The notes under the pieces: generated by a model | The model's database searches: none | What the model was told of the DNA's origin: nothing | The model's input: only the letters and a program-made list of their open reading frames with translations | Translations under genes and position numbers: made by a program | Shown here: one piece after another, positions 1-52,457 of the stretch | How the letters are laid out: each line of letters starts with the position of its first letter | Position numbering within the stretch: the first letter of the stretch is position 1 | Source of the DNA: Myxococcaceae bacterium | GTDB lineage: Bacteria > Myxococcota > Myxococcia > Myxococcales > Myxococcaceae | Direction: 5' to 3' | NCBI GenBank assembly: GCA_017881265.1 | Contig: JADGRA010000043.1 | Span: 1-52,457, forward strand | Length of the DNA: 52,457 bases

Positions 1-314
1 AGCCGCTCCACCGGAAGCGCGGCCAGCCGCTCCACCGCATCCAGCGGACTGCGCGCCCCCAGCTGCAGGGCCCGCCCGTACCAGTAGGCGGCCCCCCGGT
101 TCAGCACCCCGGCCGCCCTGAGGCGGTCGATCATCAGGTTGGGCAGCGGAATGCCGCTCGGGCCCGCGTCCGACATGCCAAACAGCCGCAGCACCGTGCG
201 CTCCACGGAGACGGTGGTGTGGCGCCGGATGAGGTCGAAGACCGGCTCAATGACGTGCTGAGCCACCTCCCGCGACCGGGCAATTTCGGCGTCCTGGACG
301 AAGGGACCTGGCAT
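1..314 (-). CDS. kamD: Lysine 5,6-aminomutase alpha subunit, N-terminal part (runs off left edge)
   Basis: This is the N-terminal ~104 residues of the alpha subunit of the adenosylcobalamin/PLP-dependent lysine 5,6-aminomutase. The enzyme moves the terminal amino group of beta-lysine (or D-lysine) in lysine fermentation. Recognition rests on the family N-terminal signature HTTVSVERTVLRLFG followed by IPLPNLMIDR and GAAYWYGRAL. The ATG at 314 has no strong Shine-Dalgarno, but the family homology begins about 20 residues in. The gene lies 79 bp downstream of kdd, which encodes the next enzyme of the same pathway, so co-transcription is likely. The cobalamin- and PLP-binding parts lie outside the window. 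Confidence 0.88.
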   Translation of the reverse strand, partial: MPGPFVQDAEIARSREVAQHVIEPVFDLIRRHTTVSVERTVLRLFGMSDAGPSGIPLPNLMIDRLRAAGVLNRGAAYWYGRALQLGARSPLDAVERLAALPVER

Positions 315-393
315 GGTTGGGGCCTTGCGGCTACCACGGCGCGAGCAGGGCACGCCAGTCCCTGGCGGACGCAATGCGTCAGGCCCCCTGCTG

Positions 394-1428
394 CTAGACG
401 TACCGCGCGGCGAAGAGCGCGCGCAGCCCGGCGTCGCTGCGCAAAAGCCCCAGGGTCAGCTGGGCATGGCCGGGTACGTAGCCGTTTCCCATCACCAGCG
501 TGACGTCCTTGCCCACCCCCTCGGCGCCCAGCGCGGCGGCGGTGAAGGAAGTGGCCATGGAGAAGAAGACAGCCGTGCCCCCGTCGCGGAGGCTGAGGAT
601 GGTTCCCATCTCGGTGTTGGGGACGCTGGCGCAGTTGACAACCAGGTCGCACAGGGCCCCGCCGGTGGCCTCCTGCACCGCCGCCAGGACGGCGATGGCC
701 TGGGTGGCATCCACGCGCACCGCGACGTCACACAGGCCGAGCCCCCGCAGCGTGTCCAGGGCCGGCTGGGAGATGTCCATGGCCAGCAGCTGCCCGCGCC
801 CCTGAAGCGAGCGGCGGGCCTGCGCCAGGCACAGCGCGCCACTCTTGCCCGCACCCAGCAGCGCCACGCGCATCCCCGGACGAACGAAGCGCTCGACGAG
901 GGCGGGTGCCCCGCACACGTCCAGCGCCGCCAGCGCCAGAGTGTCGGGCAAGTCCTCCGGAAGCCGCGCGAACAGGCCGCTGGCGAAGAGGATGGCGTGG
1001 CCGCGGACGTCCACCCGGTCGATGCCGAGGTGCACCGCCGTCACTTCCTGCAGGTGCAGGGGCGTCAAGGACAGGCTGACCAGGCTGGCGATGCGGTCTC
1101 CGGGGGAAAGCTGCCCGGCGGCCGGGTGCTCCGGCCCCACCTCGCGCACGCGGCCGATGAGCATCCCCCCGGAGCCAGTGACGGGGTTCTGCAGTTTCCC
1201 GCGGGTCCGGACAATCTCCTGGATGGCCTCGGCGATTTTGCGCGCGTCACCGCCACTGGCCTCCTTCAGCTGGCGAAAGGAAGCGGCGTCCACGTTGAGC
1301 GAGTCCACGTCAAGCAGCAACTCCGAGGGCCGCAGCGGCAGCGAGGCGTCGAGGGCCTGCGCCCGCTGGGGGAGAACTCCCGTCTCGTTCAGGACGCGGC
1401 CAAGTCCGTAGGGGTCGCTGACAGGCAT
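394..1428 (-). CDS. kdd: L-erythro-3,5-diaminohexanoate dehydrogenase
   Basis: A 344-aa protein, full length for Kdd, which oxidises L-erythro-3,5-diaminohexanoate to 3-keto-5-aminohexanoate with NAD+ after the aminomutase step of lysine degradation. The N-terminus carries the family-typical DPYGLGRVLNETGVLPQ. A GroES-like half follows (around residues 60-130), then a Rossmann nucleotide-binding region (VALLGAGKSGALCLAQARR, ~residues 185-205). The C-terminal part contains VNCASVPNTEMGTIL. The neighbouring kamD start supports the assignment. The beta-subunit gene kamE and the cleavage enzymes kce/kal are not visible and may lie further left. A generic alcohol dehydrogenase is the alternative, but the N-terminal signature argues against it. 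Confidence 0.9.
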   Translation of the reverse strand: MPVSDPYGLGRVLNETGVLPQRAQALDASLPLRPSELLLDVDSLNVDAASFRQLKEASGGDARKIAEAIQEIVRTRGKLQNPVTGSGGMLIGRVREVGPEHPAAGQLSPGDRIASLVSLSLTPLHLQEVTAVHLGIDRVDVRGHAILFASGLFARLPEDLPDTLALAALDVCGAPALVERFVRPGMRVALLGAGKSGALCLAQARRSLQGRGQLLAMDISQPALDTLRGLGLCDVAVRVDATQAIAVLAAVQEATGGALCDLVVNCASVPNTEMGTILSLRDGGTAVFFSMATSFTAAALGAEGVGKDVTLVMGNGYVPGHAQLTLGLLRSDAGLRALFAARYV

Positions 1429-1507
1429 TCGCGGGAGCTGGCGCTAGCACGGCTGCAGCCGGCTTCGCAAAGACGCCCGTCGCCGAAGCAGCAGCCGGAC
1501 GGTGGCG

Positions 1508-2512
1508 CTACTGGCGCGCCAGTCGCGGAAGCAGCAGGCGGAGAGAACGGTCGAAGCGGTAGGAGGTGCCCATGTGGCCGTCCTCGTATTCTTCGTGCGT
1601 CACCGCGACGCGGGCGGCGGTAAGGGACCGGGCCAGCATGCGGGCCCCCCAGCGCAGGCCGAATTCGTCCCGCGTGCCGCAGTCGATGAAGACCGTCTGC
1701 AGCGACCGGAACGCCTGGACGTCCTGCGGCACGAAGCGCACCGGGTCCTCAGCCAGCCAGCGCTGCCAGACGGTGGGGCGGATGGCGGCCGTCTCCAACT
1801 CGAAGGGCAGCTCCAGCCCGAGTGGCTCGCCCGCCTTGGGGGAGAAGGCCGCCGCCATGGCCAGGGCGTTCACCACCGCATGGTCGTCCCCGGCCATCTT
1901 CGTCTCCCGGGCGCGCTGGACAAAGGCGCGCCAGAAAGCCTCGACGCCCCCGGCCTTGAGGAGGGCGCCCGCGGCTTTGGGGAAGTCGGGCAAAAAGCAG
2001 TATTCGAAGTACGCGTCCCCGGAGTGTGCGGCCAGGTGGCCGAAGACGTCCGGGTGGTGCCGGACGAGTTGCCAGCTGCCGTAGCCCCCGGAGCTGCGGC
2101 CCACCACCGCGCGCGCCTCCCGCCGTGGGACGGTGCGAAAGTCCGCATCCACCCAGCCCAGCACGTCCTGCACCACCGCGTCCCGGTAGCGCCCGGTGGC
2201 GGCACTGTTGGCCCACTGGCTTCCACCCAGCGCGCTCCAGCCGTCGGGAAAGACGGCGATGCAGGGGGGAAGGCCCGCGTCCAGAAGCTGGTCCAGCCGC
2301 TCCGGCACACTGGGGGCGAAGGGGGCCACGTTGAGCCAGCCGGCGGCCGAGCCAAGGAAGGCGTGGAGAAACACCACCACCGGGTAGCGCTGGGCGGAGG
2401 AGGCATACCCCGGGGGGAGGTAGACGACGCAGTCGCGTTCGACCGGGTCGCCGAGGGGGTTACCCCGCAGCGCCGGGCACGCAAGGCGGTGAAGCTGGAC
2501 CTGGCCCTTCAC
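1508..2512 (-). CDS. Putative esterase (alpha/beta hydrolase, esterase-D-like family)
   Basis: A 334-aa serine hydrolase of the putative-esterase family (PF00756-like). Visible features are the oxyanion-region motif VVVFLHAFLG (~46-55), the nucleophile elbow GRSSGG (Ser ~140), and a late His in the EDGHMGTS stretch that fits the catalytic histidine. The chosen start is a GTG whose bases overlap the TGA of the upstream uracil-DNA glycosylase gene (GTGA), the usual sign of translational coupling. The open frame continues upstream but only as antisense-like low-complexity sequence. There is no clear signal peptide. The substrate is unknown; related proteins include esterases that release simple acyl groups or act on mycolyl or sugar esters. 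Confidence 0.8.
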   Translation of the reverse strand: MKGQVQLHRLACPALRGNPLGDPVERDCVVYLPPGYASSAQRYPVVVFLHAFLGSAAGWLNVAPFAPSVPERLDQLLDAGLPPCIAVFPDGWSALGGSQWANSAATGRYRDAVVQDVLGWVDADFRTVPRREARAVVGRSSGGYGSWQLVRHHPDVFGHLAAHSGDAYFEYCFLPDFPKAAGALLKAGGVEAFWRAFVQRARETKMAGDDHAVVNALAMAAAFSPKAGEPLGLELPFELETAAIRPTVWQRWLAEDPVRFVPQDVQAFRSLQTVFIDCGTRDEFGLRWGARMLARSLTAARVAVTHEEYEDGHMGTSYRFDRSLRLLLPRLARQ

Positions 2513-3267
2513 GGCTTCGGCGCGGGCTTGCCCAGCACCGCCATGACGGCCTTGAGGTCCTCCCAGCACGGCTTCTTCTCCGCCGGGTTTCGCAACAGGT
2601 AGGCGGGGTGGAAGGTGGGCATGAGCTTCATGCCCTGGTAGGTGCGCCACTGACCGCGCAAGCGGGTGATGGGAGTGGCGTCGCGCAGCAGCGTCTGCGC
2701 CGCGAACTTGCCGAGCGCTACCACCACCTCCGGGCCGATGGAATTCAGCTGTGCGCGGAGGAAGGGCTCGCAGGCGGCAATCTCATCCGGCTCCGGGTTG
2801 CGGTTGCCGGGCGGGCGGCACTTGACGACGTTGCAGATGTAGACGTCCTCGCGCTGTAGCCCCATGGCCCCAATCATCTTCGTCAACAGCTGCCCGGCCG
2901 GGCCGACGAACGGCAAGCCTTGCAGGTCCTCCTCGGCTCCCGGGCCCTCGCCCACGAACACCAGGCGCGCATGCGGGTTGCCCGCGCCGAACACCAGTTG
3001 CTTCCTGCCTGAGCACAGCTTGCAGCGCTGGCAGTCGCCGAGCTCGCCGCGGATGGCCTCGAGCGTCCGCCTCGCCAAGGGCGCGCTGGCGGCCGGGGGG
3101 ACGACGGCGGCCTCCGGCGCCGCGCCACCGCTGCGCGCCGGAAGGGGCGGGCCCTGGGGGCGCTCCATGTCCATGACTTCGGCGCCACCCTCCTCGCGCT
3201 GCCAGGCCAGGTGCGCCCGCAAGTCCCGCAGCAGGCCAGCCACCGGACTCGTTGCCTCAACGTCCAA
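2509..3267 (-). CDS. Family 4 uracil-DNA glycosylase (Fe-S type)
   Basis: A 252-aa DNA-repair glycosylase that removes uracil from DNA. The catalytic-domain motif [23 protein letters not shown]-type block (around residues 106-128) and the C-terminal HPAYLLRNP block are diagnostic of the family 4 enzymes. The CQRCKLC segment (~79-85) supplies cysteines for the 4Fe-4S cluster. The TTG start at 3267 is chosen because the region just after it ([15 protein letters not shown]) resembles the N-terminus of family members; the first internal ATG would delete it. An Ala/Pro-rich linker at ~38-68 separates this from the catalytic core. It is coupled to the downstream esterase gene by a 4-bp overlap. Confidence 0.88.
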
Positions 3268-3395
3268 GTCAACCCCTCAGCCCCGGACGAAGAAGCCGGA
3301 GTTCCTCAAGGCGGGCAATGTGCCATGGCCCTCCGACGTGCCCCTTGCCCCCCGGGCGCGGGGGGCGGCACTCCCCGGGACTGCGGCCTTTTGTG

Positions 3396-4637
3396 TCAGC
3401 GCCGGGCGCGCACGGGCTCGGCCTGCGGGCCGAGGAGGAAGTCCCACAGGCGCTCGGCGACTTCCACCTTCGTCCCGGACAGCTCCAGCCGGGTGCCGCC
3501 CCGGGTCAGCACCGTCACGCGGTTGGTGTCCACGGCAAACCCCGCGTCGGGGGCGCTGACGTCGTTGGCGATGATGGCATCCAGCCCCTTGCGCAGCAGC
3601 TTGGCGCTGGCGTTCTCCAGCACGGCCTCCGTCTCGGCAGCGAAGCCCACCAGCACGGGACGACGGGCCAGGCCGCGGACGGCTTCCGCCGCCTCGGCCA
3701 GCACGTCCGGCGTCCGCTCGAGGAGCAGGGACTCGGCCTCCGAGGCACTCCCCTTCTTCCGCTTCTGGGGGGCACGTTCCTTGGGTCGCCAGTCGCTCAC
3801 TGCCGCGGCTGCGACGAAGAAGTCCACCGAGGCGACCCGGGCGAGGACGGCCTCGCGCATCTGCTCCGCGGTGACGACGTCCTGCACCTCCAGCCCACGT
3901 CGGTCCACCTCCCCGGCCGGGCCCAGCACCACCGTCACCTTGGCGCCGCGCCGCCGGGCGGCCTGCGCCATGGCCAGGCCCATTTTCCCCGTGGAGGGGT
4001 TGGACAGGAAGCGAACCGGGTCCAGAAACTCCCGCGTCGGGCCGGCCGTCACCAGCACTGTCCGGCCTGCCAGCGCGCCCTGGCCCAGCAGCTCGCCGCA
4101 GGCGGCCACCATCGCCTCCACTTCGGCCAGCCGTCCGGGGCCGCTGTCGCCGTCGGCCAGAAGTCCCGTGGCCGGCCCCACCAGGCGGTAGCGCGCCTCG
4201 GCCGTCAGCGCCGCGACGTTGGCCTGCGTCAGGGGGTTGTTCCACATGGCCACATTCATGGCCGGGGCCAAAAGGACGGGGCCGGGGAAGGCCAACAGCG
4301 CCGTCGTCACCGCGTCATTGGCCAGGCCGGCGCGGATGCGCGCCAGCAAGTCCGCGGTGGCCGGAGCCACCACAAACAGTTCCGCCCAGCGCGCCAGGGC
4401 CAGGTGGCCGAAGCCGGCTTCGCTGGCCGCGTCGAAAGGCTCTGTCAGCACCGGGTGCCCGGACAGGGACTGCAGCGTCAGCGGGGTGACGAAGGCCTGG
4501 GCGGCGGGCGTCATCACCACCCGCACCTCGGCAGACGCGCGGCGCAGCGTGCGCACCAGCTCGCACGCCTTGTAGGCGGCGATGCCCCCGCCGACGGCCA
4601 CCGCCACGCGGCGGCCATCAAAGACGCTGCTGTCCAT
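3396..4637 (-). CDS. coaBC: Bifunctional phosphopantothenoylcysteine decarboxylase / phosphopantothenate-cysteine ligase
   Basis: A 413-aa Dfp/CoaBC protein catalysing two consecutive steps of coenzyme A synthesis: joining 4'-phosphopantothenate to cysteine, then decarboxylation. The N-terminal flavoprotein (CoaC) half shows [13 protein letters not shown] (~10-22), the conserved His in [10 protein letters not shown] and the substrate motif PAMNVAMW. The C-terminal CoaB half begins near [17 protein letters not shown] and contains SNPSTGKMG and IIANDVS. The start is set at the ATG at 4637 because the flavin-binding strand begins within ten residues of it. A short KKRKKG insertion sits between the two substrate-binding segments of CoaB. 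Full length for the family. Confidence 0.95.
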
Positions 4638-4707
4638 GGGTACAAGGCGTACCGCCGGGCTGGCCCCTCCGCAACTTCGCACCCCTCCCCGGGGGCCAGG
4701 GCGTCCT

Positions 4708-5646
4708 TCACGGGACGGACAACTCCAGCGGATGCTGGAGCGGTAGCTGGACTGTCCACGTGCGGCGCGGCGCGGACGAGTCCGGGCGGACGGTCACCTG
4801 GTAGAGGCCCGGGGCCACCTCGCCGGAGAAGCGGCCATCTGCCCCGGTTCTGAGGACGGCCGGCTTCAGCAGCGCCTCGAAAAACTCCACTTCCACCCCG
4901 GCGGCCGGTGCACCAGTGGCCCGCAGCACCCGGCCCCGGACGGTGGCCGGCGGTGCCAGCGTCAGCAGGGCCGCGTCGCCCAACCGGCCCGCCTCGCCCC
5001 AGGCCAGCCGGTCTTCCTTCATGGCCAAGAGCCGCACCAGCACCCCGTAGGGCCCGGTGACAGCCAGGGTAAAGCGGCCTTCGGCGTCCGCCACGGCGGT
5101 GAGGTGGCGCGCGTCGGCGGCCTCCCCACGGCAGCCCTCGCAGACGACGAGGGCCCCGGGCGCCGGGCCCCCGTCCATCTCCTGGACAAGGCCCCGCACC
5201 AGGGGCGCCGCGCGCAGGACAATGTCGCCCACCTCCTCCACGCCCGCGGGGCGGACGACGGTAGCCATGGCCCGCTGCGGGGCCTCCACAGTCAAAGTGA
5301 CGCTGTCGCCAGGCGGCCGGAGGGCAAGCCGGAAGCGCCCGTCGGCCGCCTCCACCTCCACCTCCTCCAGGCGAAACGCCGGCACGGGCGCATGTGCCTC
5401 GTCCACCACGCGGCCCCGGTAGGTGTGGGCCGGCGCCCCGGGCACCGGCTTTCCCGCCGCGTCCACCAACTTCCCCTCCACCGTCCCCGTCGGTGTGGGG
5501 GGCGCGGCAAGCCGAGGCGCACGCTGCCCAGCGCCGCTTCGTCGGCAGAAGTCGACGCCTGCCAGCAGCGTCAGTCCCGCCGCGGCGAGCGCCCAGGGCA
5601 AGACGCGGCGCCACACGCCTCGCCGCGGCGCTCGGCGACGGGGCAC
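4708..5646 (-). CDS. Membrane-anchored carboxypeptidase-regulatory-like (Ig-like) domain protein
   Basis: A 312-aa protein starting at a GTG preceded by GAGGAG, which lies across the end of the upstream PP2C gene; this fixes the start. An Arg-rich cytoplasmic N-terminus (PRRRAPRRGVWRR) is followed by one membrane segment (VLPWALAAAGLTLLAGV, ~16-32). The rest is a series of beta-sandwich repeats of the carboxypeptidase-regulatory type, visible as recurring units like VEGKLVDAAGKPVPGA, GRVVDEAHAPVPAF, DGRFRLAL, GRFTLAV and DGRFSGEVAPGLYQVTV. It is therefore probably an envelope protein facing the periplasm. Myxobacteria carry many such proteins, most of unknown role. No catalytic residues are recognisable. 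Confidence 0.72.
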   Translation of the reverse strand: MPRRRAPRRGVWRRVLPWALAAAGLTLLAGVDFCRRSGAGQRAPRLAAPPTPTGTVEGKLVDAAGKPVPGAPAHTYRGRVVDEAHAPVPAFRLEEVEVEAADGRFRLALRPPGDSVTLTVEAPQRAMATVVRPAGVEEVGDIVLRAAPLVRGLVQEMDGGPAPGALVVCEGCRGEAADARHLTAVADAEGRFTLAVTGPYGVLVRLLAMKEDRLAWGEAGRLGDAALLTLAPPATVRGRVLRATGAPAAGVEVEFFEALLKPAVLRTGADGRFSGEVAPGLYQVTVRPDSSAPRRTWTVQLPLQHPLELSVP

Positions 5647-5651
5647 GCGCC

Positions 5652-6923
5652 CTACTCCTCGGCGAAAGGCTGCACCGCCTGCGCCACCGCCAGTTCCTGG
5701 CGCACCTCGGACAGTTCGGCGTTGGTGGCGCGCAGGCGGTCCGACAGCACCTGGACGAAGCTCCACAGCAGCTTCACCGCGAGGATGGACTCGCGCTTCA
5801 TCAGCACCATGAGGTCGGACCGACCGATGACGACGACGCGGGTGGGCTCGAGTGCACGCACCGTAGCGCTCCGCGGGGCGTTGTCGATGAGCCCCATCTC
5901 CCCGAAGTGTCCGCCGGTGACAAGCTCAGCAATTTCCATCCCGTCCTTCTCGACGGCCACCCGGCCCTTCACCACCACGAAGAGTTCATCGCCGGGCCGG
6001 CCCTCGACCACAATCTCCTCGTCCTCCTCGAAACTGCGGGAGCTGGCCACCGACAGGATGGCGGTCTGCTCCTTGTAGGTGAGGTGGCGGAAGAGGGGAA
6101 TCCGGCGGAGCGCCTCCATCCGGGATTCGGTTTCCTGCAGCTCGTCGCTCGCCTCCCCGGCGTCGGAGAAGCGCACCACCACCGCGGTGATGTTGTCGCG
6201 GCCGCCACGCTCATTGGCGACGGCGATGAGCTTGGCCGGCATGTCCTTGGGGGCACCGTTGGCCAAAAGCGGCGCGAGCTCGTCGTCGGGAAGGTAGCCG
6301 TGGAGCCCGTCGGTGCACAAGAGGAAGGCGTCCCTCGGCAGCAAGTCCACCATCAGCGTGTCCACCTGCACCGACTCCTGGATGCCCACCGCCCGGGTGA
6401 TGACGTTGCGAAACTGCGAGGCATGCGCCTGCTCGCGGGTCAGCGTCCCGGCCTTCACCTGGGCAGCGACCAGCGTGTGGTCCTCGGTGAGGCGGTGGCA
6501 TTGCCCGCCGCGGACCAGGTACACGCGGCTGTCCCCGACGTGGCCGACCACTGCCTTGTTGCCGGCCACCACCAGGCACACCAAGGTGGTGCCCATGCCG
6601 CGCTTGCTCGGGTCAGCGGCAGCGAGCCGGTACACCTCGGCGCAGGCGCGCTGGATGGCCGTCTCCACCAAGGCCGCCGCTGCGGCGCGCGCCTCGGGCG
6701 TCGCCGCGCGGGAGAGGTCCTCGAGGGCCTGACGTCCCCCGGCCAGCTGGTTCCGCACCACGTCGACCGCGCGCGCCGAGGCCACTTCTCCTGCCGCGTG
6801 TCCGCCCATGCCGTCGGCGACGACGAAGAGGCCGAGCTCGGCGTCGACGAGCAGCGCATCCTCGTTGTGCTGGCGCTTCTTTCCGACGTCGGTGCTGCCG
6901 TACGCCTCGACAGTCAGGGCCAC
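5652..6923 (-). CDS. PP2C-family Ser/Thr phosphatase fused to a cyclic-nucleotide-binding domain
   Basis: A 423-aa cytoplasmic protein. Residues 1-255 form a bacterial PP2C phosphatase with all metal-binding motifs intact: RQHNED (17-22), DGMGGH (37-42), GDSR (130-133), CTDG (203-206) and GRDN (241-244). Residues ~265-390 form a CRP/PKA-type cyclic-nucleotide-binding domain. Its phosphate-binding cassette FGEMGLIDNAPRSATV keeps the ligand-contacting Glu and Arg, so it should still bind cAMP, cGMP or a related nucleotide. A short C-terminal helix follows. The likely role is dephosphorylation of Ser/Thr-kinase targets, gated by nucleotide. The gene is first in a minus-strand group and faces a divergent intergenic region with a 15-bp palindrome. 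Confidence 0.92.
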   Translation of the reverse strand: MALTVEAYGSTDVGKKRQHNEDALLVDAELGLFVVADGMGGHAAGEVASARAVDVVRNQLAGGRQALEDLSRAATPEARAAAAALVETAIQRACAEVYRLAAADPSKRGMGTTLVCLVVAGNKAVVGHVGDSRVYLVRGGQCHRLTEDHTLVAAQVKAGTLTREQAHASQFRNVITRAVGIQESVQVDTLMVDLLPRDAFLLCTDGLHGYLPDDELAPLLANGAPKDMPAKLIAVANERGGRDNITAVVVRFSDAGEASDELQETESRMEALRRIPLFRHLTYKEQTAILSVASSRSFEEDEEIVVEGRPGDELFVVVKGRVAVEKDGMEIAELVTGGHFGEMGLIDNAPRSATVRALEPTRVVVIGRSDLMVLMKRESILAVKLLWSFVQVLSDRLRATNAELSEVRQELAVAQAVQPFAEE

Positions 6924-7033
6924 GTGCGTTCCCCAAGCTCCATGTACGTCCCCCCGGGCGACATCCCCCCGGGCTGGAATTCCGGAGGATGTTCAGGGAG
7001 ATGGGCGACATCTCCTCCTCGCAGGCAACGACG

Positions 7034-7048
7034 CACGTTGTCAACGTG
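7034..7048. promoter_or_regulatory. Perfect 15-bp palindrome, operator-like
   Basis: CACGTTG-T-CAACGTG is a perfect 7-1-7 palindrome in the divergent region between the PP2C-CNB gene and the small gene at 7156. It overlaps a possible -35 element (TTGTCA at 7038-7043). Its size and position fit a dimeric repressor or activator site; the regulator is unknown. Confidence 0.45.
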
Positions 7049-7066
7049 GGTGTCGGGGAGTAAAGA
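7038..7066 (+). promoter_or_regulatory. Possible sigma-70-type promoter for the gene at 7156
   Basis: TTGTCA and TAAAGA are separated by 17 bp, about 90 bp upstream of the start of the 7156 gene. The -10 match is only moderate, so this is tentative. The overlap of the -35 with the 7034-7048 palindrome supports a controlled promoter. Confidence 0.3.
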
Positions 7067-7155
7067 CTCCGCTCGCCGTGGTCGGACAGAAGCCCACGAC
7101 GCAGTGCGCGGGCGCCCGCTGGCGCCATCCCCCGCGTCCAGGAGCGTTTCCGGAC

Positions 7156-7338
7156 ATGTCACTTCGCATCATCAAGGCCAAGGCCGCCCAGGCCTCACAG
7201 CTGCTCGCCGCCCTCAAGCGGAAGGCCCGCGCCCTGCAGACGTCGGGCCCGGTGCTCGTCGTCTACGGGCAGGGCGAGGCCGCCAGCATCTACTACGAAT
7301 CCGAAGCCCCACCCGGAAAGAGCGGCACCCGAAGCTAG
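7156..7338 (+). CDS. Small hypothetical protein (60 aa)
   Basis: A 60-aa ORF starting at ATG with AGGAG about ten bases upstream (7141-7145). The first half is basic and predicted helical (RIIKAKAAQASQLLAALKRKARAL); the second is a short beta-like VLVVYGQG followed by a flexible acidic and basic tail. Codon third positions are GC-rich like the neighbours, which supports real coding. I do not recognise a family. It lies 111 bp before the TolC-like gene and could share its transcript. Confidence 0.5.
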   Translation: MSLRIIKAKAAQASQLLAALKRKARALQTSGPVLVVYGQGEAASIYYESEAPPGKSGTRS

Positions 7339-7449
7339 GCCCCCCCCAGGCTTCCGGCCTGGCCCGTCCCGCCCTGGGGTTTCTCCCCGTCGCGGCAGGT
7401 GTCCCCGCCCGCCGCCCTTGCCCGCTAGGCCCAAAGGCGCAAGGGCGAC

Positions 7450-8886
7450 GTGGTCGTCAAGCGGGACGTCAGGCCTTGCGCCGCCTATCCGTCGCCGCTA
7501 AGCACGGACGCACCCGTGCTCGCCCTTCTGCTCGCTTCGGTGCTCGCCGCGGATGGCGCTCGATGCGGCCCGCTCGACTTGGCGACGGCCCAGGCGCTCG
7601 TCATCGCGCGCAGTGACGAAGTGGCCATCCAGAAGGCGCAGGTGCTGGCGGCCCAGGCAGACGTCGCCGTGGCCACGTCCATCGCCTTCGTCCCGGAGTT
7701 CGCCCTGCTCTTCCTGACGGGCGTCGTCCCGGGGGCGCGCCTCGGCCCGGACGCCGGACCAAACAACATCAGCGACATCGCCTCCGGCAGCAACCGGGGC
7801 CTGACGGAGCTCGGCTTCTTCGGCCGGGTCGAAGTCAACGTCGTCCAGCCCCTCTACACCTTTGGGCGCCTGTCGGCTGCCCGCGAGGCGGCGCGCGCGG
7901 GCCTCGCAGCGCAGCAGGACCTGGTGCAGGACAAGGTGAATGCCGTTCGCCAGCAGACAATAAAGCTCGTCCTCGCTGCCACCCTGACGCGCCGGCTCCT
8001 CACCATCGTCAGCGACGTCGAGAACGCGTTGAAGGACGTCGACGCGAAGATGGCGCAATCCCTCAAGGACAATGATGGGGAGGTCACTACTGAGGACCGC
8101 TACCGACTCGAGCTCTTCAAGTCTCAGCTGCTCCAAAGCAAGGCGGAGGTGATTCGCGCGCAGCGCCTGGCCCGGGCGGCGCTGGCGACGCTGATGGTGA
8201 TTCCGGAGCCGGACCTCCAGCTGAAGGAGGACCCCTTCCCGGACCCCTCCAACGTCGAGGTCCCGGACATCCTGGCGGTGCGGGCCGAGGCCGAGCAGGA
8301 CCGGCCGGACATTCGCGCGCTGGACAAGGCCATCGAGGCCAAGCGGGCCGAGGTGCACGCCACCTGGGCCGAGCAGTGGCCGCAGTTCTTCATCGCCGGA
8401 CAGTTCGCCTACTCCAAAGCGCCGAACCGCGACGTCGTCAGCAACCCCTACGTGGGCGACTACTTCAACGCCCTCACCGTGTACGCGGCGCTGGGCTTCC
8501 GGCAGAACCTCTCCTTCTTCATGCTCAAGGCGAGGGAGGACAAGGCCAACTCCGAGCTCAACACCCTCTTACGTCAGCGCCAGGCGGCCTCGCATGGGGT
8601 CGACCTACAGGTCGAGGAAGCCCACGCGGACCTCGTCTTCGCCATCGCCAAGCGCAAGGCGGCGCGGGCCGCCCTGGCTGCCGGGAAGAGTTGGTTCCGG
8701 AGCGCGGGCCTCAATTTCGCCGTGGGGGTCGGCGACGCCAAGGGCGTTGTCGACGCGTACCAGGGTTATGCGAAGTCCCAATACGACGACGCCCAGTCGA
8801 CGTACGACGTGCTGGTGGCACAAGGACGACTGAATCAGGTGCTTGGCCGGGGGGACCCGCCAGGGCCTGCGCCCTGTACGCCCTGA
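7450..8886 (+). CDS. TolC-family outer-membrane efflux protein
   Basis: A 478-aa outer-membrane channel protein of the TolC/OEP family, which forms the exit duct of type I secretion or RND-type efflux systems. A hydrophobic export segment (VLALLLASVLAADGA, ~23-37) precedes long amphipathic helices with the typical duplicated pattern. These include LDLATAQALVIARSDEVAIQKAQ, the VVQPLYTFGRLSAAREAARAG block and its second-half counterpart around residues 340-450. The GTG at 7450 is the earliest plausible start; a start a little downstream is possible. No periplasmic adaptor or inner-membrane pump gene is adjacent, so the partner system is unknown. Confidence 0.85.
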   Translation: MVVKRDVRPCAAYPSPLSTDAPVLALLLASVLAADGARCGPLDLATAQALVIARSDEVAIQKAQVLAAQADVAVATSIAFVPEFALLFLTGVVPGARLGPDAGPNNISDIASGSNRGLTELGFFGRVEVNVVQPLYTFGRLSAAREAARAGLAAQQDLVQDKVNAVRQQTIKLVLAATLTRRLLTIVSDVENALKDVDAKMAQSLKDNDGEVTTEDRYRLELFKSQLLQSKAEVIRAQRLARAALATLMVIPEPDLQLKEDPFPDPSNVEVPDILAVRAEAEQDRPDIRALDKAIEAKRAEVHATWAEQWPQFFIAGQFAYSKAPNRDVVSNPYVGDYFNALTVYAALGFRQNLSFFMLKAREDKANSELNTLLRQRQAASHGVDLQVEEAHADLVFAIAKRKAARAALAAGKSWFRSAGLNFAVGVGDAKGVVDAYQGYAKSQYDDAQSTYDVLVAQGRLNQVLGRGDPPGPAPCTP

Positions 8887-8948
8887 CGTCGCCGCCAGCC
8901 CGGGCGGTCCTCGCGGCACCGGATAGGCGTTGCCCGGTCTGACGAGGC

Positions 8949-10412
8949 GTGCTCTTTTTTCGGGCCCGGATGGTGCGCCCGCGACTGGTGTACGGAGTTC
9001 TCGGCGTTGGCGCAGCGCTGCTGTGTGTCCAAGCGGCGCGCTCCAGTTATGACCACGACGAGATTGCCTACCTGCACGCCTCCTGGCTCGTCTCGCAAGG
9101 GCAGACGCCCTTCCGTGACTTCATGGAGCACCATCACCCGACGCTGCTTTACCTGCTTGCGCCCCTGACGGCCGCGCTGGAGGGCCAGCCCCACCTCCTC
9201 GTCTTCACCGCACGCTTCCTCGACTTGGCGTGCCTGGCTGTCCTGTTCGCTGTCTTTGTCGCCGTGGTGCGGCCCCTGGTGAAGAGCCGCTCCCCGGCCT
9301 GGACGGCATTGCTTCTCCTCGGCTGCTTCTTCTTTCTCCGCAATTCGATGGAGGTGAGGCCAGACCCCTGGATGAGCGTCCTGTGCTTCCTCGGCTTCTG
9401 GCAATGGACGGTGTACCTGCGGAGCCCTGGGCGCCTGCTTCCGGCCGCACTCGCCGGGCTGTGTCTGGGGGCTGCCATCGACTTTCTGCCCAAGGCGGTC
9501 CCGTTCGCCTTCTGCGTGGCCCTCGGCACCGCGCTGGCCTTGCGTGGCCGCGCCGCCCGGGCCCAGGCCGCGCGCGGCGCCGGGGTGGTGGTGGCCGCCG
9601 CGCTGCTTCCGGTGGGCGCCCTGGCCCTGGCCATCGTCACGCTGGGCCTGTGGGACGACTTCGTCTTCTGGACGCTCACCTTCAACCGCTTCTTCTACCT
9701 GGACAGCCAACTGCCCGGCTCGTCGGCCCTGCGGACCCTGGTGGAGTCGGTGGGGGAGAGCCCGCTGTTGTGGGCCGGTGGCCTTTGGGGCGTCGGGTGG
9801 GCCGCCCGCGCGGTTTGGCGCCGCGAGGCCGTGCCCGAAGTCACCATCGCCGCGGTGGTGACGGTGGGCGGTCTCATCGCCCTGTTTCTGTCGAGGTGGC
9901 CCTACGGCCACAACCTGTTGTTGGTGCAGCCCATGCTGGCGCTCCTGGCGGCCGTCGTTCTCGACGCGATGGAAAAGCAACGGCTGCGGAACGGTGTCCG
10001 CGCTTTCCTCCTCGTCATGGTGGCCAAGGTGTACGTGCTGTGCCTTGTGTACACGGAGAGCCCCGGAGCGGGGGTGGTGCAGGCCCGAGTCCTTGCCGAA
10101 ACGGGGCCGTCCACCCCCATCGCTGTGCCCCCGCCTTACAACCCCATCTTCAGGCCCAACGCCTTCTACTTCTGGCTCATCCCAGAAAGCTTCGTCCCGG
10201 CCTACCTGGACTGGTGCCGGCTGCATGGACAGCGCCCCAGCAGAGTCGAGGAGGACCGGCGCGCCTGGAAGCTGCGGCCGCCCCGGTTTGTCTACATGGC
10301 CCGCGAAGAGGCCAGCTGGACGCCGTTTGAATTCAACCTCCATCGCAGTGCCTACATCCCGACTGACGTGGAGGGGCTGTGGACGCTGGCGCCGCCAGCC
10401 ACGGCCCGCTGA
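8949..10412 (+). CDS. GT-C-type integral membrane glycosyltransferase (ArnT/PMT-like)
   Basis: A 487-aa polytopic membrane protein with about ten hydrophobic segments. The first periplasmic loop contains DHDEIAYLHASWLVSQGQ followed by FRDFMEHHHPTLLYLL. An acidic DE pair in that loop, followed by the P-F/H-P region, is characteristic of GT-C glycosyltransferases that use polyprenyl-phosphate sugars. The C-terminal ~110 residues form a soluble, probably periplasmic domain. The acceptor is unknown: lipid A, polysaccharide or protein. It starts 62 bp after the TolC-like gene on the same strand and is closed by a convergent hairpin at 10423-10452. Confidence 0.72.
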   Translation: MLFFRARMVRPRLVYGVLGVGAALLCVQAARSSYDHDEIAYLHASWLVSQGQTPFRDFMEHHHPTLLYLLAPLTAALEGQPHLLVFTARFLDLACLAVLFAVFVAVVRPLVKSRSPAWTALLLLGCFFFLRNSMEVRPDPWMSVLCFLGFWQWTVYLRSPGRLLPAALAGLCLGAAIDFLPKAVPFAFCVALGTALALRGRAARAQAARGAGVVVAAALLPVGALALAIVTLGLWDDFVFWTLTFNRFFYLDSQLPGSSALRTLVESVGESPLLWAGGLWGVGWAARAVWRREAVPEVTIAAVVTVGGLIALFLSRWPYGHNLLLVQPMLALLAAVVLDAMEKQRLRNGVRAFLLVMVAKVYVLCLVYTESPGAGVVQARVLAETGPSTPIAVPPPYNPIFRPNAFYFWLIPESFVPAYLDWCRLHGQRPSRVEEDRRAWKLRPPRFVYMAREEASWTPFEFNLHRSAYIPTDVEGLWTLAPPATAR

Positions 10413-10422
10413 ACGCCCCCTG

Positions 10423-10452
10423 CCTCGGCGGCGGGCGCCCCCCAAGCCGAGG
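10423..10452. terminator. Bidirectional terminator hairpin between convergent genes
   Basis: CCTCGGC and GCCGAGG form perfect 7-bp arms around a 16-nt GC-rich loop, in the 45-bp gap between the stops of two convergent genes. There is no U-tract on either side, as is common in very GC-rich genomes. Confidence 0.5.
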
Positions 10453-10457
10453 GGCCG

Positions 10458-11429
10458 TCACTGCTGCGGGTGAAGAACAATGCGGCCCGGCGCGCCAGCC
10501 GCGACGCGCCCATAAGCCGTGGCCGCCTCGGCCAGCCCGAAGCGGGCTGCAATGGGCGCGGTGCGGAAGTCGCCTGATTCGAAGCCTGCAGTCAATGCCT
10601 CCAGCACGGCAGCGGACGCGACGAGATCGCGGGCCAGGGTGTCCACGCCGAACAGCCGGCTCTCGTTGCGGTAGAAGTCGACCAGGTCGAACGTCACCTC
10701 ACGGCCCCCGGTGGAGCTGATTTCCACGAGGCGCCCGCCGTGGGCCAGCGCACCCAGCGCCGAGCGGAAGACGACGCCGCCCACCGCGTCGAAGACGACG
10801 TTCGCGCCCCGACCGCCCGTGGCTGCGCGGATGGCGGCGGCGACGTCCGGTGCGCCAATCAGGAGGGCCTCCGCCACCGCGCGGATGGGCGCCTCGGGGT
10901 GCGGTTCACGGCTGTCCAGACCGATGACGCGCGCGCCCAACCGCTTGCTAATCTGTGCCACCGCGCCCCCCACGCCCCCGCCCGCGCCGATGACCGCCAG
11001 CACTTCCCCGCGCTGAAGCGCGGCGGACTCCACCACGCCGCACCACGCGGCCAGGTAGTTGACGCCGACGGAGGCCGCCTCGTCGAAACTCAAATTCTTC
11101 GGCTTACGACGCAGGCTCGCCACCGGGACGGCCAGCTTCTGCGCGTGCGTTCCGTCCCGGCTGAAGCCGACGTCCCCGCCCGTGCCCCAGACTTCCGCGC
11201 CCACCCACTCGGCCGGGCCGCTCTCCACGACCCCGGCATAGTCACGCCCAGGCACGCGCGGCAGCGCCGTCTGCGGCATCGCCCCCTGCACATTCTTCAC
11301 GTCGCTCGGATTGATGGAGGCCGCTTCCACCCGCACCACGGCCACGTCGGGCCCAGGCACGGGGTCGGCGACGTCCACCAGCTTCAGACCGGTGACGTCT
11401 CCGAAGGCTTGAATTTGGATGGCTTTCAC
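10458..11429 (-). CDS. Zinc-free medium-chain NAD(P)H:quinone oxidoreductase-like protein
   Basis: A 323-aa MDR-superfamily protein. The GTG start at 11429 is fixed by GAGAGGAGG about nine bases upstream. It has an N-terminal GroES-like domain (VRVEAASINPSDVKN, PRVPGRDYAGVV) and then a Rossmann domain with the dinucleotide motif VIGAGGGVGGAVAQ (~145-158). The Cys/His/Asp zinc ligands of classical alcohol dehydrogenases are absent, which points to the quinone oxidoreductase or enoyl reductase branch. The exact substrate cannot be read from sequence. It lies 37 bp downstream of the DUF5996 gene on the same strand, so the two probably form an operon. Confidence 0.82.
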   Translation of the reverse strand: MKAIQIQAFGDVTGLKLVDVADPVPGPDVAVVRVEAASINPSDVKNVQGAMPQTALPRVPGRDYAGVVESGPAEWVGAEVWGTGGDVGFSRDGTHAQKLAVPVASLRRKPKNLSFDEAASVGVNYLAAWCGVVESAALQRGEVLAVIGAGGGVGGAVAQISKRLGARVIGLDSREPHPEAPIRAVAEALLIGAPDVAAAIRAATGGRGANVVFDAVGGVVFRSALGALAHGGRLVEISSTGGREVTFDLVDFYRNESRLFGVDTLARDLVASAAVLEALTAGFESGDFRTAPIAARFGLAEAATAYGRVAAGAPGRIVLHPQQ

Positions 11430-11466
11430 TTTGCGGCGCCTCCTCTCCCGGGCCCCCCCTCGGGGC

Positions 11467-12375
11467 CTAAAGGGGCGGGAGCCGCTCGAGGAGTTGCCGG
11501 TCCCACCCGGACAGCTCGGCGCCCGCCGCGTACGTGGTGTTGGCGAAGTCGAGCACGGCGGCACGGGGATTCGCCGCGGTGCGAACGTCGTCATAGTCGA
11601 GCAGAAACTCTCCCAGCGTCTCGTTCCACCGCGCCGTGCCCGGACGCACAGCGGCCTTCTCCAGCCGGGGTGGCTTGGGGTAGGTGTACGCGTAGTAGGC
11701 GGGCCGCGGGTACCTCTCATCCCCGGGCCAGAAGCCCACCGCCGCCTGCTGGGTGTCCATCGCCACGCGGTTGATGCGCAGCATTCCAGGCGACGGCGGC
11801 ACCGGAACGAGGTTGAAGCGAGTCACCGCCAAGTCGAAGGCGCCCCAGTAGAAGCTCACCGGGCCCTGCTTGCCCCAGAACGGGGCGCGAAATTCCTCCA
11901 GGACGAGCGCGTTGGCGGCAAGGATGCGGAACAGTCGGTTGGCCACGCCGGGGTCATAGACGTTGCACCCCTCGTACGCGTCCAAGCGCACCGGCTTGGG
12001 GACCTCCACCGTCATGGGGTTGAGCGTCACTTGGACATGCAACCGCGCGAGCGCGGCCATCACCTCGGCGGTGAAGTCCCGCAGCGGCCGGGCCCGCAAG
12101 GCGAAGCTTTCCTCGCGCCCGTCGGTGGTGGACAGGACGAGGCGGTGGCGCACCAGGTCGAAGGCCAGCTCGAGGCCAAACCCCGGGCCTGGCAGCAACC
12201 CGGTGGTGAGGCCGCTGGCATTCACGAGCAGCGGGATGTTCTGCCACTCCGGGGCGAGTCGCGTGAGGGCCAGCTTGACCTTGCCCAAGAGCTGCGTCTG
12301 CATGTGCAGCGCCTCGAGCGTGTCCTTGCTGGACTGGTAGTCAAACACGGGCCAGGCTTCATCCAGAGCCGCCAT
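11467..12375 (-). CDS. DUF5996 family protein
   Basis: A 302-aa soluble protein of the uncharacterised DUF5996 family. Diagnostic segments are the N-terminal WPVFDYQSSKDTLEALHMQTQLLGKVKLAL, then WQNIPLLVNASGLTTGLLP, HRLVLSTTDG, and the C-terminal GPVSFYWGAFDLAVTRFN and FLLDYDDVR. The ATG at 12375 is preceded by GAGGAAGGGG and starts just before the conserved Trp; the frame is open upstream but carries no family sequence. The function is unknown. The conserved His, Trp and Tyr residues suggest a ligand-binding or enzymatic role. It sits upstream of the quinone oxidoreductase gene in the same direction. Confidence 0.85.
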   Translation of the reverse strand: MAALDEAWPVFDYQSSKDTLEALHMQTQLLGKVKLALTRLAPEWQNIPLLVNASGLTTGLLPGPGFGLELAFDLVRHRLVLSTTDGREESFALRARPLRDFTAEVMAALARLHVQVTLNPMTVEVPKPVRLDAYEGCNVYDPGVANRLFRILAANALVLEEFRAPFWGKQGPVSFYWGAFDLAVTRFNLVPVPPSPGMLRINRVAMDTQQAAVGFWPGDERYPRPAYYAYTYPKPPRLEKAAVRPGTARWNETLGEFLLDYDDVRTAANPRAAVLDFANTTYAAGAELSGWDRQLLERLPPL

Positions 12376-12527
12376 GGTGCGGTCCCCTTCCTCTAGTAGG
12401 GCTGCCGTCCGCCGAGCCCCGTATTTTCTCCGTCGCCCCGTTCCCCGCGCAAGGAGTAGGGTTCCCCGCGCGGGCGCAAAGGGCAGGCTGGGCGCCCCCC
12501 GCGCGCGGCCCGCGGGAGCGCTGCACC

Positions 12528-14150
12528 GTGCCACCCACTGCATCCAGCGCGGCTTCGGCGCCGACGGCGGGGCCCCTCAGCCCCTTCGGGCACCGCGTCT
12601 TCGCGGTGGTGTGGAGCGCCACCGTCGTCTCCAACGTGGGTTCCTGGCTCCAGGCCGCAGCCGCCGGCTGGCTGATGACGGAGCTCACCCCCAACGCGCG
12701 GGTGGTGGCGCTGGTGCAGGTTGCCAGCTACCTCCCCCTGTTTCTCTTCGTGCTGCCCGCCGGCGCCCTGGCGGACGTGCTCGACCGACGGCGCCTCCTC
12801 CTCGCCATGGAAGTGGCGGGGACCTTGCTCACCGCAGCCTTCGCCGTGCTGGTGCGCCTCGAGCGGGTGGCGCCGGCCACGCTGCTGGCGTTCATCCTCG
12901 TGGCAGGCGTCGCCGAGGCGTTGGCCACGCCAGCCTGGCAAGCGGTGGTCCCACAACTGGTTCCCAAGGCGGAGCTCCCGCAGGCCTTGGCGTTGAATGG
13001 CGTCGGCATCAACATCAGCCGGGCCATCGGCCCGGCGCTGGCCGGCCTCATCATCCTCGACCTGGGGATGGCCGCGCCCTTCTGGCTCAACGCCGTGAGC
13101 AACCTCGCCGTGGTGGGAGCGCTTCTCTGGTGGAGACCCAGCCAGCCCTCGGCTTCCCGGCTGCCTCCGGAGGGCCTGCGGCAGGCCGTCCGCGTCGGGC
13201 TGCGCTACTCACGCCACAGCGCACAGGTGCGCGCCACCATGGCGCGCACCGCAGCCTTCTTCCTGTTTGCCAGCGCGTACTGGGCCTTGCTTCCCCTCGT
13301 CGCGCGCCTTCAACTTCACGGGGGGGCCGCGCTCTACGGCGTGCTGCTGGGGGCCATTGGCCTCGGCGCCATCGGCGGCGCATTCGCCTTGCCGTCCCTC
13401 AAGAAAGTGCTGGGGCCGGACGCGCTGGTGGCCGCCGGCACCCTGGGCACGGCCGGTGCCCTCGTGCTGTTTGGCCTGGCGCGCTCGCCCGGCGTGGCGG
13501 CCGCTGGAAGCCTGCTGGCGGGGGCGTCGTGGATTTCTGTGCTGGCGACGCTCAACCTGTCGGCGCAAGTCTCCCTGCCGGCGTGGGTGCGGGGCCGCGG
13601 GCTGGCGGTGTTCGCCATGGTGCTGTTCGGCGCGATGACACTGGGTAGCGCCCTGTGGGGCCAGGTTGCTGCGCGCTATGGGCTGTCGTCTGCCCACGTC
13701 CTGGCTGCCCTAGGGGCGGTGGCCTGCATTCCCTTGCTGTGGGGCTTCAAGCTTCAGACGGGGGCGGGCCTGGACCTCTCCCCTGCCATGCACTGGCCGG
13801 AGCCCATTCTCTTCGAAGGTGCCGAGAAGGAACGCGGACCGGTGCTGGTGACGGTGGAGTACCTGGTGAAGGCGGAGCGCCGCGTTGGCTTCCTCGCCGC
13901 GCTCGCCCGGCTGGGGGCGGAGCGACGGCGGGACGGTGCGTTTCGCTGGGGCATCTTCGAGGATGCCGCAGAGAAGGGGCGATTCGTCGAGACGTTCCTT
14001 CTTGAGTCCTGGCTGGAGCACCTACGTCAGCACCAGCGGGTCACCCAGGCCGACCGCGCCGTGCAAAAGGCCGTCAACGCCTTCGACACCCGCGGGGAAC
14101 CGAAGGTGACGCACTACATCGCGCCCGCGGCGGGCGAGGGCGCGGACTGA
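12528..14150 (+). CDS. MFS transporter of the EntS/MFS_3 type with C-terminal soluble domain
   Basis: A 540-aa protein starting at a GTG with GGAG upstream. Residues ~20-420 contain about twelve membrane segments with the MFS_3 (enterobactin-exporter-like) pattern: SNVGSWLQAAAAGWLMTEL in helix 1 and the loop motif GALADVLDRRRLLL between helices 2 and 3. A cytoplasmic C-terminal domain of ~110 residues (from about GPVLVTVEYLVKAE) resembles the dimeric alpha/beta-barrel tail seen in this subfamily. The substrate is unknown; relatives export siderophores or other small molecules. It is divergent from the DUF5996 gene across 152 bp and its stop lies only 10 bp from the hisIE stop. Confidence 0.85.
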   Translation: MPPTASSAASAPTAGPLSPFGHRVFAVVWSATVVSNVGSWLQAAAAGWLMTELTPNARVVALVQVASYLPLFLFVLPAGALADVLDRRRLLLAMEVAGTLLTAAFAVLVRLERVAPATLLAFILVAGVAEALATPAWQAVVPQLVPKAELPQALALNGVGINISRAIGPALAGLIILDLGMAAPFWLNAVSNLAVVGALLWWRPSQPSASRLPPEGLRQAVRVGLRYSRHSAQVRATMARTAAFFLFASAYWALLPLVARLQLHGGAALYGVLLGAIGLGAIGGAFALPSLKKVLGPDALVAAGTLGTAGALVLFGLARSPGVAAAGSLLAGASWISVLATLNLSAQVSLPAWVRGRGLAVFAMVLFGAMTLGSALWGQVAARYGLSSAHVLAALGAVACIPLLWGFKLQTGAGLDLSPAMHWPEPILFEGAEKERGPVLVTVEYLVKAERRVGFLAALARLGAERRRDGAFRWGIFEDAAEKGRFVETFLLESWLEHLRQHQRVTQADRAVQKAVNAFDTRGEPKVTHYIAPAAGEGAD

Positions 14151-14160
14151 CGCCGCCCCC

Positions 14161-14793
14161 TCAACCCTTCCCTGGCGTTGCGGCTCGGGCCCGCAGCACC
14201 GCTTGTACCTCCTCGAGTCCCACGCCGACGGCCCGCAGCGCGACGGTGAGGTGGTAGATGACGTCGGCGGCTTCCTCCACCGCGCGCGCCGCATCCGCGT
14301 CGGCGCACGCCGTCACCAATTCCGCCATCTCCTCTCCCAGCTTCTTGAGGCGCAGGTTTCTGTCCGCGAGCAGCCGCTGGGTGTAGCTGGCCGGCCCGGA
14401 CGCGGTGCTCGCCCGCTCGCGGACGACGGCGTCCAGGCTGGAGAAGCCCGTGCCGGCGCGCCCTGCCTCCCCGAAGCAGGACACCGCGCCGGTGTGGCAG
14501 GCGGGTCCGGCCGGCTCGACGTCGGCCAGCAGCGCATCCCGGTCGCAGTCGGCCGTCAGCCGCAGGACACGCTGGAGGTTTCCACTCGTCTCTCCCTTCT
14601 TCCACAGCCCGCGTGTCCGCGAACGGTAGTGCATCCACCCCGTCCGCACCGTCTCTGCCACCGCCTCGGCGTCCACGTGGGCCACCATCAGGACGGCGCC
14701 GGTGTGCGCGTCCCGCGTCACCACCGTCACGCGGCCCCCGCCCCGCTGGAAGTCGAGTTCCGGCGCCTGCACCTGCTGCTGTGCTTCCTCCAT
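14161..14793 (-). CDS. hisIE: Bifunctional phosphoribosyl-AMP cyclohydrolase / phosphoribosyl-ATP pyrophosphatase
   Basis: A 210-aa fusion that carries out steps 2 and 3 of histidine synthesis. The N-terminal HisI part has the metal-binding TADCDRDALL and CHTGAVSCF motifs. The C-terminal HisE part has EEMAELV and EEAADVIYHLTVALRAVG. It is the last gene of the his operon. Two starts are possible: the ATG at 14793 (chosen) or the GTG at 14802 that would overlap the hisF stop as GTGA. Neither has a strong ribosome-binding site. Its stop is 10 bp from the stop of the convergent MFS gene. Confidence 0.95.
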   Translation of the reverse strand: MEEAQQQVQAPELDFQRGGGRVTVVTRDAHTGAVLMVAHVDAEAVAETVRTGWMHYRSRTRGLWKKGETSGNLQRVLRLTADCDRDALLADVEPAGPACHTGAVSCFGEAGRAGTGFSSLDAVVRERASTASGPASYTQRLLADRNLRLKKLGEEMAELVTACADADAARAVEEAADVIYHLTVALRAVGVGLEEVQAVLRARAATPGKG

Positions 14794-14798
14794 GGCCT

Positions 14799-15554
14799 TC
14801 ACTGCCGCACCGGGATGCCCGCGCCCCGCAGCGCCTGCTTGAGGCCGGCCAGCGTGGCCGTCCCATCGTGGAGAATGCCTGCCAGCAGCGCCGCATCCGC
14901 GTTGGCGTCCTGCAGCACTGCGCGAACGTGCTCGGCGTTGCCAGCACCACCGGAGGCCACCACTGGGACGCCGACGGCCGAGGAGACGGCCCGGGTGAGG
15001 GCCATTTCGTAGCCGGTGCGCGCCCCGTCCCTGTCCATGCAGGTGAGGAGAATCTCCCCCGCACCGCGCTGGACCACCTCGCCGGCCCATGCCAGCACGT
15101 CCCGTCCGGTGCCCTCGCGGCCACCGCGCACCACCACCTCCCAGCCCGGGGCCGTCGCCCGGGCGTCGATGCTGACCACCACGCACTGGCTGCCAAAGCG
15201 CGCAGCACACGCCGAGACGAGCTCCGGGTGGGCCACCGCCGCGCTGTTGAGCGTCACCTTGTCCGCTCCGGCGCGCAGCGCCTGGGCCACGTCCTCCACC
15301 GAACGCATCCCGCCTCCCACCGTCAGGGGCACCGTCAGCTGCTCGGCCGTCCGCCGCACGCCCTCCAGCAGCGGCGCCCGTCCTTCGTGGGTGGCCGAGA
15401 TGTCCAGCAGCACCACCTCGTCCGCCCCGTCCTCGTCGTAGCGGCGGGCGAGCTCGGCCGGGTCCCCCGCGTCGCGCAAGTGGACGAAGCGCGTGCCCTT
15501 CACCACCCGACCGGCGTCCACGTCCAGACAGGCGATGAGACGCTTCGTCAGCAT
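14799..15554 (-). CDS. hisF: Imidazole glycerol phosphate synthase cyclase subunit
   Basis: A 251-aa (beta/alpha)8 barrel that converts PRFAR plus ammonia from HisH into imidazole-glycerol phosphate and AICAR. The two catalytic aspartates are visible in CLDVD (Asp ~11) and SIDAR (Asp ~130). Phosphate-binding loops VGGGMRSVEDV and ASGGAGNAEHV are intact. The start overlaps the hisB end by 7 bp. Normal length for HisF. Confidence 0.97.
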   Translation of the reverse strand: MLTKRLIACLDVDAGRVVKGTRFVHLRDAGDPAELARRYDEDGADEVVLLDISATHEGRAPLLEGVRRTAEQLTVPLTVGGGMRSVEDVAQALRAGADKVTLNSAAVAHPELVSACAARFGSQCVVVSIDARATAPGWEVVVRGGREGTGRDVLAWAGEVVQRGAGEILLTCMDRDGARTGYEMALTRAVSSAVGVPVVASGGAGNAEHVRAVLQDANADAALLAGILHDGTATLAGLKQALRGAGIPVRQ

Positions 15555-16090
15555 TCGCCCTCCTTCCAGCTCACCGTGCCCTTCAGGCTGACCACGGCGC
15601 CGTCCTCGGCCAGTGCCGCGCGGAGCGAGAGGCCCACCGCCTTGAAGGCCGCTTCCAGCAGGTGGTGGCGGTTGTGCCCGCGCAGCACGCGCACGTGCAG
15701 CGTGAAGCCGGCGTTCTCCGCGAAGCTGCGCAACCAGTGCTGGTAGAGCGCGCTGGGTAGCTTTCCCCGGTAGTAGGGCCGTCCGCCAGCGTCCAACACC
15801 GCCTGCACCAGCGCGTCGTCCATGGGGACACAGCGCTCGCCAAAGCGGCGGGCCGCCTCCGGAACCAGCCTGCGGACGGCTTGCCCCAGGGTGATGGCGA
15901 CGTCCTCCATGAGGTGGTGCGTCAAGTCTCCCTCCGCCCGCAGCACCAGCGAGAAGCCGGCGTACCGGGCCAGGGTGGTCAGCATGTGGTTGAAGAAGGT
16001 AAGGCGCGTCTCCACCAGTACCGGCCCCTCAACGCGGGCCACCTCGACGACGACGCGCGTCTCCTTGGACGTCCGCTCCAGGCGTGTCAT
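15548..16090 (-). CDS. hisB: Imidazoleglycerol-phosphate dehydratase
   Basis: A 180-aa monofunctional IGP dehydratase, without the histidinol-phosphatase domain of the enterobacterial HisB. It keeps the manganese-binding motifs DLTHHLMEDV and GHNRHHLLEAAFK. The ATG overlaps the hisA stop (ATGA), so translation is coupled. It is slightly shorter than many HisB proteins (~195 aa) because the N-terminus is compact. Its position between hisA and hisF differs from the G-D-C-B-H-A-F-I order of E. coli. Confidence 0.95.
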   Translation of the reverse strand: MTRLERTSKETRVVVEVARVEGPVLVETRLTFFNHMLTTLARYAGFSLVLRAEGDLTHHLMEDVAITLGQAVRRLVPEAARRFGERCVPMDDALVQAVLDAGGRPYYRGKLPSALYQHWLRSFAENAGFTLHVRVLRGHNRHHLLEAAFKAVGLSLRAALAEDGAVVSLKGTVSWKEGEC

Positions 16091-16800
16091 GGAAATTCCC
16101 TGGCCAGGGCCGCGCCGTCCAGCGTCCCGGTGTAGAGGGCCATGCCGACGACAGCGGCGGACACGCCGGCCTCGGCCAGCCGCCTCAGCTCCTCGACGGA
16201 GGCAATGCCGCCGGAGGCCTGAAGCGGGTGGCGCGTGAGGCCGACCAACTCCTCGAGGAGCGCGAAGTCCGTCCCCTGCATCTGGCCCTCCCGGTGGACG
16301 GCCGTCACCAGGACGGCGGCCAGGGGCAGCACGTCCAGGGAGGCAACGAGGGCGCCGACGTCCTGGTCCAGCGTCCGGCTCCACCCGTGCGTCACCACCT
16401 GCCGACCGCGGGCGTCGGCCGCCACCACCAGCCGCCGGGGGAACGCGAGGGCCATGGCTTCCAGCCAGTCCCTGTCCTCCACGGCCCGTGTGCCGAGCAC
16501 CGCGCGCTCGGCCCCCGCCTCCAGCCAGTGGCGAATGCCCGCCTCGTCCCGGAGGCCACCCCCCACCTGCACCTCGGCCCCCGGCAGCTGGCGCAGCACC
16601 TCCTCCACGATGGCGGCGTTGGTGCCCTGGCCGGTGGCGGCGTCGAGGTCCACCACGTGCAGTACCCCAAACCCCAGGGCAAGCCAGCGCCGCGCCACCT
16701 CCACCGGGTGGGGCAGTCGCACGCGCTCCTCTTGCAGTGAGCCGCCCACCAGCTGGACGCAGCTGCCCTGGTGCAAGTCCAGCGCAGGAAATACTCTCAT
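16087..16800 (-). CDS. hisA: ProFAR isomerase (phosphoribosylformimino-AICAR-P isomerase)
   Basis: A 237-aa (beta/alpha)8 barrel catalysing the Amadori rearrangement of ProFAR to PRFAR. The catalytic aspartates are in FPALDLHQG (Asp 8) and VVAADARG. Phosphate-binding loops VGGGLRDEAGI and ASGGIASVEEL are present. The start overlaps the hisH stop as ATGA and the end overlaps hisB in the same way. Confidence 0.96.
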   Translation of the reverse strand: MRVFPALDLHQGSCVQLVGGSLQEERVRLPHPVEVARRWLALGFGVLHVVDLDAATGQGTNAAIVEEVLRQLPGAEVQVGGGLRDEAGIRHWLEAGAERAVLGTRAVEDRDWLEAMALAFPRRLVVAADARGRQVVTHGWSRTLDQDVGALVASLDVLPLAAVLVTAVHREGQMQGTDFALLEELVGLTRHPLQASGGIASVEELRRLAEAGVSAAVVGMALYTGTLDGAALAREFP

Positions 16801-17390
16801 GGTCGCAACTCCTCGAGCACCGCGGCCAGAAACCGCCGGCCGGCCGGGCCGCTCTTCTCCGGGTGAAACTGGACGCCCACCGTCCGCGCCGTCCGCACCA
16901 GCGCGGGAATGCGCACACTCTCGTGCTCGCTCACCGCGCGCACGGCACCCATGTCCGTCAACACGCAGAGATAGCTATGCGCGTAATAGGCCGTGGTGAG
17001 TCCCGAGAGCGCGAGCAGTCTGTCCTCGCCTTCCACCGCATTCCAGCCCATGTGCGGCACGCGGCGAGCGCGCAGGCGCTGCACCCGGCCCGGCAGCACG
17101 GAGAGCCCCTCCCCGGGCCCCTCCTCGCTCGCGGTCAAGAGTAGCTGCAGCCCCAGGCAGATGGCCAGGCAGGGCAAGCCGTCCCGCAGCGCCTGGGCTA
17201 AGTCCGCACGCACCGGCGCCAGGCGCTCGGCGGCCGGGGCGAAGGCGCCCACACCGGGAAGGACGAGGGCCTGCGCGTCCAGACAGCGGCGTGCGTCCGT
17301 CTCCACGGCCACGGCTGCGCCACAGCTCTCGAGTGCCCGCCCGAGGGAGTGGAGGTTGCCCGCTCCGGTGTCCAGCAGGGTCAGCTTCAT
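16797..17390 (-). CDS. hisH: Imidazole glycerol phosphate synthase glutaminase subunit
   Basis: A 197-aa class I glutamine amidotransferase that feeds ammonia to HisF. The nucleophile Cys sits in CLAICLGLQLLL, and the His and Glu of the triad in VQFHPEKSG. Other family marks are DTGAGNLHSL at the start and PHMGWN. The ATG at 17390 overlaps the hisC stop as ATGA. Confidence 0.97.
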   Translation of the reverse strand: MKLTLLDTGAGNLHSLGRALESCGAAVAVETDARRCLDAQALVLPGVGAFAPAAERLAPVRADLAQALRDGLPCLAICLGLQLLLTASEEGPGEGLSVLPGRVQRLRARRVPHMGWNAVEGEDRLLALSGLTTAYYAHSYLCVLTDMGAVRAVSEHESVRIPALVRTARTVGVQFHPEKSGPAGRRFLAAVLEELRP

Positions 17391-18445
17391 CGGAGGCCCT
17401 CCGCGACCACCGCGCGCAGCGCCGCCAGCACCACTTCCATGCTGTCCCAGGGCCCGACACCAATGCGCAGCGCGTCCCCGAGGCCAGGCAGCGCCCGAAG
17501 GACGCGCACCCGCACCCCCCGGGCGAGGAGGCGGGCCCCCCAGCTGGCGGCATGGGCGACGGGGATGCACAGGAAGTTGGCCCCGGAGGGAAGCGGGGAC
17601 AAGCCCACGCGACGCAGCTCTGCCGCCAGGCGCTCCCGGACATCCCGCGCCTCCGCTGTGCGCGCGCGCACCCAGGGCAAGTCCTCGGTGAGGGCCGCCA
17701 GCGCGGCCCGCTCCGCCACCGCGTTGACTTTGTACGGCCCCCGCACCAGCGCGAGCGCCGCCACCACGCGTTCGGCGCCCAAGCCATAGCCGACGCGAAG
17801 CCCGGCCAGCCCGAAGGCCTTGGAGAGGGTGCGGGTGATGAGGAGGTGGGGGAAGCGCTGAAGCGACGGCACCCAGGAGCGCTCGGCAAACTCACCGTAC
17901 GCCTCGTCCACCAGCACCAGGCCCTCAGCCGAGGCGAGGAGTTGCTCCAGCGCCCGGGCGGAGGCTTCGCGGCCGGTCGGGTTGTTGGGCGAGGCGACGT
18001 AGGTAATGCGTGCCCGGGCCGAAAGCAGCGCCTCCACGTCGAGGTCGCCGTCGGGGCGGAAGGGCACGCCATGCGGCCGCAGGCCATTGACGCGCGCGAA
18101 GGTGGGCAGCATGGAAAAGGTGGGCGCACAGAAGGCCACCGCCTCCCCCGGCTCGGCGAAGGCCCGCAGCGTGCAGTCGATGACGTCGTCGGAGCCGCAG
18201 CCCGTCACCACCTGCTCCGGCGTCACCCCGGCATAGTCGGCCAGGGCGGCGCACAGCGCGCGGGGGTCCGCCGGCGGGTAGCGGCTGATGCTCTGTGCGG
18301 ACACCAAGCGCACCGCCCGCTCTGCGGCCGGGGACGGACCCCAGAGGCTGGTGTTGTCGCTCACGTCCAACGGACACGCCCCGGCCTCGGGGTTGTAGCG
18401 CTCCAGCCCGGCCAGGGCGGCGCGCGGTACGGGAAGCCCCCTCAT
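17387..18445 (-). CDS. hisC: Histidinol-phosphate aminotransferase
   Basis: A 352-aa fold-type I PLP aminotransferase. The PLP lysine is in TRTLSKAFGLAGLRVGYG; the cofactor-binding segments SPNNPTG and VLVDEAYGEF are intact. The usual NENP substrate-loop motif is replaced by SDNTSLWG, a variant found in some HisC-like branches. The operon position between hisD and hisH supports the histidinol-phosphate role. ATGA overlaps exist at both ends. Confidence 0.94.
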   Translation of the reverse strand: MRGLPVPRAALAGLERYNPEAGACPLDVSDNTSLWGPSPAAERAVRLVSAQSISRYPPADPRALCAALADYAGVTPEQVVTGCGSDDVIDCTLRAFAEPGEAVAFCAPTFSMLPTFARVNGLRPHGVPFRPDGDLDVEALLSARARITYVASPNNPTGREASARALEQLLASAEGLVLVDEAYGEFAERSWVPSLQRFPHLLITRTLSKAFGLAGLRVGYGLGAERVVAALALVRGPYKVNAVAERAALAALTEDLPWVRARTAEARDVRERLAAELRRVGLSPLPSGANFLCIPVAHAASWGARLLARGVRVRVLRALPGLGDALRIGVGPWDSMEVVLAALRAVVAEGLR

Positions 18446-19743
18446 CGGGACCTCCAGGCCTCGGCAGCCGTGGCATGGGCGTACAGGCCCTCGCTTCGGG
18501 CCAGCGTCCCCACGTCCTCGGCCAGGGCAGCCGCCCCGGCCCGCGTCACCTGCTGCACCGTCGTCCAGCGGACGAAGTCCAAGGTGGACAGCCCGGAGTA
18601 GGAGCGGGCCAGGCCGCCGGTGGGCAGCACGTGGTTGGCCCCGGTGCAGTAGTCCGCGAAGGCACCGGACGTCGTTTCCCCCACGAAGATGGTGCCCGCA
18701 TGGCGAGAGCGGGCAGCCACGGTCTCGGCCTTTTCCACCGCGAGCAAGAGGTGCTCCGGCGCCCAGTCCGCGATGAAGGACAGCGCCTCCGCGAGGCTGT
18801 CGATGACGAGGACGGCCCCCTTGGTGCGGAGGGCGGCCGAGATGATGTCCCGGCGTGCCGCCGCCTGCGCCCCCCGCTCCAGCGCGTCGATGAGGCGAGT
18901 GGCCGTTTCCGCCTGGAGGACGAGGGCCACCACCGCCGCCTCCGGGTCGTGCTCGGCCTGGGCGAGGAGTTCGCGCGCGACGGCCTCCACGTCCGCCCGG
19001 CCATCCACGAGGGCCAGCAGCTCCGAAGGGCCGGCCGGGGAGTCGATGGCCACCACGCCCTGCACCTGCGCCTTGGCCTCGGCCACCCAGGCGTTGCCCG
19101 GCCCGACAATCCGGCTGACGCGCGGCACGCTGGCCGTCCCGTACGCGAGCGCGGCGATGGCACCGGCGCCACCCAGGGCAAATACGCGGTCCACGCCGGA
19201 CAGCGCGGCGGCGGCCAGCACCACGGCGGACGGGAGCCCGTTCGGCCCGGGAGGGGAGCAGAGGATGACCTCTTCCACGCCAGCGACGCGAGCCGGGACG
19301 ACTCCCATCAGCACGCTGCTCGGATAGGCCGCGCGCCCGCCGGGGGCGTAGACGCCTACCCGCTGGAGGGGGTCCGGCCGGCGCTCGACGGACACACCGG
19401 GCTCCACTTCCAGGCGGCAGGGTAGCGGACGCGTGGCCTGGTGGACGCGCGTCAGGTTACGCACCGCGCGCTCGAGGGCCTGGCGCAGGGGCGCCGCCAG
19501 GCCGCCGAGCGCCGCCTCGCACTGCGCGCGGGGGACTTCCAGCGAGTCCAGCGCGACGCCGTCCAGCTGTTGCGCCAGCGTGCGCAACGCCTCATCCCCG
19601 CGCGTCCGGACGGCCTCGAGGATGGCAGCCGTCTGCTGACGCAGCCGCCCCTCCCCGGCCTCGGCCGCGCGGGTCCGCAGGGCCCGCAGCGCAAGCGCGT
19701 CCAGTGCGTCCAGCCGCCCCGTCCACCGCAGCAGCGCAGTCAT
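18442..19743 (-). CDS. hisD: Histidinol dehydrogenase
   Basis: A 433-aa enzyme for the last two oxidations of histidine synthesis (histidinol to histidine via the aldehyde). Diagnostic stretches are GRAAYPSSVLMGVVPARVAGV, VSRIVGPGNAWVAEAK, IDSPAGPSELL with the zinc-ligand AQAEHD, and the catalytic EH pair in WAPEHLLL. The ATG at 19743 overlaps the hisG stop (ATGA). The frame is open upstream but without family sequence. Confidence 0.97.
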   Translation of the reverse strand: MTALLRWTGRLDALDALALRALRTRAAEAGEGRLRQQTAAILEAVRTRGDEALRTLAQQLDGVALDSLEVPRAQCEAALGGLAAPLRQALERAVRNLTRVHQATRPLPCRLEVEPGVSVERRPDPLQRVGVYAPGGRAAYPSSVLMGVVPARVAGVEEVILCSPPGPNGLPSAVVLAAAALSGVDRVFALGGAGAIAALAYGTASVPRVSRIVGPGNAWVAEAKAQVQGVVAIDSPAGPSELLALVDGRADVEAVARELLAQAEHDPEAAVVALVLQAETATRLIDALERGAQAAARRDIISAALRTKGAVLVIDSLAEALSFIADWAPEHLLLAVEKAETVAARSRHAGTIFVGETTSGAFADYCTGANHVLPTGGLARSYSGLSTLDFVRWTTVQQVTRAGAAALAEDVGTLARSEGLYAHATAAEAWRSR

Positions 19744-20597
19744 GGCAACAGCCTCTCGATGCGCGTCACCAGAATGCCCTCGCCGCCCAGTGCCTTGAGC
19801 GCCCCCACCGTGCGGTACAGGGCCGCCTCCCCCACCACCGCGTGCACCGCCACCAGCGGCCCCCCGCCGTGAAGTTCCAGCACCGTCGGGCCATTCAGCC
19901 CTGGCAGCACCTCCCGCACCTGGTCCAGCGCCGCCCGGGGGACGTTGGCCATGAGGTAACGCTTGCCCCGGGCGCGGACGACGCTGAGGAGCGCGTCCTG
20001 CAGCCCGGCCAGGGCGGTGGCCTTCGGCCCGGAGACGTCCGGCCGGGCCACCAGGCGGGCGCTGGAGTCGAGCAACGTCGCCACCTCCCGAAGCCCATTC
20101 ACCCGCAGCGTGCTGCCGGTGCTGGTGAGGTCCACCACCACGTCGGCGATGCCAAGGTGGGGCGCCACCTCGGCCGCTCCGGACACCGGCACCACCTCCA
20201 CCGGCAGCGAGCGCGCCGCGAACCAAGTTGCGGTGCAGCGGGGAAAGGACGTCGCCACCCGGGGACGGGCGGGCAGCTGCTCCACCGCCTCGATGCCCGC
20301 GTCCTCGCGGGCTGCCAGGACCAGCCGACACCGTCCAAACTCGAGGTCCAGCCGTGCCTCAATGGGCCGCCCGGACTCCTGCACCAAGTCCCAGCCGGTA
20401 ACACCCGCGTCGGCCACGCCGTCGGCCACCAGTTCCGCGATGTCCTGACTGCGGACGAAGATGGCCTCGAATTCTCCGCCAAGGGAAGCGGTGAGGGCGC
20501 GGTCTCCGCGGGCGCGGATTTCCAGCCCGGCGTCGGCGAACAAGTCCCGGGTGTCCTCGGCGAGGCGGCCTTTGTTGGGGAGAGCAATTCGAAGCAT
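19740..20597 (-). CDS. hisG: ATP phosphoribosyltransferase, long form
   Basis: A 285-aa HisG, the first and feedback-regulated enzyme of histidine synthesis, which joins ATP and PRPP. It is the long form that does not need HisZ. The catalytic core starts LRIALPNKGRL and includes TSTGSTLRVNGL (phosphate loop). The C-terminal ~75 residues form the allosteric ACT-like domain ending VGALKALGGEGILVTRIERLLP, which binds histidine in homologues. The ATG at 20597 matches the family N-terminus exactly. Upstream lies the leader peptide and terminator hairpin, so both attenuation and feedback inhibition are likely. Confidence 0.96.
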   Translation of the reverse strand: MLRIALPNKGRLAEDTRDLFADAGLEIRARGDRALTASLGGEFEAIFVRSQDIAELVADGVADAGVTGWDLVQESGRPIEARLDLEFGRCRLVLAAREDAGIEAVEQLPARPRVATSFPRCTATWFAARSLPVEVVPVSGAAEVAPHLGIADVVVDLTSTGSTLRVNGLREVATLLDSSARLVARPDVSGPKATALAGLQDALLSVVRARGKRYLMANVPRAALDQVREVLPGLNGPTVLELHGGGPLVAVHAVVGEAALYRTVGALKALGGEGILVTRIERLLP

Positions 20598-20641
20598 GGG
20601 GTGACCTGGTGGAGCTGCGAGGGACGTCCAGAAACGACAAA

Positions 20642-20669
20642 GGGCCCGGTCGCGGTGGCGAACGGGCCC
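20642..20669 (-). terminator. Attenuator hairpin upstream of hisG
   Basis: On the minus strand, 12-nt arms (GGGCCCGTTCGC and GCGACCGGGCCC, one mismatch) close a 4-nt loop and are followed by TTTGTCGTTTC. This is a strong intrinsic terminator located between the stop of the His-rich leader ORF (20696) and the hisG start (20597), exactly where an attenuator should be. Confidence 0.72.
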
Positions 20670-20695
20670 AGTCGGGAGAAGCCTTGGTGTGGGGG

Positions 20696-20824
20696 CTAGG
20701 AGTGGATGGACGTCACGCCATGCGCCCGCACCGACCCGATGGGGCCGTGCCGATGGTGCGCATGGGAATGGTGCTGCGTGAGGTTGACCACGGCGCAATG
20801 GGTAACATGACGGAGTCCGCGCAC
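20696..20824 (-). CDS. hisL: his operon leader peptide (His-rich)
   Basis: A 42-codon ORF on the hisG transcript containing the run HHSHAHHRH (six His in nine codons) plus three or more further His codons. It ends in TAG about 27 nt before the terminator hairpin. The GTG at 20824 has GGAGG about 10 nt upstream and is the preferred start; a second GTG at 20788 would give a shorter peptide with the same His run. By analogy with enterobacterial HisL, ribosome stalling at the His codons when charged tRNA-His is scarce would alter the downstream RNA fold and let transcription enter hisG. There is no other sign of function for the peptide itself. Confidence 0.68.
   Translation of the reverse strand: MRGLRHVTHCAVVNLTQHHSHAHHRHGPIGSVRAHGVTSIHS
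20718..20765 (-). promoter_or_regulatory. Leader-region hairpin overlapping the His codon run
   Basis: CCATGCGC and GCGCATGG are perfect 8-bp arms, with an inner ACC/GGT extension. The 5' arm lies within the His codons (SHAHHRH). A ribosome stalled there would open this hairpin, so it is a candidate for the pause/1:2 structure of the attenuator. Confidence 0.5.
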
Positions 20825-20948
20825 GCAAACCCGCCCTCCCGCCCTCCCGGGGGCGACGGTGGGCACGGGACGTGCTAGCCCAACGTCTCCCGTCTGCGGG
20901 CTGAGTGCACTCCGCAGCCGGCGGAAGGGATTGCCCCGCTTGTCCTTC

Positions 20949-21317
20949 ATGCCTCCCCTGTTGCTGGTCCGCTGCGCCATCGCTGCGGTGTGGCTGTACG
21001 AAGGGCTCTGGTGCAAGGTGCTCGGCCGCCTGCCCAACCAGAAGGCCATTGTGGAGGCCGTCCCCTACCTCGGCCCCATTCGCGCGGACGTGTTTCTCCC
21101 GGCCTTGGGCGTCCTCGAGTCCGCCGTCGCCGTCTGGGTGCTGAGTGGATGGGAGCCCATCTGGGCGGCCGTGTTTCAGACGGCACTGCTGGTGGGAATG
21201 AATACCAACGGCCTTCTTTTCGCGCGAAAGCTCATCCACGACCCGGCGGGCATGGTGGTGAAGAACTTCGTCTTCGTCATCCTCATCTGGGTGGCGGCGG
21301 CACAGGGCAGCCATTGA
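20949..21317 (+). CDS. DoxX-like small membrane protein
   Basis: A 122-aa integral membrane protein with four hydrophobic segments and the DoxX_3-like pattern: a first helix with AVWLYEGLWCKVLG, then a segment with LGVLESAVAVWVL, and the C-terminal ARKLIHDPAGMVVKNFVFVILIWVAA. The ATG at 20949 begins directly at the first membrane helix. Its last bases overlap the TTG start of the BtaA-like gene (TTGA), so the two are translationally coupled. The biochemical role of this family is unsettled. It is divergent from the his operon, with promoters in the 125-bp gap. Confidence 0.75.
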   Translation: MPPLLLVRCAIAAVWLYEGLWCKVLGRLPNQKAIVEAVPYLGPIRADVFLPALGVLESAVAVWVLSGWEPIWAAVFQTALLVGMNTNGLLFARKLIHDPAGMVVKNFVFVILIWVAAAQGSH

Positions 21318-22216
21318 CTGCCCAGGCGCAAGCGGCCGAAACGCCGTGGCGCCGAGGGCGCTTCGACACCCGCGTCGCAGCCCAGCGACTCCTCTTCGGA
21401 CACATGTACGAGGACGTCGCCATTGAGGCGCGTGCCTTTCCCCCCGGAGGACAGGTCTTCTGCATTGCCTCGGCGGGCGACACCGCCCTGGCGCTGGCCG
21501 AACACCACCGGGTGGTCGCCGTGGACATCAACCCAGTCCAGCTGGCCTACGCACAGACTCGCCTCGACGGCGCTGCTGCTAGGACCGGCACGGCAGAACG
21601 TCTGATGGGCTTCGGACGCTCGCTCTTGCCGCTCGCCGGGTGGCACCGCGCGCGAGTGAAGGAATTCCTCGGCTTCGACTCCGCCCCCGCGCAGCTCGCC
21701 TTCTGGCACGCGCACCTGGACACCTGGCGTTTCCGGGCAGGGGTGGACCTCCTGCTGTCGGTGACCGGGCTGCGCCGCGTCTACGCCTCGCCCTTCCTCA
21801 GCGTCTTGCCACCGCACTTTGGCGCGGTGATGCGGGCGCGCATGGAGCGCTGCTTCACACACCACCCCAACGCCACCAACCCCTATGCCCGTGCACTGCT
21901 GCTGGGCGACTTCCCACCCGCCCGCGCGCCGCGGCAGGCCGTGGAACTCGTCTGTGCCGACGCTGCCGAGTACCTCGAAGCCGCTCCCGCCGGAAGCTTC
22001 GACGGCTTCACCCTCTCCAACGTCCTCGACGGCGCCCCGTCCGTCTACCGCACCCGCCTTCTTGCAGCGGTGCGAAGGGCCGCCAAGCCCGCGGCACCCC
22101 TGGTGCTGCGTAGCTTTGGCGAGCCGTTGCAGCCCGCGACTCGCAACGTCGCACGGGACGACCGCTCCATGCTGTGGGGCTCCGTCGAGGTGACGGACGC
22201 AGCCAGCACCGCCTGA
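21314..22216 (+). CDS. DUF3419 / BtaA-like S-adenosylmethionine:diacylglycerol 3-amino-3-carboxypropyl transferase
   Basis: A 300-aa SAM-dependent protein of the DUF3419 family, which includes BtaA. BtaA transfers the aminocarboxypropyl group of SAM to diacylglycerol in the synthesis of betaine lipids (DGTS). Family motifs are RLLFGHMYEDVAIEARAFP, VFCIASAGDTALALA and VVAVDINPVQLAYAQ (SAM site), and the late TLSNVLDGAPS. The RFDTRVAAQRLLFGHMYED stretch is needed by the family, so the start must lie upstream of the ATG at 21403; the coupled TTG at 21314 is the only good candidate. No btaB-like N-methyltransferase is adjacent, so the lipid product is uncertain. Confidence 0.8.
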   Translation: MTAQAQAAETPWRRGRFDTRVAAQRLLFGHMYEDVAIEARAFPPGGQVFCIASAGDTALALAEHHRVVAVDINPVQLAYAQTRLDGAAARTGTAERLMGFGRSLLPLAGWHRARVKEFLGFDSAPAQLAFWHAHLDTWRFRAGVDLLLSVTGLRRVYASPFLSVLPPHFGAVMRARMERCFTHHPNATNPYARALLLGDFPPARAPRQAVELVCADAAEYLEAAPAGSFDGFTLSNVLDGAPSVYRTRLLAAVRRAAKPAAPLVLRSFGEPLQPATRNVARDDRSMLWGSVEVTDAASTA

Positions 22217-22497
22217 CGCGCCGCGCCCCATCTGTCGTCCATGCAACCCGACGTCGCTTTCCAGGGCCGTGCGCGACATGCACGTGTGCTGCGAGGACCG
22301 CAGGATTTGCGCGCTGTGCGGCACACAGCGCATCCCTGTTCCCCAAAGGGCTGCGACGCGGTGCCGTCGCACGCGGCTGACTCGGCGTGGGCGCTGGAGG
22401 GACGCACAAACGCCCGGGCCCGGCGTCGCCTCCCCTTGGGGACCGTTCCTTGCAACGCCCCAAGACAAACGGTGTCGAAGCGCGCTTGGGTTGGTGT
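22217..22497. other. Intergenic region upstream of the V-ATPase operon
   Basis: 281 bp with no credible gene. Short frames here lack codon bias and ribosome-binding sites. It must contain the promoter of the V-ATPase operon, but no convincing -35/-10 or sigma-54 element was found. Confidence 0.4.
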
Positions 22498-22827
22498 GTG
22501 ACGGATGACCTGGACCAGCTGCTCGAGGCGGAACGACGCCTTGCCGCACGCCTCGACGAGGCAAGGACAGCTGCAACCCAGCTGCTGGAGCTGGCCCGCG
22601 CCGATGCCCAAGCCCTCGCCCAGCGCGCCGCCGAAGACGAGCGCGTCGGGTGTGCCCGCATCGCCCAGGAGACGGAAGCCGAGCTCGACGCCGAGCTGAA
22701 GCGCATTTCTGCCCGGGCGGAGGCGCGCGCGCAGCTCTACAGCCAAATAGGCGAGGCCCGGCTCCGCGAGCTCTCCGTCTTCGTCCTTCAGGCGCTCCTC
22801 GAGGACGTGCCGGCGGTGCAGCCGTGA
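22498..22827 (+). CDS. V/A-type ATPase peripheral-stalk subunit G/H-like
   Basis: A 109-aa protein that is almost entirely charged heptad-like helix (LEAERRLAARLDEARTAATQLLELARADAQ...AELDAELKRISARAEARAQLY). Subunits G/H of bacterial and archaeal V/A-type ATPases have this form; they pair with subunit E in the peripheral stalk. It starts at GTG, is first in the ATPase operon, and its stop overlaps the GTG of the subunit I gene. The sequence itself is low in family-specific residues, so the call rests largely on coiled-coil character and gene position. Confidence 0.7.
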   Translation: MTDDLDQLLEAERRLAARLDEARTAATQLLELARADAQALAQRAAEDERVGCARIAQETEAELDAELKRISARAEARAQLYSQIGEARLRELSVFVLQALLEDVPAVQP

Positions 22828-24692
22828 TTCTCCGGATGAGCCGCGTGCGTGTCCTCGGCCCGCGGGAGGCGCTTTCCAGGACGCTGGAGGCGCTTCAGGA
22901 CTTGGGCCTGGTCCACCTCTCCGCCCCAGCAAGCCGAGGCGCCCTCGCCACGGCTGCGCTCGAGCCCAGGCAGCTGCGCCTCGAGCGGCAGCTGAAGCGA
23001 ATCCTCGACGACGTCAGGAGTGCCACCGCCCTGCTCGGCGCGGACGAAGTGCGAACGTCTGCGTCGCACCCCCCGGGGCCCTGGGGGCGCACGGCGCGCC
23101 TCGCCCGACAGGTCCGGCGGGAAGCCGAACGCCTCCAGACGCGCGGCCGGGCGCTGGAAGAGGAGCGTGCACTGCTCGCCAAGTACCAGGACGTCATGGC
23201 GGTGTTCGGCAAGCTCTTCGAGCGTGGCGTGGCGCCCGGTCTCCGGGCCTACCTCGTCGTCCTCCGAGCCGGTCAGCTGGGCAGTGTAGAGCGGCTGCGC
23301 ACGCTCCTGGATGGCTCGCTGGGCAGGGACTTCGAGTTGCGGACCCACCCCCTTCCCAGCGGAGAGCTGGTGCTGCTGCTGCTCGTCCCGCTGAGCAACG
23401 CGCCACGGGTGGAGCGCCTGCTCGGCGAGAGTGGAGTTGAGCAGGTGCCTCTTCCACGCGGGTACGAGGGGCAGTCGCTGGCAGATGCCGTCCCTCACAT
23501 CCTCGAGCGCCTGCACGCCATCCCGGGCGAGCTGGAGGAGGTGGCCAAGGCCCGGGCCCAGCTTCGCCAGCGGCTTCCCGAGCTCGCCGAGGATGCCGCC
23601 GCCGTCCACGACCGCCTGTCCCAGCTCGAGGGGCTGCGCCTGTCGGCTTCGACGCCGCACGCCTTCGTGCTCGAAGGCTGGGTCCCGACGACGGAAGTCC
23701 GACGTCTCACCACGCGTCTCACCGAGACGGTGGGCCCGTCGGTGTCCGTCGAGGAGCTCGCGGCGGAGCACTGGACGGCGGAGGCCCCGGTAGTGCTGCA
23801 CAACCCGCGCCTCTTCCGCCCCTTCCAGCTGTTGGTGGGCATGCTGCCCCTACCGCGCTACGGCAGCATCGACCCGACGCCGTTTGTCGCCATCTTCTTC
23901 CCGATGTTCTTCGGTCTGATGGTGGGCGACGTCGGCTACGGCCTGGTCCTCGCATTGGTGGGTCTCCTCCTGCGCCGCCGCTCCAGGCCCGGGACGTCAC
24001 TGCGGGCCATCTCCGAAATCGCGCTGGGCTGCGCGCTCTTCACCTGCATCTTCGGCGTCCTCTTCGGAGAGTTCTTCGGAGACCTCGGCCGGCACTGGTT
24101 CGGCATGCGGCCGCTCGTGCTCGACCGCGAGGAGCCCCGGGACATCGTCTCCTTCCTCGGGCTGTGCATCGCCCTCGGTCTGGTGCACGTCATGCTCGGG
24201 CTGGTCCTGGGCGTGGTCAGTGCCTTCCGCGGCCACCCGCGCCAGGCCATCGGTCGCGGGCTGTCGGCGCTCATGCTGCTGCTCATCACCGGGGCCTTGC
24301 TGGCGGCGTTTCGAATCCTGCCGCACCAGCTGTTGAGTCCGCTGGTGGTCGCGCTGCTCGTCGCCTTCCCGCTGCTCATCATCGCCGAGGGACTGGTCGC
24401 CCCGGTGGAGTTGCTCTCCACGCTCGGCAACGTCCTCTCCTACGCCCGCATCATGGCGCTCGGGACCGCCTCGGTCATGCTGGCGCTGGTGGCCAACAAG
24501 CTCAGTGGCGCGATGGGCAGCGTGGTGGTGGGCGTCATCTTTGGGCTGCTCTTCCATCTCATCAACTTCGGACTTGCCTTGTTCAGCCCCACCATCCAGG
24601 GACTCCGGCTCCAGTACGTGGAGTTCTTCGGCCGCTTCTACAGCCCGGGCGGCGTTCAGTACCGCCCTTTCCGCCATTGGAGGAACACCTGA
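22824..24692 (+). CDS. ntpI: V/A-type ATPase subunit I (membrane rotor stator, a-type)
   Basis: A 622-aa subunit I that forms the proton or sodium half-channels beside the c-ring. Residues ~1-345 are the cytoplasmic arm with long coiled-coil segments; ~345-600 hold about seven membrane helices. The segment FFPMFFGLMVGDVGYGLVLALVG and the SYARIMALGTASVMLALVANK helix (with the essential Arg) are diagnostic. The GTG start overlaps the previous stop as GTGA; an ATG four codons later is an alternative. The end overlaps the start of subunit K by one base (TGATG). Confidence 0.93.
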   Translation: MILRMSRVRVLGPREALSRTLEALQDLGLVHLSAPASRGALATAALEPRQLRLERQLKRILDDVRSATALLGADEVRTSASHPPGPWGRTARLARQVRREAERLQTRGRALEEERALLAKYQDVMAVFGKLFERGVAPGLRAYLVVLRAGQLGSVERLRTLLDGSLGRDFELRTHPLPSGELVLLLLVPLSNAPRVERLLGESGVEQVPLPRGYEGQSLADAVPHILERLHAIPGELEEVAKARAQLRQRLPELAEDAAAVHDRLSQLEGLRLSASTPHAFVLEGWVPTTEVRRLTTRLTETVGPSVSVEELAAEHWTAEAPVVLHNPRLFRPFQLLVGMLPLPRYGSIDPTPFVAIFFPMFFGLMVGDVGYGLVLALVGLLLRRRSRPGTSLRAISEIALGCALFTCIFGVLFGEFFGDLGRHWFGMRPLVLDREEPRDIVSFLGLCIALGLVHVMLGLVLGVVSAFRGHPRQAIGRGLSALMLLLITGALLAAFRILPHQLLSPLVVALLVAFPLLIIAEGLVAPVELLSTLGNVLSYARIMALGTASVMLALVANKLSGAMGSVVVGVIFGLLFHLINFGLALFSPTIQGLRLQYVEFFGRFYSPGGVQYRPFRHWRNT

Positions 24693-24913
24693 TGCAGCTC
24701 TTAGGCATTACCCTTAGCGCCGCCCTGGCTATCGCCATTCCCACCCTCGCCACGGCGTGGGCTCAATCGCGCATCGGTCCGGCGGCAGCAGCGAGCCTGG
24801 CCGAGAAACCGGAGCTGAGTGGCACCGTCATCATCATGATTGCCATCCCGGAGACGATGTCCATTCTCGGCTTCGTGGTGGCGATGTTCATCATGTTCCG
24901 CGCTGGAGGTTGA
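24692..24913 (+). CDS. ntpK: V/A-type ATPase subunit K (c-type proteolipid)
   Basis: A 73-aa two-helix proteolipid that forms the rotor ring. Helix 1 is ~2-22 and helix 2 ~45-68, with the ion-binding Glu 54 in AIPETMS, the usual PET motif of V/A-type c subunits. Helix 1 carries no Gln at the level of the Glu, a residue used by sodium-binding rings, so proton coupling is more likely (inference). Ribosome-binding site GGAGGAAC precedes the ATG. It is a single-hairpin subunit, not the four-helix duplicated form of Enterococcus. Confidence 0.9.
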   Translation: MQLLGITLSAALAIAIPTLATAWAQSRIGPAAAASLAEKPELSGTVIIMIAIPETMSILGFVVAMFIMFRAGG

Positions 24914-24914
24914 C

Positions 24915-25490
24915 GTGCCGCTGGCAGATTTGCTGGCAGCGCTCGAGCGCGAAGCGCAGGCCAGCGAGGCCGAGGAGCTCGCACGCGCCAAGGCGGAGGC
25001 CGAACGACTGCGTCAGCTTGCCGCTGGCGAGGGCACGGCGCGTCTGGAGCAACGTCTGGCCGAACACCGCCGCACGCTTCGCGCCCAAGCCGAGGGACGC
25101 CTCGTCGAGGCGCGGCGGAAGGCGGAGGACCGGGTGCTGGAGAAGCGGAGGGAACTGCTCGACCGCGTCTTTCAGGGCGCGCTCGCCCTCCAAGGGGAGG
25201 TCCGTAGCTGGCCGGCCTACGCCAACGCGCTTGAACGCGACGTGCGTACGCTGCTCGGCCTCATCCGGGGCGAGGCGGTCGTCCTTCGGTGCGCGACCCC
25301 GGATTGCGGTGCGGTCACCGGGGCAGCGGGGGGCGCCCAGGTGGAGGCCTCCGGCGAGGTGGTGACCGGCGTCCGCCTTGCGACGGCGGATGGACGGCTG
25401 GAAATGGACCGCACCCTCGCCGCCCGCGTGGAGGCAGCCCGCCCGACGCTGGCCATCCGCCTGGTGCAGCTGGTGGAGGCCGGCCGGTGA
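24915..25490 (+). CDS. ntpE: V/A-type ATPase subunit E (peripheral stalk)
   Basis: A 191-aa protein. The first ~95 residues are a charged helix (ALEREAQASEAEELARAKAEAERL...). The C-terminal globular part ends VRLATADGRLEMDRTLAARVEAARPTLAIRL, which matches the subunit E head that binds the A3B3 collar. The GTG start follows GGAGG that overlaps the end of ntpK, fixing it. It pairs with the G/H-like subunit at 22498. Confidence 0.88.
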   Translation: MPLADLLAALEREAQASEAEELARAKAEAERLRQLAAGEGTARLEQRLAEHRRTLRAQAEGRLVEARRKAEDRVLEKRRELLDRVFQGALALQGEVRSWPAYANALERDVRTLLGLIRGEAVVLRCATPDCGAVTGAAGGAQVEASGEVVTGVRLATADGRLEMDRTLAARVEAARPTLAIRLVQLVEAGR

Positions 25491-26491
25491 GTACTTACGA
25501 CTCAGTCGCCGCGCGCGCCCGTGGCCTGGCCACCCATCTTCTGTCGCCCAGCGAGTGGAGCGTTCTGGTGGACGCCTCCGACATGCCGACCCTTGCCAGC
25601 AGGCTGGCGCAAGGGCGCGAGCCGCTCGCGCTGCATGGACCGGCCACCGCCAGCGACGTGGAGCGGGCTGCCCGGCGGCTGGCTGGCGGGCGGCTGGCGT
25701 TGCTCGCCCGCTGGTGTGACCAGCGGCCTGAACTCCTCGAAGTTCTCTTCGGCGACGAAGACCGGCGCAGCCTAAGGGCGTTGGCGCGCGGCGCGCTGGC
25801 TGCCGCGCCACCGGATGCACGCCTCGCGGCGACGCTTCCCACCCCCGAGCTCCCGATGCGCGCCCTGGAGACCCTGGCCGCCCAGCCCACCATCGCCGCC
25901 ATGGCTGCACTGCTTGTCGCCTGGCGGCACCCGGCCGCGGCTGCCCTGGCCAGTGCCCCCCGGCGAGGGCCGGCGGACCTCCTCCTCGTCGAGACGGCCC
26001 TCACCCGGGACTTCGCCGGCAGGGCCCTGCACGCCGCACGGCGGGGGGACGCCGTCCTCCGCTGGCACACCCAGACGGTGGTTGATTTGGAAAACGTCCT
26101 CGCGGCCCTGGTGCTGGCCGAGGCTCCGGCCGAAGTTCAGCTGTCGGCACTCTTTGTGGACGGCGGGACGGTCCCCTTCGCTGCCCTGGACGCCGTGGCA
26201 CGTGCACCCGGCCGGCTGACGGCGCTGCAGCAAGCGCAGGCGGCGTTTCGCGGCACCGTCTTCGCGGAGGCGTTCACCCAGGTGGAGCCTTCCCGGCTCG
26301 CGCAGCGCCTTGCCGCCCTGCACCGCGGGTCCATTCACCGAAGGGCAAGGACGGACCCCCTGAGCTCGGCCCCGGTGCTCGACTACGCGCTCCGACTGCG
26401 CGAGGAGGTGCAGCGCATGCGGAGACTCGCCTGGGCGGTCGCGCTCGACGCGCCGCTCGAGGAGCGGCTGGGGGAGGGGTACGCCCGGTGA
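25487..26491 (+). CDS. ntpC: V/A-type ATPase subunit C (central stalk-rotor adaptor, d-type)
   Basis: A 334-aa, mostly helical soluble protein matching the funnel-shaped C (d) subunit that sits on the c-ring and holds the central stalk. Family-like features are the repeated helical units and the conserved RWHTQTVVDLENVLAAL stretch, plus late RAALDYALRLREEVQRMRRLAW-type helix. It uses a GTG that overlaps the subunit E stop (GTGA). Sequence conservation in this family is low; operon position strengthens the call. Confidence 0.84.
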   Translation: MSTYDSVAARARGLATHLLSPSEWSVLVDASDMPTLASRLAQGREPLALHGPATASDVERAARRLAGGRLALLARWCDQRPELLEVLFGDEDRRSLRALARGALAAAPPDARLAATLPTPELPMRALETLAAQPTIAAMAALLVAWRHPAAAALASAPRRGPADLLLVETALTRDFAGRALHAARRGDAVLRWHTQTVVDLENVLAALVLAEAPAEVQLSALFVDGGTVPFAALDAVARAPGRLTALQQAQAAFRGTVFAEAFTQVEPSRLAQRLAALHRGSIHRRARTDPLSSAPVLDYALRLREEVQRMRRLAWAVALDAPLEERLGEGYAR

Positions 26492-26820
26492 CCGAAGGAC
26501 GCGTGGCAGTCCTCTGTCGTCCGGCGTCCGCGGCTGGCTTCGCGCTGGCGGGACTACAGCCCATCGAGGTGCAGGACGGTGGCGAGGCGACGCGCCGCCT
26601 GTCCACGCTGCTCTCGGACCCGGGCCTAGGCATCGTCCTCGTCGAGAGCACCCTGTATGAGAGGCTGGAGGACGACGTCCGGCGTCGCATCTCCTCACGC
26701 GTCCTCCCGCTGGTCATCCCGTTCCCGGGGCCGACATGGACGACGGGCGCCGCGGCGTCGGATGCGTACGTCGTCGAGTTGTTGCGCCAGGCCATTGGCT
26801 ACCAGGTGCGGCTGCGATGA
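26488..26820 (+). CDS. ntpF: V/A-type ATPase subunit F (central stalk)
   Basis: A 110-aa Rossmann-like subunit F. The pattern GRVAVLCRPASAAGFALAG at the N-terminus, GIVLVESTLYERL in the middle and VLPLVIPFPGP near the end is typical. It binds subunit D in the rotating stalk. The GTG start overlaps the subunit C stop and the TGA overlaps the ATG of subunit A. Some systems name this gene ntpG. Confidence 0.88.
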   Translation: MTEGRVAVLCRPASAAGFALAGLQPIEVQDGGEATRRLSTLLSDPGLGIVLVESTLYERLEDDVRRRISSRVLPLVIPFPGPTWTTGAAASDAYVVELLRQAIGYQVRLR

Positions 26821-28571
26821 CGACGGCCCCACTGCGCATCACCCGGGTCAACGGGTCCCTGGTCGAAGCCGAGCCCGTCCTGGGCGTCTCGCTGTATGAG
26901 TTGGCCGCGGTGGGCCATGGCCGGCTGCTGTCCGAGGTCATCCGGCTGTCCGGCGCGACCGCCACGCTTCAGGTGTACGAGGACACGGGCGGCCTGGCGG
27001 TCGGAGAGCCGCTCGCCTTCACGGGACGGACGCTGTCGGTGCAGCTCGGCCCGGGGCTGCTCGGCTCGATTCTGGATGGCCTGGGGCGTCCGCTCAACGT
27101 GCTCGCCGAACGTACCGGGGATTTCATCGGGCCTGGCGCCAGCGTGCCCACGCTGGACCCAACAAGACGCTGGCGCTTCCAGCCCACGTTGGCCGCCGGC
27201 GCGTTGGTGTCGGGCGGGGATGTGCTGGGCACCCTGGAGGAACGGCCCGGCTTTCTCCACCGCGTCCTCGTCCCGCCCGGTGTGACGGGGACCGTGGCCG
27301 AGCTCGCGGCTGGCGAGTTCACCGTCGATGCGCCGGTGGGCAAGCTAACGGACGGGACTCCGCTGCGGCTCTCGCACGCGTGGAGCGTGCGCACCCCCCG
27401 CCCCACCGGGCGCCGGCTCGGGGATGACCGCCCGCTCATCACCGGTCAGCGCATCTTCGACTTGCTTTTCCCGGTGGCCGAGGGTGGCACCGTCGCCGTC
27501 ATCGGCGGATTTGGAACCGGGAAGACTGTCGTCGAGCAGTCGCTGGCCAAGCACGCGGATGCCGACGTCGTCGTCTACATCGGCTGCGGCGAGCGCGGGA
27601 ACGAGATGTCCGAGGTCCTCGGCGAGTTTCCGAAGCTGACCGACCCGCGCAGCGGCAGGTCCATCATGGACCGCACGGTGATGGTGGTGAATACCTCCAA
27701 CATGCCCGTCGTCGCCCGCGAGGCCTCGGTCTACCTGGGCATCACCGTGGCTGAGTACTACCGGGACATGGGCTACCGGGTGGCACTCATGGCGGACAGC
27801 CTGTCGCGCTGGGCGGAGGCCCTGCGGGAGATTGGCGCGCGGCTGCAGGAGATGCCCGGGGAGGAGGGCTACCCCACCTACCTGGCCAGCCGCCTGGGCG
27901 CCTTCTACGAGCGCGCCGGTCGCGCGCGGCTCATCGGCCGGCCTGAACGGGAAGGTGCCGTCACTCTCATCAGCGCCGTCTCTCCGCCAGGCGGAGACCT
28001 CTCGGAGCCGGTCAGCCAGGCGACGCTGCGGGTGGCGGGAAGCCTCTGGGCGCTGGACGCGGACCTGGCCCACCAGCGGCAGTTCCCGGCGGTCGACTGG
28101 GAGACGAGCTACAGCCTTTACGTCGAGCACACCCGGGCGTGGTTCGAGCGCGAGGTCGACCCCTCGTGGTCGGCGGTCCGCGCCCAGACGTTGGAACTTC
28201 TCCAGCGGGACGCGGAGCTGCGGGAGATTGCCGGGCTGGTGGGGCCGGAGGCGCTGCAGGATGAGGACCGGCTGGTGCTGTTGGTCGCCCGGCTGGTCCG
28301 CGAGGTGGTGCTCGGCCAGAGCGCCTACCACCCGCACGACGCCTCCTCTGCCCCGCTGAAGACGTTTCGCCTCGCACAGCTGGCCGAGCGGGCGCGCTCC
28401 CTTGCCGCCGAGAGGATTCGGGCTGGCGCCCCGCTGGCACAGTTGGACCTCGGCCCCTTTCGGCGGACCCTCATCGCCCTCCGGGACGCTCCCGGCGCTG
28501 AGCTCTCCACGCGAGTGACGGCCGCCGAGGCCGCGCTCGCCGGCATTCTTCCTGCGGAGGCGCGGCCATGA
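26817..28571 (+). CDS. ntpA: V/A-type ATPase catalytic subunit A
   Basis: A 584-aa catalytic nucleotide-binding subunit. The Walker A motif GGFGTGKT is at 230-237, followed by YIGCGERGNEMSEVL and the family block NTSNMPVVAREASVYLGITVAEYYRDMG. The ~90-residue insertion between beta-barrel and nucleotide domain that marks A-type (not F-type beta) subunits is present (~residues 115-190). Both gene ends overlap neighbours as ATGA. Normal length. Confidence 0.96.
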   Translation: MTTAPLRITRVNGSLVEAEPVLGVSLYELAAVGHGRLLSEVIRLSGATATLQVYEDTGGLAVGEPLAFTGRTLSVQLGPGLLGSILDGLGRPLNVLAERTGDFIGPGASVPTLDPTRRWRFQPTLAAGALVSGGDVLGTLEERPGFLHRVLVPPGVTGTVAELAAGEFTVDAPVGKLTDGTPLRLSHAWSVRTPRPTGRRLGDDRPLITGQRIFDLLFPVAEGGTVAVIGGFGTGKTVVEQSLAKHADADVVVYIGCGERGNEMSEVLGEFPKLTDPRSGRSIMDRTVMVVNTSNMPVVAREASVYLGITVAEYYRDMGYRVALMADSLSRWAEALREIGARLQEMPGEEGYPTYLASRLGAFYERAGRARLIGRPEREGAVTLISAVSPPGGDLSEPVSQATLRVAGSLWALDADLAHQRQFPAVDWETSYSLYVEHTRAWFEREVDPSWSAVRAQTLELLQRDAELREIAGLVGPEALQDEDRLVLLVARLVREVVLGQSAYHPHDASSAPLKTFRLAQLAERARSLAAERIRAGAPLAQLDLGPFRRTLIALRDAPGAELSTRVTAAEAALAGILPAEARP

Positions 28572-29956
28572 GCAGCGGCGTTGCCCAGACGTACCGAGCG
28601 GCCGCCGGGGCTGCCGGACCGCTCGTCTTCATCGAGAGAACCCACGCGGTTTCCCTAGGCGAGTGGGTGCGGCTGGAGATTCCCGGCGAGAAGCGCTGGC
28701 AGGGGCAAGTCATCGACGCCGGCGAAAGACTGACGGTCGTGCAACTCCTTGACGACTCCCTCGGACTGGCCCCCGACAAGGTGCGGGTCACCTTCACCGG
28801 CGACGTGGCCCGGGCGACGGTAGGAAAGGAGCTGCTGGGACGGGCCTTCAACGGCGTGGGAGCCCCCATCGACGGACTGGCGGCCCCCGTGGGCGAGGCG
28901 ATGCGGTCGCTCGCCGGGGCGCCGCTCAACCCTGCGGCGCGGCTTCCGCCGAACGACTTCATCGAGACCGGCATCTCCGCCATCGACGGGATGAACACCC
29001 TGGTCCGCGGGCAGAAGCTGCCCATCTTCTCCGGGCCGGGACTGCCCGCGCTGGAGGTGGCCGCGCACATTGTCGAGTGGGCACGGGCTCCCAAGGGCGA
29101 GCCCTTCGCGGTGGTCTTCGTCGGCATCGGCATTACGGCTCGCGAGCGGCGGGACTTCCTGGAGCGCTTCGAGCACAGCGGCGCGTTGGAGCGCAGTGTC
29201 CTCTTCATCAACGAGATGAAGGACCCGACCGTCGAGCGACTGCTGGCCCCCCGGCTGGCCCTGGGCGAGGCGGAGTTCCTCGCCTTCGAGTGTGGGCTGC
29301 ACGTCCTGGTGGTCATCGCCGACGTCACCCACTACTGCGAGGCGCTGCGCGAGATTGCCACCGCGCGCCAGGAAATCCCCGGCCGGCGCGGCTACCCCGG
29401 CACCATGTACACGGACCTCGCCTCGCTCTTCGAGCGTGCCGGCATCGTCCGGGGGCGCGAGGGGTCGCTCACCCAAATCCCGGTCCTCACCATGCCGGAT
29501 GACGACCTGACGCACCCCATTCCAGACCTGACCGGCTACATCACCGAGGGGCAGGTGGTGCTGAGCCGGGAGTTGCACCGCCGGGGCGTCTTCCCCCCGG
29601 TGGACGTCCTGCCATCGCTGTCGCGCCTCATGAATGCCGGCATCGGCCCGGAACGCACCGTCCCGGAGCACCGCCAGTGGGCCGACCAGCTGTACGCACT
29701 GTACGCTCGAGGGCGCGAAGCCCGGTTGATGGCGGCCATCGTCGGCGAGGCAGGCCTAGTCGCCCCAGACCGTCGCGCACTGGGCTTCCTCGAGCACTTC
29801 GAGCGCGACTTCATCGGGCAGGGACGCAGGCGAAGGACGCTGGCGGAAACCATCGCCGCCGGGTGGTCGCTGCTCGACGCGCTTCCGCGGGACGACCTGA
29901 CGCGCATCCGCGACGAGACCTGGGCGCGGCGTCACGCGCCGGCGGCGGCGCCATGA
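28568..29956 (+). CDS. ntpB: V/A-type ATPase regulatory subunit B
   Basis: A 462-aa non-catalytic partner of subunit A. At the position of the P-loop it has FSGPGLPALEVAAH, without the GKT, as expected for B subunits. Other family blocks are NDFIETGISAIDGMNTLVRGQKLP, ITARERRDFLERFE, and the C-terminal PDLTGYITEGQVVLSRELHRRGVFPPVDVLPSLSRLM. It overlaps ntpA and ntpD by 4 bp each. Confidence 0.96.
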   Translation: MSSGVAQTYRAAAGAAGPLVFIERTHAVSLGEWVRLEIPGEKRWQGQVIDAGERLTVVQLLDDSLGLAPDKVRVTFTGDVARATVGKELLGRAFNGVGAPIDGLAAPVGEAMRSLAGAPLNPAARLPPNDFIETGISAIDGMNTLVRGQKLPIFSGPGLPALEVAAHIVEWARAPKGEPFAVVFVGIGITARERRDFLERFEHSGALERSVLFINEMKDPTVERLLAPRLALGEAEFLAFECGLHVLVVIADVTHYCEALREIATARQEIPGRRGYPGTMYTDLASLFERAGIVRGREGSLTQIPVLTMPDDDLTHPIPDLTGYITEGQVVLSRELHRRGVFPPVDVLPSLSRLMNAGIGPERTVPEHRQWADQLYALYARGREARLMAAIVGEAGLVAPDRRALGFLEHFERDFIGQGRRRRTLAETIAAGWSLLDALPRDDLTRIRDETWARRHAPAAAP

Positions 29957-30585
29957 GTTCCCGCTCGCGCGTGTCCGCCACCCGGGTGGGGATGCTGCGG
30001 GGCCAGCAGCGGCTGGAACGCCTGGAGCGAGGGACCTCGCTGCTGCGGCGCAAGCGCGAGGCGCTGGTGGGGGAACTGTTCCGCATCGCCAGGAGCGCCG
30101 CGGACACCCGTGCGGAGATTGACCTGCAGGCACGAAAGGCGTGGCCGGTGCTGCTGCGTGCATTCTCGGTCGACGGCGGGACCGGCCTGCGCGTCCTCGG
30201 CTGGCCGGCGCGAGACGTGCGCGTGCAGGTTCGGACTGGACAGCTGTGGGGCGTCATCGTCTCTGACATCGTGGAGGCGCCGCGTTTTGCGCGCACCCTG
30301 GCGGCGCGGGGCGTCGCCCCCGGTCCGTCCCCGGCTGCGGTGGAGGCGGCCACTGAATTCGAGAAGCTGGCGGACTTGCTGGTGGGCGCCGCCCCCCGAG
30401 AGATGCTCCTGCGGAGGCTTGGCGAGGCGCTGGCCCAGACGTCACGCCAGGTCAACAGCCTGGAGCACCACCTCACCCCGGAACTTCAGCGGCAACTGCT
30501 CGCCGTCCGTCGGACACTGGACGAGCGAGAGCGCGAGGAACACGTGCGGCTGGGCCTTCTTGCGCGACGCGGTCGCGCCTCCTGA
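29953..30585 (+). CDS. ntpD: V/A-type ATPase subunit D (central stalk)
   Basis: A 210-aa rotating-shaft subunit with two long helices, at the N-terminus (SATRVGMLRGQQRLERLERGTSLLRRKREAL) and C-terminus (REMLLRRLGEALAQTSRQVNSLEHHLTPELQRQLLAVRRTLDEREREE). The NSLEHHLTPEL stretch corresponds to the conserved N-A-L-E motif of the family. It closes the operon; no terminator hairpin with a U-tract is evident in the 29-bp gap before the convergent gene. Confidence 0.93.
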   Translation: MSSRSRVSATRVGMLRGQQRLERLERGTSLLRRKREALVGELFRIARSAADTRAEIDLQARKAWPVLLRAFSVDGGTGLRVLGWPARDVRVQVRTGQLWGVIVSDIVEAPRFARTLAARGVAPGPSPAAVEAATEFEKLADLLVGAAPREMLLRRLGEALAQTSRQVNSLEHHLTPELQRQLLAVRRTLDEREREEHVRLGLLARRGRAS

Positions 30586-30614
30586 CGGCCAGGGGGGGTG
30601 CCCCCCGGCGTGCA

Positions 30615-31271
30615 TCAAGCAGCGGGCGAACGGGGTCCTCCGCCCGCAGGCGCCAGACGCACCAGGCTGTGCGCCTCGCTGACAGTGGCGGTTTCCGTCC
30701 GCAGCAGCGTCCTCATCCCCTCCAGAATGTGGCGGTGGACGTGGTGGGCAAGCATTCGCTCGACTGGACGAAAGAGGAAACGCGGCCGCAGGTGCCCGAT
30801 GTAGTGCGTCGTGAGAAGGACATCCGTCCCACCCTCCCTCGGGCGGATTTCGTAGGAGCCCTCCCCCATTGTCACGCTGTTCTCGATGCCGAGGTTTTGC
30901 TCCAACACGTCGAAGCGAAGCAGGCGAGCGGGTTCCGAGACCGTGATGCGCTTGACCAGGTGGCCTCCCTGGTAGACGCACCGGATGCTTGCCCCCACCT
31001 TCGTCTTCTCCCCTTCGGAACGAACCGGAAGCGGCAGCAGTGCCGACAGGAACGGCCCCGGACGGTTGGGGATTTCCTCGTAGAAGCGCAAGGCCTTCCA
31101 CACTGCCTCCGGCGAGGCGTCCAGCCGAATCTCCGTCGTCACCGCTTCCCGCTCGGAATTCCTGGGAAACCAGGCACCGACGTCGTTCATCAGCCGACGA
31201 AGGCCCTGCTTTCCCTGCTGCAGGTTAGGTGTGTCCACCGCTTTGGACCGCTCGCCTGTTTGGGGCCCCAC
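30615..31271 (-). CDS. SRPBCC-family (polyketide cyclase/lipid transport-like) protein
   Basis: A 218-aa protein with a START-like fold. The GTG at 31271 is chosen for its GAGGAG seven bases upstream; an ATG at 31190 is an alternative. The domain begins at TEIRLDASPEAVWKALRFYEEIP and continues through VYQGGHLVKRITVSEPARLLRFDV, GSYEIRPREGGTDVLLTTHY and FLFRPVERMLAHHVHRHILEGM. The last pattern is typical of SRPBCC proteins that bind hydrophobic ligands. There is no signal peptide. The ligand is unknown. It converges on the end of the V-ATPase operon. Confidence 0.72.
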   Translation of the reverse strand: MGPQTGERSKAVDTPNLQQGKQGLRRLMNDVGAWFPRNSEREAVTTEIRLDASPEAVWKALRFYEEIPNRPGPFLSALLPLPVRSEGEKTKVGASIRCVYQGGHLVKRITVSEPARLLRFDVLEQNLGIENSVTMGEGSYEIRPREGGTDVLLTTHYIGHLRPRFLFRPVERMLAHHVHRHILEGMRTLLRTETATVSEAHSLVRLAPAGGGPRSPAA

Positions 31272-31587
31272 GTTGTCTCTCCTCGCAGTTGAGCCCCCGC
31301 AGCTGGGTGGCCGCCTCGTTTGGCTCGCCCACGGTGCATGGGGTGCGCCAGCACCGGTCGCCTCAGAAGCTACAGCCTGGACGCAAAGCGTGCCTAGGGG
31401 CGCAAAGCTTGCGTCCGGCAACTGGGCAGAACCAGCGACGGGTACGGCACAAACGGCTGGCCGCCGACTGGGAGCCGCCAACTGTCACGCCCTGGAACGA
31501 GGACGGGTGTGCGAAGCAGAGCCGGCCCTGGAGCCGCCACAAGCGAGCCCACGCCAGGGCTCGTGGAGCGTTCTCTTGGAGGCCCCG
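31272..31587. other. Non-coding gap with a hairpin
   Basis: 316 bp between the SRPBCC start and the lipoprotein stop. Open frames on the plus strand here lack codon bias. The only ordered structure seen is the hairpin at 31379-31416. The promoter of the SRPBCC gene presumably lies here. Confidence 0.4.
31379..31416. repeat. Inverted repeat with duplicated CGCAAAGC element
   Basis: GGACGCAA and TTGCGTCC are perfect 8-bp arms. The octamer CGCAAAGC occurs twice within it (31382-31389 and 31401-31408). It lies 172 bp past the lipoprotein stop and 108 bp before the SRPBCC start on the minus strand. There is no U-tract. A regulatory or terminator role is possible. Confidence 0.4.
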
Positions 31588-32016
31588 CTACGGGTTGACG
31601 CGCACCGTCCCGGAAAAGCCATGGATGGTGCAGAAGAAGTTGAAGTCCCCTGAATCCGGAAAGGGCCCGAACATCACCGGGCTCGCCCCGCTGTACGCGT
31701 TGGCGGGAAGTGGATTGGTGGCACCGGCAACCGTTTGGGTCGTCCGCTCGAGGGTGTGCAGTGTGTAGTTCCCCGTGAAAGTGACTGACTGCCCCTTGTT
31801 GATTTGGGCGCAGGTGGGACTGAACGCGTAGCCACCGTAGACGCCCCCGGTCGAGACGATGGTCACGGTCGGGGTCACCACGCCGGTCAGGTCGGTGCAG
31901 GCGTTATTCGTGCCGGAGTCAGGGTTGGTGTTGGGGTTGGTGGAGTTGGAACAAGCGCCGACCAGGAGGGCGACGAGCACGGGCGCTGCAAGGAATCTCG
32001 AATTGGTACGCCTCAT
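31588..32016 (-). CDS. Cupredoxin-like lipoprotein
   Basis: A 142-aa lipoprotein. The ATG at 32016 has GGAGG upstream. The N-terminus is a lipobox signal (RFLAAPVLVALLVGACSNS, Cys ~22), followed by an Asn/Thr-rich linker. The mature part resembles a plastocyanin/cupredoxin domain: a His in YTLHTLERT, and the Cys and second His in FNFFCTIHGFSGTVRV at the C-terminus. The usual axial Met after the second His is not obvious, so any type-1 copper site would be of unusual ligation or use Gln/none. It is likely a small periplasmic or surface electron carrier or copper binder. Confidence 0.75.
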   Translation of the reverse strand: MRRTNSRFLAAPVLVALLVGACSNSTNPNTNPDSGTNNACTDLTGVVTPTVTIVSTGGVYGGYAFSPTCAQINKGQSVTFTGNYTLHTLERTTQTVAGATNPLPANAYSGASPVMFGPFPDSGDFNFFCTIHGFSGTVRVNP

Positions 32017-32308
32017 TGGATTCAACCTCCGGTCATTGCGACCGTCGAAAGGGTTTCGAAACTCAAGCACCGCTGGGGTGGCTCAGCGCGAGAAGATAAG
32101 CATCTCCCTGAGAGGACACCGCTGCGGCTGCCCGTTGCAGAGGGCGCGAGCTCGAGGCACCGCGGAATCCAGCAAATCCGGACACTTCGCATGACCGTCC
32201 GCGGTCCCCGAGGCCCCCAAGGCCCCCCCGGCGGTCGAAATGGCGACCTCCACACGAATTTGCGGCAGCCGCGCTTCCAGCACACCTGGATGGCAGCACG
32301 TCGCTGAA
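32017..32308. other. Non-coding gap upstream of the lipoprotein gene
   Basis: 292 bp between the lipoprotein start and the pfkA stop. No convincing gene or terminator was seen; a run of C-rich sequence around 32206-32232 has no clear pairing. Confidence 0.35.
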
Positions 32309-33349
32309 CTAACCGAAGAAGACGCGCGCCACGTCGAGGAAGTCCTGTGGGACACGCTTCAATTCGCGCGTCGCGTCGGCGAGCGAGACGCTGACCACCC
32401 GACTCCCCTGCAGCGCGGCCATCCGCCCGAATTCCCCGTGGATTGCCATGTCGCAGGCGTGAACGCCGAAGCGACTTGCCAGCACCCTGTCGTAGGCAGT
32501 GGGTGAGCCGCCCCGCTGGAGGTAGCCGAGGACGGTCACTCGCGTCTCGAATCCAGTCCGCCTTTCAATCTCCGCCGCGACAAAGGCACCCACGCCCCCC
32601 AACCGCGGACGGCCTGCTTCGTCCAGGGCGCCACTGGTGACGAGGTGTTCCGTGTCACCCGGCCCTGCCCGGACCCGCGTGCCCTCGGCCACCACGACGA
32701 TGCTGAAGTCCACGCCCCCCGAGTGGCGGTTTTTCAAGTGCTCTGCCACTCGGGCCAAGTCCGCCGGGACCTCGGGAACGAGCACGACGTCGGCTCCACC
32801 CGCCAGCCCGGCGTAGGTGGCAATCCAGCCCGCATGGCGTCCCATCACCTCGCAGACCAGCACCCGCTTGTGGGACTCCGCGGTGCTGTGCAGCCGGTCG
32901 ATGGCCTCTGTGGCGATGGCGACCGCGCTGTCGAAGCCGAACGTGACATCCGTTCCATTCAAGTCATTGTCGATAGTCTTCGGGATGCCGACCACCGGCA
33001 GTCCGTGGTCAGCGTACAGGCGGCTTGCGGCACTCAGCGTGCCTTCGCCGCCGATGGCGACCACGGCGGCGAACTGGTACTCGGCCATGGTGCGAAGCAC
33101 AGCTTCCACGCCGCCCGGCACCTTGAAGGGATTCACCCGGCTGGTTCCGAGAATGGTGCCACCCCGATGAAGGATGCCAGCGGTCGTCTCCCGTGTGAGT
33201 GGCAGAAACTGGGCTTTCAACAGACCAGCCCAGCCGTCCCGAAGTCCGACGACCTCCACGCCTCGCTGCGAAGCTCGCCTCACGACTGCTCGGATGACAG
33301 CGTTGAGGCCAGGGCAGTCCCCGCCACCCGTGAGAATCGCAATGCGCAC
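32309..33349 (-). CDS. pfkA: 6-phosphofructokinase (ATP-type residue pattern)
   Basis: A 346-aa phosphofructokinase. The GTG at 33349 is chosen because it gives RIAILTGGGDCPGLNAVIRAVVRRA, the exact family start; the frame stays open 16 codons further to a GTG at 33397. Substrate motifs are PKTIDND (123-129), CEVMGRHAGWIA and GYLQRGGSP. In GGEGT (100-104) the position that is Asp in pyrophosphate-dependent enzymes is Gly, predicting ATP as donor, although the Lys in PKTIDND is shared with PPi types. This mixed pattern is known in ATP-using group III enzymes of actinobacteria and myxobacteria. Confidence 0.92.
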   Translation of the reverse strand: MRIAILTGGGDCPGLNAVIRAVVRRASQRGVEVVGLRDGWAGLLKAQFLPLTRETTAGILHRGGTILGTSRVNPFKVPGGVEAVLRTMAEYQFAAVVAIGGEGTLSAASRLYADHGLPVVGIPKTIDNDLNGTDVTFGFDSAVAIATEAIDRLHSTAESHKRVLVCEVMGRHAGWIATYAGLAGGADVVLVPEVPADLARVAEHLKNRHSGGVDFSIVVVAEGTRVRAGPGDTEHLVTSGALDEAGRPRLGGVGAFVAAEIERRTGFETRVTVLGYLQRGGSPTAYDRVLASRFGVHACDMAIHGEFGRMAALQGSRVVSVSLADATRELKRVPQDFLDVARVFFG

Positions 33350-33769
33350 CGGCTCCGACCTGACAGCCCCGAGAGTCACGGAGGGTTGGCCGCCCACCTG
33401 AGGGTGTTGGCCTGGCTGTTCCCGTCGTCAGCCTGCAGGGCCCTCTTCTGCTTCAGCATCGGAATGGCGTCGACAGTTTCAGGCCCTGACGCGACCAGCT
33501 AGTCAAGGCCGTGAGCAGGAGCATAGCTGCTTGCCGCGCAAATCGCCGTACTCTGCGTCTGCCCTTGGCCGCCGCGGCCCGCCAGAGGGGCCGCTCGTCG
33601 GGCCGTCCGGCGACGCTTTTGCGTGCCCACTACTCGCCCAGGGTGGGACAAGTGGCTCACAACCTGGGCTTGGCCAGACGGCCCCGCTCGATGTATGCCC
33701 CAGGCCCCCAAATCGAAGAGAAGAGGCAGCTTCGCAGACGAAATGAACAGCAGCGGCGTCAATCACTTA
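33350..33769. other. Non-coding gap between pfkA and tRNA
   Basis: About 420 bp without a credible gene. It contains an inverted repeat GCCCAGG...CCTGGGC (33636-33669, 20-nt spacer). The pfkA promoter on the minus strand and the tRNA promoter on the plus strand must lie here; neither shows a clear consensus. Confidence 0.35.
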
Positions 33770-33843
33770 GGCTAGGTAGCTCAACTGGTTAGAGCGGCGG
33801 TCTCATAATCCGCAGGTAGTCGGTTCGAGTCCGACCCTAGCCA
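33770..33843 (+). tRNA. tRNA-Met (anticodon CAU)
   Basis: A full cloverleaf can be drawn: acceptor GGCTAGG/CCTAGCC with discriminator A, D-arm GCTC-AACTGGTTA-GAGC, anticodon loop CTCATAA (CAU), T-arm GTCGG-TTCGAGT-CCGAC. CCA is not encoded. The anticodon stem GCGGT/TCCGC has a U-U mismatch next to the loop. The acceptor stem and A73 resemble the elongator Met tRNA, but a CAU tRNA modified to read AUA (Ile) cannot be excluded from sequence alone. Confidence 0.92.
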
Positions 33844-34000
33844 CAGACAAGCAGCGCCAAGCAGTCGGTGGCCAGCCGGGACACGCTGCCCGACCCTCCG
33901 CGACTGAGAACAAGCACGACGGCACCTCCCCCACCTTTCTGACCTCTTGCGGTCAGCGGGCGATCCGCTCTAACCCTAAAGGTCCACCGCCCGTCGGTCC

Positions 34001-36577
34001 TTGAATCCTCTCTTGCGCATCTTGGCCTTCAGAGTGGGCGGATTCCTCTGCACCCTCATCGCTGTCCTGACGGCAGCTGGCGGTGCGTCCGCCGAGTCGG
34101 CGCAGGCCCAGCAGGGGCCGCGGCGGACGGTCGTCATCCTCTACTCGATTCCCCAGGACGTACCCGGACTGCATGAGCTCAGCGTGGCCCTCACCGACGG
34201 GCTGCAGAGCGCTTCGAAGGTCGCCCTGGACATTTACGGCGAATACACCGGGCTCGACCGGTTCTCGGGCGCTGCTTACGAGGATGCGCTGCTCGCGCTC
34301 TACCAAGAGAAGTACCGCGCCCGGAAGGTGGACTTGCTGGTCGTCGTGGGTCCGACGGCACTCGAGTTCGTCGTGGCACGGAAGTTCTTGCCGGGCGTTC
34401 CCATCGTCACCTGCTACACCGCGCGGCGAATCGTCGAGACGGCCAAGTCGAGTCGACCGGAACTGACCGGCGCGCTGCCGGCCCAGAACGCGCCCGGGAC
34501 GATTGCGCTCATGCTGTCGATGTACCCGTCGACCCGTCACATTCAAGTCGTCCTCGGCGCCAGCGAATACGAGCAGGGGCAGGCCAAGCAGGGACGCATC
34601 ATCTTTGCGCGCTTCGCCAATCGCGTTGACATCACCTACCTGAACGACCTTTCGCTTGAGCAGATTGAGGCCCGCGTCGCCCACCTCTCTGATGACACCC
34701 TGGTCCTCTTCGGAAGCCTGCTGCAGGATGCTGCTGGCCGCGACTTCTACAGCAACGACGCGGTGACCCGGATTTCGCGCGCAAGCCGGCGGCCTGTCTT
34801 TGGCGTCATCTACGAGGACCTGGGTGCTGGCATCCTCGGAGGTGAGTTGGTGAGTATGGAGGCCTCGGGCAAGGCCTCGGCACAGCTCGGGCAGCGGGTG
34901 CTCAATGGCGAGACGGCATCCTCCATCCCACTCGTCGCGGACGCGGGGCTGGCCCCCATGTTCGACGGGCGACAGCTCGAGCGCTGGGGTATCTCCGAAC
35001 GCAACCTGCCTCCTGGGAGCCAGGTGCTCTTCCGCGAGCCGAGTCTCTGGGCAACCCACAGACGGGCGATTGGCCTGGGGCTGGGGGTCATCGCGCTCGA
35101 AAGCATTCTCGTGGCCGGGCTGGTCGTCCAGCTGCGCCGCCGCCGGCGAATGGAACGAACGCTGGCCCGCGCGGAGACGCGCTACCGGACGGTGGCCGAC
35201 TTCACGCACGACTGGGAGTTCTGGCGGCGGCCCGACGGCAGCTTCGAGTACGTCTCGCCCGCCTGCGAACGGCTGAGTGGTTATTCGCCTGCCGAATTCA
35301 AAGCGGACCCCGGCCTCCTGGAGCGACTGGTTCACGAGGAGGACCGCCCCGCCTGGCACGCCTACCAAGCCGCCGCACTCGCCGGCAAAGCACAGGCACC
35401 TCTCGAGTACCGCATTCGCCCGAGAGCAGGCGACGTGCGCTGGGTGCGGCAAGCGAGCAACCCCGTGCAACTCGACAACGCCGAGCCGGCCGGCAGCCGC
35501 GGAAGTATCGGCGACATCACCAGCCGGAAGCTGAGCGAACTGGCGCTGCAGAAGGCCTACCAGGAAATCGCCGCGCTGAAGGACCGTCTCGAGGCTGAGA
35601 ACACCTACTACCGCGAGAAAATCCAGGCGGTGGAGGGTTCCAGCGAGCTGCTCGGCCAAAGCGACCCGATGAAATACCTGCTCTTCCGGGTGCGCCAGGT
35701 AGCTCCGGCGGACACCACCGTCCTCATCGAGGGGGAGACGGGCACGGGAAAGGAGTTGGTGGCCGAGGCCATTCACGGCCTCGGCCCGCGGCGGGACCGG
35801 CCGATGGTGAAGGTGAATTGCGCCGCCCTTCCCCCCACGCTGGCCGAGAGCGAGCTTTTCGGGCACGAAAAGGGAGCCTTCACCGGCGCCTACTCGCAGC
35901 GGAAGGGGCGCTTCGAGCTGGCCGATGGAGGGACTCTCTTCCTCGACGAGGTGGGGGAACTTTCCCAGGAGCTCCAGGCGAAGCTGCTTCGCGTCCTGCA
36001 GGACGGCAGCTTCCAGCGCGTCGGCGGCGACCAGACCCTGAAAGTGAACGTCCGCGTCATCGCCGCCACCAACCGCAACCTGTCGAAAGACGTTGCGGCC
36101 GGACGCTTCCGAGAGGACCTCTGGTACCGCCTCAACGTCTTCCCGGTGACGGTCCCCCCGCTTCGCCAGCGGAAGGATGACATCCCGATGCTGGCGAAGG
36201 CGTTTGTCGAACGCATTTGCCAGCGCATGGGCCGCCCCTCGCTCGAGTTACCAACGTCGGTGGTGCAGACCCTGCAAGCCCACGCCTGGCCGGGCAACGT
36301 CCGCGAGCTCCAGAATGTGATTGAGCAGGCAGTCCTCATCTCCGACGGCGGGCACCTGCGTCTCACCGGGAACGTGAAGTTCGACGCTGTGCCGGTCGCC
36401 GTGGACGCCTCCTTGACTTCCCTCGAGGAGATGGAGCGCCGCCACATCCTCGCCGTCCTCGAGGCGACCCATTGGAAGCTGGAAGGACGCGATGGCGCCG
36501 CCGCCCTCCTGGAGCTCAAACCCAGCACCCTCCGCTCCCGGATGCAGAAGCTCGACATCCGGCGCCGCTCGGAATAG
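34001..36577 (+). CDS. Transmembrane sigma-54-dependent activator with periplasmic ABC-substrate-binding-like sensor and PAS domain
   Basis: An 858-aa protein of unusual architecture. Residues 1-35 are an export signal; ~41-330 form a periplasmic domain like ABC-type substrate-binding proteins (VVILYSIPQD, VVVGPTALEFV, IQVVLGASEYEQGQ, PVFGVIYEDLGAGILGG). A membrane helix follows at ~356-377, a PAS domain at ~393-508 and a short coiled coil at ~515-545. Then comes a sigma-54 AAA+ domain with Walker A GETGTGKE (578-585), the sigma-54 contact loop GAFTGA (625-630), Walker B GGTLFLDE and the NVREL region. A Fis-type helix-turn-helix ends the protein (~825-850). There is no receiver domain, so it should sense a periplasmic ligand and activate transcription directly. 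The TTG start at 34001 is weak in SD but begins the signal peptide. Confidence 0.9.
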   Translation: MNPLLRILAFRVGGFLCTLIAVLTAAGGASAESAQAQQGPRRTVVILYSIPQDVPGLHELSVALTDGLQSASKVALDIYGEYTGLDRFSGAAYEDALLALYQEKYRARKVDLLVVVGPTALEFVVARKFLPGVPIVTCYTARRIVETAKSSRPELTGALPAQNAPGTIALMLSMYPSTRHIQVVLGASEYEQGQAKQGRIIFARFANRVDITYLNDLSLEQIEARVAHLSDDTLVLFGSLLQDAAGRDFYSNDAVTRISRASRRPVFGVIYEDLGAGILGGELVSMEASGKASAQLGQRVLNGETASSIPLVADAGLAPMFDGRQLERWGISERNLPPGSQVLFREPSLWATHRRAIGLGLGVIALESILVAGLVVQLRRRRRMERTLARAETRYRTVADFTHDWEFWRRPDGSFEYVSPACERLSGYSPAEFKADPGLLERLVHEEDRPAWHAYQAAALAGKAQAPLEYRIRPRAGDVRWVRQASNPVQLDNAEPAGSRGSIGDITSRKLSELALQKAYQEIAALKDRLEAENTYYREKIQAVEGSSELLGQSDPMKYLLFRVRQVAPADTTVLIEGETGTGKELVAEAIHGLGPRRDRPMVKVNCAALPPTLAESELFGHEKGAFTGAYSQRKGRFELADGGTLFLDEVGELSQELQAKLLRVLQDGSFQRVGGDQTLKVNVRVIAATNRNLSKDVAAGRFREDLWYRLNVFPVTVPPLRQRKDDIPMLAKAFVERICQRMGRPSLELPTSVVQTLQAHAWPGNVRELQNVIEQAVLISDGGHLRLTGNVKFDAVPVAVDASLTSLEEMERRHILAVLEATHWKLEGRDGAAALLELKPSTLRSRMQKLDIRRRSE

Positions 36578-36600
36578 CGGGGCTGTAAATCCCTCCGGCG

Positions 36601-36622
36601 GGCCCACGACATCTGGTGGGCC
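36601..36622. promoter_or_regulatory. Inverted repeat, possible activator (enhancer) site
   Basis: GGCCCAC-N8-GTGGGCC is a perfect 7-bp-arm inverted repeat. It lies 24 bp after the activator gene stop and ~110 bp upstream of the -12 of the sigma-54 promoter at 36721. That is the usual distance for an enhancer bound by a sigma-54 activator. It could instead be the terminator hairpin of the activator gene. Confidence 0.45.
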
Positions 36623-36720
36623 GCGAGAATTCGTGGGGGCGAGCCACTGAAACTCGACGGGACGCGAGGCCCGGCCGGAGCGAATTCAACGGGTTGTGGC
36701 CGACCAGCATCGCCCCGGCC

Positions 36721-36737
36721 TTGGCGCTCGTCTTGCT
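36721..36737 (+). promoter_or_regulatory. Sigma-54 (-24/-12) promoter
   Basis: TTGGCGCTCGTCTTGCT has the GG (-24) and GC (-12) dinucleotides exactly 10 bp apart and full TTGGC and TTGCT boxes, close to the consensus TTGGCACG-N4-TTGCA/T. Transcription would start near 36748, just upstream of the gene at 36801. The neighbouring gene encodes a sigma-54 activator. Confidence 0.72.
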
Positions 36738-36800
36738 GAGGGACGGCCTCCTGCAAAGGAATCCCGTCCCATCAAGCCACCCTCAAACTGCGCCGTCACC

Positions 36801-37139
36801 GTGGTGACTTCCCTGCTGACTCCGGCCCCGGAGAAGCGGGGGGAGCTGCTTCAGACTCTGCGCTCGCTAAGAGTGGAAATTGCCCGCGAACCCGGCTGCC
36901 TTCAGTGCGCCGTCTACGCCGACGTCGAGGGAGGGGGCCAAGTCCTCCTGGTCAGCGAGTGGATGGACCAGGCCTCGTTGACGGAGCACCTGGCCTCCGA
37001 GGACTTCCGAATTCTCGCCGGTGCCTCGCGCCTGCTCGGCGCGTCGGCCGATTTCCGCTTCGTCACCTCCCACGCTTTCGTTTCCGCCGAGCACCAGTCC
37101 CCCGAACCCCAAGGAGAGTCCCATGCCCCCGGCAAGTAG
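36801..37139 (+). CDS. Antibiotic biosynthesis monooxygenase (ABM)-fold protein
   Basis: A 112-aa protein with the dimeric alpha/beta-barrel ABM pattern: VVTSLLTPAPEKRGELLQTLRSLRVEIAREPGCLQCAVYAD, then VLLVSEWMDQASLTEHLASEDFRIL. The frame is open back to a GTG at 36696. That start would lie upstream of the predicted transcription start (~36748), and its extra residues are not family-like, so the GTG at 36801 is preferred. Neither start has a good ribosome-binding site. Such proteins act as small heme-degrading, quinone-forming or ligand-binding oxygenases; the specific role is unknown. The 3' end overlaps the next gene by 17 bp. Confidence 0.72.
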   Translation: MVTSLLTPAPEKRGELLQTLRSLRVEIAREPGCLQCAVYADVEGGGQVLLVSEWMDQASLTEHLASEDFRILAGASRLLGASADFRFVTSHAFVSAEHQSPEPQGESHAPGK

Positions 37140-37767
37140 TCCCACTCGAGTTCGTGCGTGGATTGTGGGCGCGCTGCTTCTCGCGTCCGCGAGCGTCCAC
37201 GCCACCACCTTCAAGAACCAACTCACCATCGTGGACCTGCTCCAGGAGTCTGAGGTCATCGTCCGAGCGCGCGTGAAGGCGGTCAGTGATGGCATCGACG
37301 CCCGGGGCGTCCCTTATACCGAGGTCACCCTCCAGGTTGCCGAAGCGCTGAAGGGGCAGGTTGCGGGCAACTACACCTTCCGTCAGTTCGGGCTTCTCGC
37401 GCCGCGCCGCATGGGCAACGGCCGCGTCAACCTCATGGTGACCCCCGCAGAATGGGCAACCTACGCCAAGGGTGAGGAGTCCATCTTCTTCCTGCGCCAG
37501 GCCGCCGCCTGGACCGGGCTTCGCACCACGGCCGGGCTAGCCCAGGGGCAATTCAAGGTGTCCCTGGCTGGCGCCGCCAACTCCTTCAACAACGCCGGAC
37601 TCTTCGAAGGCGTCCAGGTCGATTCTGGGCTGCTCAGCGACGACCAGAAACGCGTCATGGCCACGACGCGCGGAGCGGTCAACGCGCGCAGCTTCACGTC
37701 GCTCATCAAACAGGCCGTGGACGGCAAGTGGGTAGAGACCGGGAGGATGCGCCATGCGAATCACTGA
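37123..37767 (+). CDS. Secreted hypothetical protein
   Basis: A 214-aa protein starting at ATG after AAGGAG. A cleavable signal peptide is clear (VRAWIVGALLLASASVHA, cleavage near residue 28). The mature part begins TTFKNQLTIVDLLQESEVIVRARVKAV and contains YTEVTLQVAEALKGQVAG and EESIFFLRQAAAWTGL, suggesting a small beta-rich domain. I do not recognise a named family. Its end overlaps the metalloprotease gene by 14 bp, so the two are likely made together and may act together outside the cell. Confidence 0.7.
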   Translation: MPPASSPTRVRAWIVGALLLASASVHATTFKNQLTIVDLLQESEVIVRARVKAVSDGIDARGVPYTEVTLQVAEALKGQVAGNYTFRQFGLLAPRRMGNGRVNLMVTPAEWATYAKGEESIFFLRQAAAWTGLRTTAGLAQGQFKVSLAGAANSFNNAGLFEGVQVDSGLLSDDQKRVMATTRGAVNARSFTSLIKQAVDGKWVETGRMRHANH

Positions 37768-40114
37768 AAACCTTCAACGTCTCACCGTCATCGCCGTGCT
37801 TGTCGTCGCGACGGCCGCCCTCGCTGGCGCCCCGCTCATCGTGGACCCGGTGACGCGCAAACCTTGGGTCTACGGACCTGGAACGGTCCCCGTCTACTAC
37901 GACCAGGGCGACTTTGCGGTCGTCTATGACTGGAACAACTACCCGGCCCAGGTGACCTTCGACAACGCCACCGGCGCCGCCCAGGTCCGCAAGGGCGTCG
38001 CCGACTGGTCGGCCATCCCGACGTCGACCTTCCGTGCCGAGGTGAAGGGCGACTTTGGCACGAAGGGCCTCCCCGACATCACCGGCGACAATGCAGGCCT
38101 GGTCATCGGCGCCGTCAACGGCGGCGGCATCTACGTCATCTTCGACGCCGATGGTTCGGTGATGCAGAATTTCTTCGGTGTGGGCCCAAACATCCTCGGC
38201 ATCTCCTCGCCCGAGTGGGGGGACGAGGCCACCTCCACCATCACCGAGAGCTGGACCGTCCTCAATGGCCAGGCCATTTCCTTCGACGACGCGAATGCGG
38301 CCCACTACCAGGGCACGACGACGCACGAACTTGGCCACGCCCTGGGGCTGGCGCACACCCAGACGAACGGCGCGTCCTACTTCTACTCCGTGTACACCGG
38401 GGAGCCGGTTGGCCCACAGAGCTGCACGGCGCTTCCGTACCGGACCGACCTGACGGCCGCGGATGTGGAGACGATGTACCCATTTCAGAACCCCACCCCG
38501 ACTGACGCCGTGGGCGTCGCTCAGGGTCACCTTCACACCACCGACGACATTGCCGCCATCTCCGACCTGTACCCGGCCCCGGGCTGGCCCGAAAACTTCG
38601 GGACCATCACCGGGACCGTCTTCGACGTCGACGGGAAGACCCCGCTGACGGGCGTCAACGTCATTGCACGCAACGTGGAGGACCCCTTCGCGGACGCGAA
38701 TTCGTCGCTGTCCGGCCAGTGGACGCAAGGGCAGTTCGGGCCCGATGGCCGCTTCACCCTCCACGGGCTGCGGCCGGGTGCGCGCTACGTCGTCTACGTC
38801 GACGCAGTCCTGGCCGGTGGCTTCCCCACCCCGCCTCTGTGGTTCCTGCCAGGCGCTGAGCGGTTCTATGCCGGCCCGGCTTCTGCGGAGGATGAAAAGA
38901 CATTCGACCCCTGCGCCTACCGGGCCATCTCGGCCAAGGCAGGACGCGTCGTTCAAGCCGACATTCCCTTCGCACGCGTCCCCGGCGCTCCCGTCCTCAT
39001 CTCCCTGGGGTATGGCGCCGGCGCGTCGGCCGTTTCCGGCGACGGGTCGACGGTGGTGGGCAACTACGGCCGCGGTGGCCCGCCATTCAGCTGGACTCAG
39101 CAAAAGGGCATCGTGACGATGGACGTCGTAACGACGGGGGAGAAGGTCAGCATTTCCCGCAACGGCAAGTACCTCACCACCGACCTGCTGGACACTTCCG
39201 GTAACAATGCCGGGGCCTACCGGTGGGATGCGAAGGGCGGTTGGGTAGCCGTCGACCCGGTGGGCAGCTGCGGGACCGACACCACGTACAGTTGGGGCGT
39301 CACCGACGATGGGGCCGTGTACGGCTTGGCCTACAACTCCTGCAGCGACTTCAAGACCTTCCGCTGGACCCCGAGGGAAGGCACCAAGCTACTGCCGGCG
39401 GCGACCCTCAAGTCGGATGGCACTCCCGCCAACGGCCGACCCAACCAAATCTCCTCCGACGGCTCGACGCTGGCCGGCTGGGAGGAAGACGACCAGGGCC
39501 TCCGGCTGGCTGTTGTCTGGAGGCACGGAAAGCCAAGCAAAGTGGTCGACGCCTTCGGCCTCGCCCTCAACGAGGCAACGGCCGTCAGCGGCGATGGCCA
39601 GTTGGTGGCCGGTGGACTCTTTGATGGGCAACAGCCTCTCGGCGACGCCTGGCGAAAGCGAGTCGACCGGCCGGAACTCGATTACTTCTCACCGCTCTCG
39701 GTCGATGCCTCGCCCGCCGCAGCCTACGCACTGTCCCGCGACGGCAGCGTGATGGCCGGCTTCAGCGGAAACCCCTTCTTCAGCCTCCAGCCGGTGCCAC
39801 TGCTCTGGACGAAGGCGATGGGGTCGGTCAGCCTCGACCAGTTCGTCCAGCGCCAGGGCACGGCGATGGAGCAGTACGTGTCGCTCTGGACCCCCATGGG
39901 CATGTCCGACGACGGCACGGTGATGACCGGCTGGGGGTTCGGATTCCAGGGCTGGGCGGGCTGGGTGCTGCAGATGCCAAAGGCGTTTGTCTGCCACCTC
40001 GACCGTGAGGAGCGCGGCGAGGGGCACACGCTCAGCGTCCCCTTCCCGATAAGCTTCGACGACCACCTCACGCACGGCGACACAGTCGGGCCCTGCCCCA
40101 ACCACAGGAAATAG
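37754..40114 (+). CDS. Secreted metzincin-type metalloprotease with carboxypeptidase-regulatory-like and HAF-type repeat domains
   Basis: A 786-aa exported protein (signal peptide ~1-25) with a GGAGG ribosome-binding site inside the preceding gene. The catalytic zinc motif HELGHALGLAH is at residues 191-201, a metzincin (matrixin-like) site; the expected Met-turn may be the ETMYPF segment or similar. Residues ~275-410 hold a carboxypeptidase-regulatory-like domain (GTITGTVFDVDGKTPLTGVNV, DGRFTLHGLRPGARY). Residues ~430-770 hold repeated units such as SAVSGDGSTVVGNYGRGG, QISSDGSTLAGW, TAVSGDGQLVAGG, ALSRDGSVMAGFSG and GMSDDGTVMTGWG, which match the 'extracellular HAF' repeat and probably form a beta-propeller. 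A role in predation or matrix processing is inference. Confidence 0.82.
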   Translation: MRITENLQRLTVIAVLVVATAALAGAPLIVDPVTRKPWVYGPGTVPVYYDQGDFAVVYDWNNYPAQVTFDNATGAAQVRKGVADWSAIPTSTFRAEVKGDFGTKGLPDITGDNAGLVIGAVNGGGIYVIFDADGSVMQNFFGVGPNILGISSPEWGDEATSTITESWTVLNGQAISFDDANAAHYQGTTTHELGHALGLAHTQTNGASYFYSVYTGEPVGPQSCTALPYRTDLTAADVETMYPFQNPTPTDAVGVAQGHLHTTDDIAAISDLYPAPGWPENFGTITGTVFDVDGKTPLTGVNVIARNVEDPFADANSSLSGQWTQGQFGPDGRFTLHGLRPGARYVVYVDAVLAGGFPTPPLWFLPGAERFYAGPASAEDEKTFDPCAYRAISAKAGRVVQADIPFARVPGAPVLISLGYGAGASAVSGDGSTVVGNYGRGGPPFSWTQQKGIVTMDVVTTGEKVSISRNGKYLTTDLLDTSGNNAGAYRWDAKGGWVAVDPVGSCGTDTTYSWGVTDDGAVYGLAYNSCSDFKTFRWTPREGTKLLPAATLKSDGTPANGRPNQISSDGSTLAGWEEDDQGLRLAVVWRHGKPSKVVDAFGLALNEATAVSGDGQLVAGGLFDGQQPLGDAWRKRVDRPELDYFSPLSVDASPAAAYALSRDGSVMAGFSGNPFFSLQPVPLLWTKAMGSVSLDQFVQRQGTAMEQYVSLWTPMGMSDDGTVMTGWGFGFQGWAGWVLQMPKAFVCHLDREERGEGHTLSVPFPISFDDHLTHGDTVGPCPNHRK

Positions 40115-40601
40115 CCGCCCGTCGGGAAAGAGGGCGCCGTCGCCGTGCCTACGGCGACGGCGCCCCAACCGACAGCGCGCTCGGTACCGCAGAATCAGGG
40201 CGCCGTGGCTCAGGGCCCCAGCGGCCGGACGTCGTCACTCTAGCGGGCACGCCAATGCGCACCGCGTCAGCACGGGCACGTTGGCACACCGAGGGTTTGA
40301 AGCAACTGGGCGATGCATACCCTCTGCTCGAGCGGATGAATGGCGACCTCCGCGAAGTCTTCCATGACGGGCATCTCTTCATTCGCCTCGCAGCGGCTTT
40401 TCCAGCAGCGGCCTTCGAGGACCCCGACAATCCGGATCCCCGGGGGGTCTGGCCGAGGTCCGGCGCGGCCGGAGGCGCCAGCACGGAAGCCGTTTGAAGA
40501 CAGAGGGCCAGCAGCCCGGAAGAAGCCCTTGCGGGCCGTCCCTGCGTGAGCGACATACTGTCCGGCGAAGCGGCGCCTGCCGCTTCCCCGGGGAGCCTCC
40601 C
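40115..40601. other. Intergenic region with terminator; no confident gene
   Basis: 487 bp. It begins with the perfect hairpin at 40132-40165. A plus-strand frame at 40255-40497 (80 codons) has lower third-position GC than the flanking genes and no ribosome-binding site, so it is not called; it could be a decayed gene. The region must carry the acyl-CoA synthetase promoter. Confidence 0.4.
40132..40165 (+). terminator. Terminator-like perfect hairpin
   Basis: 15-bp perfectly paired GC-rich arms (40132-40146 and 40151-40165) enclose a 4-nt loop, 17 bp past the metalloprotease stop. No U-tract follows on the plus strand. Confidence 0.62.
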
Positions 40602-42302
<1,701 letters not shown>

Positions 42303-42342
42303 GACCCGAGGCGTTCCCTGGGGCCCTCCCTGGTCGCCATCA

Positions 42343-42358
42343 CCCGGCTTTTGCCGGG
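42343..42358 (+). terminator. Short hairpin after acyl-CoA synthetase gene
   Basis: CCCGGC-TTTT-GCCGGG, perfect 6-bp arms, 41 bp past the stop. There is no U-tract; a possible weak terminator or RNA-end stabiliser. The rest of 42303-42506 holds nothing recognisable. Confidence 0.35.
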
Positions 42359-42506
42359 AAACCGTGGGGTTGGAGCGCGAGGAGCCGCCGCCGCAGGAGC
42401 CAGTGATGGAGAGGAGGCTCCCGCCCCAATAGTAGCTGCAGGCCCAGCACGCCGACCTGTTCCCAGGCGCCGGCGAAGCGCAGGCTGCGACTCGGAGGTT
42501 GTTGTG

Positions 42507-42758
42507 ATGAAGGCACTCACGTTTGTCATTTGGTTTTCCTGGGCAAGTCTCGTCGGACGCGTCCTCCTCGCACCGGTCTTTCGCCTGACGCTGCCCGAGG
42601 CCCTCCTGCTCCTGCTCGTCGGTGCGCCGGCAATTGGCTTGCTCTGGGGGCTCAGGTGGATGCTTCGGCGGGCCAAAGCCACCCGCCAGCACGAGGTGGT
42701 CTTCCCCACGGTGGTCGCCGTCCCCGGCTCGCCGGTGAGCCTGCCTCGCTTCGCGTAG
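42507..42758 (+). CDS. Small membrane protein (83 aa), hypothetical
   Basis: An 83-aa protein starting at ATG with GGAGG about ten bases upstream (42493-42498). It has two hydrophobic segments (FVIWFSWASLVGRVLLAPVF and ALLLLLVGAPAIGLLWGLRWML) followed by a basic RRAKATRQ stretch and a short tail. No family recognised. The good ribosome-binding site and high third-position GC support coding. A T-run (GGTTTTTTGAC) follows the stop at once without an obvious stem. Confidence 0.6.
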   Translation: MKALTFVIWFSWASLVGRVLLAPVFRLTLPEALLLLLVGAPAIGLLWGLRWMLRRAKATRQHEVVFPTVVAVPGSPVSLPRFA

Positions 42759-42817
42759 CAGGTTTTTTGACAGGTCCCCGCCCTGGCTCGACCATCCCTT
42801 CTCACGGGGCACAGGCC

Positions 42818-42844
42818 CGTGACCCGCTGTAGCGACGGGTCACG
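42818..42844. promoter_or_regulatory. Palindromic operator candidate upstream of the RHH gene
   Basis: CGTGACCCG-N9-CGGGTCACG is a perfect 9-bp-arm inverted repeat ending 27 bp before the start of the ribbon-helix-helix gene at 42872. RHH proteins usually bind such repeats and repress their own operon, so this is a good candidate autoregulatory site. Confidence 0.55.
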
Positions 42845-42871
42845 AACGCCCCAGGGAAGGGAAGTCCGCCA

Positions 42872-43081
42872 ATGGCAGATTCGTCGGCTGCAGCACAGGC
42901 CACCGCGCCGGACGTCGTCGAGAATGACGACACCGTCAGCACGCACGTCCTGGTGACAGAGGAGGACGTGCGCCGCCTCCGGGCACTGTCCCGGCGCACC
43001 CGCATCGCCCAAAGCGAGTACCTCCGCGAGGCCGTCGACGACTTGCTGCGCAAGTACGACGCCGCGCCCAAGGAGGGGTAG
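42872..43081 (+). CDS. Ribbon-helix-helix DNA-binding protein
   Basis: A 69-aa protein starting after GGGAAGGGAAG. The C-terminal ~45 residues form a ribbon-helix-helix fold: a beta strand STHVLVTEEDVRRLRALSRRT, then the helix-turn-helix-like IAQSEYLREAVDDLLRKY, as in CopG/Arc-type regulators. The N-terminus is an acidic, Ala-rich tail. It overlaps nothing but is followed within 5 bp by a second small gene whose ribosome-binding site lies in its end. Antitoxin-like or simple autoregulator roles are both possible. Confidence 0.82.
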   Translation: MADSSAAAQATAPDVVENDDTVSTHVLVTEEDVRRLRALSRRTRIAQSEYLREAVDDLLRKYDAAPKEG

Positions 43082-43085
43082 CCCC

Positions 43086-43256
43086 GTGGCCATGTCTGCG
43101 CGGGGCCGGCAGCAGTCGTCGGCTGCCCTGGCGGAGCGCCCGCTCCTGGTCTTCGACTTTCACGGCCGCCCGGTCCAAGCAAGGCCGCCGGCCGTCCAGA
43201 ATCCACCGCAGAGCATCCGCGAGGCCGTCCTGGCCTGGCTCGACGCGAAGATGTAG
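43086..43256 (+). CDS. Small hypothetical protein (56 aa) coupled to RHH gene
   Basis: A 56-aa ORF starting at GTG, with AAGGAGGGG overlapping the end of the RHH gene as its ribosome-binding site; an ATG two codons later is an alternative start. It has a hydrophobic strand RPLLVFDFHGRPV, a Pro-rich stretch, and a C-terminal helix SIREAVLAWLDAKM. No family recognised. It does not look like a known toxin. Position and spacing show that it is made together with the RHH protein. Confidence 0.6.
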   Translation: MAMSARGRQQSSAALAERPLLVFDFHGRPVQARPPAVQNPPQSIREAVLAWLDAKM

Positions 43257-43297
43257 CGCGGGACGGGCCACCCCCAGCGCCCGTCAGCAAGTCGTCC

Positions 43298-44332
43298 CTA
43301 CCCGGCCTGGGCCCGGGTGACGTCCGTCGGCTCCTCCATGTGGCCTGCGACGTCGCCGAAGGACAAGTGGTCGAGGGACAGGAAGAGCAACCCAAACGCA
43401 ATCTGCTGTCCCGTCTGGCACAGCCACAGCACGTTGGCATAGGCCAGCCCCGGCCCCCGCACCAATTCCGCGGGCAAGAAGAGGGCGAGCCCGACGCGGA
43501 CAGCCGCCTGGAAGGTGCCCATCATCCCGGGCGCTGCCGGAATCATCACCCCCACCACCAGTACGCACAGAAGCACGTAGCTCTGAAACAGCGTCAACGG
43601 CAGGTCGAAGCCGCGGGTGGCCAATACCCACATGCCGAGGCCGTTGGCGCACCAGTAGGCCACCGTCCAGCCGAAGAAGGCGACCAGCTGCATAGGCCCG
43701 GCCAGGTTCTTCAGCGCCCCGACGAAGGAGTCCACCACCCCCGCCACCTTCTCGGCCAGCCCGGGGCTCGCCCAGCCCACCACGTGGCGCACCAGCGCCA
43801 CCGCGCGGTCCCGGTGCCAGGCGGCGAAGAGGAGAAAGAGCAGGCCACCGAAGAAGATGGAGAACATGACGTTGGCGCCGATGCGCACGAAGCGCACGTC
43901 GGGCGCATCCGCCGGCACGAAGAAGAGCAGCAGGCGCATCAGCAGCGCGACGAAGAGGCCGTCGATAATTCGCTCTAGCACCACCGTCGTCATGGCCGCG
44001 CTGCGCCGGATGGGCGTCCTTTGGGCGATGAGGAAGGGGCGGGCGAACTCGCCAAGCCGGAAAGGCAGGACGAGCAGCATCATGAAGCCGATGGCGCTCG
44101 CGTCGTTGAGGGGGCGAAAGGGCACCCGTGCCAGCCCCGACAGCAGGCACCCCCAGCGCAGCGTCCGGAACAGGTGAATCAGCGTCAAGAAACCGAGGTA
44201 CGGCAGAATCCACAGGTAGTGGGCGGCCCGGAGGCTCGCCCACTGCTCGGACCAGTGCGTGTCGCGAAAGGCCCAGGCGGTGAAAGCGATGGTGATGGCC
44301 AGACTGGCGGCCAGCTTGAGTCCCCGCTTCAT
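43298..44332 (-). CDS. Flippase-like integral membrane protein (LPG_synthase_TM / UPF0104 family)
   Basis: A 344-aa protein with about eight membrane helices of the lysylphosphatidylglycerol-synthase transmembrane type (YbhN/AglD-like). Family marks are LFRTLRWGCLL, FMMLLVLPFRLGEFARPFLIAQRT, TTVVLERIIDGLFV and IPAAPGMMGTFQAAV. There is no catalytic LPG synthase domain, so it is a stand-alone membrane part, possibly moving lipid or polyprenyl-linked molecules. Its start overlaps the stop of the CpsB-like gene (ATGA), tying it to polysaccharide-linked functions. Confidence 0.85.
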   Translation of the reverse strand: MKRGLKLAASLAITIAFTAWAFRDTHWSEQWASLRAAHYLWILPYLGFLTLIHLFRTLRWGCLLSGLARVPFRPLNDASAIGFMMLLVLPFRLGEFARPFLIAQRTPIRRSAAMTTVVLERIIDGLFVALLMRLLLFFVPADAPDVRFVRIGANVMFSIFFGGLLFLLFAAWHRDRAVALVRHVVGWASPGLAEKVAGVVDSFVGALKNLAGPMQLVAFFGWTVAYWCANGLGMWVLATRGFDLPLTLFQSYVLLCVLVVGVMIPAAPGMMGTFQAAVRVGLALFLPAELVRGPGLAYANVLWLCQTGQQIAFGLLFLSLDHLSFGDVAGHMEEPTDVTRAQAG

Positions 44333-45051
44333 GGCAAGGCTTCTCCGCGAAGGATGCGCTCCGGGTGGTCCCGCAACAGCGTCTGCACCCTCCCGGCATC
44401 TGTCCGGGCAGCGAGTTCCGCGAGGGCCTTGGCCACCCACACCCGCGCGTCCACCGGGCCGTGGAGGTCCGTCGCCGCCACGGCGTACAATTCTTCCCCC
44501 AGGAAGCTGCGCGCCAGCCGACGGGCCACCGGCCCATAGCGGTTCACCAGGGCGCCGAGGTCCAGCTGAAGCCTGGCGCCAAGGCGCACCACCTCCGCCG
44601 CGCGCCCGGGCCGCTCGAATTCCTGGCACCGTTCCGGGTGCGCAAACAGCGGCGTGACGCCGCGGCGCACCATGCGGAAGACGAGGTCTGGAAGGGCCGG
44701 CACGGGGGCGCGGTAGGGGGCCTCGACGAGGACGTACCGGCCGTCGTTGATGGCCCGGGTGGCCTTGGTGCCCAGGCCGTCGAGGAAGCCGTCGAGGATG
44801 AGTGCATGCTCGGCATTGGAGTACAGGCGCAAGGCGATTCCCGCCACGTCCAGGTCCCGCTGGAGCGCTGAGCGTCGCGCGGCGCACACCTCCGCGGAGG
44901 CAAACTCCGGCCGCGCATGCGGGCTGGGCGCCACGGCCGCGAAGCCCAGGTCCACCAGCGCCCGCGCCATTTCCAGGGCGTCCTCGGGCGTGCGGGCACC
45001 GTCGTCCACGCCTGGAAGCAGGTGGCAGTGCAAGTCGACGTAGCCGGACAT
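44329..45051 (-). CDS. CpsB/YwqE-type PHP-domain protein-tyrosine phosphatase
   Basis: A 240-aa metal-dependent PHP phosphatase. The N-terminal DLHCHLLPGVDDGARTPEDALEMARAL is diagnostic, followed by SPHARPEF, SNAEHAL, LFAHPERCQEF and the late ATDLHGP metal ligand. CpsB-type enzymes dephosphorylate tyrosine kinases that control capsule or exopolysaccharide synthesis. The ATG at 45051 starts at the PHP motif. It precedes the flippase-like gene, consistent with envelope polysaccharide work. A histidinol phosphatase of the same fold is less likely because of the CpsB-like N-terminus. Confidence 0.82.
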   Translation of the reverse strand: MSGYVDLHCHLLPGVDDGARTPEDALEMARALVDLGFAAVAPSPHARPEFASAEVCAARRSALQRDLDVAGIALRLYSNAEHALILDGFLDGLGTKATRAINDGRYVLVEAPYRAPVPALPDLVFRMVRRGVTPLFAHPERCQEFERPGRAAEVVRLGARLQLDLGALVNRYGPVARRLARSFLGEELYAVAATDLHGPVDARVWVAKALAELAARTDAGRVQTLLRDHPERILRGEALP

Positions 45052-45058
45052 TGGAGGC

Positions 45059-45265
45059 TTAGCGCCCGTCCTCGTCCTGCGCGGGGGCGCTGGCGGGCCG
45101 GGGCTGCTCCGGCTCGGCGTCCAGCGGACGGTCGGGCACCCGGTACTCCTCACCCAGCCAGCGGCCGAGGTCCACCTGCCGGCACCGGGGGGAGCAGAAC
45201 GGGGCGCTCTTGTTTCCCGGACGGGGCCCGGCGGGTTTGTGGCAGCTGGGGCAGAGGGCAGCCAT
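45059..45265 (-). CDS. yacG: YacG-type zinc-binding DNA gyrase inhibitor
   Basis: A 68-aa protein with the four-cysteine zinc knuckle CPSCHKPAG...FCSPRCRQVDLGRWLGEEYRVP that defines YacG. YacG binds GyrB and inhibits DNA gyrase in E. coli. The C-terminal ~25 residues are a Pro/Ala/Glu tail. Its TAA stop lies 7 bp before the CpsB-like start. Full length for the family. Confidence 0.9.
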   Translation of the reverse strand: MAALCPSCHKPAGPRPGNKSAPFCSPRCRQVDLGRWLGEEYRVPDRPLDAEPEQPRPASAPAQDEDGR

Positions 45266-45351
45266 GGGTGCGGGCCCTCCATAGCCAAAACCGCAGACAA
45301 GACGCCAGCGCTACCCCCCGGTGTTGGTGCTAAACCCCCCGGTTGCCCGCC

Positions 45352-46350
45352 ATGAAGGCCCTCCGCATCCTCCGCCCGGGAAGTCCAGAGGGCCTCGAGC
45401 TGGCCGACGCCCCGGAGCCCGTCCCTGGCCCGGCGGACCTCGTCGTCCAGGTGCAGGCCACCGCCCTCAACCGCGCCGACTTGCTGCAGGTGCTGGGGCG
45501 CTACCCGCCTCCGGCGGACGTCCCCCAGGACATTCCCGGTCTGGAATACGCCGGCACCGTCCTCAGCACCGGCCCGCGCGTCTTGCGCTTCAAGCGCGGG
45601 GACCGCGTCATGGGCCTGGTGGGGGGTGGGGCCTTCGCCGAGCGGCTGGTGACGGCGGAGCGGGAGGCCCTGCCCATCCCGGACGCCCTCAGCTTTGAGA
45701 AGGCGGCGGCGGTGCCCGAGGCCTTCCTGACCGCCTTCGACGCCCTGGTGCTGCAGGGAGGGCTGCGGCCCCACGCCCACGTCCTCGTCCACGCCGCGGC
45801 GAGTGGCGTGGGGACGGCCGCCCTGCAGCTGGTGCACGCCTTCCGCGCCGAGGCCATCGGCACCTCCAGGAGCCCGGGCAAGCTCGAGCGCTGCCGGGCG
45901 CTGGCCCCCTTTCACCCGGTCGTCGTGGAGGAGGGCGAGCCGCGCTTCGCCGACCGGGTGCTGTCCATAACGCAGGGGCGGGGCGTGGACCTGGTGCTGG
46001 ACCTGGTGGGGGGCCGCTACCTGGCCGAGTCGCTGGCGTGCCTTGCGCCCCGGGGACGGCTGCTGCAAGTGGGCACGCTGGACGGGCCCAAGGCGGAGCT
46101 CGACTTGCGCCAGCTGATGGGGCGGCGGGCCCAGGTGGTGGGGACGATGCTGCGCGGCCGCCCGCTGGAGGAGAAAATCTCCCTGGCCCGCAGCTTCGAG
46201 GCCCAGGTCCTTCCGGACTTCCAAAGCGGCGCGCTGCGCCCGGTGGTGGAGGAGGTGCTGGGCATGGGCAGCGCCCGGGCGGCGCTGGAGCGCATGGCCA
46301 GCAATACCTCGGTGGGGAAGCTGGTGCTTGCCTGGGGGGACGGCGCCTGA
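45352..46350 (+). CDS. NAD(P)H:quinone oxidoreductase (PIG3/QOR-like)
   Basis: A 332-aa zinc-free MDR protein. The N-terminus KALRILRPGSPEGLELAD and VVQVQATALNRADLLQVLGRYPPP is typical of the PIG3 branch. The Rossmann motif HAAASGVGTAALQL and C-terminal NTSVGKLVLAW complete the fold. It is distinct from the 10458 oxidoreductase (different N-terminal signature). ATG at 45352; a TTG three codons earlier is possible. The next gene, htrA-like, begins 42 bp after its stop. Confidence 0.88.
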   Translation: MKALRILRPGSPEGLELADAPEPVPGPADLVVQVQATALNRADLLQVLGRYPPPADVPQDIPGLEYAGTVLSTGPRVLRFKRGDRVMGLVGGGAFAERLVTAEREALPIPDALSFEKAAAVPEAFLTAFDALVLQGGLRPHAHVLVHAAASGVGTAALQLVHAFRAEAIGTSRSPGKLERCRALAPFHPVVVEEGEPRFADRVLSITQGRGVDLVLDLVGGRYLAESLACLAPRGRLLQVGTLDGPKAELDLRQLMGRRAQVVGTMLRGRPLEEKISLARSFEAQVLPDFQSGALRPVVEEVLGMGSARAALERMASNTSVGKLVLAWGDGA

Positions 46351-46391
46351 GACTCTTCCCACGGGCGCGGCGCGGCGCGGGGCCGTGGCGC

Positions 46392-47678
46392 GTGTACGCG
46401 CTGGCGGCACTTTCCGCGGCCAGCACTGCGGCTGCTGACGTCAGCAAGCGACATTCGGCGGTGGTGGAAGTGGTGCAGAAAGTCAGTCCTGCCGTCGTCT
46501 TCATCGGCACCGAGCAGGCGGTGGACCGGCGGCTCCGCGGCTCCACGCTGGACAACTTTTTCCCCGGCCGGACGCCCTCCCGCGGGCGCACCATGCAGTC
46601 GCTGGGAAGCGGCGTGCTGATTGACGCCTCCGGCCTCATCGTCACCAATGACCACGTCATCCGGGGCGCGTCGGCCATTCACGTGGTACTGGCCGACGGG
46701 CGACAGCTCGACGCCGACGTGGTGGGCAGCGACGCCGCCAACGACTTGGCCGTGCTGCGCGTCCAGGGCAAGGGGCCCTTCCCCGCCGCGCGGCTCGGGA
46801 CCTCCGCGGATTTGATGATTGGCGAGACGGTGGTGGCCATCGGCTCGCCCTTGGGCCTTCAGAAGACGGTCACCGTGGGGGTGCTGTCCGCCATCGGCCG
46901 CAGCTTCAAGGCCGACAATGAACAAGTCTTCGACGACTTTCTGCAGACGGACGCCGCCATCAACCCCGGCAACAGCGGCGGCCCGCTGCTCAACCTCGAC
47001 GGCGACGTCATCGGCATCAACTCCGCCATCCTGGCTAGCGCCCAGGGCATCGGCTTCGCCATTCCCGTCGACAAGGTGCGCCGCATCGTCACGGAGCTGA
47101 AAAGCTTCGGAAGGGTACGCCCGGCGTGGGTGGGCATCGACGCCGTCCCGTTGAGTCCTGGCCTCGCCCGCCGACTGGGGTGGGAGCGCACCCACGGCGT
47201 GCTGGTGGAGCGCGTCCAGCCGAGCAGCCCGGCGGCCACGGCCGGGGTGCACGCGGGGGACGTGGCGACGGAGATTGCCGGCTCGCCGGTGGCGGACGTC
47301 GAGGACTTCAACGCCCGCCTGCTGGGGTACCCCGCGCGGACGTCCTTTGCCCTCAGCGTGTTTCGCGACGGGCATGAGCGCACCCTCACCGTCACCCCCG
47401 AGAAGTTTCCCCCCCCCGTGGTGGACGGCCTGGTCTGGGAGCGACTCGGGGTGAGAGTTTCCGCAGCGAAGGGGGGACTGCTGGTGGTGGGGGTGCGCCG
47501 CGGCAGCCAGGCCGCGCAGCGCGGGCTGGAGCCGGGGGACCTCATCGCCCGGCTGGACAATGAGCCAGTGGGCAGCGTGGAGGCCTTCCGGGACGGCCTC
47601 ATGTCGAGCCATGGCCGGGACGTGCTGCTGTCGGTGCGCCGGGGGCCATTTACCTACCCCCTGGGGTTCCGTTTTTGA
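46392..47678 (+). CDS. HtrA/DegP-type serine protease with two PDZ domains
   Basis: A 428-aa periplasmic protease. The catalytic triad is His 88 (TNDHVI), Asp 118 (NDLAVL) and Ser 195 (NPGNSGGPLL). Two PDZ domains follow (~245-335 and ~345-425; GVLVERVQPSSPAATAGVHAGD and LLVVGVRRGSQAAQRGLEPGD). The GTG at 46392 gives a short signal peptide (YALAALSAASTAAA). A CTG at 46347 that overlaps the previous stop would add a basic n-region and is a possible rare start. Likely an envelope-stress protease; the neighbour is a membrane pseudokinase. Confidence 0.88.
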   Translation: MYALAALSAASTAAADVSKRHSAVVEVVQKVSPAVVFIGTEQAVDRRLRGSTLDNFFPGRTPSRGRTMQSLGSGVLIDASGLIVTNDHVIRGASAIHVVLADGRQLDADVVGSDAANDLAVLRVQGKGPFPAARLGTSADLMIGETVVAIGSPLGLQKTVTVGVLSAIGRSFKADNEQVFDDFLQTDAAINPGNSGGPLLNLDGDVIGINSAILASAQGIGFAIPVDKVRRIVTELKSFGRVRPAWVGIDAVPLSPGLARRLGWERTHGVLVERVQPSSPAATAGVHAGDVATEIAGSPVADVEDFNARLLGYPARTSFALSVFRDGHERTLTVTPEKFPPPVVDGLVWERLGVRVSAAKGGLLVVGVRRGSQAAQRGLEPGDLIARLDNEPVGSVEAFRDGLMSSHGRDVLLSVRRGPFTYPLGFRF

Positions 47679-47730
47679 GACGGGCGGTTAGACCGCAGTA
47701 GCATCCGCTCCGGCGGACACCCCCAACCCC

Positions 47731-49497
47731 ATGCCCAACCTCACGTACAGGCCGGTCGGGCCCCTGCTTGCCGGCACCCGTTCCACGGCCGTGCTGGGCA
47801 TTGAGGACGTGGCCGACGGTCCGGGGCGCGCCGTGGTGCTGGTGTGGGCCCCGGCGGACCTCGCCAAGGACGAGGAACGGGCGGCGCAGCTGCGGCGGGA
47901 CACCCGACGCGCCTCGGAGCTGACCCACCCGCACATTGTCACGGTGTTCGGTCTGGCCACCCTGCCGGAGGGCCTCGCCCGGGTCGTGGAATTCGTCGAC
48001 GGGGAGTCCCTGCGGCAGGTCCTGGACCTCGTCGCCCCGCTGCCTCCCCGCATTGCAGCCCGCATCACCGCCGACGTGGCGCTGGGCGCGCACTACGCGC
48101 ACCTCGCCGGCAACGACGACGGCTCTCCCATGGTGCACGGGGACTTGCGGCCGGAAACCGTCATGGTCACCTACGCCGGCAAGGCCAAGGCCTCCGGCTA
48201 CGGCGCCCTCGCCGTGGCGCCCCGGGAGGCCTCTGGCCTCCGGGTGGTGAACCGCCGCCGCTACGCCGCCCCGGAGCAGATTATTGGCGGTCGGACCGCC
48301 AGCACCCCCCAAACGGACGTCTTCCTGCTGGGCCTTCTTCTGTACGAGATGGTGAGCGGGAAGAAGCCCTGGGACGGGGCCCCCGACGTCGACCATGCGG
48401 TAGTCGCCGCGCCGCTGCCGCTAGAGGCGGCGGACCACATCCCCGCCGAGCTGGTGCCGGTGCTGGAGCGGGCCACCCGCAAGCGTGCCGCAGACCGCTA
48501 CCCCACGGCGCTGGCCTTCCGGGACGCGGTGGACCAGGCTCTGACGCTCGCCCCGCACGGGGATGTCGCCGCCTTCATGGAGCGGCACTTCCCGAAGGAG
48601 AACTCCCCCCGCGCCGCCCGCGTCCAGGTGCTGGAGGAGGCCCGCGCCGCCCAGGCGCGCCGGCAAGCGGAGGCCAAGGCCCGCGAGCCCAAGCGGACGC
48701 CGGGGCCGGCGGTGCGTCCGGCGGCGGAGCTGCTGGAGCCGGAGGCTCGGGCGGACTGGCGAAGCCGGCTCCCGCTGGTGCTGGGCTTCGTGGTGGCCGT
48801 GGGGGTGGTGGGCGCCATCTGGTTTGCCAGCCGCACCGCGCCCACCCGGCCGATGATTGTGTCACCTCCCGGCACGGCCACCACGGCCGCCCTCAGCGCC
48901 GAACCCGCCCCCACCCCCCCCACCCCCCTGCCGCAGCCGGTCGCCTCCCGCGACCCCGGGCGCACCGAGACGCGCACCGACGCCTCGCCGGCGGCGGCCG
49001 GAAAGCCGGCCCCGGCCCTGCCCGGCCCGTCCGCGGGCGACGGCCGCCTCTCCCCGGTGCCGGCCATGGGCCGGGCGCCGACGACGTTGCTGGAACTCAC
49101 CGTGGAGCCACCGGTGGAGGTGGTCCTGGACGGTGTGAAAGTGGGCAAGTCGCCCGTCACCGTCCCGGCGGCCCCCGGCCGCCGCGTGGTGGAGCTCATC
49201 GACAAGTCGCGCGGCATCGACTTGAAGCGTGCCGTGCTGGTGGGCAAGGAGGGCGTGACACGGCAGACGTTCACCATCGGCCATGGGACACTCAGCGTGC
49301 GCATGCCCGACGGCGCCTCCCTCGCGCTGGACGGGCGCGTCCTCGGGCTAAAGCCGGCCGCGGAGATTCCCGTCTATGAAGGCACCCACCACCTGAAGGT
49401 GACGCTGGGAGATGCCGTCTGGCAGGAGTCCTTCACCATCCGTCCCGAGCAGACACTGAAGTACGACGTGGCCCTCAAGCCGAGCGGGGAAAACTAG
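47731..49497 (+). CDS. Membrane-anchored protein-kinase-like (predicted pseudokinase) with PEGA-like C-terminus
   Basis: A 588-aa protein. Residues ~5-280 match the Ser/Thr kinase fold (THPHIVTVFG, VVEFVDGESL, catalytic-loop region HGDLRPETV at 136-144, YAAPEQ at 179-183, DVFLLGLLLYEMVSGKKPW). Key residues are missing: the VAIK lysine position (VVLVW, 35-39), the DFG aspartate (SGYG at 155-158), the catalytic-loop Asn and the glycine loop. HGD keeps the Asp but has lost the Arg. A membrane helix at ~347-366, an Ala/Pro-rich linker and PEGA-like repeats (~455-588) follow. It is probably a non-catalytic scaffold sensing the envelope. It starts 52 bp after the HtrA gene. Confidence 0.85.
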   Translation: MPNLTYRPVGPLLAGTRSTAVLGIEDVADGPGRAVVLVWAPADLAKDEERAAQLRRDTRRASELTHPHIVTVFGLATLPEGLARVVEFVDGESLRQVLDLVAPLPPRIAARITADVALGAHYAHLAGNDDGSPMVHGDLRPETVMVTYAGKAKASGYGALAVAPREASGLRVVNRRRYAAPEQIIGGRTASTPQTDVFLLGLLLYEMVSGKKPWDGAPDVDHAVVAAPLPLEAADHIPAELVPVLERATRKRAADRYPTALAFRDAVDQALTLAPHGDVAAFMERHFPKENSPRAARVQVLEEARAAQARRQAEAKAREPKRTPGPAVRPAAELLEPEARADWRSRLPLVLGFVVAVGVVGAIWFASRTAPTRPMIVSPPGTATTAALSAEPAPTPPTPLPQPVASRDPGRTETRTDASPAAAGKPAPALPGPSAGDGRLSPVPAMGRAPTTLLELTVEPPVEVVLDGVKVGKSPVTVPAAPGRRVVELIDKSRGIDLKRAVLVGKEGVTRQTFTIGHGTLSVRMPDGASLALDGRVLGLKPAAEIPVYEGTHHLKVTLGDAVWQESFTIRPEQTLKYDVALKPSGEN

Positions 49498-49916
49498 CCC
49501 GAGGAAAGTGCCGAGGCAGCAGACGGCCTCGCTCGCCCTCCCTCGGCCGCCGCTGGTGCGGCGGCCCGGGCGCGTGGAACCCCCTGGGCACCGTCCAAGG
49601 CTTGCCCCTCGTTGACGCGGGTGAGGCGGGCCAGGGTGAAGGCAGAGGCGGCGAGCAGGACGTTGCTGGCGCCGAGGCCACCGCCCCCGGGGAGGACGGC
49701 CGCCAGCGCGAGCAGCAAGCACCAGCCCGCGAGGAAGGTGGCGGCGAGCTCCGTCAAGGGCGTGAAGACGAGGACGCCCGCTGCCAATTCCAGAAGCGCG
49801 GCGACATGGGCCGGCGCCCCCGGCTGCTGCCACCCCTGCAGGCCGAAGCCGATGGCCCCCGCGCCCAAGCCGAAGCGCAAGGCCCAAAGCGGGATGGCGA
49901 GCCGCCCGTCGAGCAT
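49494..49916 (-). CDS. DoxX-like membrane protein (second of a tandem pair)
   Basis: A 140-aa membrane protein with four hydrophobic segments (LWALRFGLGAGAIGFGL, HVAALLELAAGVLVFTP, FLAGWCLLLALAAVL, SNVLLAASAFTLARL) and a Pro/Ala-rich tail. The pattern parallels the DoxX gene just upstream, suggesting duplication and divergence. Its TAG and that of the convergent pseudokinase gene share the tetranucleotide CTAG. It starts 3 bp after the end of the upstream DoxX gene. Confidence 0.68.
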   Translation of the reverse strand: MLDGRLAIPLWALRFGLGAGAIGFGLQGWQQPGAPAHVAALLELAAGVLVFTPLTELAATFLAGWCLLLALAAVLPGGGGLGASNVLLAASAFTLARLTRVNEGQALDGAQGVPRARAAAPAAAEGGRARPSAASALSSG

Positions 49917-49919
49917 CCC

Positions 49920-50351
49920 CTACACCGTGCTGCGGGCGGCCTGCAGGCTGCCCGGCTGGCTGGAGCGCGCGGCGACGTCGGCCTTCACCTCGGACATGCG
50001 GGCGAGCACCAGGGCACCCACCGCCATGACGACGTCGCGGACGGCTACGTCGAAGGAGTGGCCGGTAGTGAGGAGGTTGAGGGCGATGAGGAGCAGCCAG
50101 GCGGCCACCACGTAGGCCCCGTAGCGGGTGAGGCGGCTCAGGACGAGGATGCCGGCGGCAATTTCCACCACCCCCACCAGGTGCATGAAGGTGGAAGGCG
50201 CCACCCCCAACAGCCGCGGCACCAGTGGGCTCAGGTAGTCCGCCCAGTGGGTGAGAAGGTTGGTGAACTTGTCGAGCCCTGCCACCACGGGGACGAGTCC
50301 GTACGTCAGCCGCAGCGCCCACCAGGAAGAGTTGAGTCGTGAATCCAACAT
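49920..50351 (-). CDS. DoxX-family membrane protein (first of a tandem pair)
   Basis: A 143-aa four-helix membrane protein with DoxX-like LRLTYGLVPVVAGLDKFTNLLTHWADYL, FMHLVGVVEIAAGILVL and DVVMAVGALVLARM. The ATG has GGAGG upstream. It is transcribed divergently from the ECF sigma factor gene, from a region whose inverted repeat contains a second TGTCACC box directed toward it. DoxX proteins are often controlled by stress sigma factors; a redox or membrane-stress role is inference. Confidence 0.78.
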   Translation of the reverse strand: MLDSRLNSSWWALRLTYGLVPVVAGLDKFTNLLTHWADYLSPLVPRLLGVAPSTFMHLVGVVEIAAGILVLSRLTRYGAYVVAAWLLLIALNLLTTGHSFDVAVRDVVMAVGALVLARMSEVKADVAARSSQPGSLQAARSTV

Positions 50352-50407
50352 GGGGAAGTCCTCCGGGCCAATTGCCCCTCTCCCCTGTAGAGCGCCGAGG
50401 CGGGCGG

Positions 50408-50437
50408 AGGTGACAAGGCGCTGGGGCGCTGTCACCT
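50408..50437. repeat. Inverted repeat carrying two divergent TGTCACC boxes
   Basis: AGGTGACA-N14-TGTCACCT, perfect 8-bp arms, between divergent DoxX and ECF sigma genes. Each arm presents TGTCACC outward as a possible ECF -35 element. Confidence 0.6.
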
Positions 50438-50456
50438 TTGCAGGCGCTTTGGCGTC
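50430..50456 (+). promoter_or_regulatory. ECF-type promoter upstream of the sigma factor gene
   Basis: TGTCACC (50430-50436), 16-bp spacer, CGTC (50453-50456). This matches the TGTCACA-N16/17-CGTC pattern described for ECF41-type promoters. It lies 28 bp before the sigma factor ATG, suggesting autoregulation. Confidence 0.6.
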
Positions 50457-50484
50457 CAACGCCAGCCCCCGAGAGGAGGGAGCA

Positions 50485-51174
50485 ATGTCCCTGGCAGCCA
50501 CCGTCGCCACGTGGTCGCGCAGCCGCATGCCCAGCGACGAGGACGTCGTGCGGCGCGTGGTGGCGGGCGAGGTGGCGCTGTTCGAGGTGCTGATGCGTCG
50601 CAACAACCAGCGGCTGTACCGCGCGGTGCGCGCCGTCCTGCATTCGGAGGAGGACGTGGAGGAGGTGATGCAGCAAACCTACGTCGCGGCCTACGGCGCC
50701 CTCTCCGACTTCGCGCACGCCTCGAAGTTCTCGACGTGGCTCCTCCGCATTGGCCTCAATGCCGCCCTCTCCCACCGCCGCCGCAAGGCCCTCTCTGTCG
50801 CCCCGCCGTCCTCCGAGGAAGACCCTGTGGAGTTCCTGCCCAGCCCCCAGCCCACGCCCGAAGACCGAACCAGCTCCCGGGAACTGAACGGAATCCTCGA
50901 GCGGGTGCTGGACGGCCTTCCGCTGATGTACCGGACGGTGTTGATGCTTCGGGAGGTGGAGGAGCTATCGACCGCCGAGGCGGCCGAGGTGCTGGGCGTC
51001 AGCGAGGATGTGGTGAAGACACGCCTGCACCGGGCGAAGGTGCTGGCCCGCGAGAGCCTCTACGCGCGGACGGAACAGGGCGCACCCGCCTCGTTTCTGT
51101 TTTATGCCCCCCGCTGCGACCGCGTCGTCGCCGCCGTGCTGGGACAGCTTCCTGCCGTGGCTGAGCCGCGCTGA
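50485..51174 (+). CDS. ECF-family RNA polymerase sigma factor
   Basis: A 229-aa extracytoplasmic-function sigma factor. ATG after GAGGAGGG. Sigma region 2 is at ~18-90 (LFEVLMRRNNQRLYRAVRAVL, VMQQTYVAAYGALSDF, STWLLRIGLNAALSHRRR), region 4 at ~145-200 (LPLMYRTVLMLREVEELSTAEAAEVLGVSEDVVKTRLHRAKVLARESL). A ~30-residue C-terminal tail FLFYAPRCDRVVAAVLGQL, with a single Cys, may regulate activity, since no anti-sigma gene is adjacent. The promoter in front looks like one this class would read. Confidence 0.92.
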   Translation: MSLAATVATWSRSRMPSDEDVVRRVVAGEVALFEVLMRRNNQRLYRAVRAVLHSEEDVEEVMQQTYVAAYGALSDFAHASKFSTWLLRIGLNAALSHRRRKALSVAPPSSEEDPVEFLPSPQPTPEDRTSSRELNGILERVLDGLPLMYRTVLMLREVEELSTAEAAEVLGVSEDVVKTRLHRAKVLARESLYARTEQGAPASFLFYAPRCDRVVAAVLGQLPAVAEPR

Positions 51175-51199
51175 GATGCCTCCGGACACCTGACGCGCG

Positions 51200-51619
51200 T
51201 CACCCGCCGGGCCAGCCGCTCTGGGCGCCCTCGGCCGCATGGGGGTGGTGGCTGAGCGCCACCCGGTTTCCTTCCGGGTCCCGGACGTACATCGTCCAGC
51301 GCGTCTCGTGCTCCACCGGCACCTGGGCCCGCTCCAGTTCCGCACGGACCGCAGCGCGCTCGCCCGGGGCAATGCGCAGCGCCAGCAGGAACCAGCCCGA
51401 GGCGGCGCTGGCTGCCGGCGCGGGGGACGGCGCCTCTTTCCCCATCGCCTCCAGGGCGAGGAAGGCGCCGGGCAGCCCCAGCCAGACGCTGCGCAGGCTG
51501 CCGTCCTCGCGCTGGTGCTCGGCGAGGACGGGGAGGCCGAGGACCTCGCGGTAGAAGGCCACCATGGGCGGCAGGGCCCGGACGTGCAGGGCGATGTGAT
51601 GCACTCCCTGGACTTTCAT
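51200..51619 (-). CDS. VOC-superfamily (glyoxalase/bleomycin-resistance-like) protein
   Basis: A 139-aa protein of the vicinal-oxygen-chelate fold: KVQGVHHIALHVRALPPMVAFYREVLGLPVLAEHQ at the N-terminus and TRWTMYVRDPEGNRVALSHH at the C-terminus, giving the His metal ligand of each half-module region. It could be a methylmalonyl-CoA epimerase-like or dioxygenase-like enzyme; the length suits a single-module metalloenzyme acting as a dimer. The ATG overlaps the stop of the upstream membrane-protein gene (ATGA). Convergent with the ECF sigma gene, 25 bp apart. Confidence 0.82.
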   Translation of the reverse strand: MKVQGVHHIALHVRALPPMVAFYREVLGLPVLAEHQREDGSLRSVWLGLPGAFLALEAMGKEAPSPAPAASAASGWFLLALRIAPGERAAVRAELERAQVPVEHETRWTMYVRDPEGNRVALSHHPHAAEGAQSGWPGG

Positions 51620-52457
51620 CCCCCGGCCCCCGGCGACGGGTCCACCGCACGCGCCTCCAGGATGGGCTCCTGGTCCAGCACCAGCGTCGCACGCGGGACG
51701 GCCGGCGGCGCGGCAGCCGCGGGCGCGGGTGGCAGTTCGCCACTGCTGTCCAGTTCCAGGGCGCAGAAGGCCCCCAGGCGAACCAGCTGCGCCACCGCAC
51801 GGGCCAGCGACCCGATGGCCACCTGGAGAACGGCCGCCCCCGCCGCCGGCCGCCAGGGCCCGGACGGCGTCAGTCCGGAGAAGGCGGCCGCCGTGCCAGC
51901 CACCGCCGCCGCCAGCACCTCCGTCAGGAACCACAGCCCCACGGGCGCCCAGGGGCGCTGCACCAGCGCCCGAGCCGCCTCCCAGCCCGCCACCGATGCC
52001 GACTCATCCCGCACCACCGCACGCACCAGGGCCATTTCTGCCACCAGCTGCAGGAAGAGTGCGCCCAGCGGGCCCACCGTCGCGACGAGCGCCAGGCCAA
52101 GCGCGCCGGCAAGCCCTGACGGGTGGTGGAACAGTCCGCGGAGGAAAAGCAGCGCCCCGGAGGCGCCGACGAGGACCTGCCAGCCATTCCAGGCGAGCAG
52201 CGCGGCGGCGGCGAGTACCGCCCAGCCCAGTGCCCGCGGCGCCGCCAGCCCCAGCGCCTGCAGCGGCGGCGGGACGTCCCGGCGGCGCAAGCCGGCCCCG
52301 GCCTGCTGCACGGCGCCCCCCAGGACGGACGCCTGCAGCAGCCAGGCGACGACGGCCGCCACCAGCGCGCCCCAGAAGCGCTCGCCCACCCGTGCGGACA
52401 CGACGGAGGCCAGACCCGTCAGCCATAGCAAGCTGACGCACAGCGTCACCGCGGTTG
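51616..52457 (-). CDS. Polytopic membrane protein, truncated at the right edge
   Basis: At least 280 codons, open to the window edge; the first in-window GTG (52449) begins inside a membrane helix (VTLCVSLLWLTGLASVV), so the true start is probably outside. About six hydrophobic segments are seen, with a Pro/Ala-rich tail (ELPPAPAAAAPPAVP). No family is recognised with confidence. It is translationally coupled to the VOC gene. Confidence 0.6.
   Translation of the reverse strand, partial: TAVTLCVSLLWLTGLASVVSARVGERFWGALVAAVVAWLLQASVLGGAVQQAGAGLRRRDVPPPLQALGLAAPRALGWAVLAAAALLAWNGWQVLVGASGALLFLRGLFHHPSGLAGALGLALVATVGPLGALFLQLVAEMALVRAVVRDESASVAGWEAARALVQRPWAPVGLWFLTEVLAAAVAGTAAAFSGLTPSGPWRPAAGAAVLQVAIGSLARAVAQLVRLGAFCALELDSSGELPPAPAAAAPPAVPRATLVLDQEPILEARAVDPSPGAGG

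Follow-up and report, generated by a model that had tools for sequence, protein, structure and literature searches.

A putative ribosome-mediated histidine attenuator, probably translated from a leaderless mRNA, upstream of hisG in Myxococcaceae and Gemmatimonadota

The his operon and the region upstream of hisG

The window, by which we mean the whole 52,457-nt stretch of Myxococcaceae DNA analyzed here, carries on its minus strand a his operon with the full set of genes for histidine synthesis. A 31-codon ORF with VVNLTQHHSHAHHRH lies on the same strand between hisG, the first gene of the operon, and a promoter-like site. In the order in which they would be transcribed, the features of this region are the following:

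20799 to 20828, minus strand: promoter-like site, with TTGCGT at 20828-20823, an 18-nt spacer and TACCCA at 20804-20799; 7 nt separate the end of the -10-like box from GTG 20791
20696 to 20791, minus strand: His leader peptide ORF with a GTG start, encoding VVNLTQHHSHAHHRHGPIGSVRAHGVTSIHS, with the stop codon TAG at 20698-20696 and homologous ORFs in relatives
20747 to 20773, minus strand: putative His control codons CAC CAT TCC CAT GCG CAC CAT CGG CAC (HHSHAHHRH)
20718 to 20765, minus strand: predicted hairpin 1:2, with the His codons contributing its 5′ arm and the tail of the leader ORF its 3′ arm, from folding of the window and 18 relatives
20735 to 20746, minus strand: predicted antiterminator region 2, GGCCCCAUCGGG, adjoining the 3′ end of the His run, with region 3 as its partner
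20665 to 20676, minus strand: predicted antiterminator region 3, CCCGACUGGGCC, which extends into the terminator 5′ arm
20642 to 20669, minus strand: predicted intrinsic terminator stem-loop, GGGCCCGTTCGC-CACC-GCGACCGGGCCC, with family-wide stem covariation
20631 to 20641, minus strand: U-rich tract, TTTGTCGTTTC, directly 3′ of the terminator stem
19740 to 20597, minus strand: hisG, ATP phosphoribosyltransferase (long form), first gene of the operon (PF01634, 1.1e-46; PF08029, 2e-21)
14161 to 19742, minus strand: hisD, hisC, hisH, hisA, hisB, hisF and hisIE, the rest of the operon, assigned by Pfam matches

An earlier note on this DNA had placed a leader ORF with six His codons in nine directly upstream of hisG. 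Both the position and the codons were confirmed, as the hisG ATG is at 20597 on the same strand, the His run occupies 20773-20747 and the ORF ends at the TAG listed above. In a six-frame translation of the 52-kb window, the run was unique at a density of at least six His per 10 codons (two overlapping hits in 93,348 windows of codons). The hairpin described as having its 5′ arm inside the His run was recovered by folding, with pairing of 20764-20758 and 20725-20719 (CATGCGC/GCGCATG). The claim of a 12-bp terminator stem followed by a T-rich stretch was borne out in part: the stem at 20669-20642 is present, but 11 pairs are formed over its 12 positions, with one U-C mismatch, the T-tract is modest and weaker than the U-runs of relatives, and a simple terminator scan of the window did not flag the stem. 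The antiterminator, in which 20746-20735 would pair with 20676-20665, was absent from the note and is identified here.

Conservation of the leader in related genomes

We examined 80 hisG loci from public genomes and found a His-rich short ORF 135-243 nt upstream of hisG in nearly every locus from Myxococcaceae and Gemmatimonadota, with HHHAHHxHGPTGRG as the common peptide pattern. Homologous leader ORFs were present in all Myxococcaceae long-hisG loci that were read and in most of the Gemmatimonadota loci examined. A covariance model, R1, detected the element in 71 of 96 Myxococcaceae genomes, complete genomes included, and these are the same 71 that encode a long HisG (at least 64% identity to that of the window), among them Myxococcus, Corallococcus and Archangium. 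The model also matched 116 of 298 Gemmatimonadota genomes under strict filters, of which the weakest matches may be due to chance, and 7 of 47 Eiseniibacteriota genomes at E below 1e-17. The His codons, the hairpin, the antiterminator and the terminator are kept over dozens of genera. Non-conservation in relatives had been named as grounds for abandoning the attenuator reading; instead, in the related genomes the His codons are conserved and the terminator pairs covary.

In an alignment of 45 sequences running from the leader start to the U-tract, the His codons were among the most conserved features, and histidine is kept while its codons swap freely (266 CAT and 213 CAC among the His codons of the family). 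Conservation of the peptide could reflect a His-rich micropeptide, for example a metal-binding one, that acts in trans and to which regulation is secondary, as there is a precedent in the S. meliloti leader peptide peTrpL, which acts in trans (PMC7298713), and the HHHAHHxHGPTGRG pattern is itself conserved. However, the reading frame after the His run varies freely in Myxococcaceae, and the conservation of GPTGRG can be attributed to the RNA, since its codons give GACGGGUCGGGG, which is region 2. We therefore regard a functional micropeptide as highly improbable.

Promoter and translation start of the leader

The -35-like box of the window, TTGCGT, is a weak match, and a sigma-70 scan of the window returned no site at the promoter-like region. 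Its spacing is nevertheless the same as in the relatives (TTGCGT-18-TACCCA-7-GTG 20791). Among 71 distinct upstream regions, 62 have a TTGAC that starts 35-41 nt before the leader start codon and forms TTGAC-17/18-TANNNT at the matching position, and the -10 box there is followed by the start codon at a distance of 5-12 nt (mode 7). Sigma-70 transcription starts about 7 nt after the -10 box. Given this distance and the observed spacing, the 5′ end of the mRNA would coincide with the start codon or lie a few bases from it, and the promoter spacing in the 62 loci fits a 5′ UTR of approximately 0-4 nt. An SD-like 4-mer was found upstream of the leader in only 6 of the 71 loci.

The earlier note had preferred another start, GTG 20824-20822, with a good Shine-Dalgarno sequence. 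This codon is in frame and is indeed preceded by GGGAGGG (GGGAGGGCGGG upstream), so that an SD-driven leader of the classical kind might be considered. But it overlaps the -35-like box and is missing from the two nearest relatives, L001 and L082, whereas the conserved leader start is GTG 20791-20789, which lacks an SD; moreover, in 62 of 71 relatives the promoter is too close to the leader to leave room for one. Comparison with the relatives thus led us to reject the start at GTG 20824, which we consider very unlikely. That codon lies inside the promoter and is not conserved. Together with the TTGAC spacing in 62 of 71 loci, this makes a leaderless mRNA, with initiation at GTG 20791, the most likely template for the leader peptide. 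The histidine leader proposed in the note therefore stands with two corrections, one to its start and one to its scope, as the device is general in Myxococcaceae and common in Gemmatimonadota.

Alternative RNA pairings and the predicted switch

In all but a few loci a terminator of the consensus GGCCCGUCC-loop-GGACGGGCC-U run (UUUUU in most) lies 27-56 nt 3′ of the leader stop codon. Many pairs of its stem are compensated across the family; at pair 3 from the loop, for instance, CG (18), UA (47) and GC (4) together make 69 of 69 paired. The segment adjoining the His run is GACGGGUC(GGGG) in most loci, and it pairs with the 5′ arm of the terminator. In most of the relatives folded, the two arms of hairpin 1:2 contain the His codons (5′) and region 2 (3′). 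RNAalifold returned only 10 pairs on the full alignment, as overlapping alternative helices cannot be represented in a single structure, and pairs were for this reason counted on anchored rows instead. With the region 2 anchor picked for best pairing, 88.2% of antiterminator cells were paired in 34 distinct anchored rows, compared to 26-54% when the arms were slid, and the covariation score was 0.198 vs. 0.168 in shuffled rows, with 4 of 500 shuffles reaching the real score. This covariation is modest due to a core (ACGGG:CCCGU) that is nearly invariant. The antiterminator duplex energy had a mean z of -2.3 over 72 loci.

The RNA was then folded as far as the terminator loop, either whole or lacking the stretch that would be masked by a ribosome. 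For region 3 of the window, the mean probability of pairing with the leader was 0.22 in ribosome-free RNA and 0.66-0.68 when a ribosome occupied His codons 1-3, and over 72 loci the predicted probability of the antiterminator rose from 0.40 to 0.75 with a ribosome on a His codon. When the intervening RNA was shuffled, the value for the stalled state was 0.35 in the window (4 of 100 shuffles reached the real value) and 0.32 overall; in 66 of 72 loci, at most 10% of shuffles reached the real stalled value. The antiterminator was predicted nearly as well without a ribosome in 27 of the 72 loci, which suggests that the switch there would depend on kinetics or folding order. The state with a ribosome at the stop codon is zero by construction and carries no weight as proof.

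The putative attenuator copy of the window

The window copy is among the weaker elements of the attenuator family. Its covariance score is 72.5 bits and those of its relatives are 68, compared to 105-128 in Myxococcus and others, and it carries one mismatch and one bulge. The laboratory species Myxococcus xanthus (L034) has a stronger element. The window and its nearest relatives, L001 and L082, share an altered terminator, and region 2 is altered along with it. In L001 and L082, region 2 reads GGGCCCG-UCGGG (GGGCCCGUCGGG) and pairs with CCCGACCGGGCCC, with duplex energies of about -28 kcal/mol (z -2.6 and -3.3). In the window, GGCCCCA-UCGGG pairs with CCCGACUGGGCC, and a by-eye reading of the alignment indicates that a G-C pair of L001 and L082 has become A-U; the duplex energy is -23.3 kcal/mol, with a z of -1.2 that is not significant on its own. 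A first antiterminator candidate for the window, GGUGCGGGC with GCCCGUUCGCC, had a z of +0.4 and was dropped when the conserved pairing emerged on lengthening the arm.

It may be asked whether the family is a true attenuator while the window copy is decaying, its terminator and antiterminator having drifted so that little or no response to histidine is left. Its score, the weak -35 box, the mismatched stem, the short U-run and the duplex z of the window are what one would expect in that case. On the other hand, the subgroup retains a matched design, both in the pairing of L001 and L082 and in the G-C to A-U double exchange of the window, the run still has its six His codons in nine within an unbroken reading frame, and the switch is still predicted by folding. 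We consider decay unlikely. Our confidence in the attenuator reading is high for the family and somewhat lower for the window copy.

Proposed mechanism and relation to known systems

No other reading fits these parts, which are conserved across dozens of genera, nearly as well as a histidine leader on which ribosomes stall. As in classical attenuators, a short ORF rich in codons for the product of the operon precedes the biosynthetic genes, a structurally conserved intrinsic terminator (weaker in the window) lies between the leader and the first gene, and an antiterminator that excludes the terminator would, according to the computed foldings, be released by a ribosome on the control codons. 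The region is very probably a ribosome-mediated transcription attenuator through which the his operon responds to the level of charged tRNA-His. RNA polymerase would begin no more than a few bases from GTG 20791; a ribosome would bind the leaderless message and follow it. When His-tRNA is sufficient, the ribosome would pass the His codons to the stop codon and block the pairing of region 2 (20746-20735) with region 3 (20676-20665), so that the terminator at 20669-20642 could form and transcription would stop upstream of hisG. When His-tRNA is scarce, the ribosome would halt at the first His codons and cover the 5′ arm of hairpin 1:2; region 2 would be free to pair with region 3, the terminator would not form, and hisG-hisD-hisC-hisH-hisA-hisB-hisF-hisIE would be transcribed. 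Without translation, hairpin 1:2 would tend to form, making termination the default.

A search against Rfam 15, which includes RF00514 (His_leader) and the T-box, gave no match to the window leader up to E 5 and one weak match outside the leader, and 14 relatives searched at the gathering score gave no match. Histidine T-boxes are known elsewhere (PMC9413887), and the operon might be under the control of a T-box or of a metabolite riboswitch, with an incidental run of His codons. The lack of an Rfam match to the leader and the place of the His codons among the most conserved features speak against such control, to which we give almost no credence. Given the Rfam result, we filed the element as a ribosome-mediated attenuator outside His_leader; it is apparently a classical attenuator of an unregistered family, and an RNA family new to Rfam 15.

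The enterobacterial hisL (RF00514) has the same run of His codons in a short ORF, mutually exclusive hairpins and an intrinsic terminator before the first his gene. The leaders described here differ from it in being probably leaderless, in having interspersed His codons (HHSHAHHRH, HHHAHHxH), in having an ORF of approximately 17-32 codons with region 2 inside it, and in occurring in other phyla. His-leader attenuators have also been predicted in Firmicutes (PMC9413887) and before hisS and hisZ in bacilli (PMC2965389); these likewise combine a His-rich leader with a terminator and antiterminator and were predicted by comparative genomics, but in different lineages, and the main texts of both papers mention neither Myxococcota nor Gemmatimonadota. 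Leaderless leader peptides have been described for leuL, trpL, ilvL and thrL of S. lividans (PMC8079986) and for trpL of S. meliloti (PMC7298713), where the mRNA 5′ end is at the leader start codon, as we infer here, and attenuation is ribosome-dependent; they serve other amino acids in other phyla. We found no leaderless His leader described in these two papers or in the other literature searched, and no his attenuator for Myxococcota or Gemmatimonadota, although an earlier myxobacterial prediction in Lopatovskaya et al. (2010) or Vitreschak et al. (2004) is possible. The mechanism is familiar; new are its lineage, a probably leaderless start and the related leaders recoded for other amino acids. 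In Gemmatimonadota, as in Myxococcus xanthus and the rest of its family, the element is likely to regulate histidine synthesis. Its likely leaderless start would also make it a ready natural reporter, a message that exists only to be translated at the pace of RNA polymerase, and it could serve in tests of transcription-translation coupling and leaderless initiation in phyla for which we found little work on either.

Origin of the operon and of the leader

The HisG proteins of Gemmatimonadota are 57-72% identical to that of the window, compared to 64-80% for other Myxococcaceae and 29-45% for other Myxococcota. Trees of HisG and of HisG+HisD place the Myxococcaceae among Gemmatimonadota. This suggests that the his operon was exchanged between the two phyla, a question that the tree tests do not decide, as the constraint and topology tests on these trees did not reject the alternatives to that placement. 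We tentatively propose, as a possibility that falls short of the probable, that a single old leaderless scaffold is common to Myxococcota, Gemmatimonadota and Eiseniibacteriota, that it was recoded (His before hisG, Thr before thrS, Tyr/Phe before DAHP synthase), and that its his version may have moved between phyla with the operon. The proposed scaffold comprises a TTGAC promoter, a start codon at about +1, control codons, a GACGGG-type region 2 and a terminator.

Additional leaders

The covariance model also retrieved non-His leaders. In Gemmatimonadota, one leader (MLSARAYYYFYFRSLSRAAGVGVRA, L200) precedes a DAHP synthase gene, is accompanied by a terminator and resembles a Tyr/Phe attenuator on the same scaffold, and another (MSALITTTTTTTTGRTTGLGAACVD, L201), with an SD-like AGGAGAG upstream, lies with a terminator upstream of thrS (TGS, tRNA_SAD and tRNA-synt_2b domains). 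Six Myxococcaceae loci (L248-L252 and L254) have Thr-rich short leaders, such as VSFVSAITTTTTTATLFGGSGFVRA, with a GC-rich stem and a TTGACA promoter spaced as for a leaderless start; they precede a threonyl-tRNA-synthetase-like (thrS-like) gene, named from its sequence alone.

Five loci of other Myxococcota with an unrelated HisG (L151, L152, L158, L169 and L170) have their own shorter His leaders, such as MNSCVHHHHHHHQTRGVG, with TTGAC promoters, pairing of the GGGUCGG / CCGACC type and a differing terminator consensus. Upstream of hisG in a Gemmatimonas-labelled MAG (L003), the promoter and terminator are kept while the His run is degenerate (MYPPSVCHHYTHTSHVLRVGAVCV). One contig of genome G274 carries two near-identical His leaders (L198 and L199) approximately 9.5 kb apart, which precede an aminotransferase (hisC-like) gene and hisG, as would a duplicated attenuator serving two operons.
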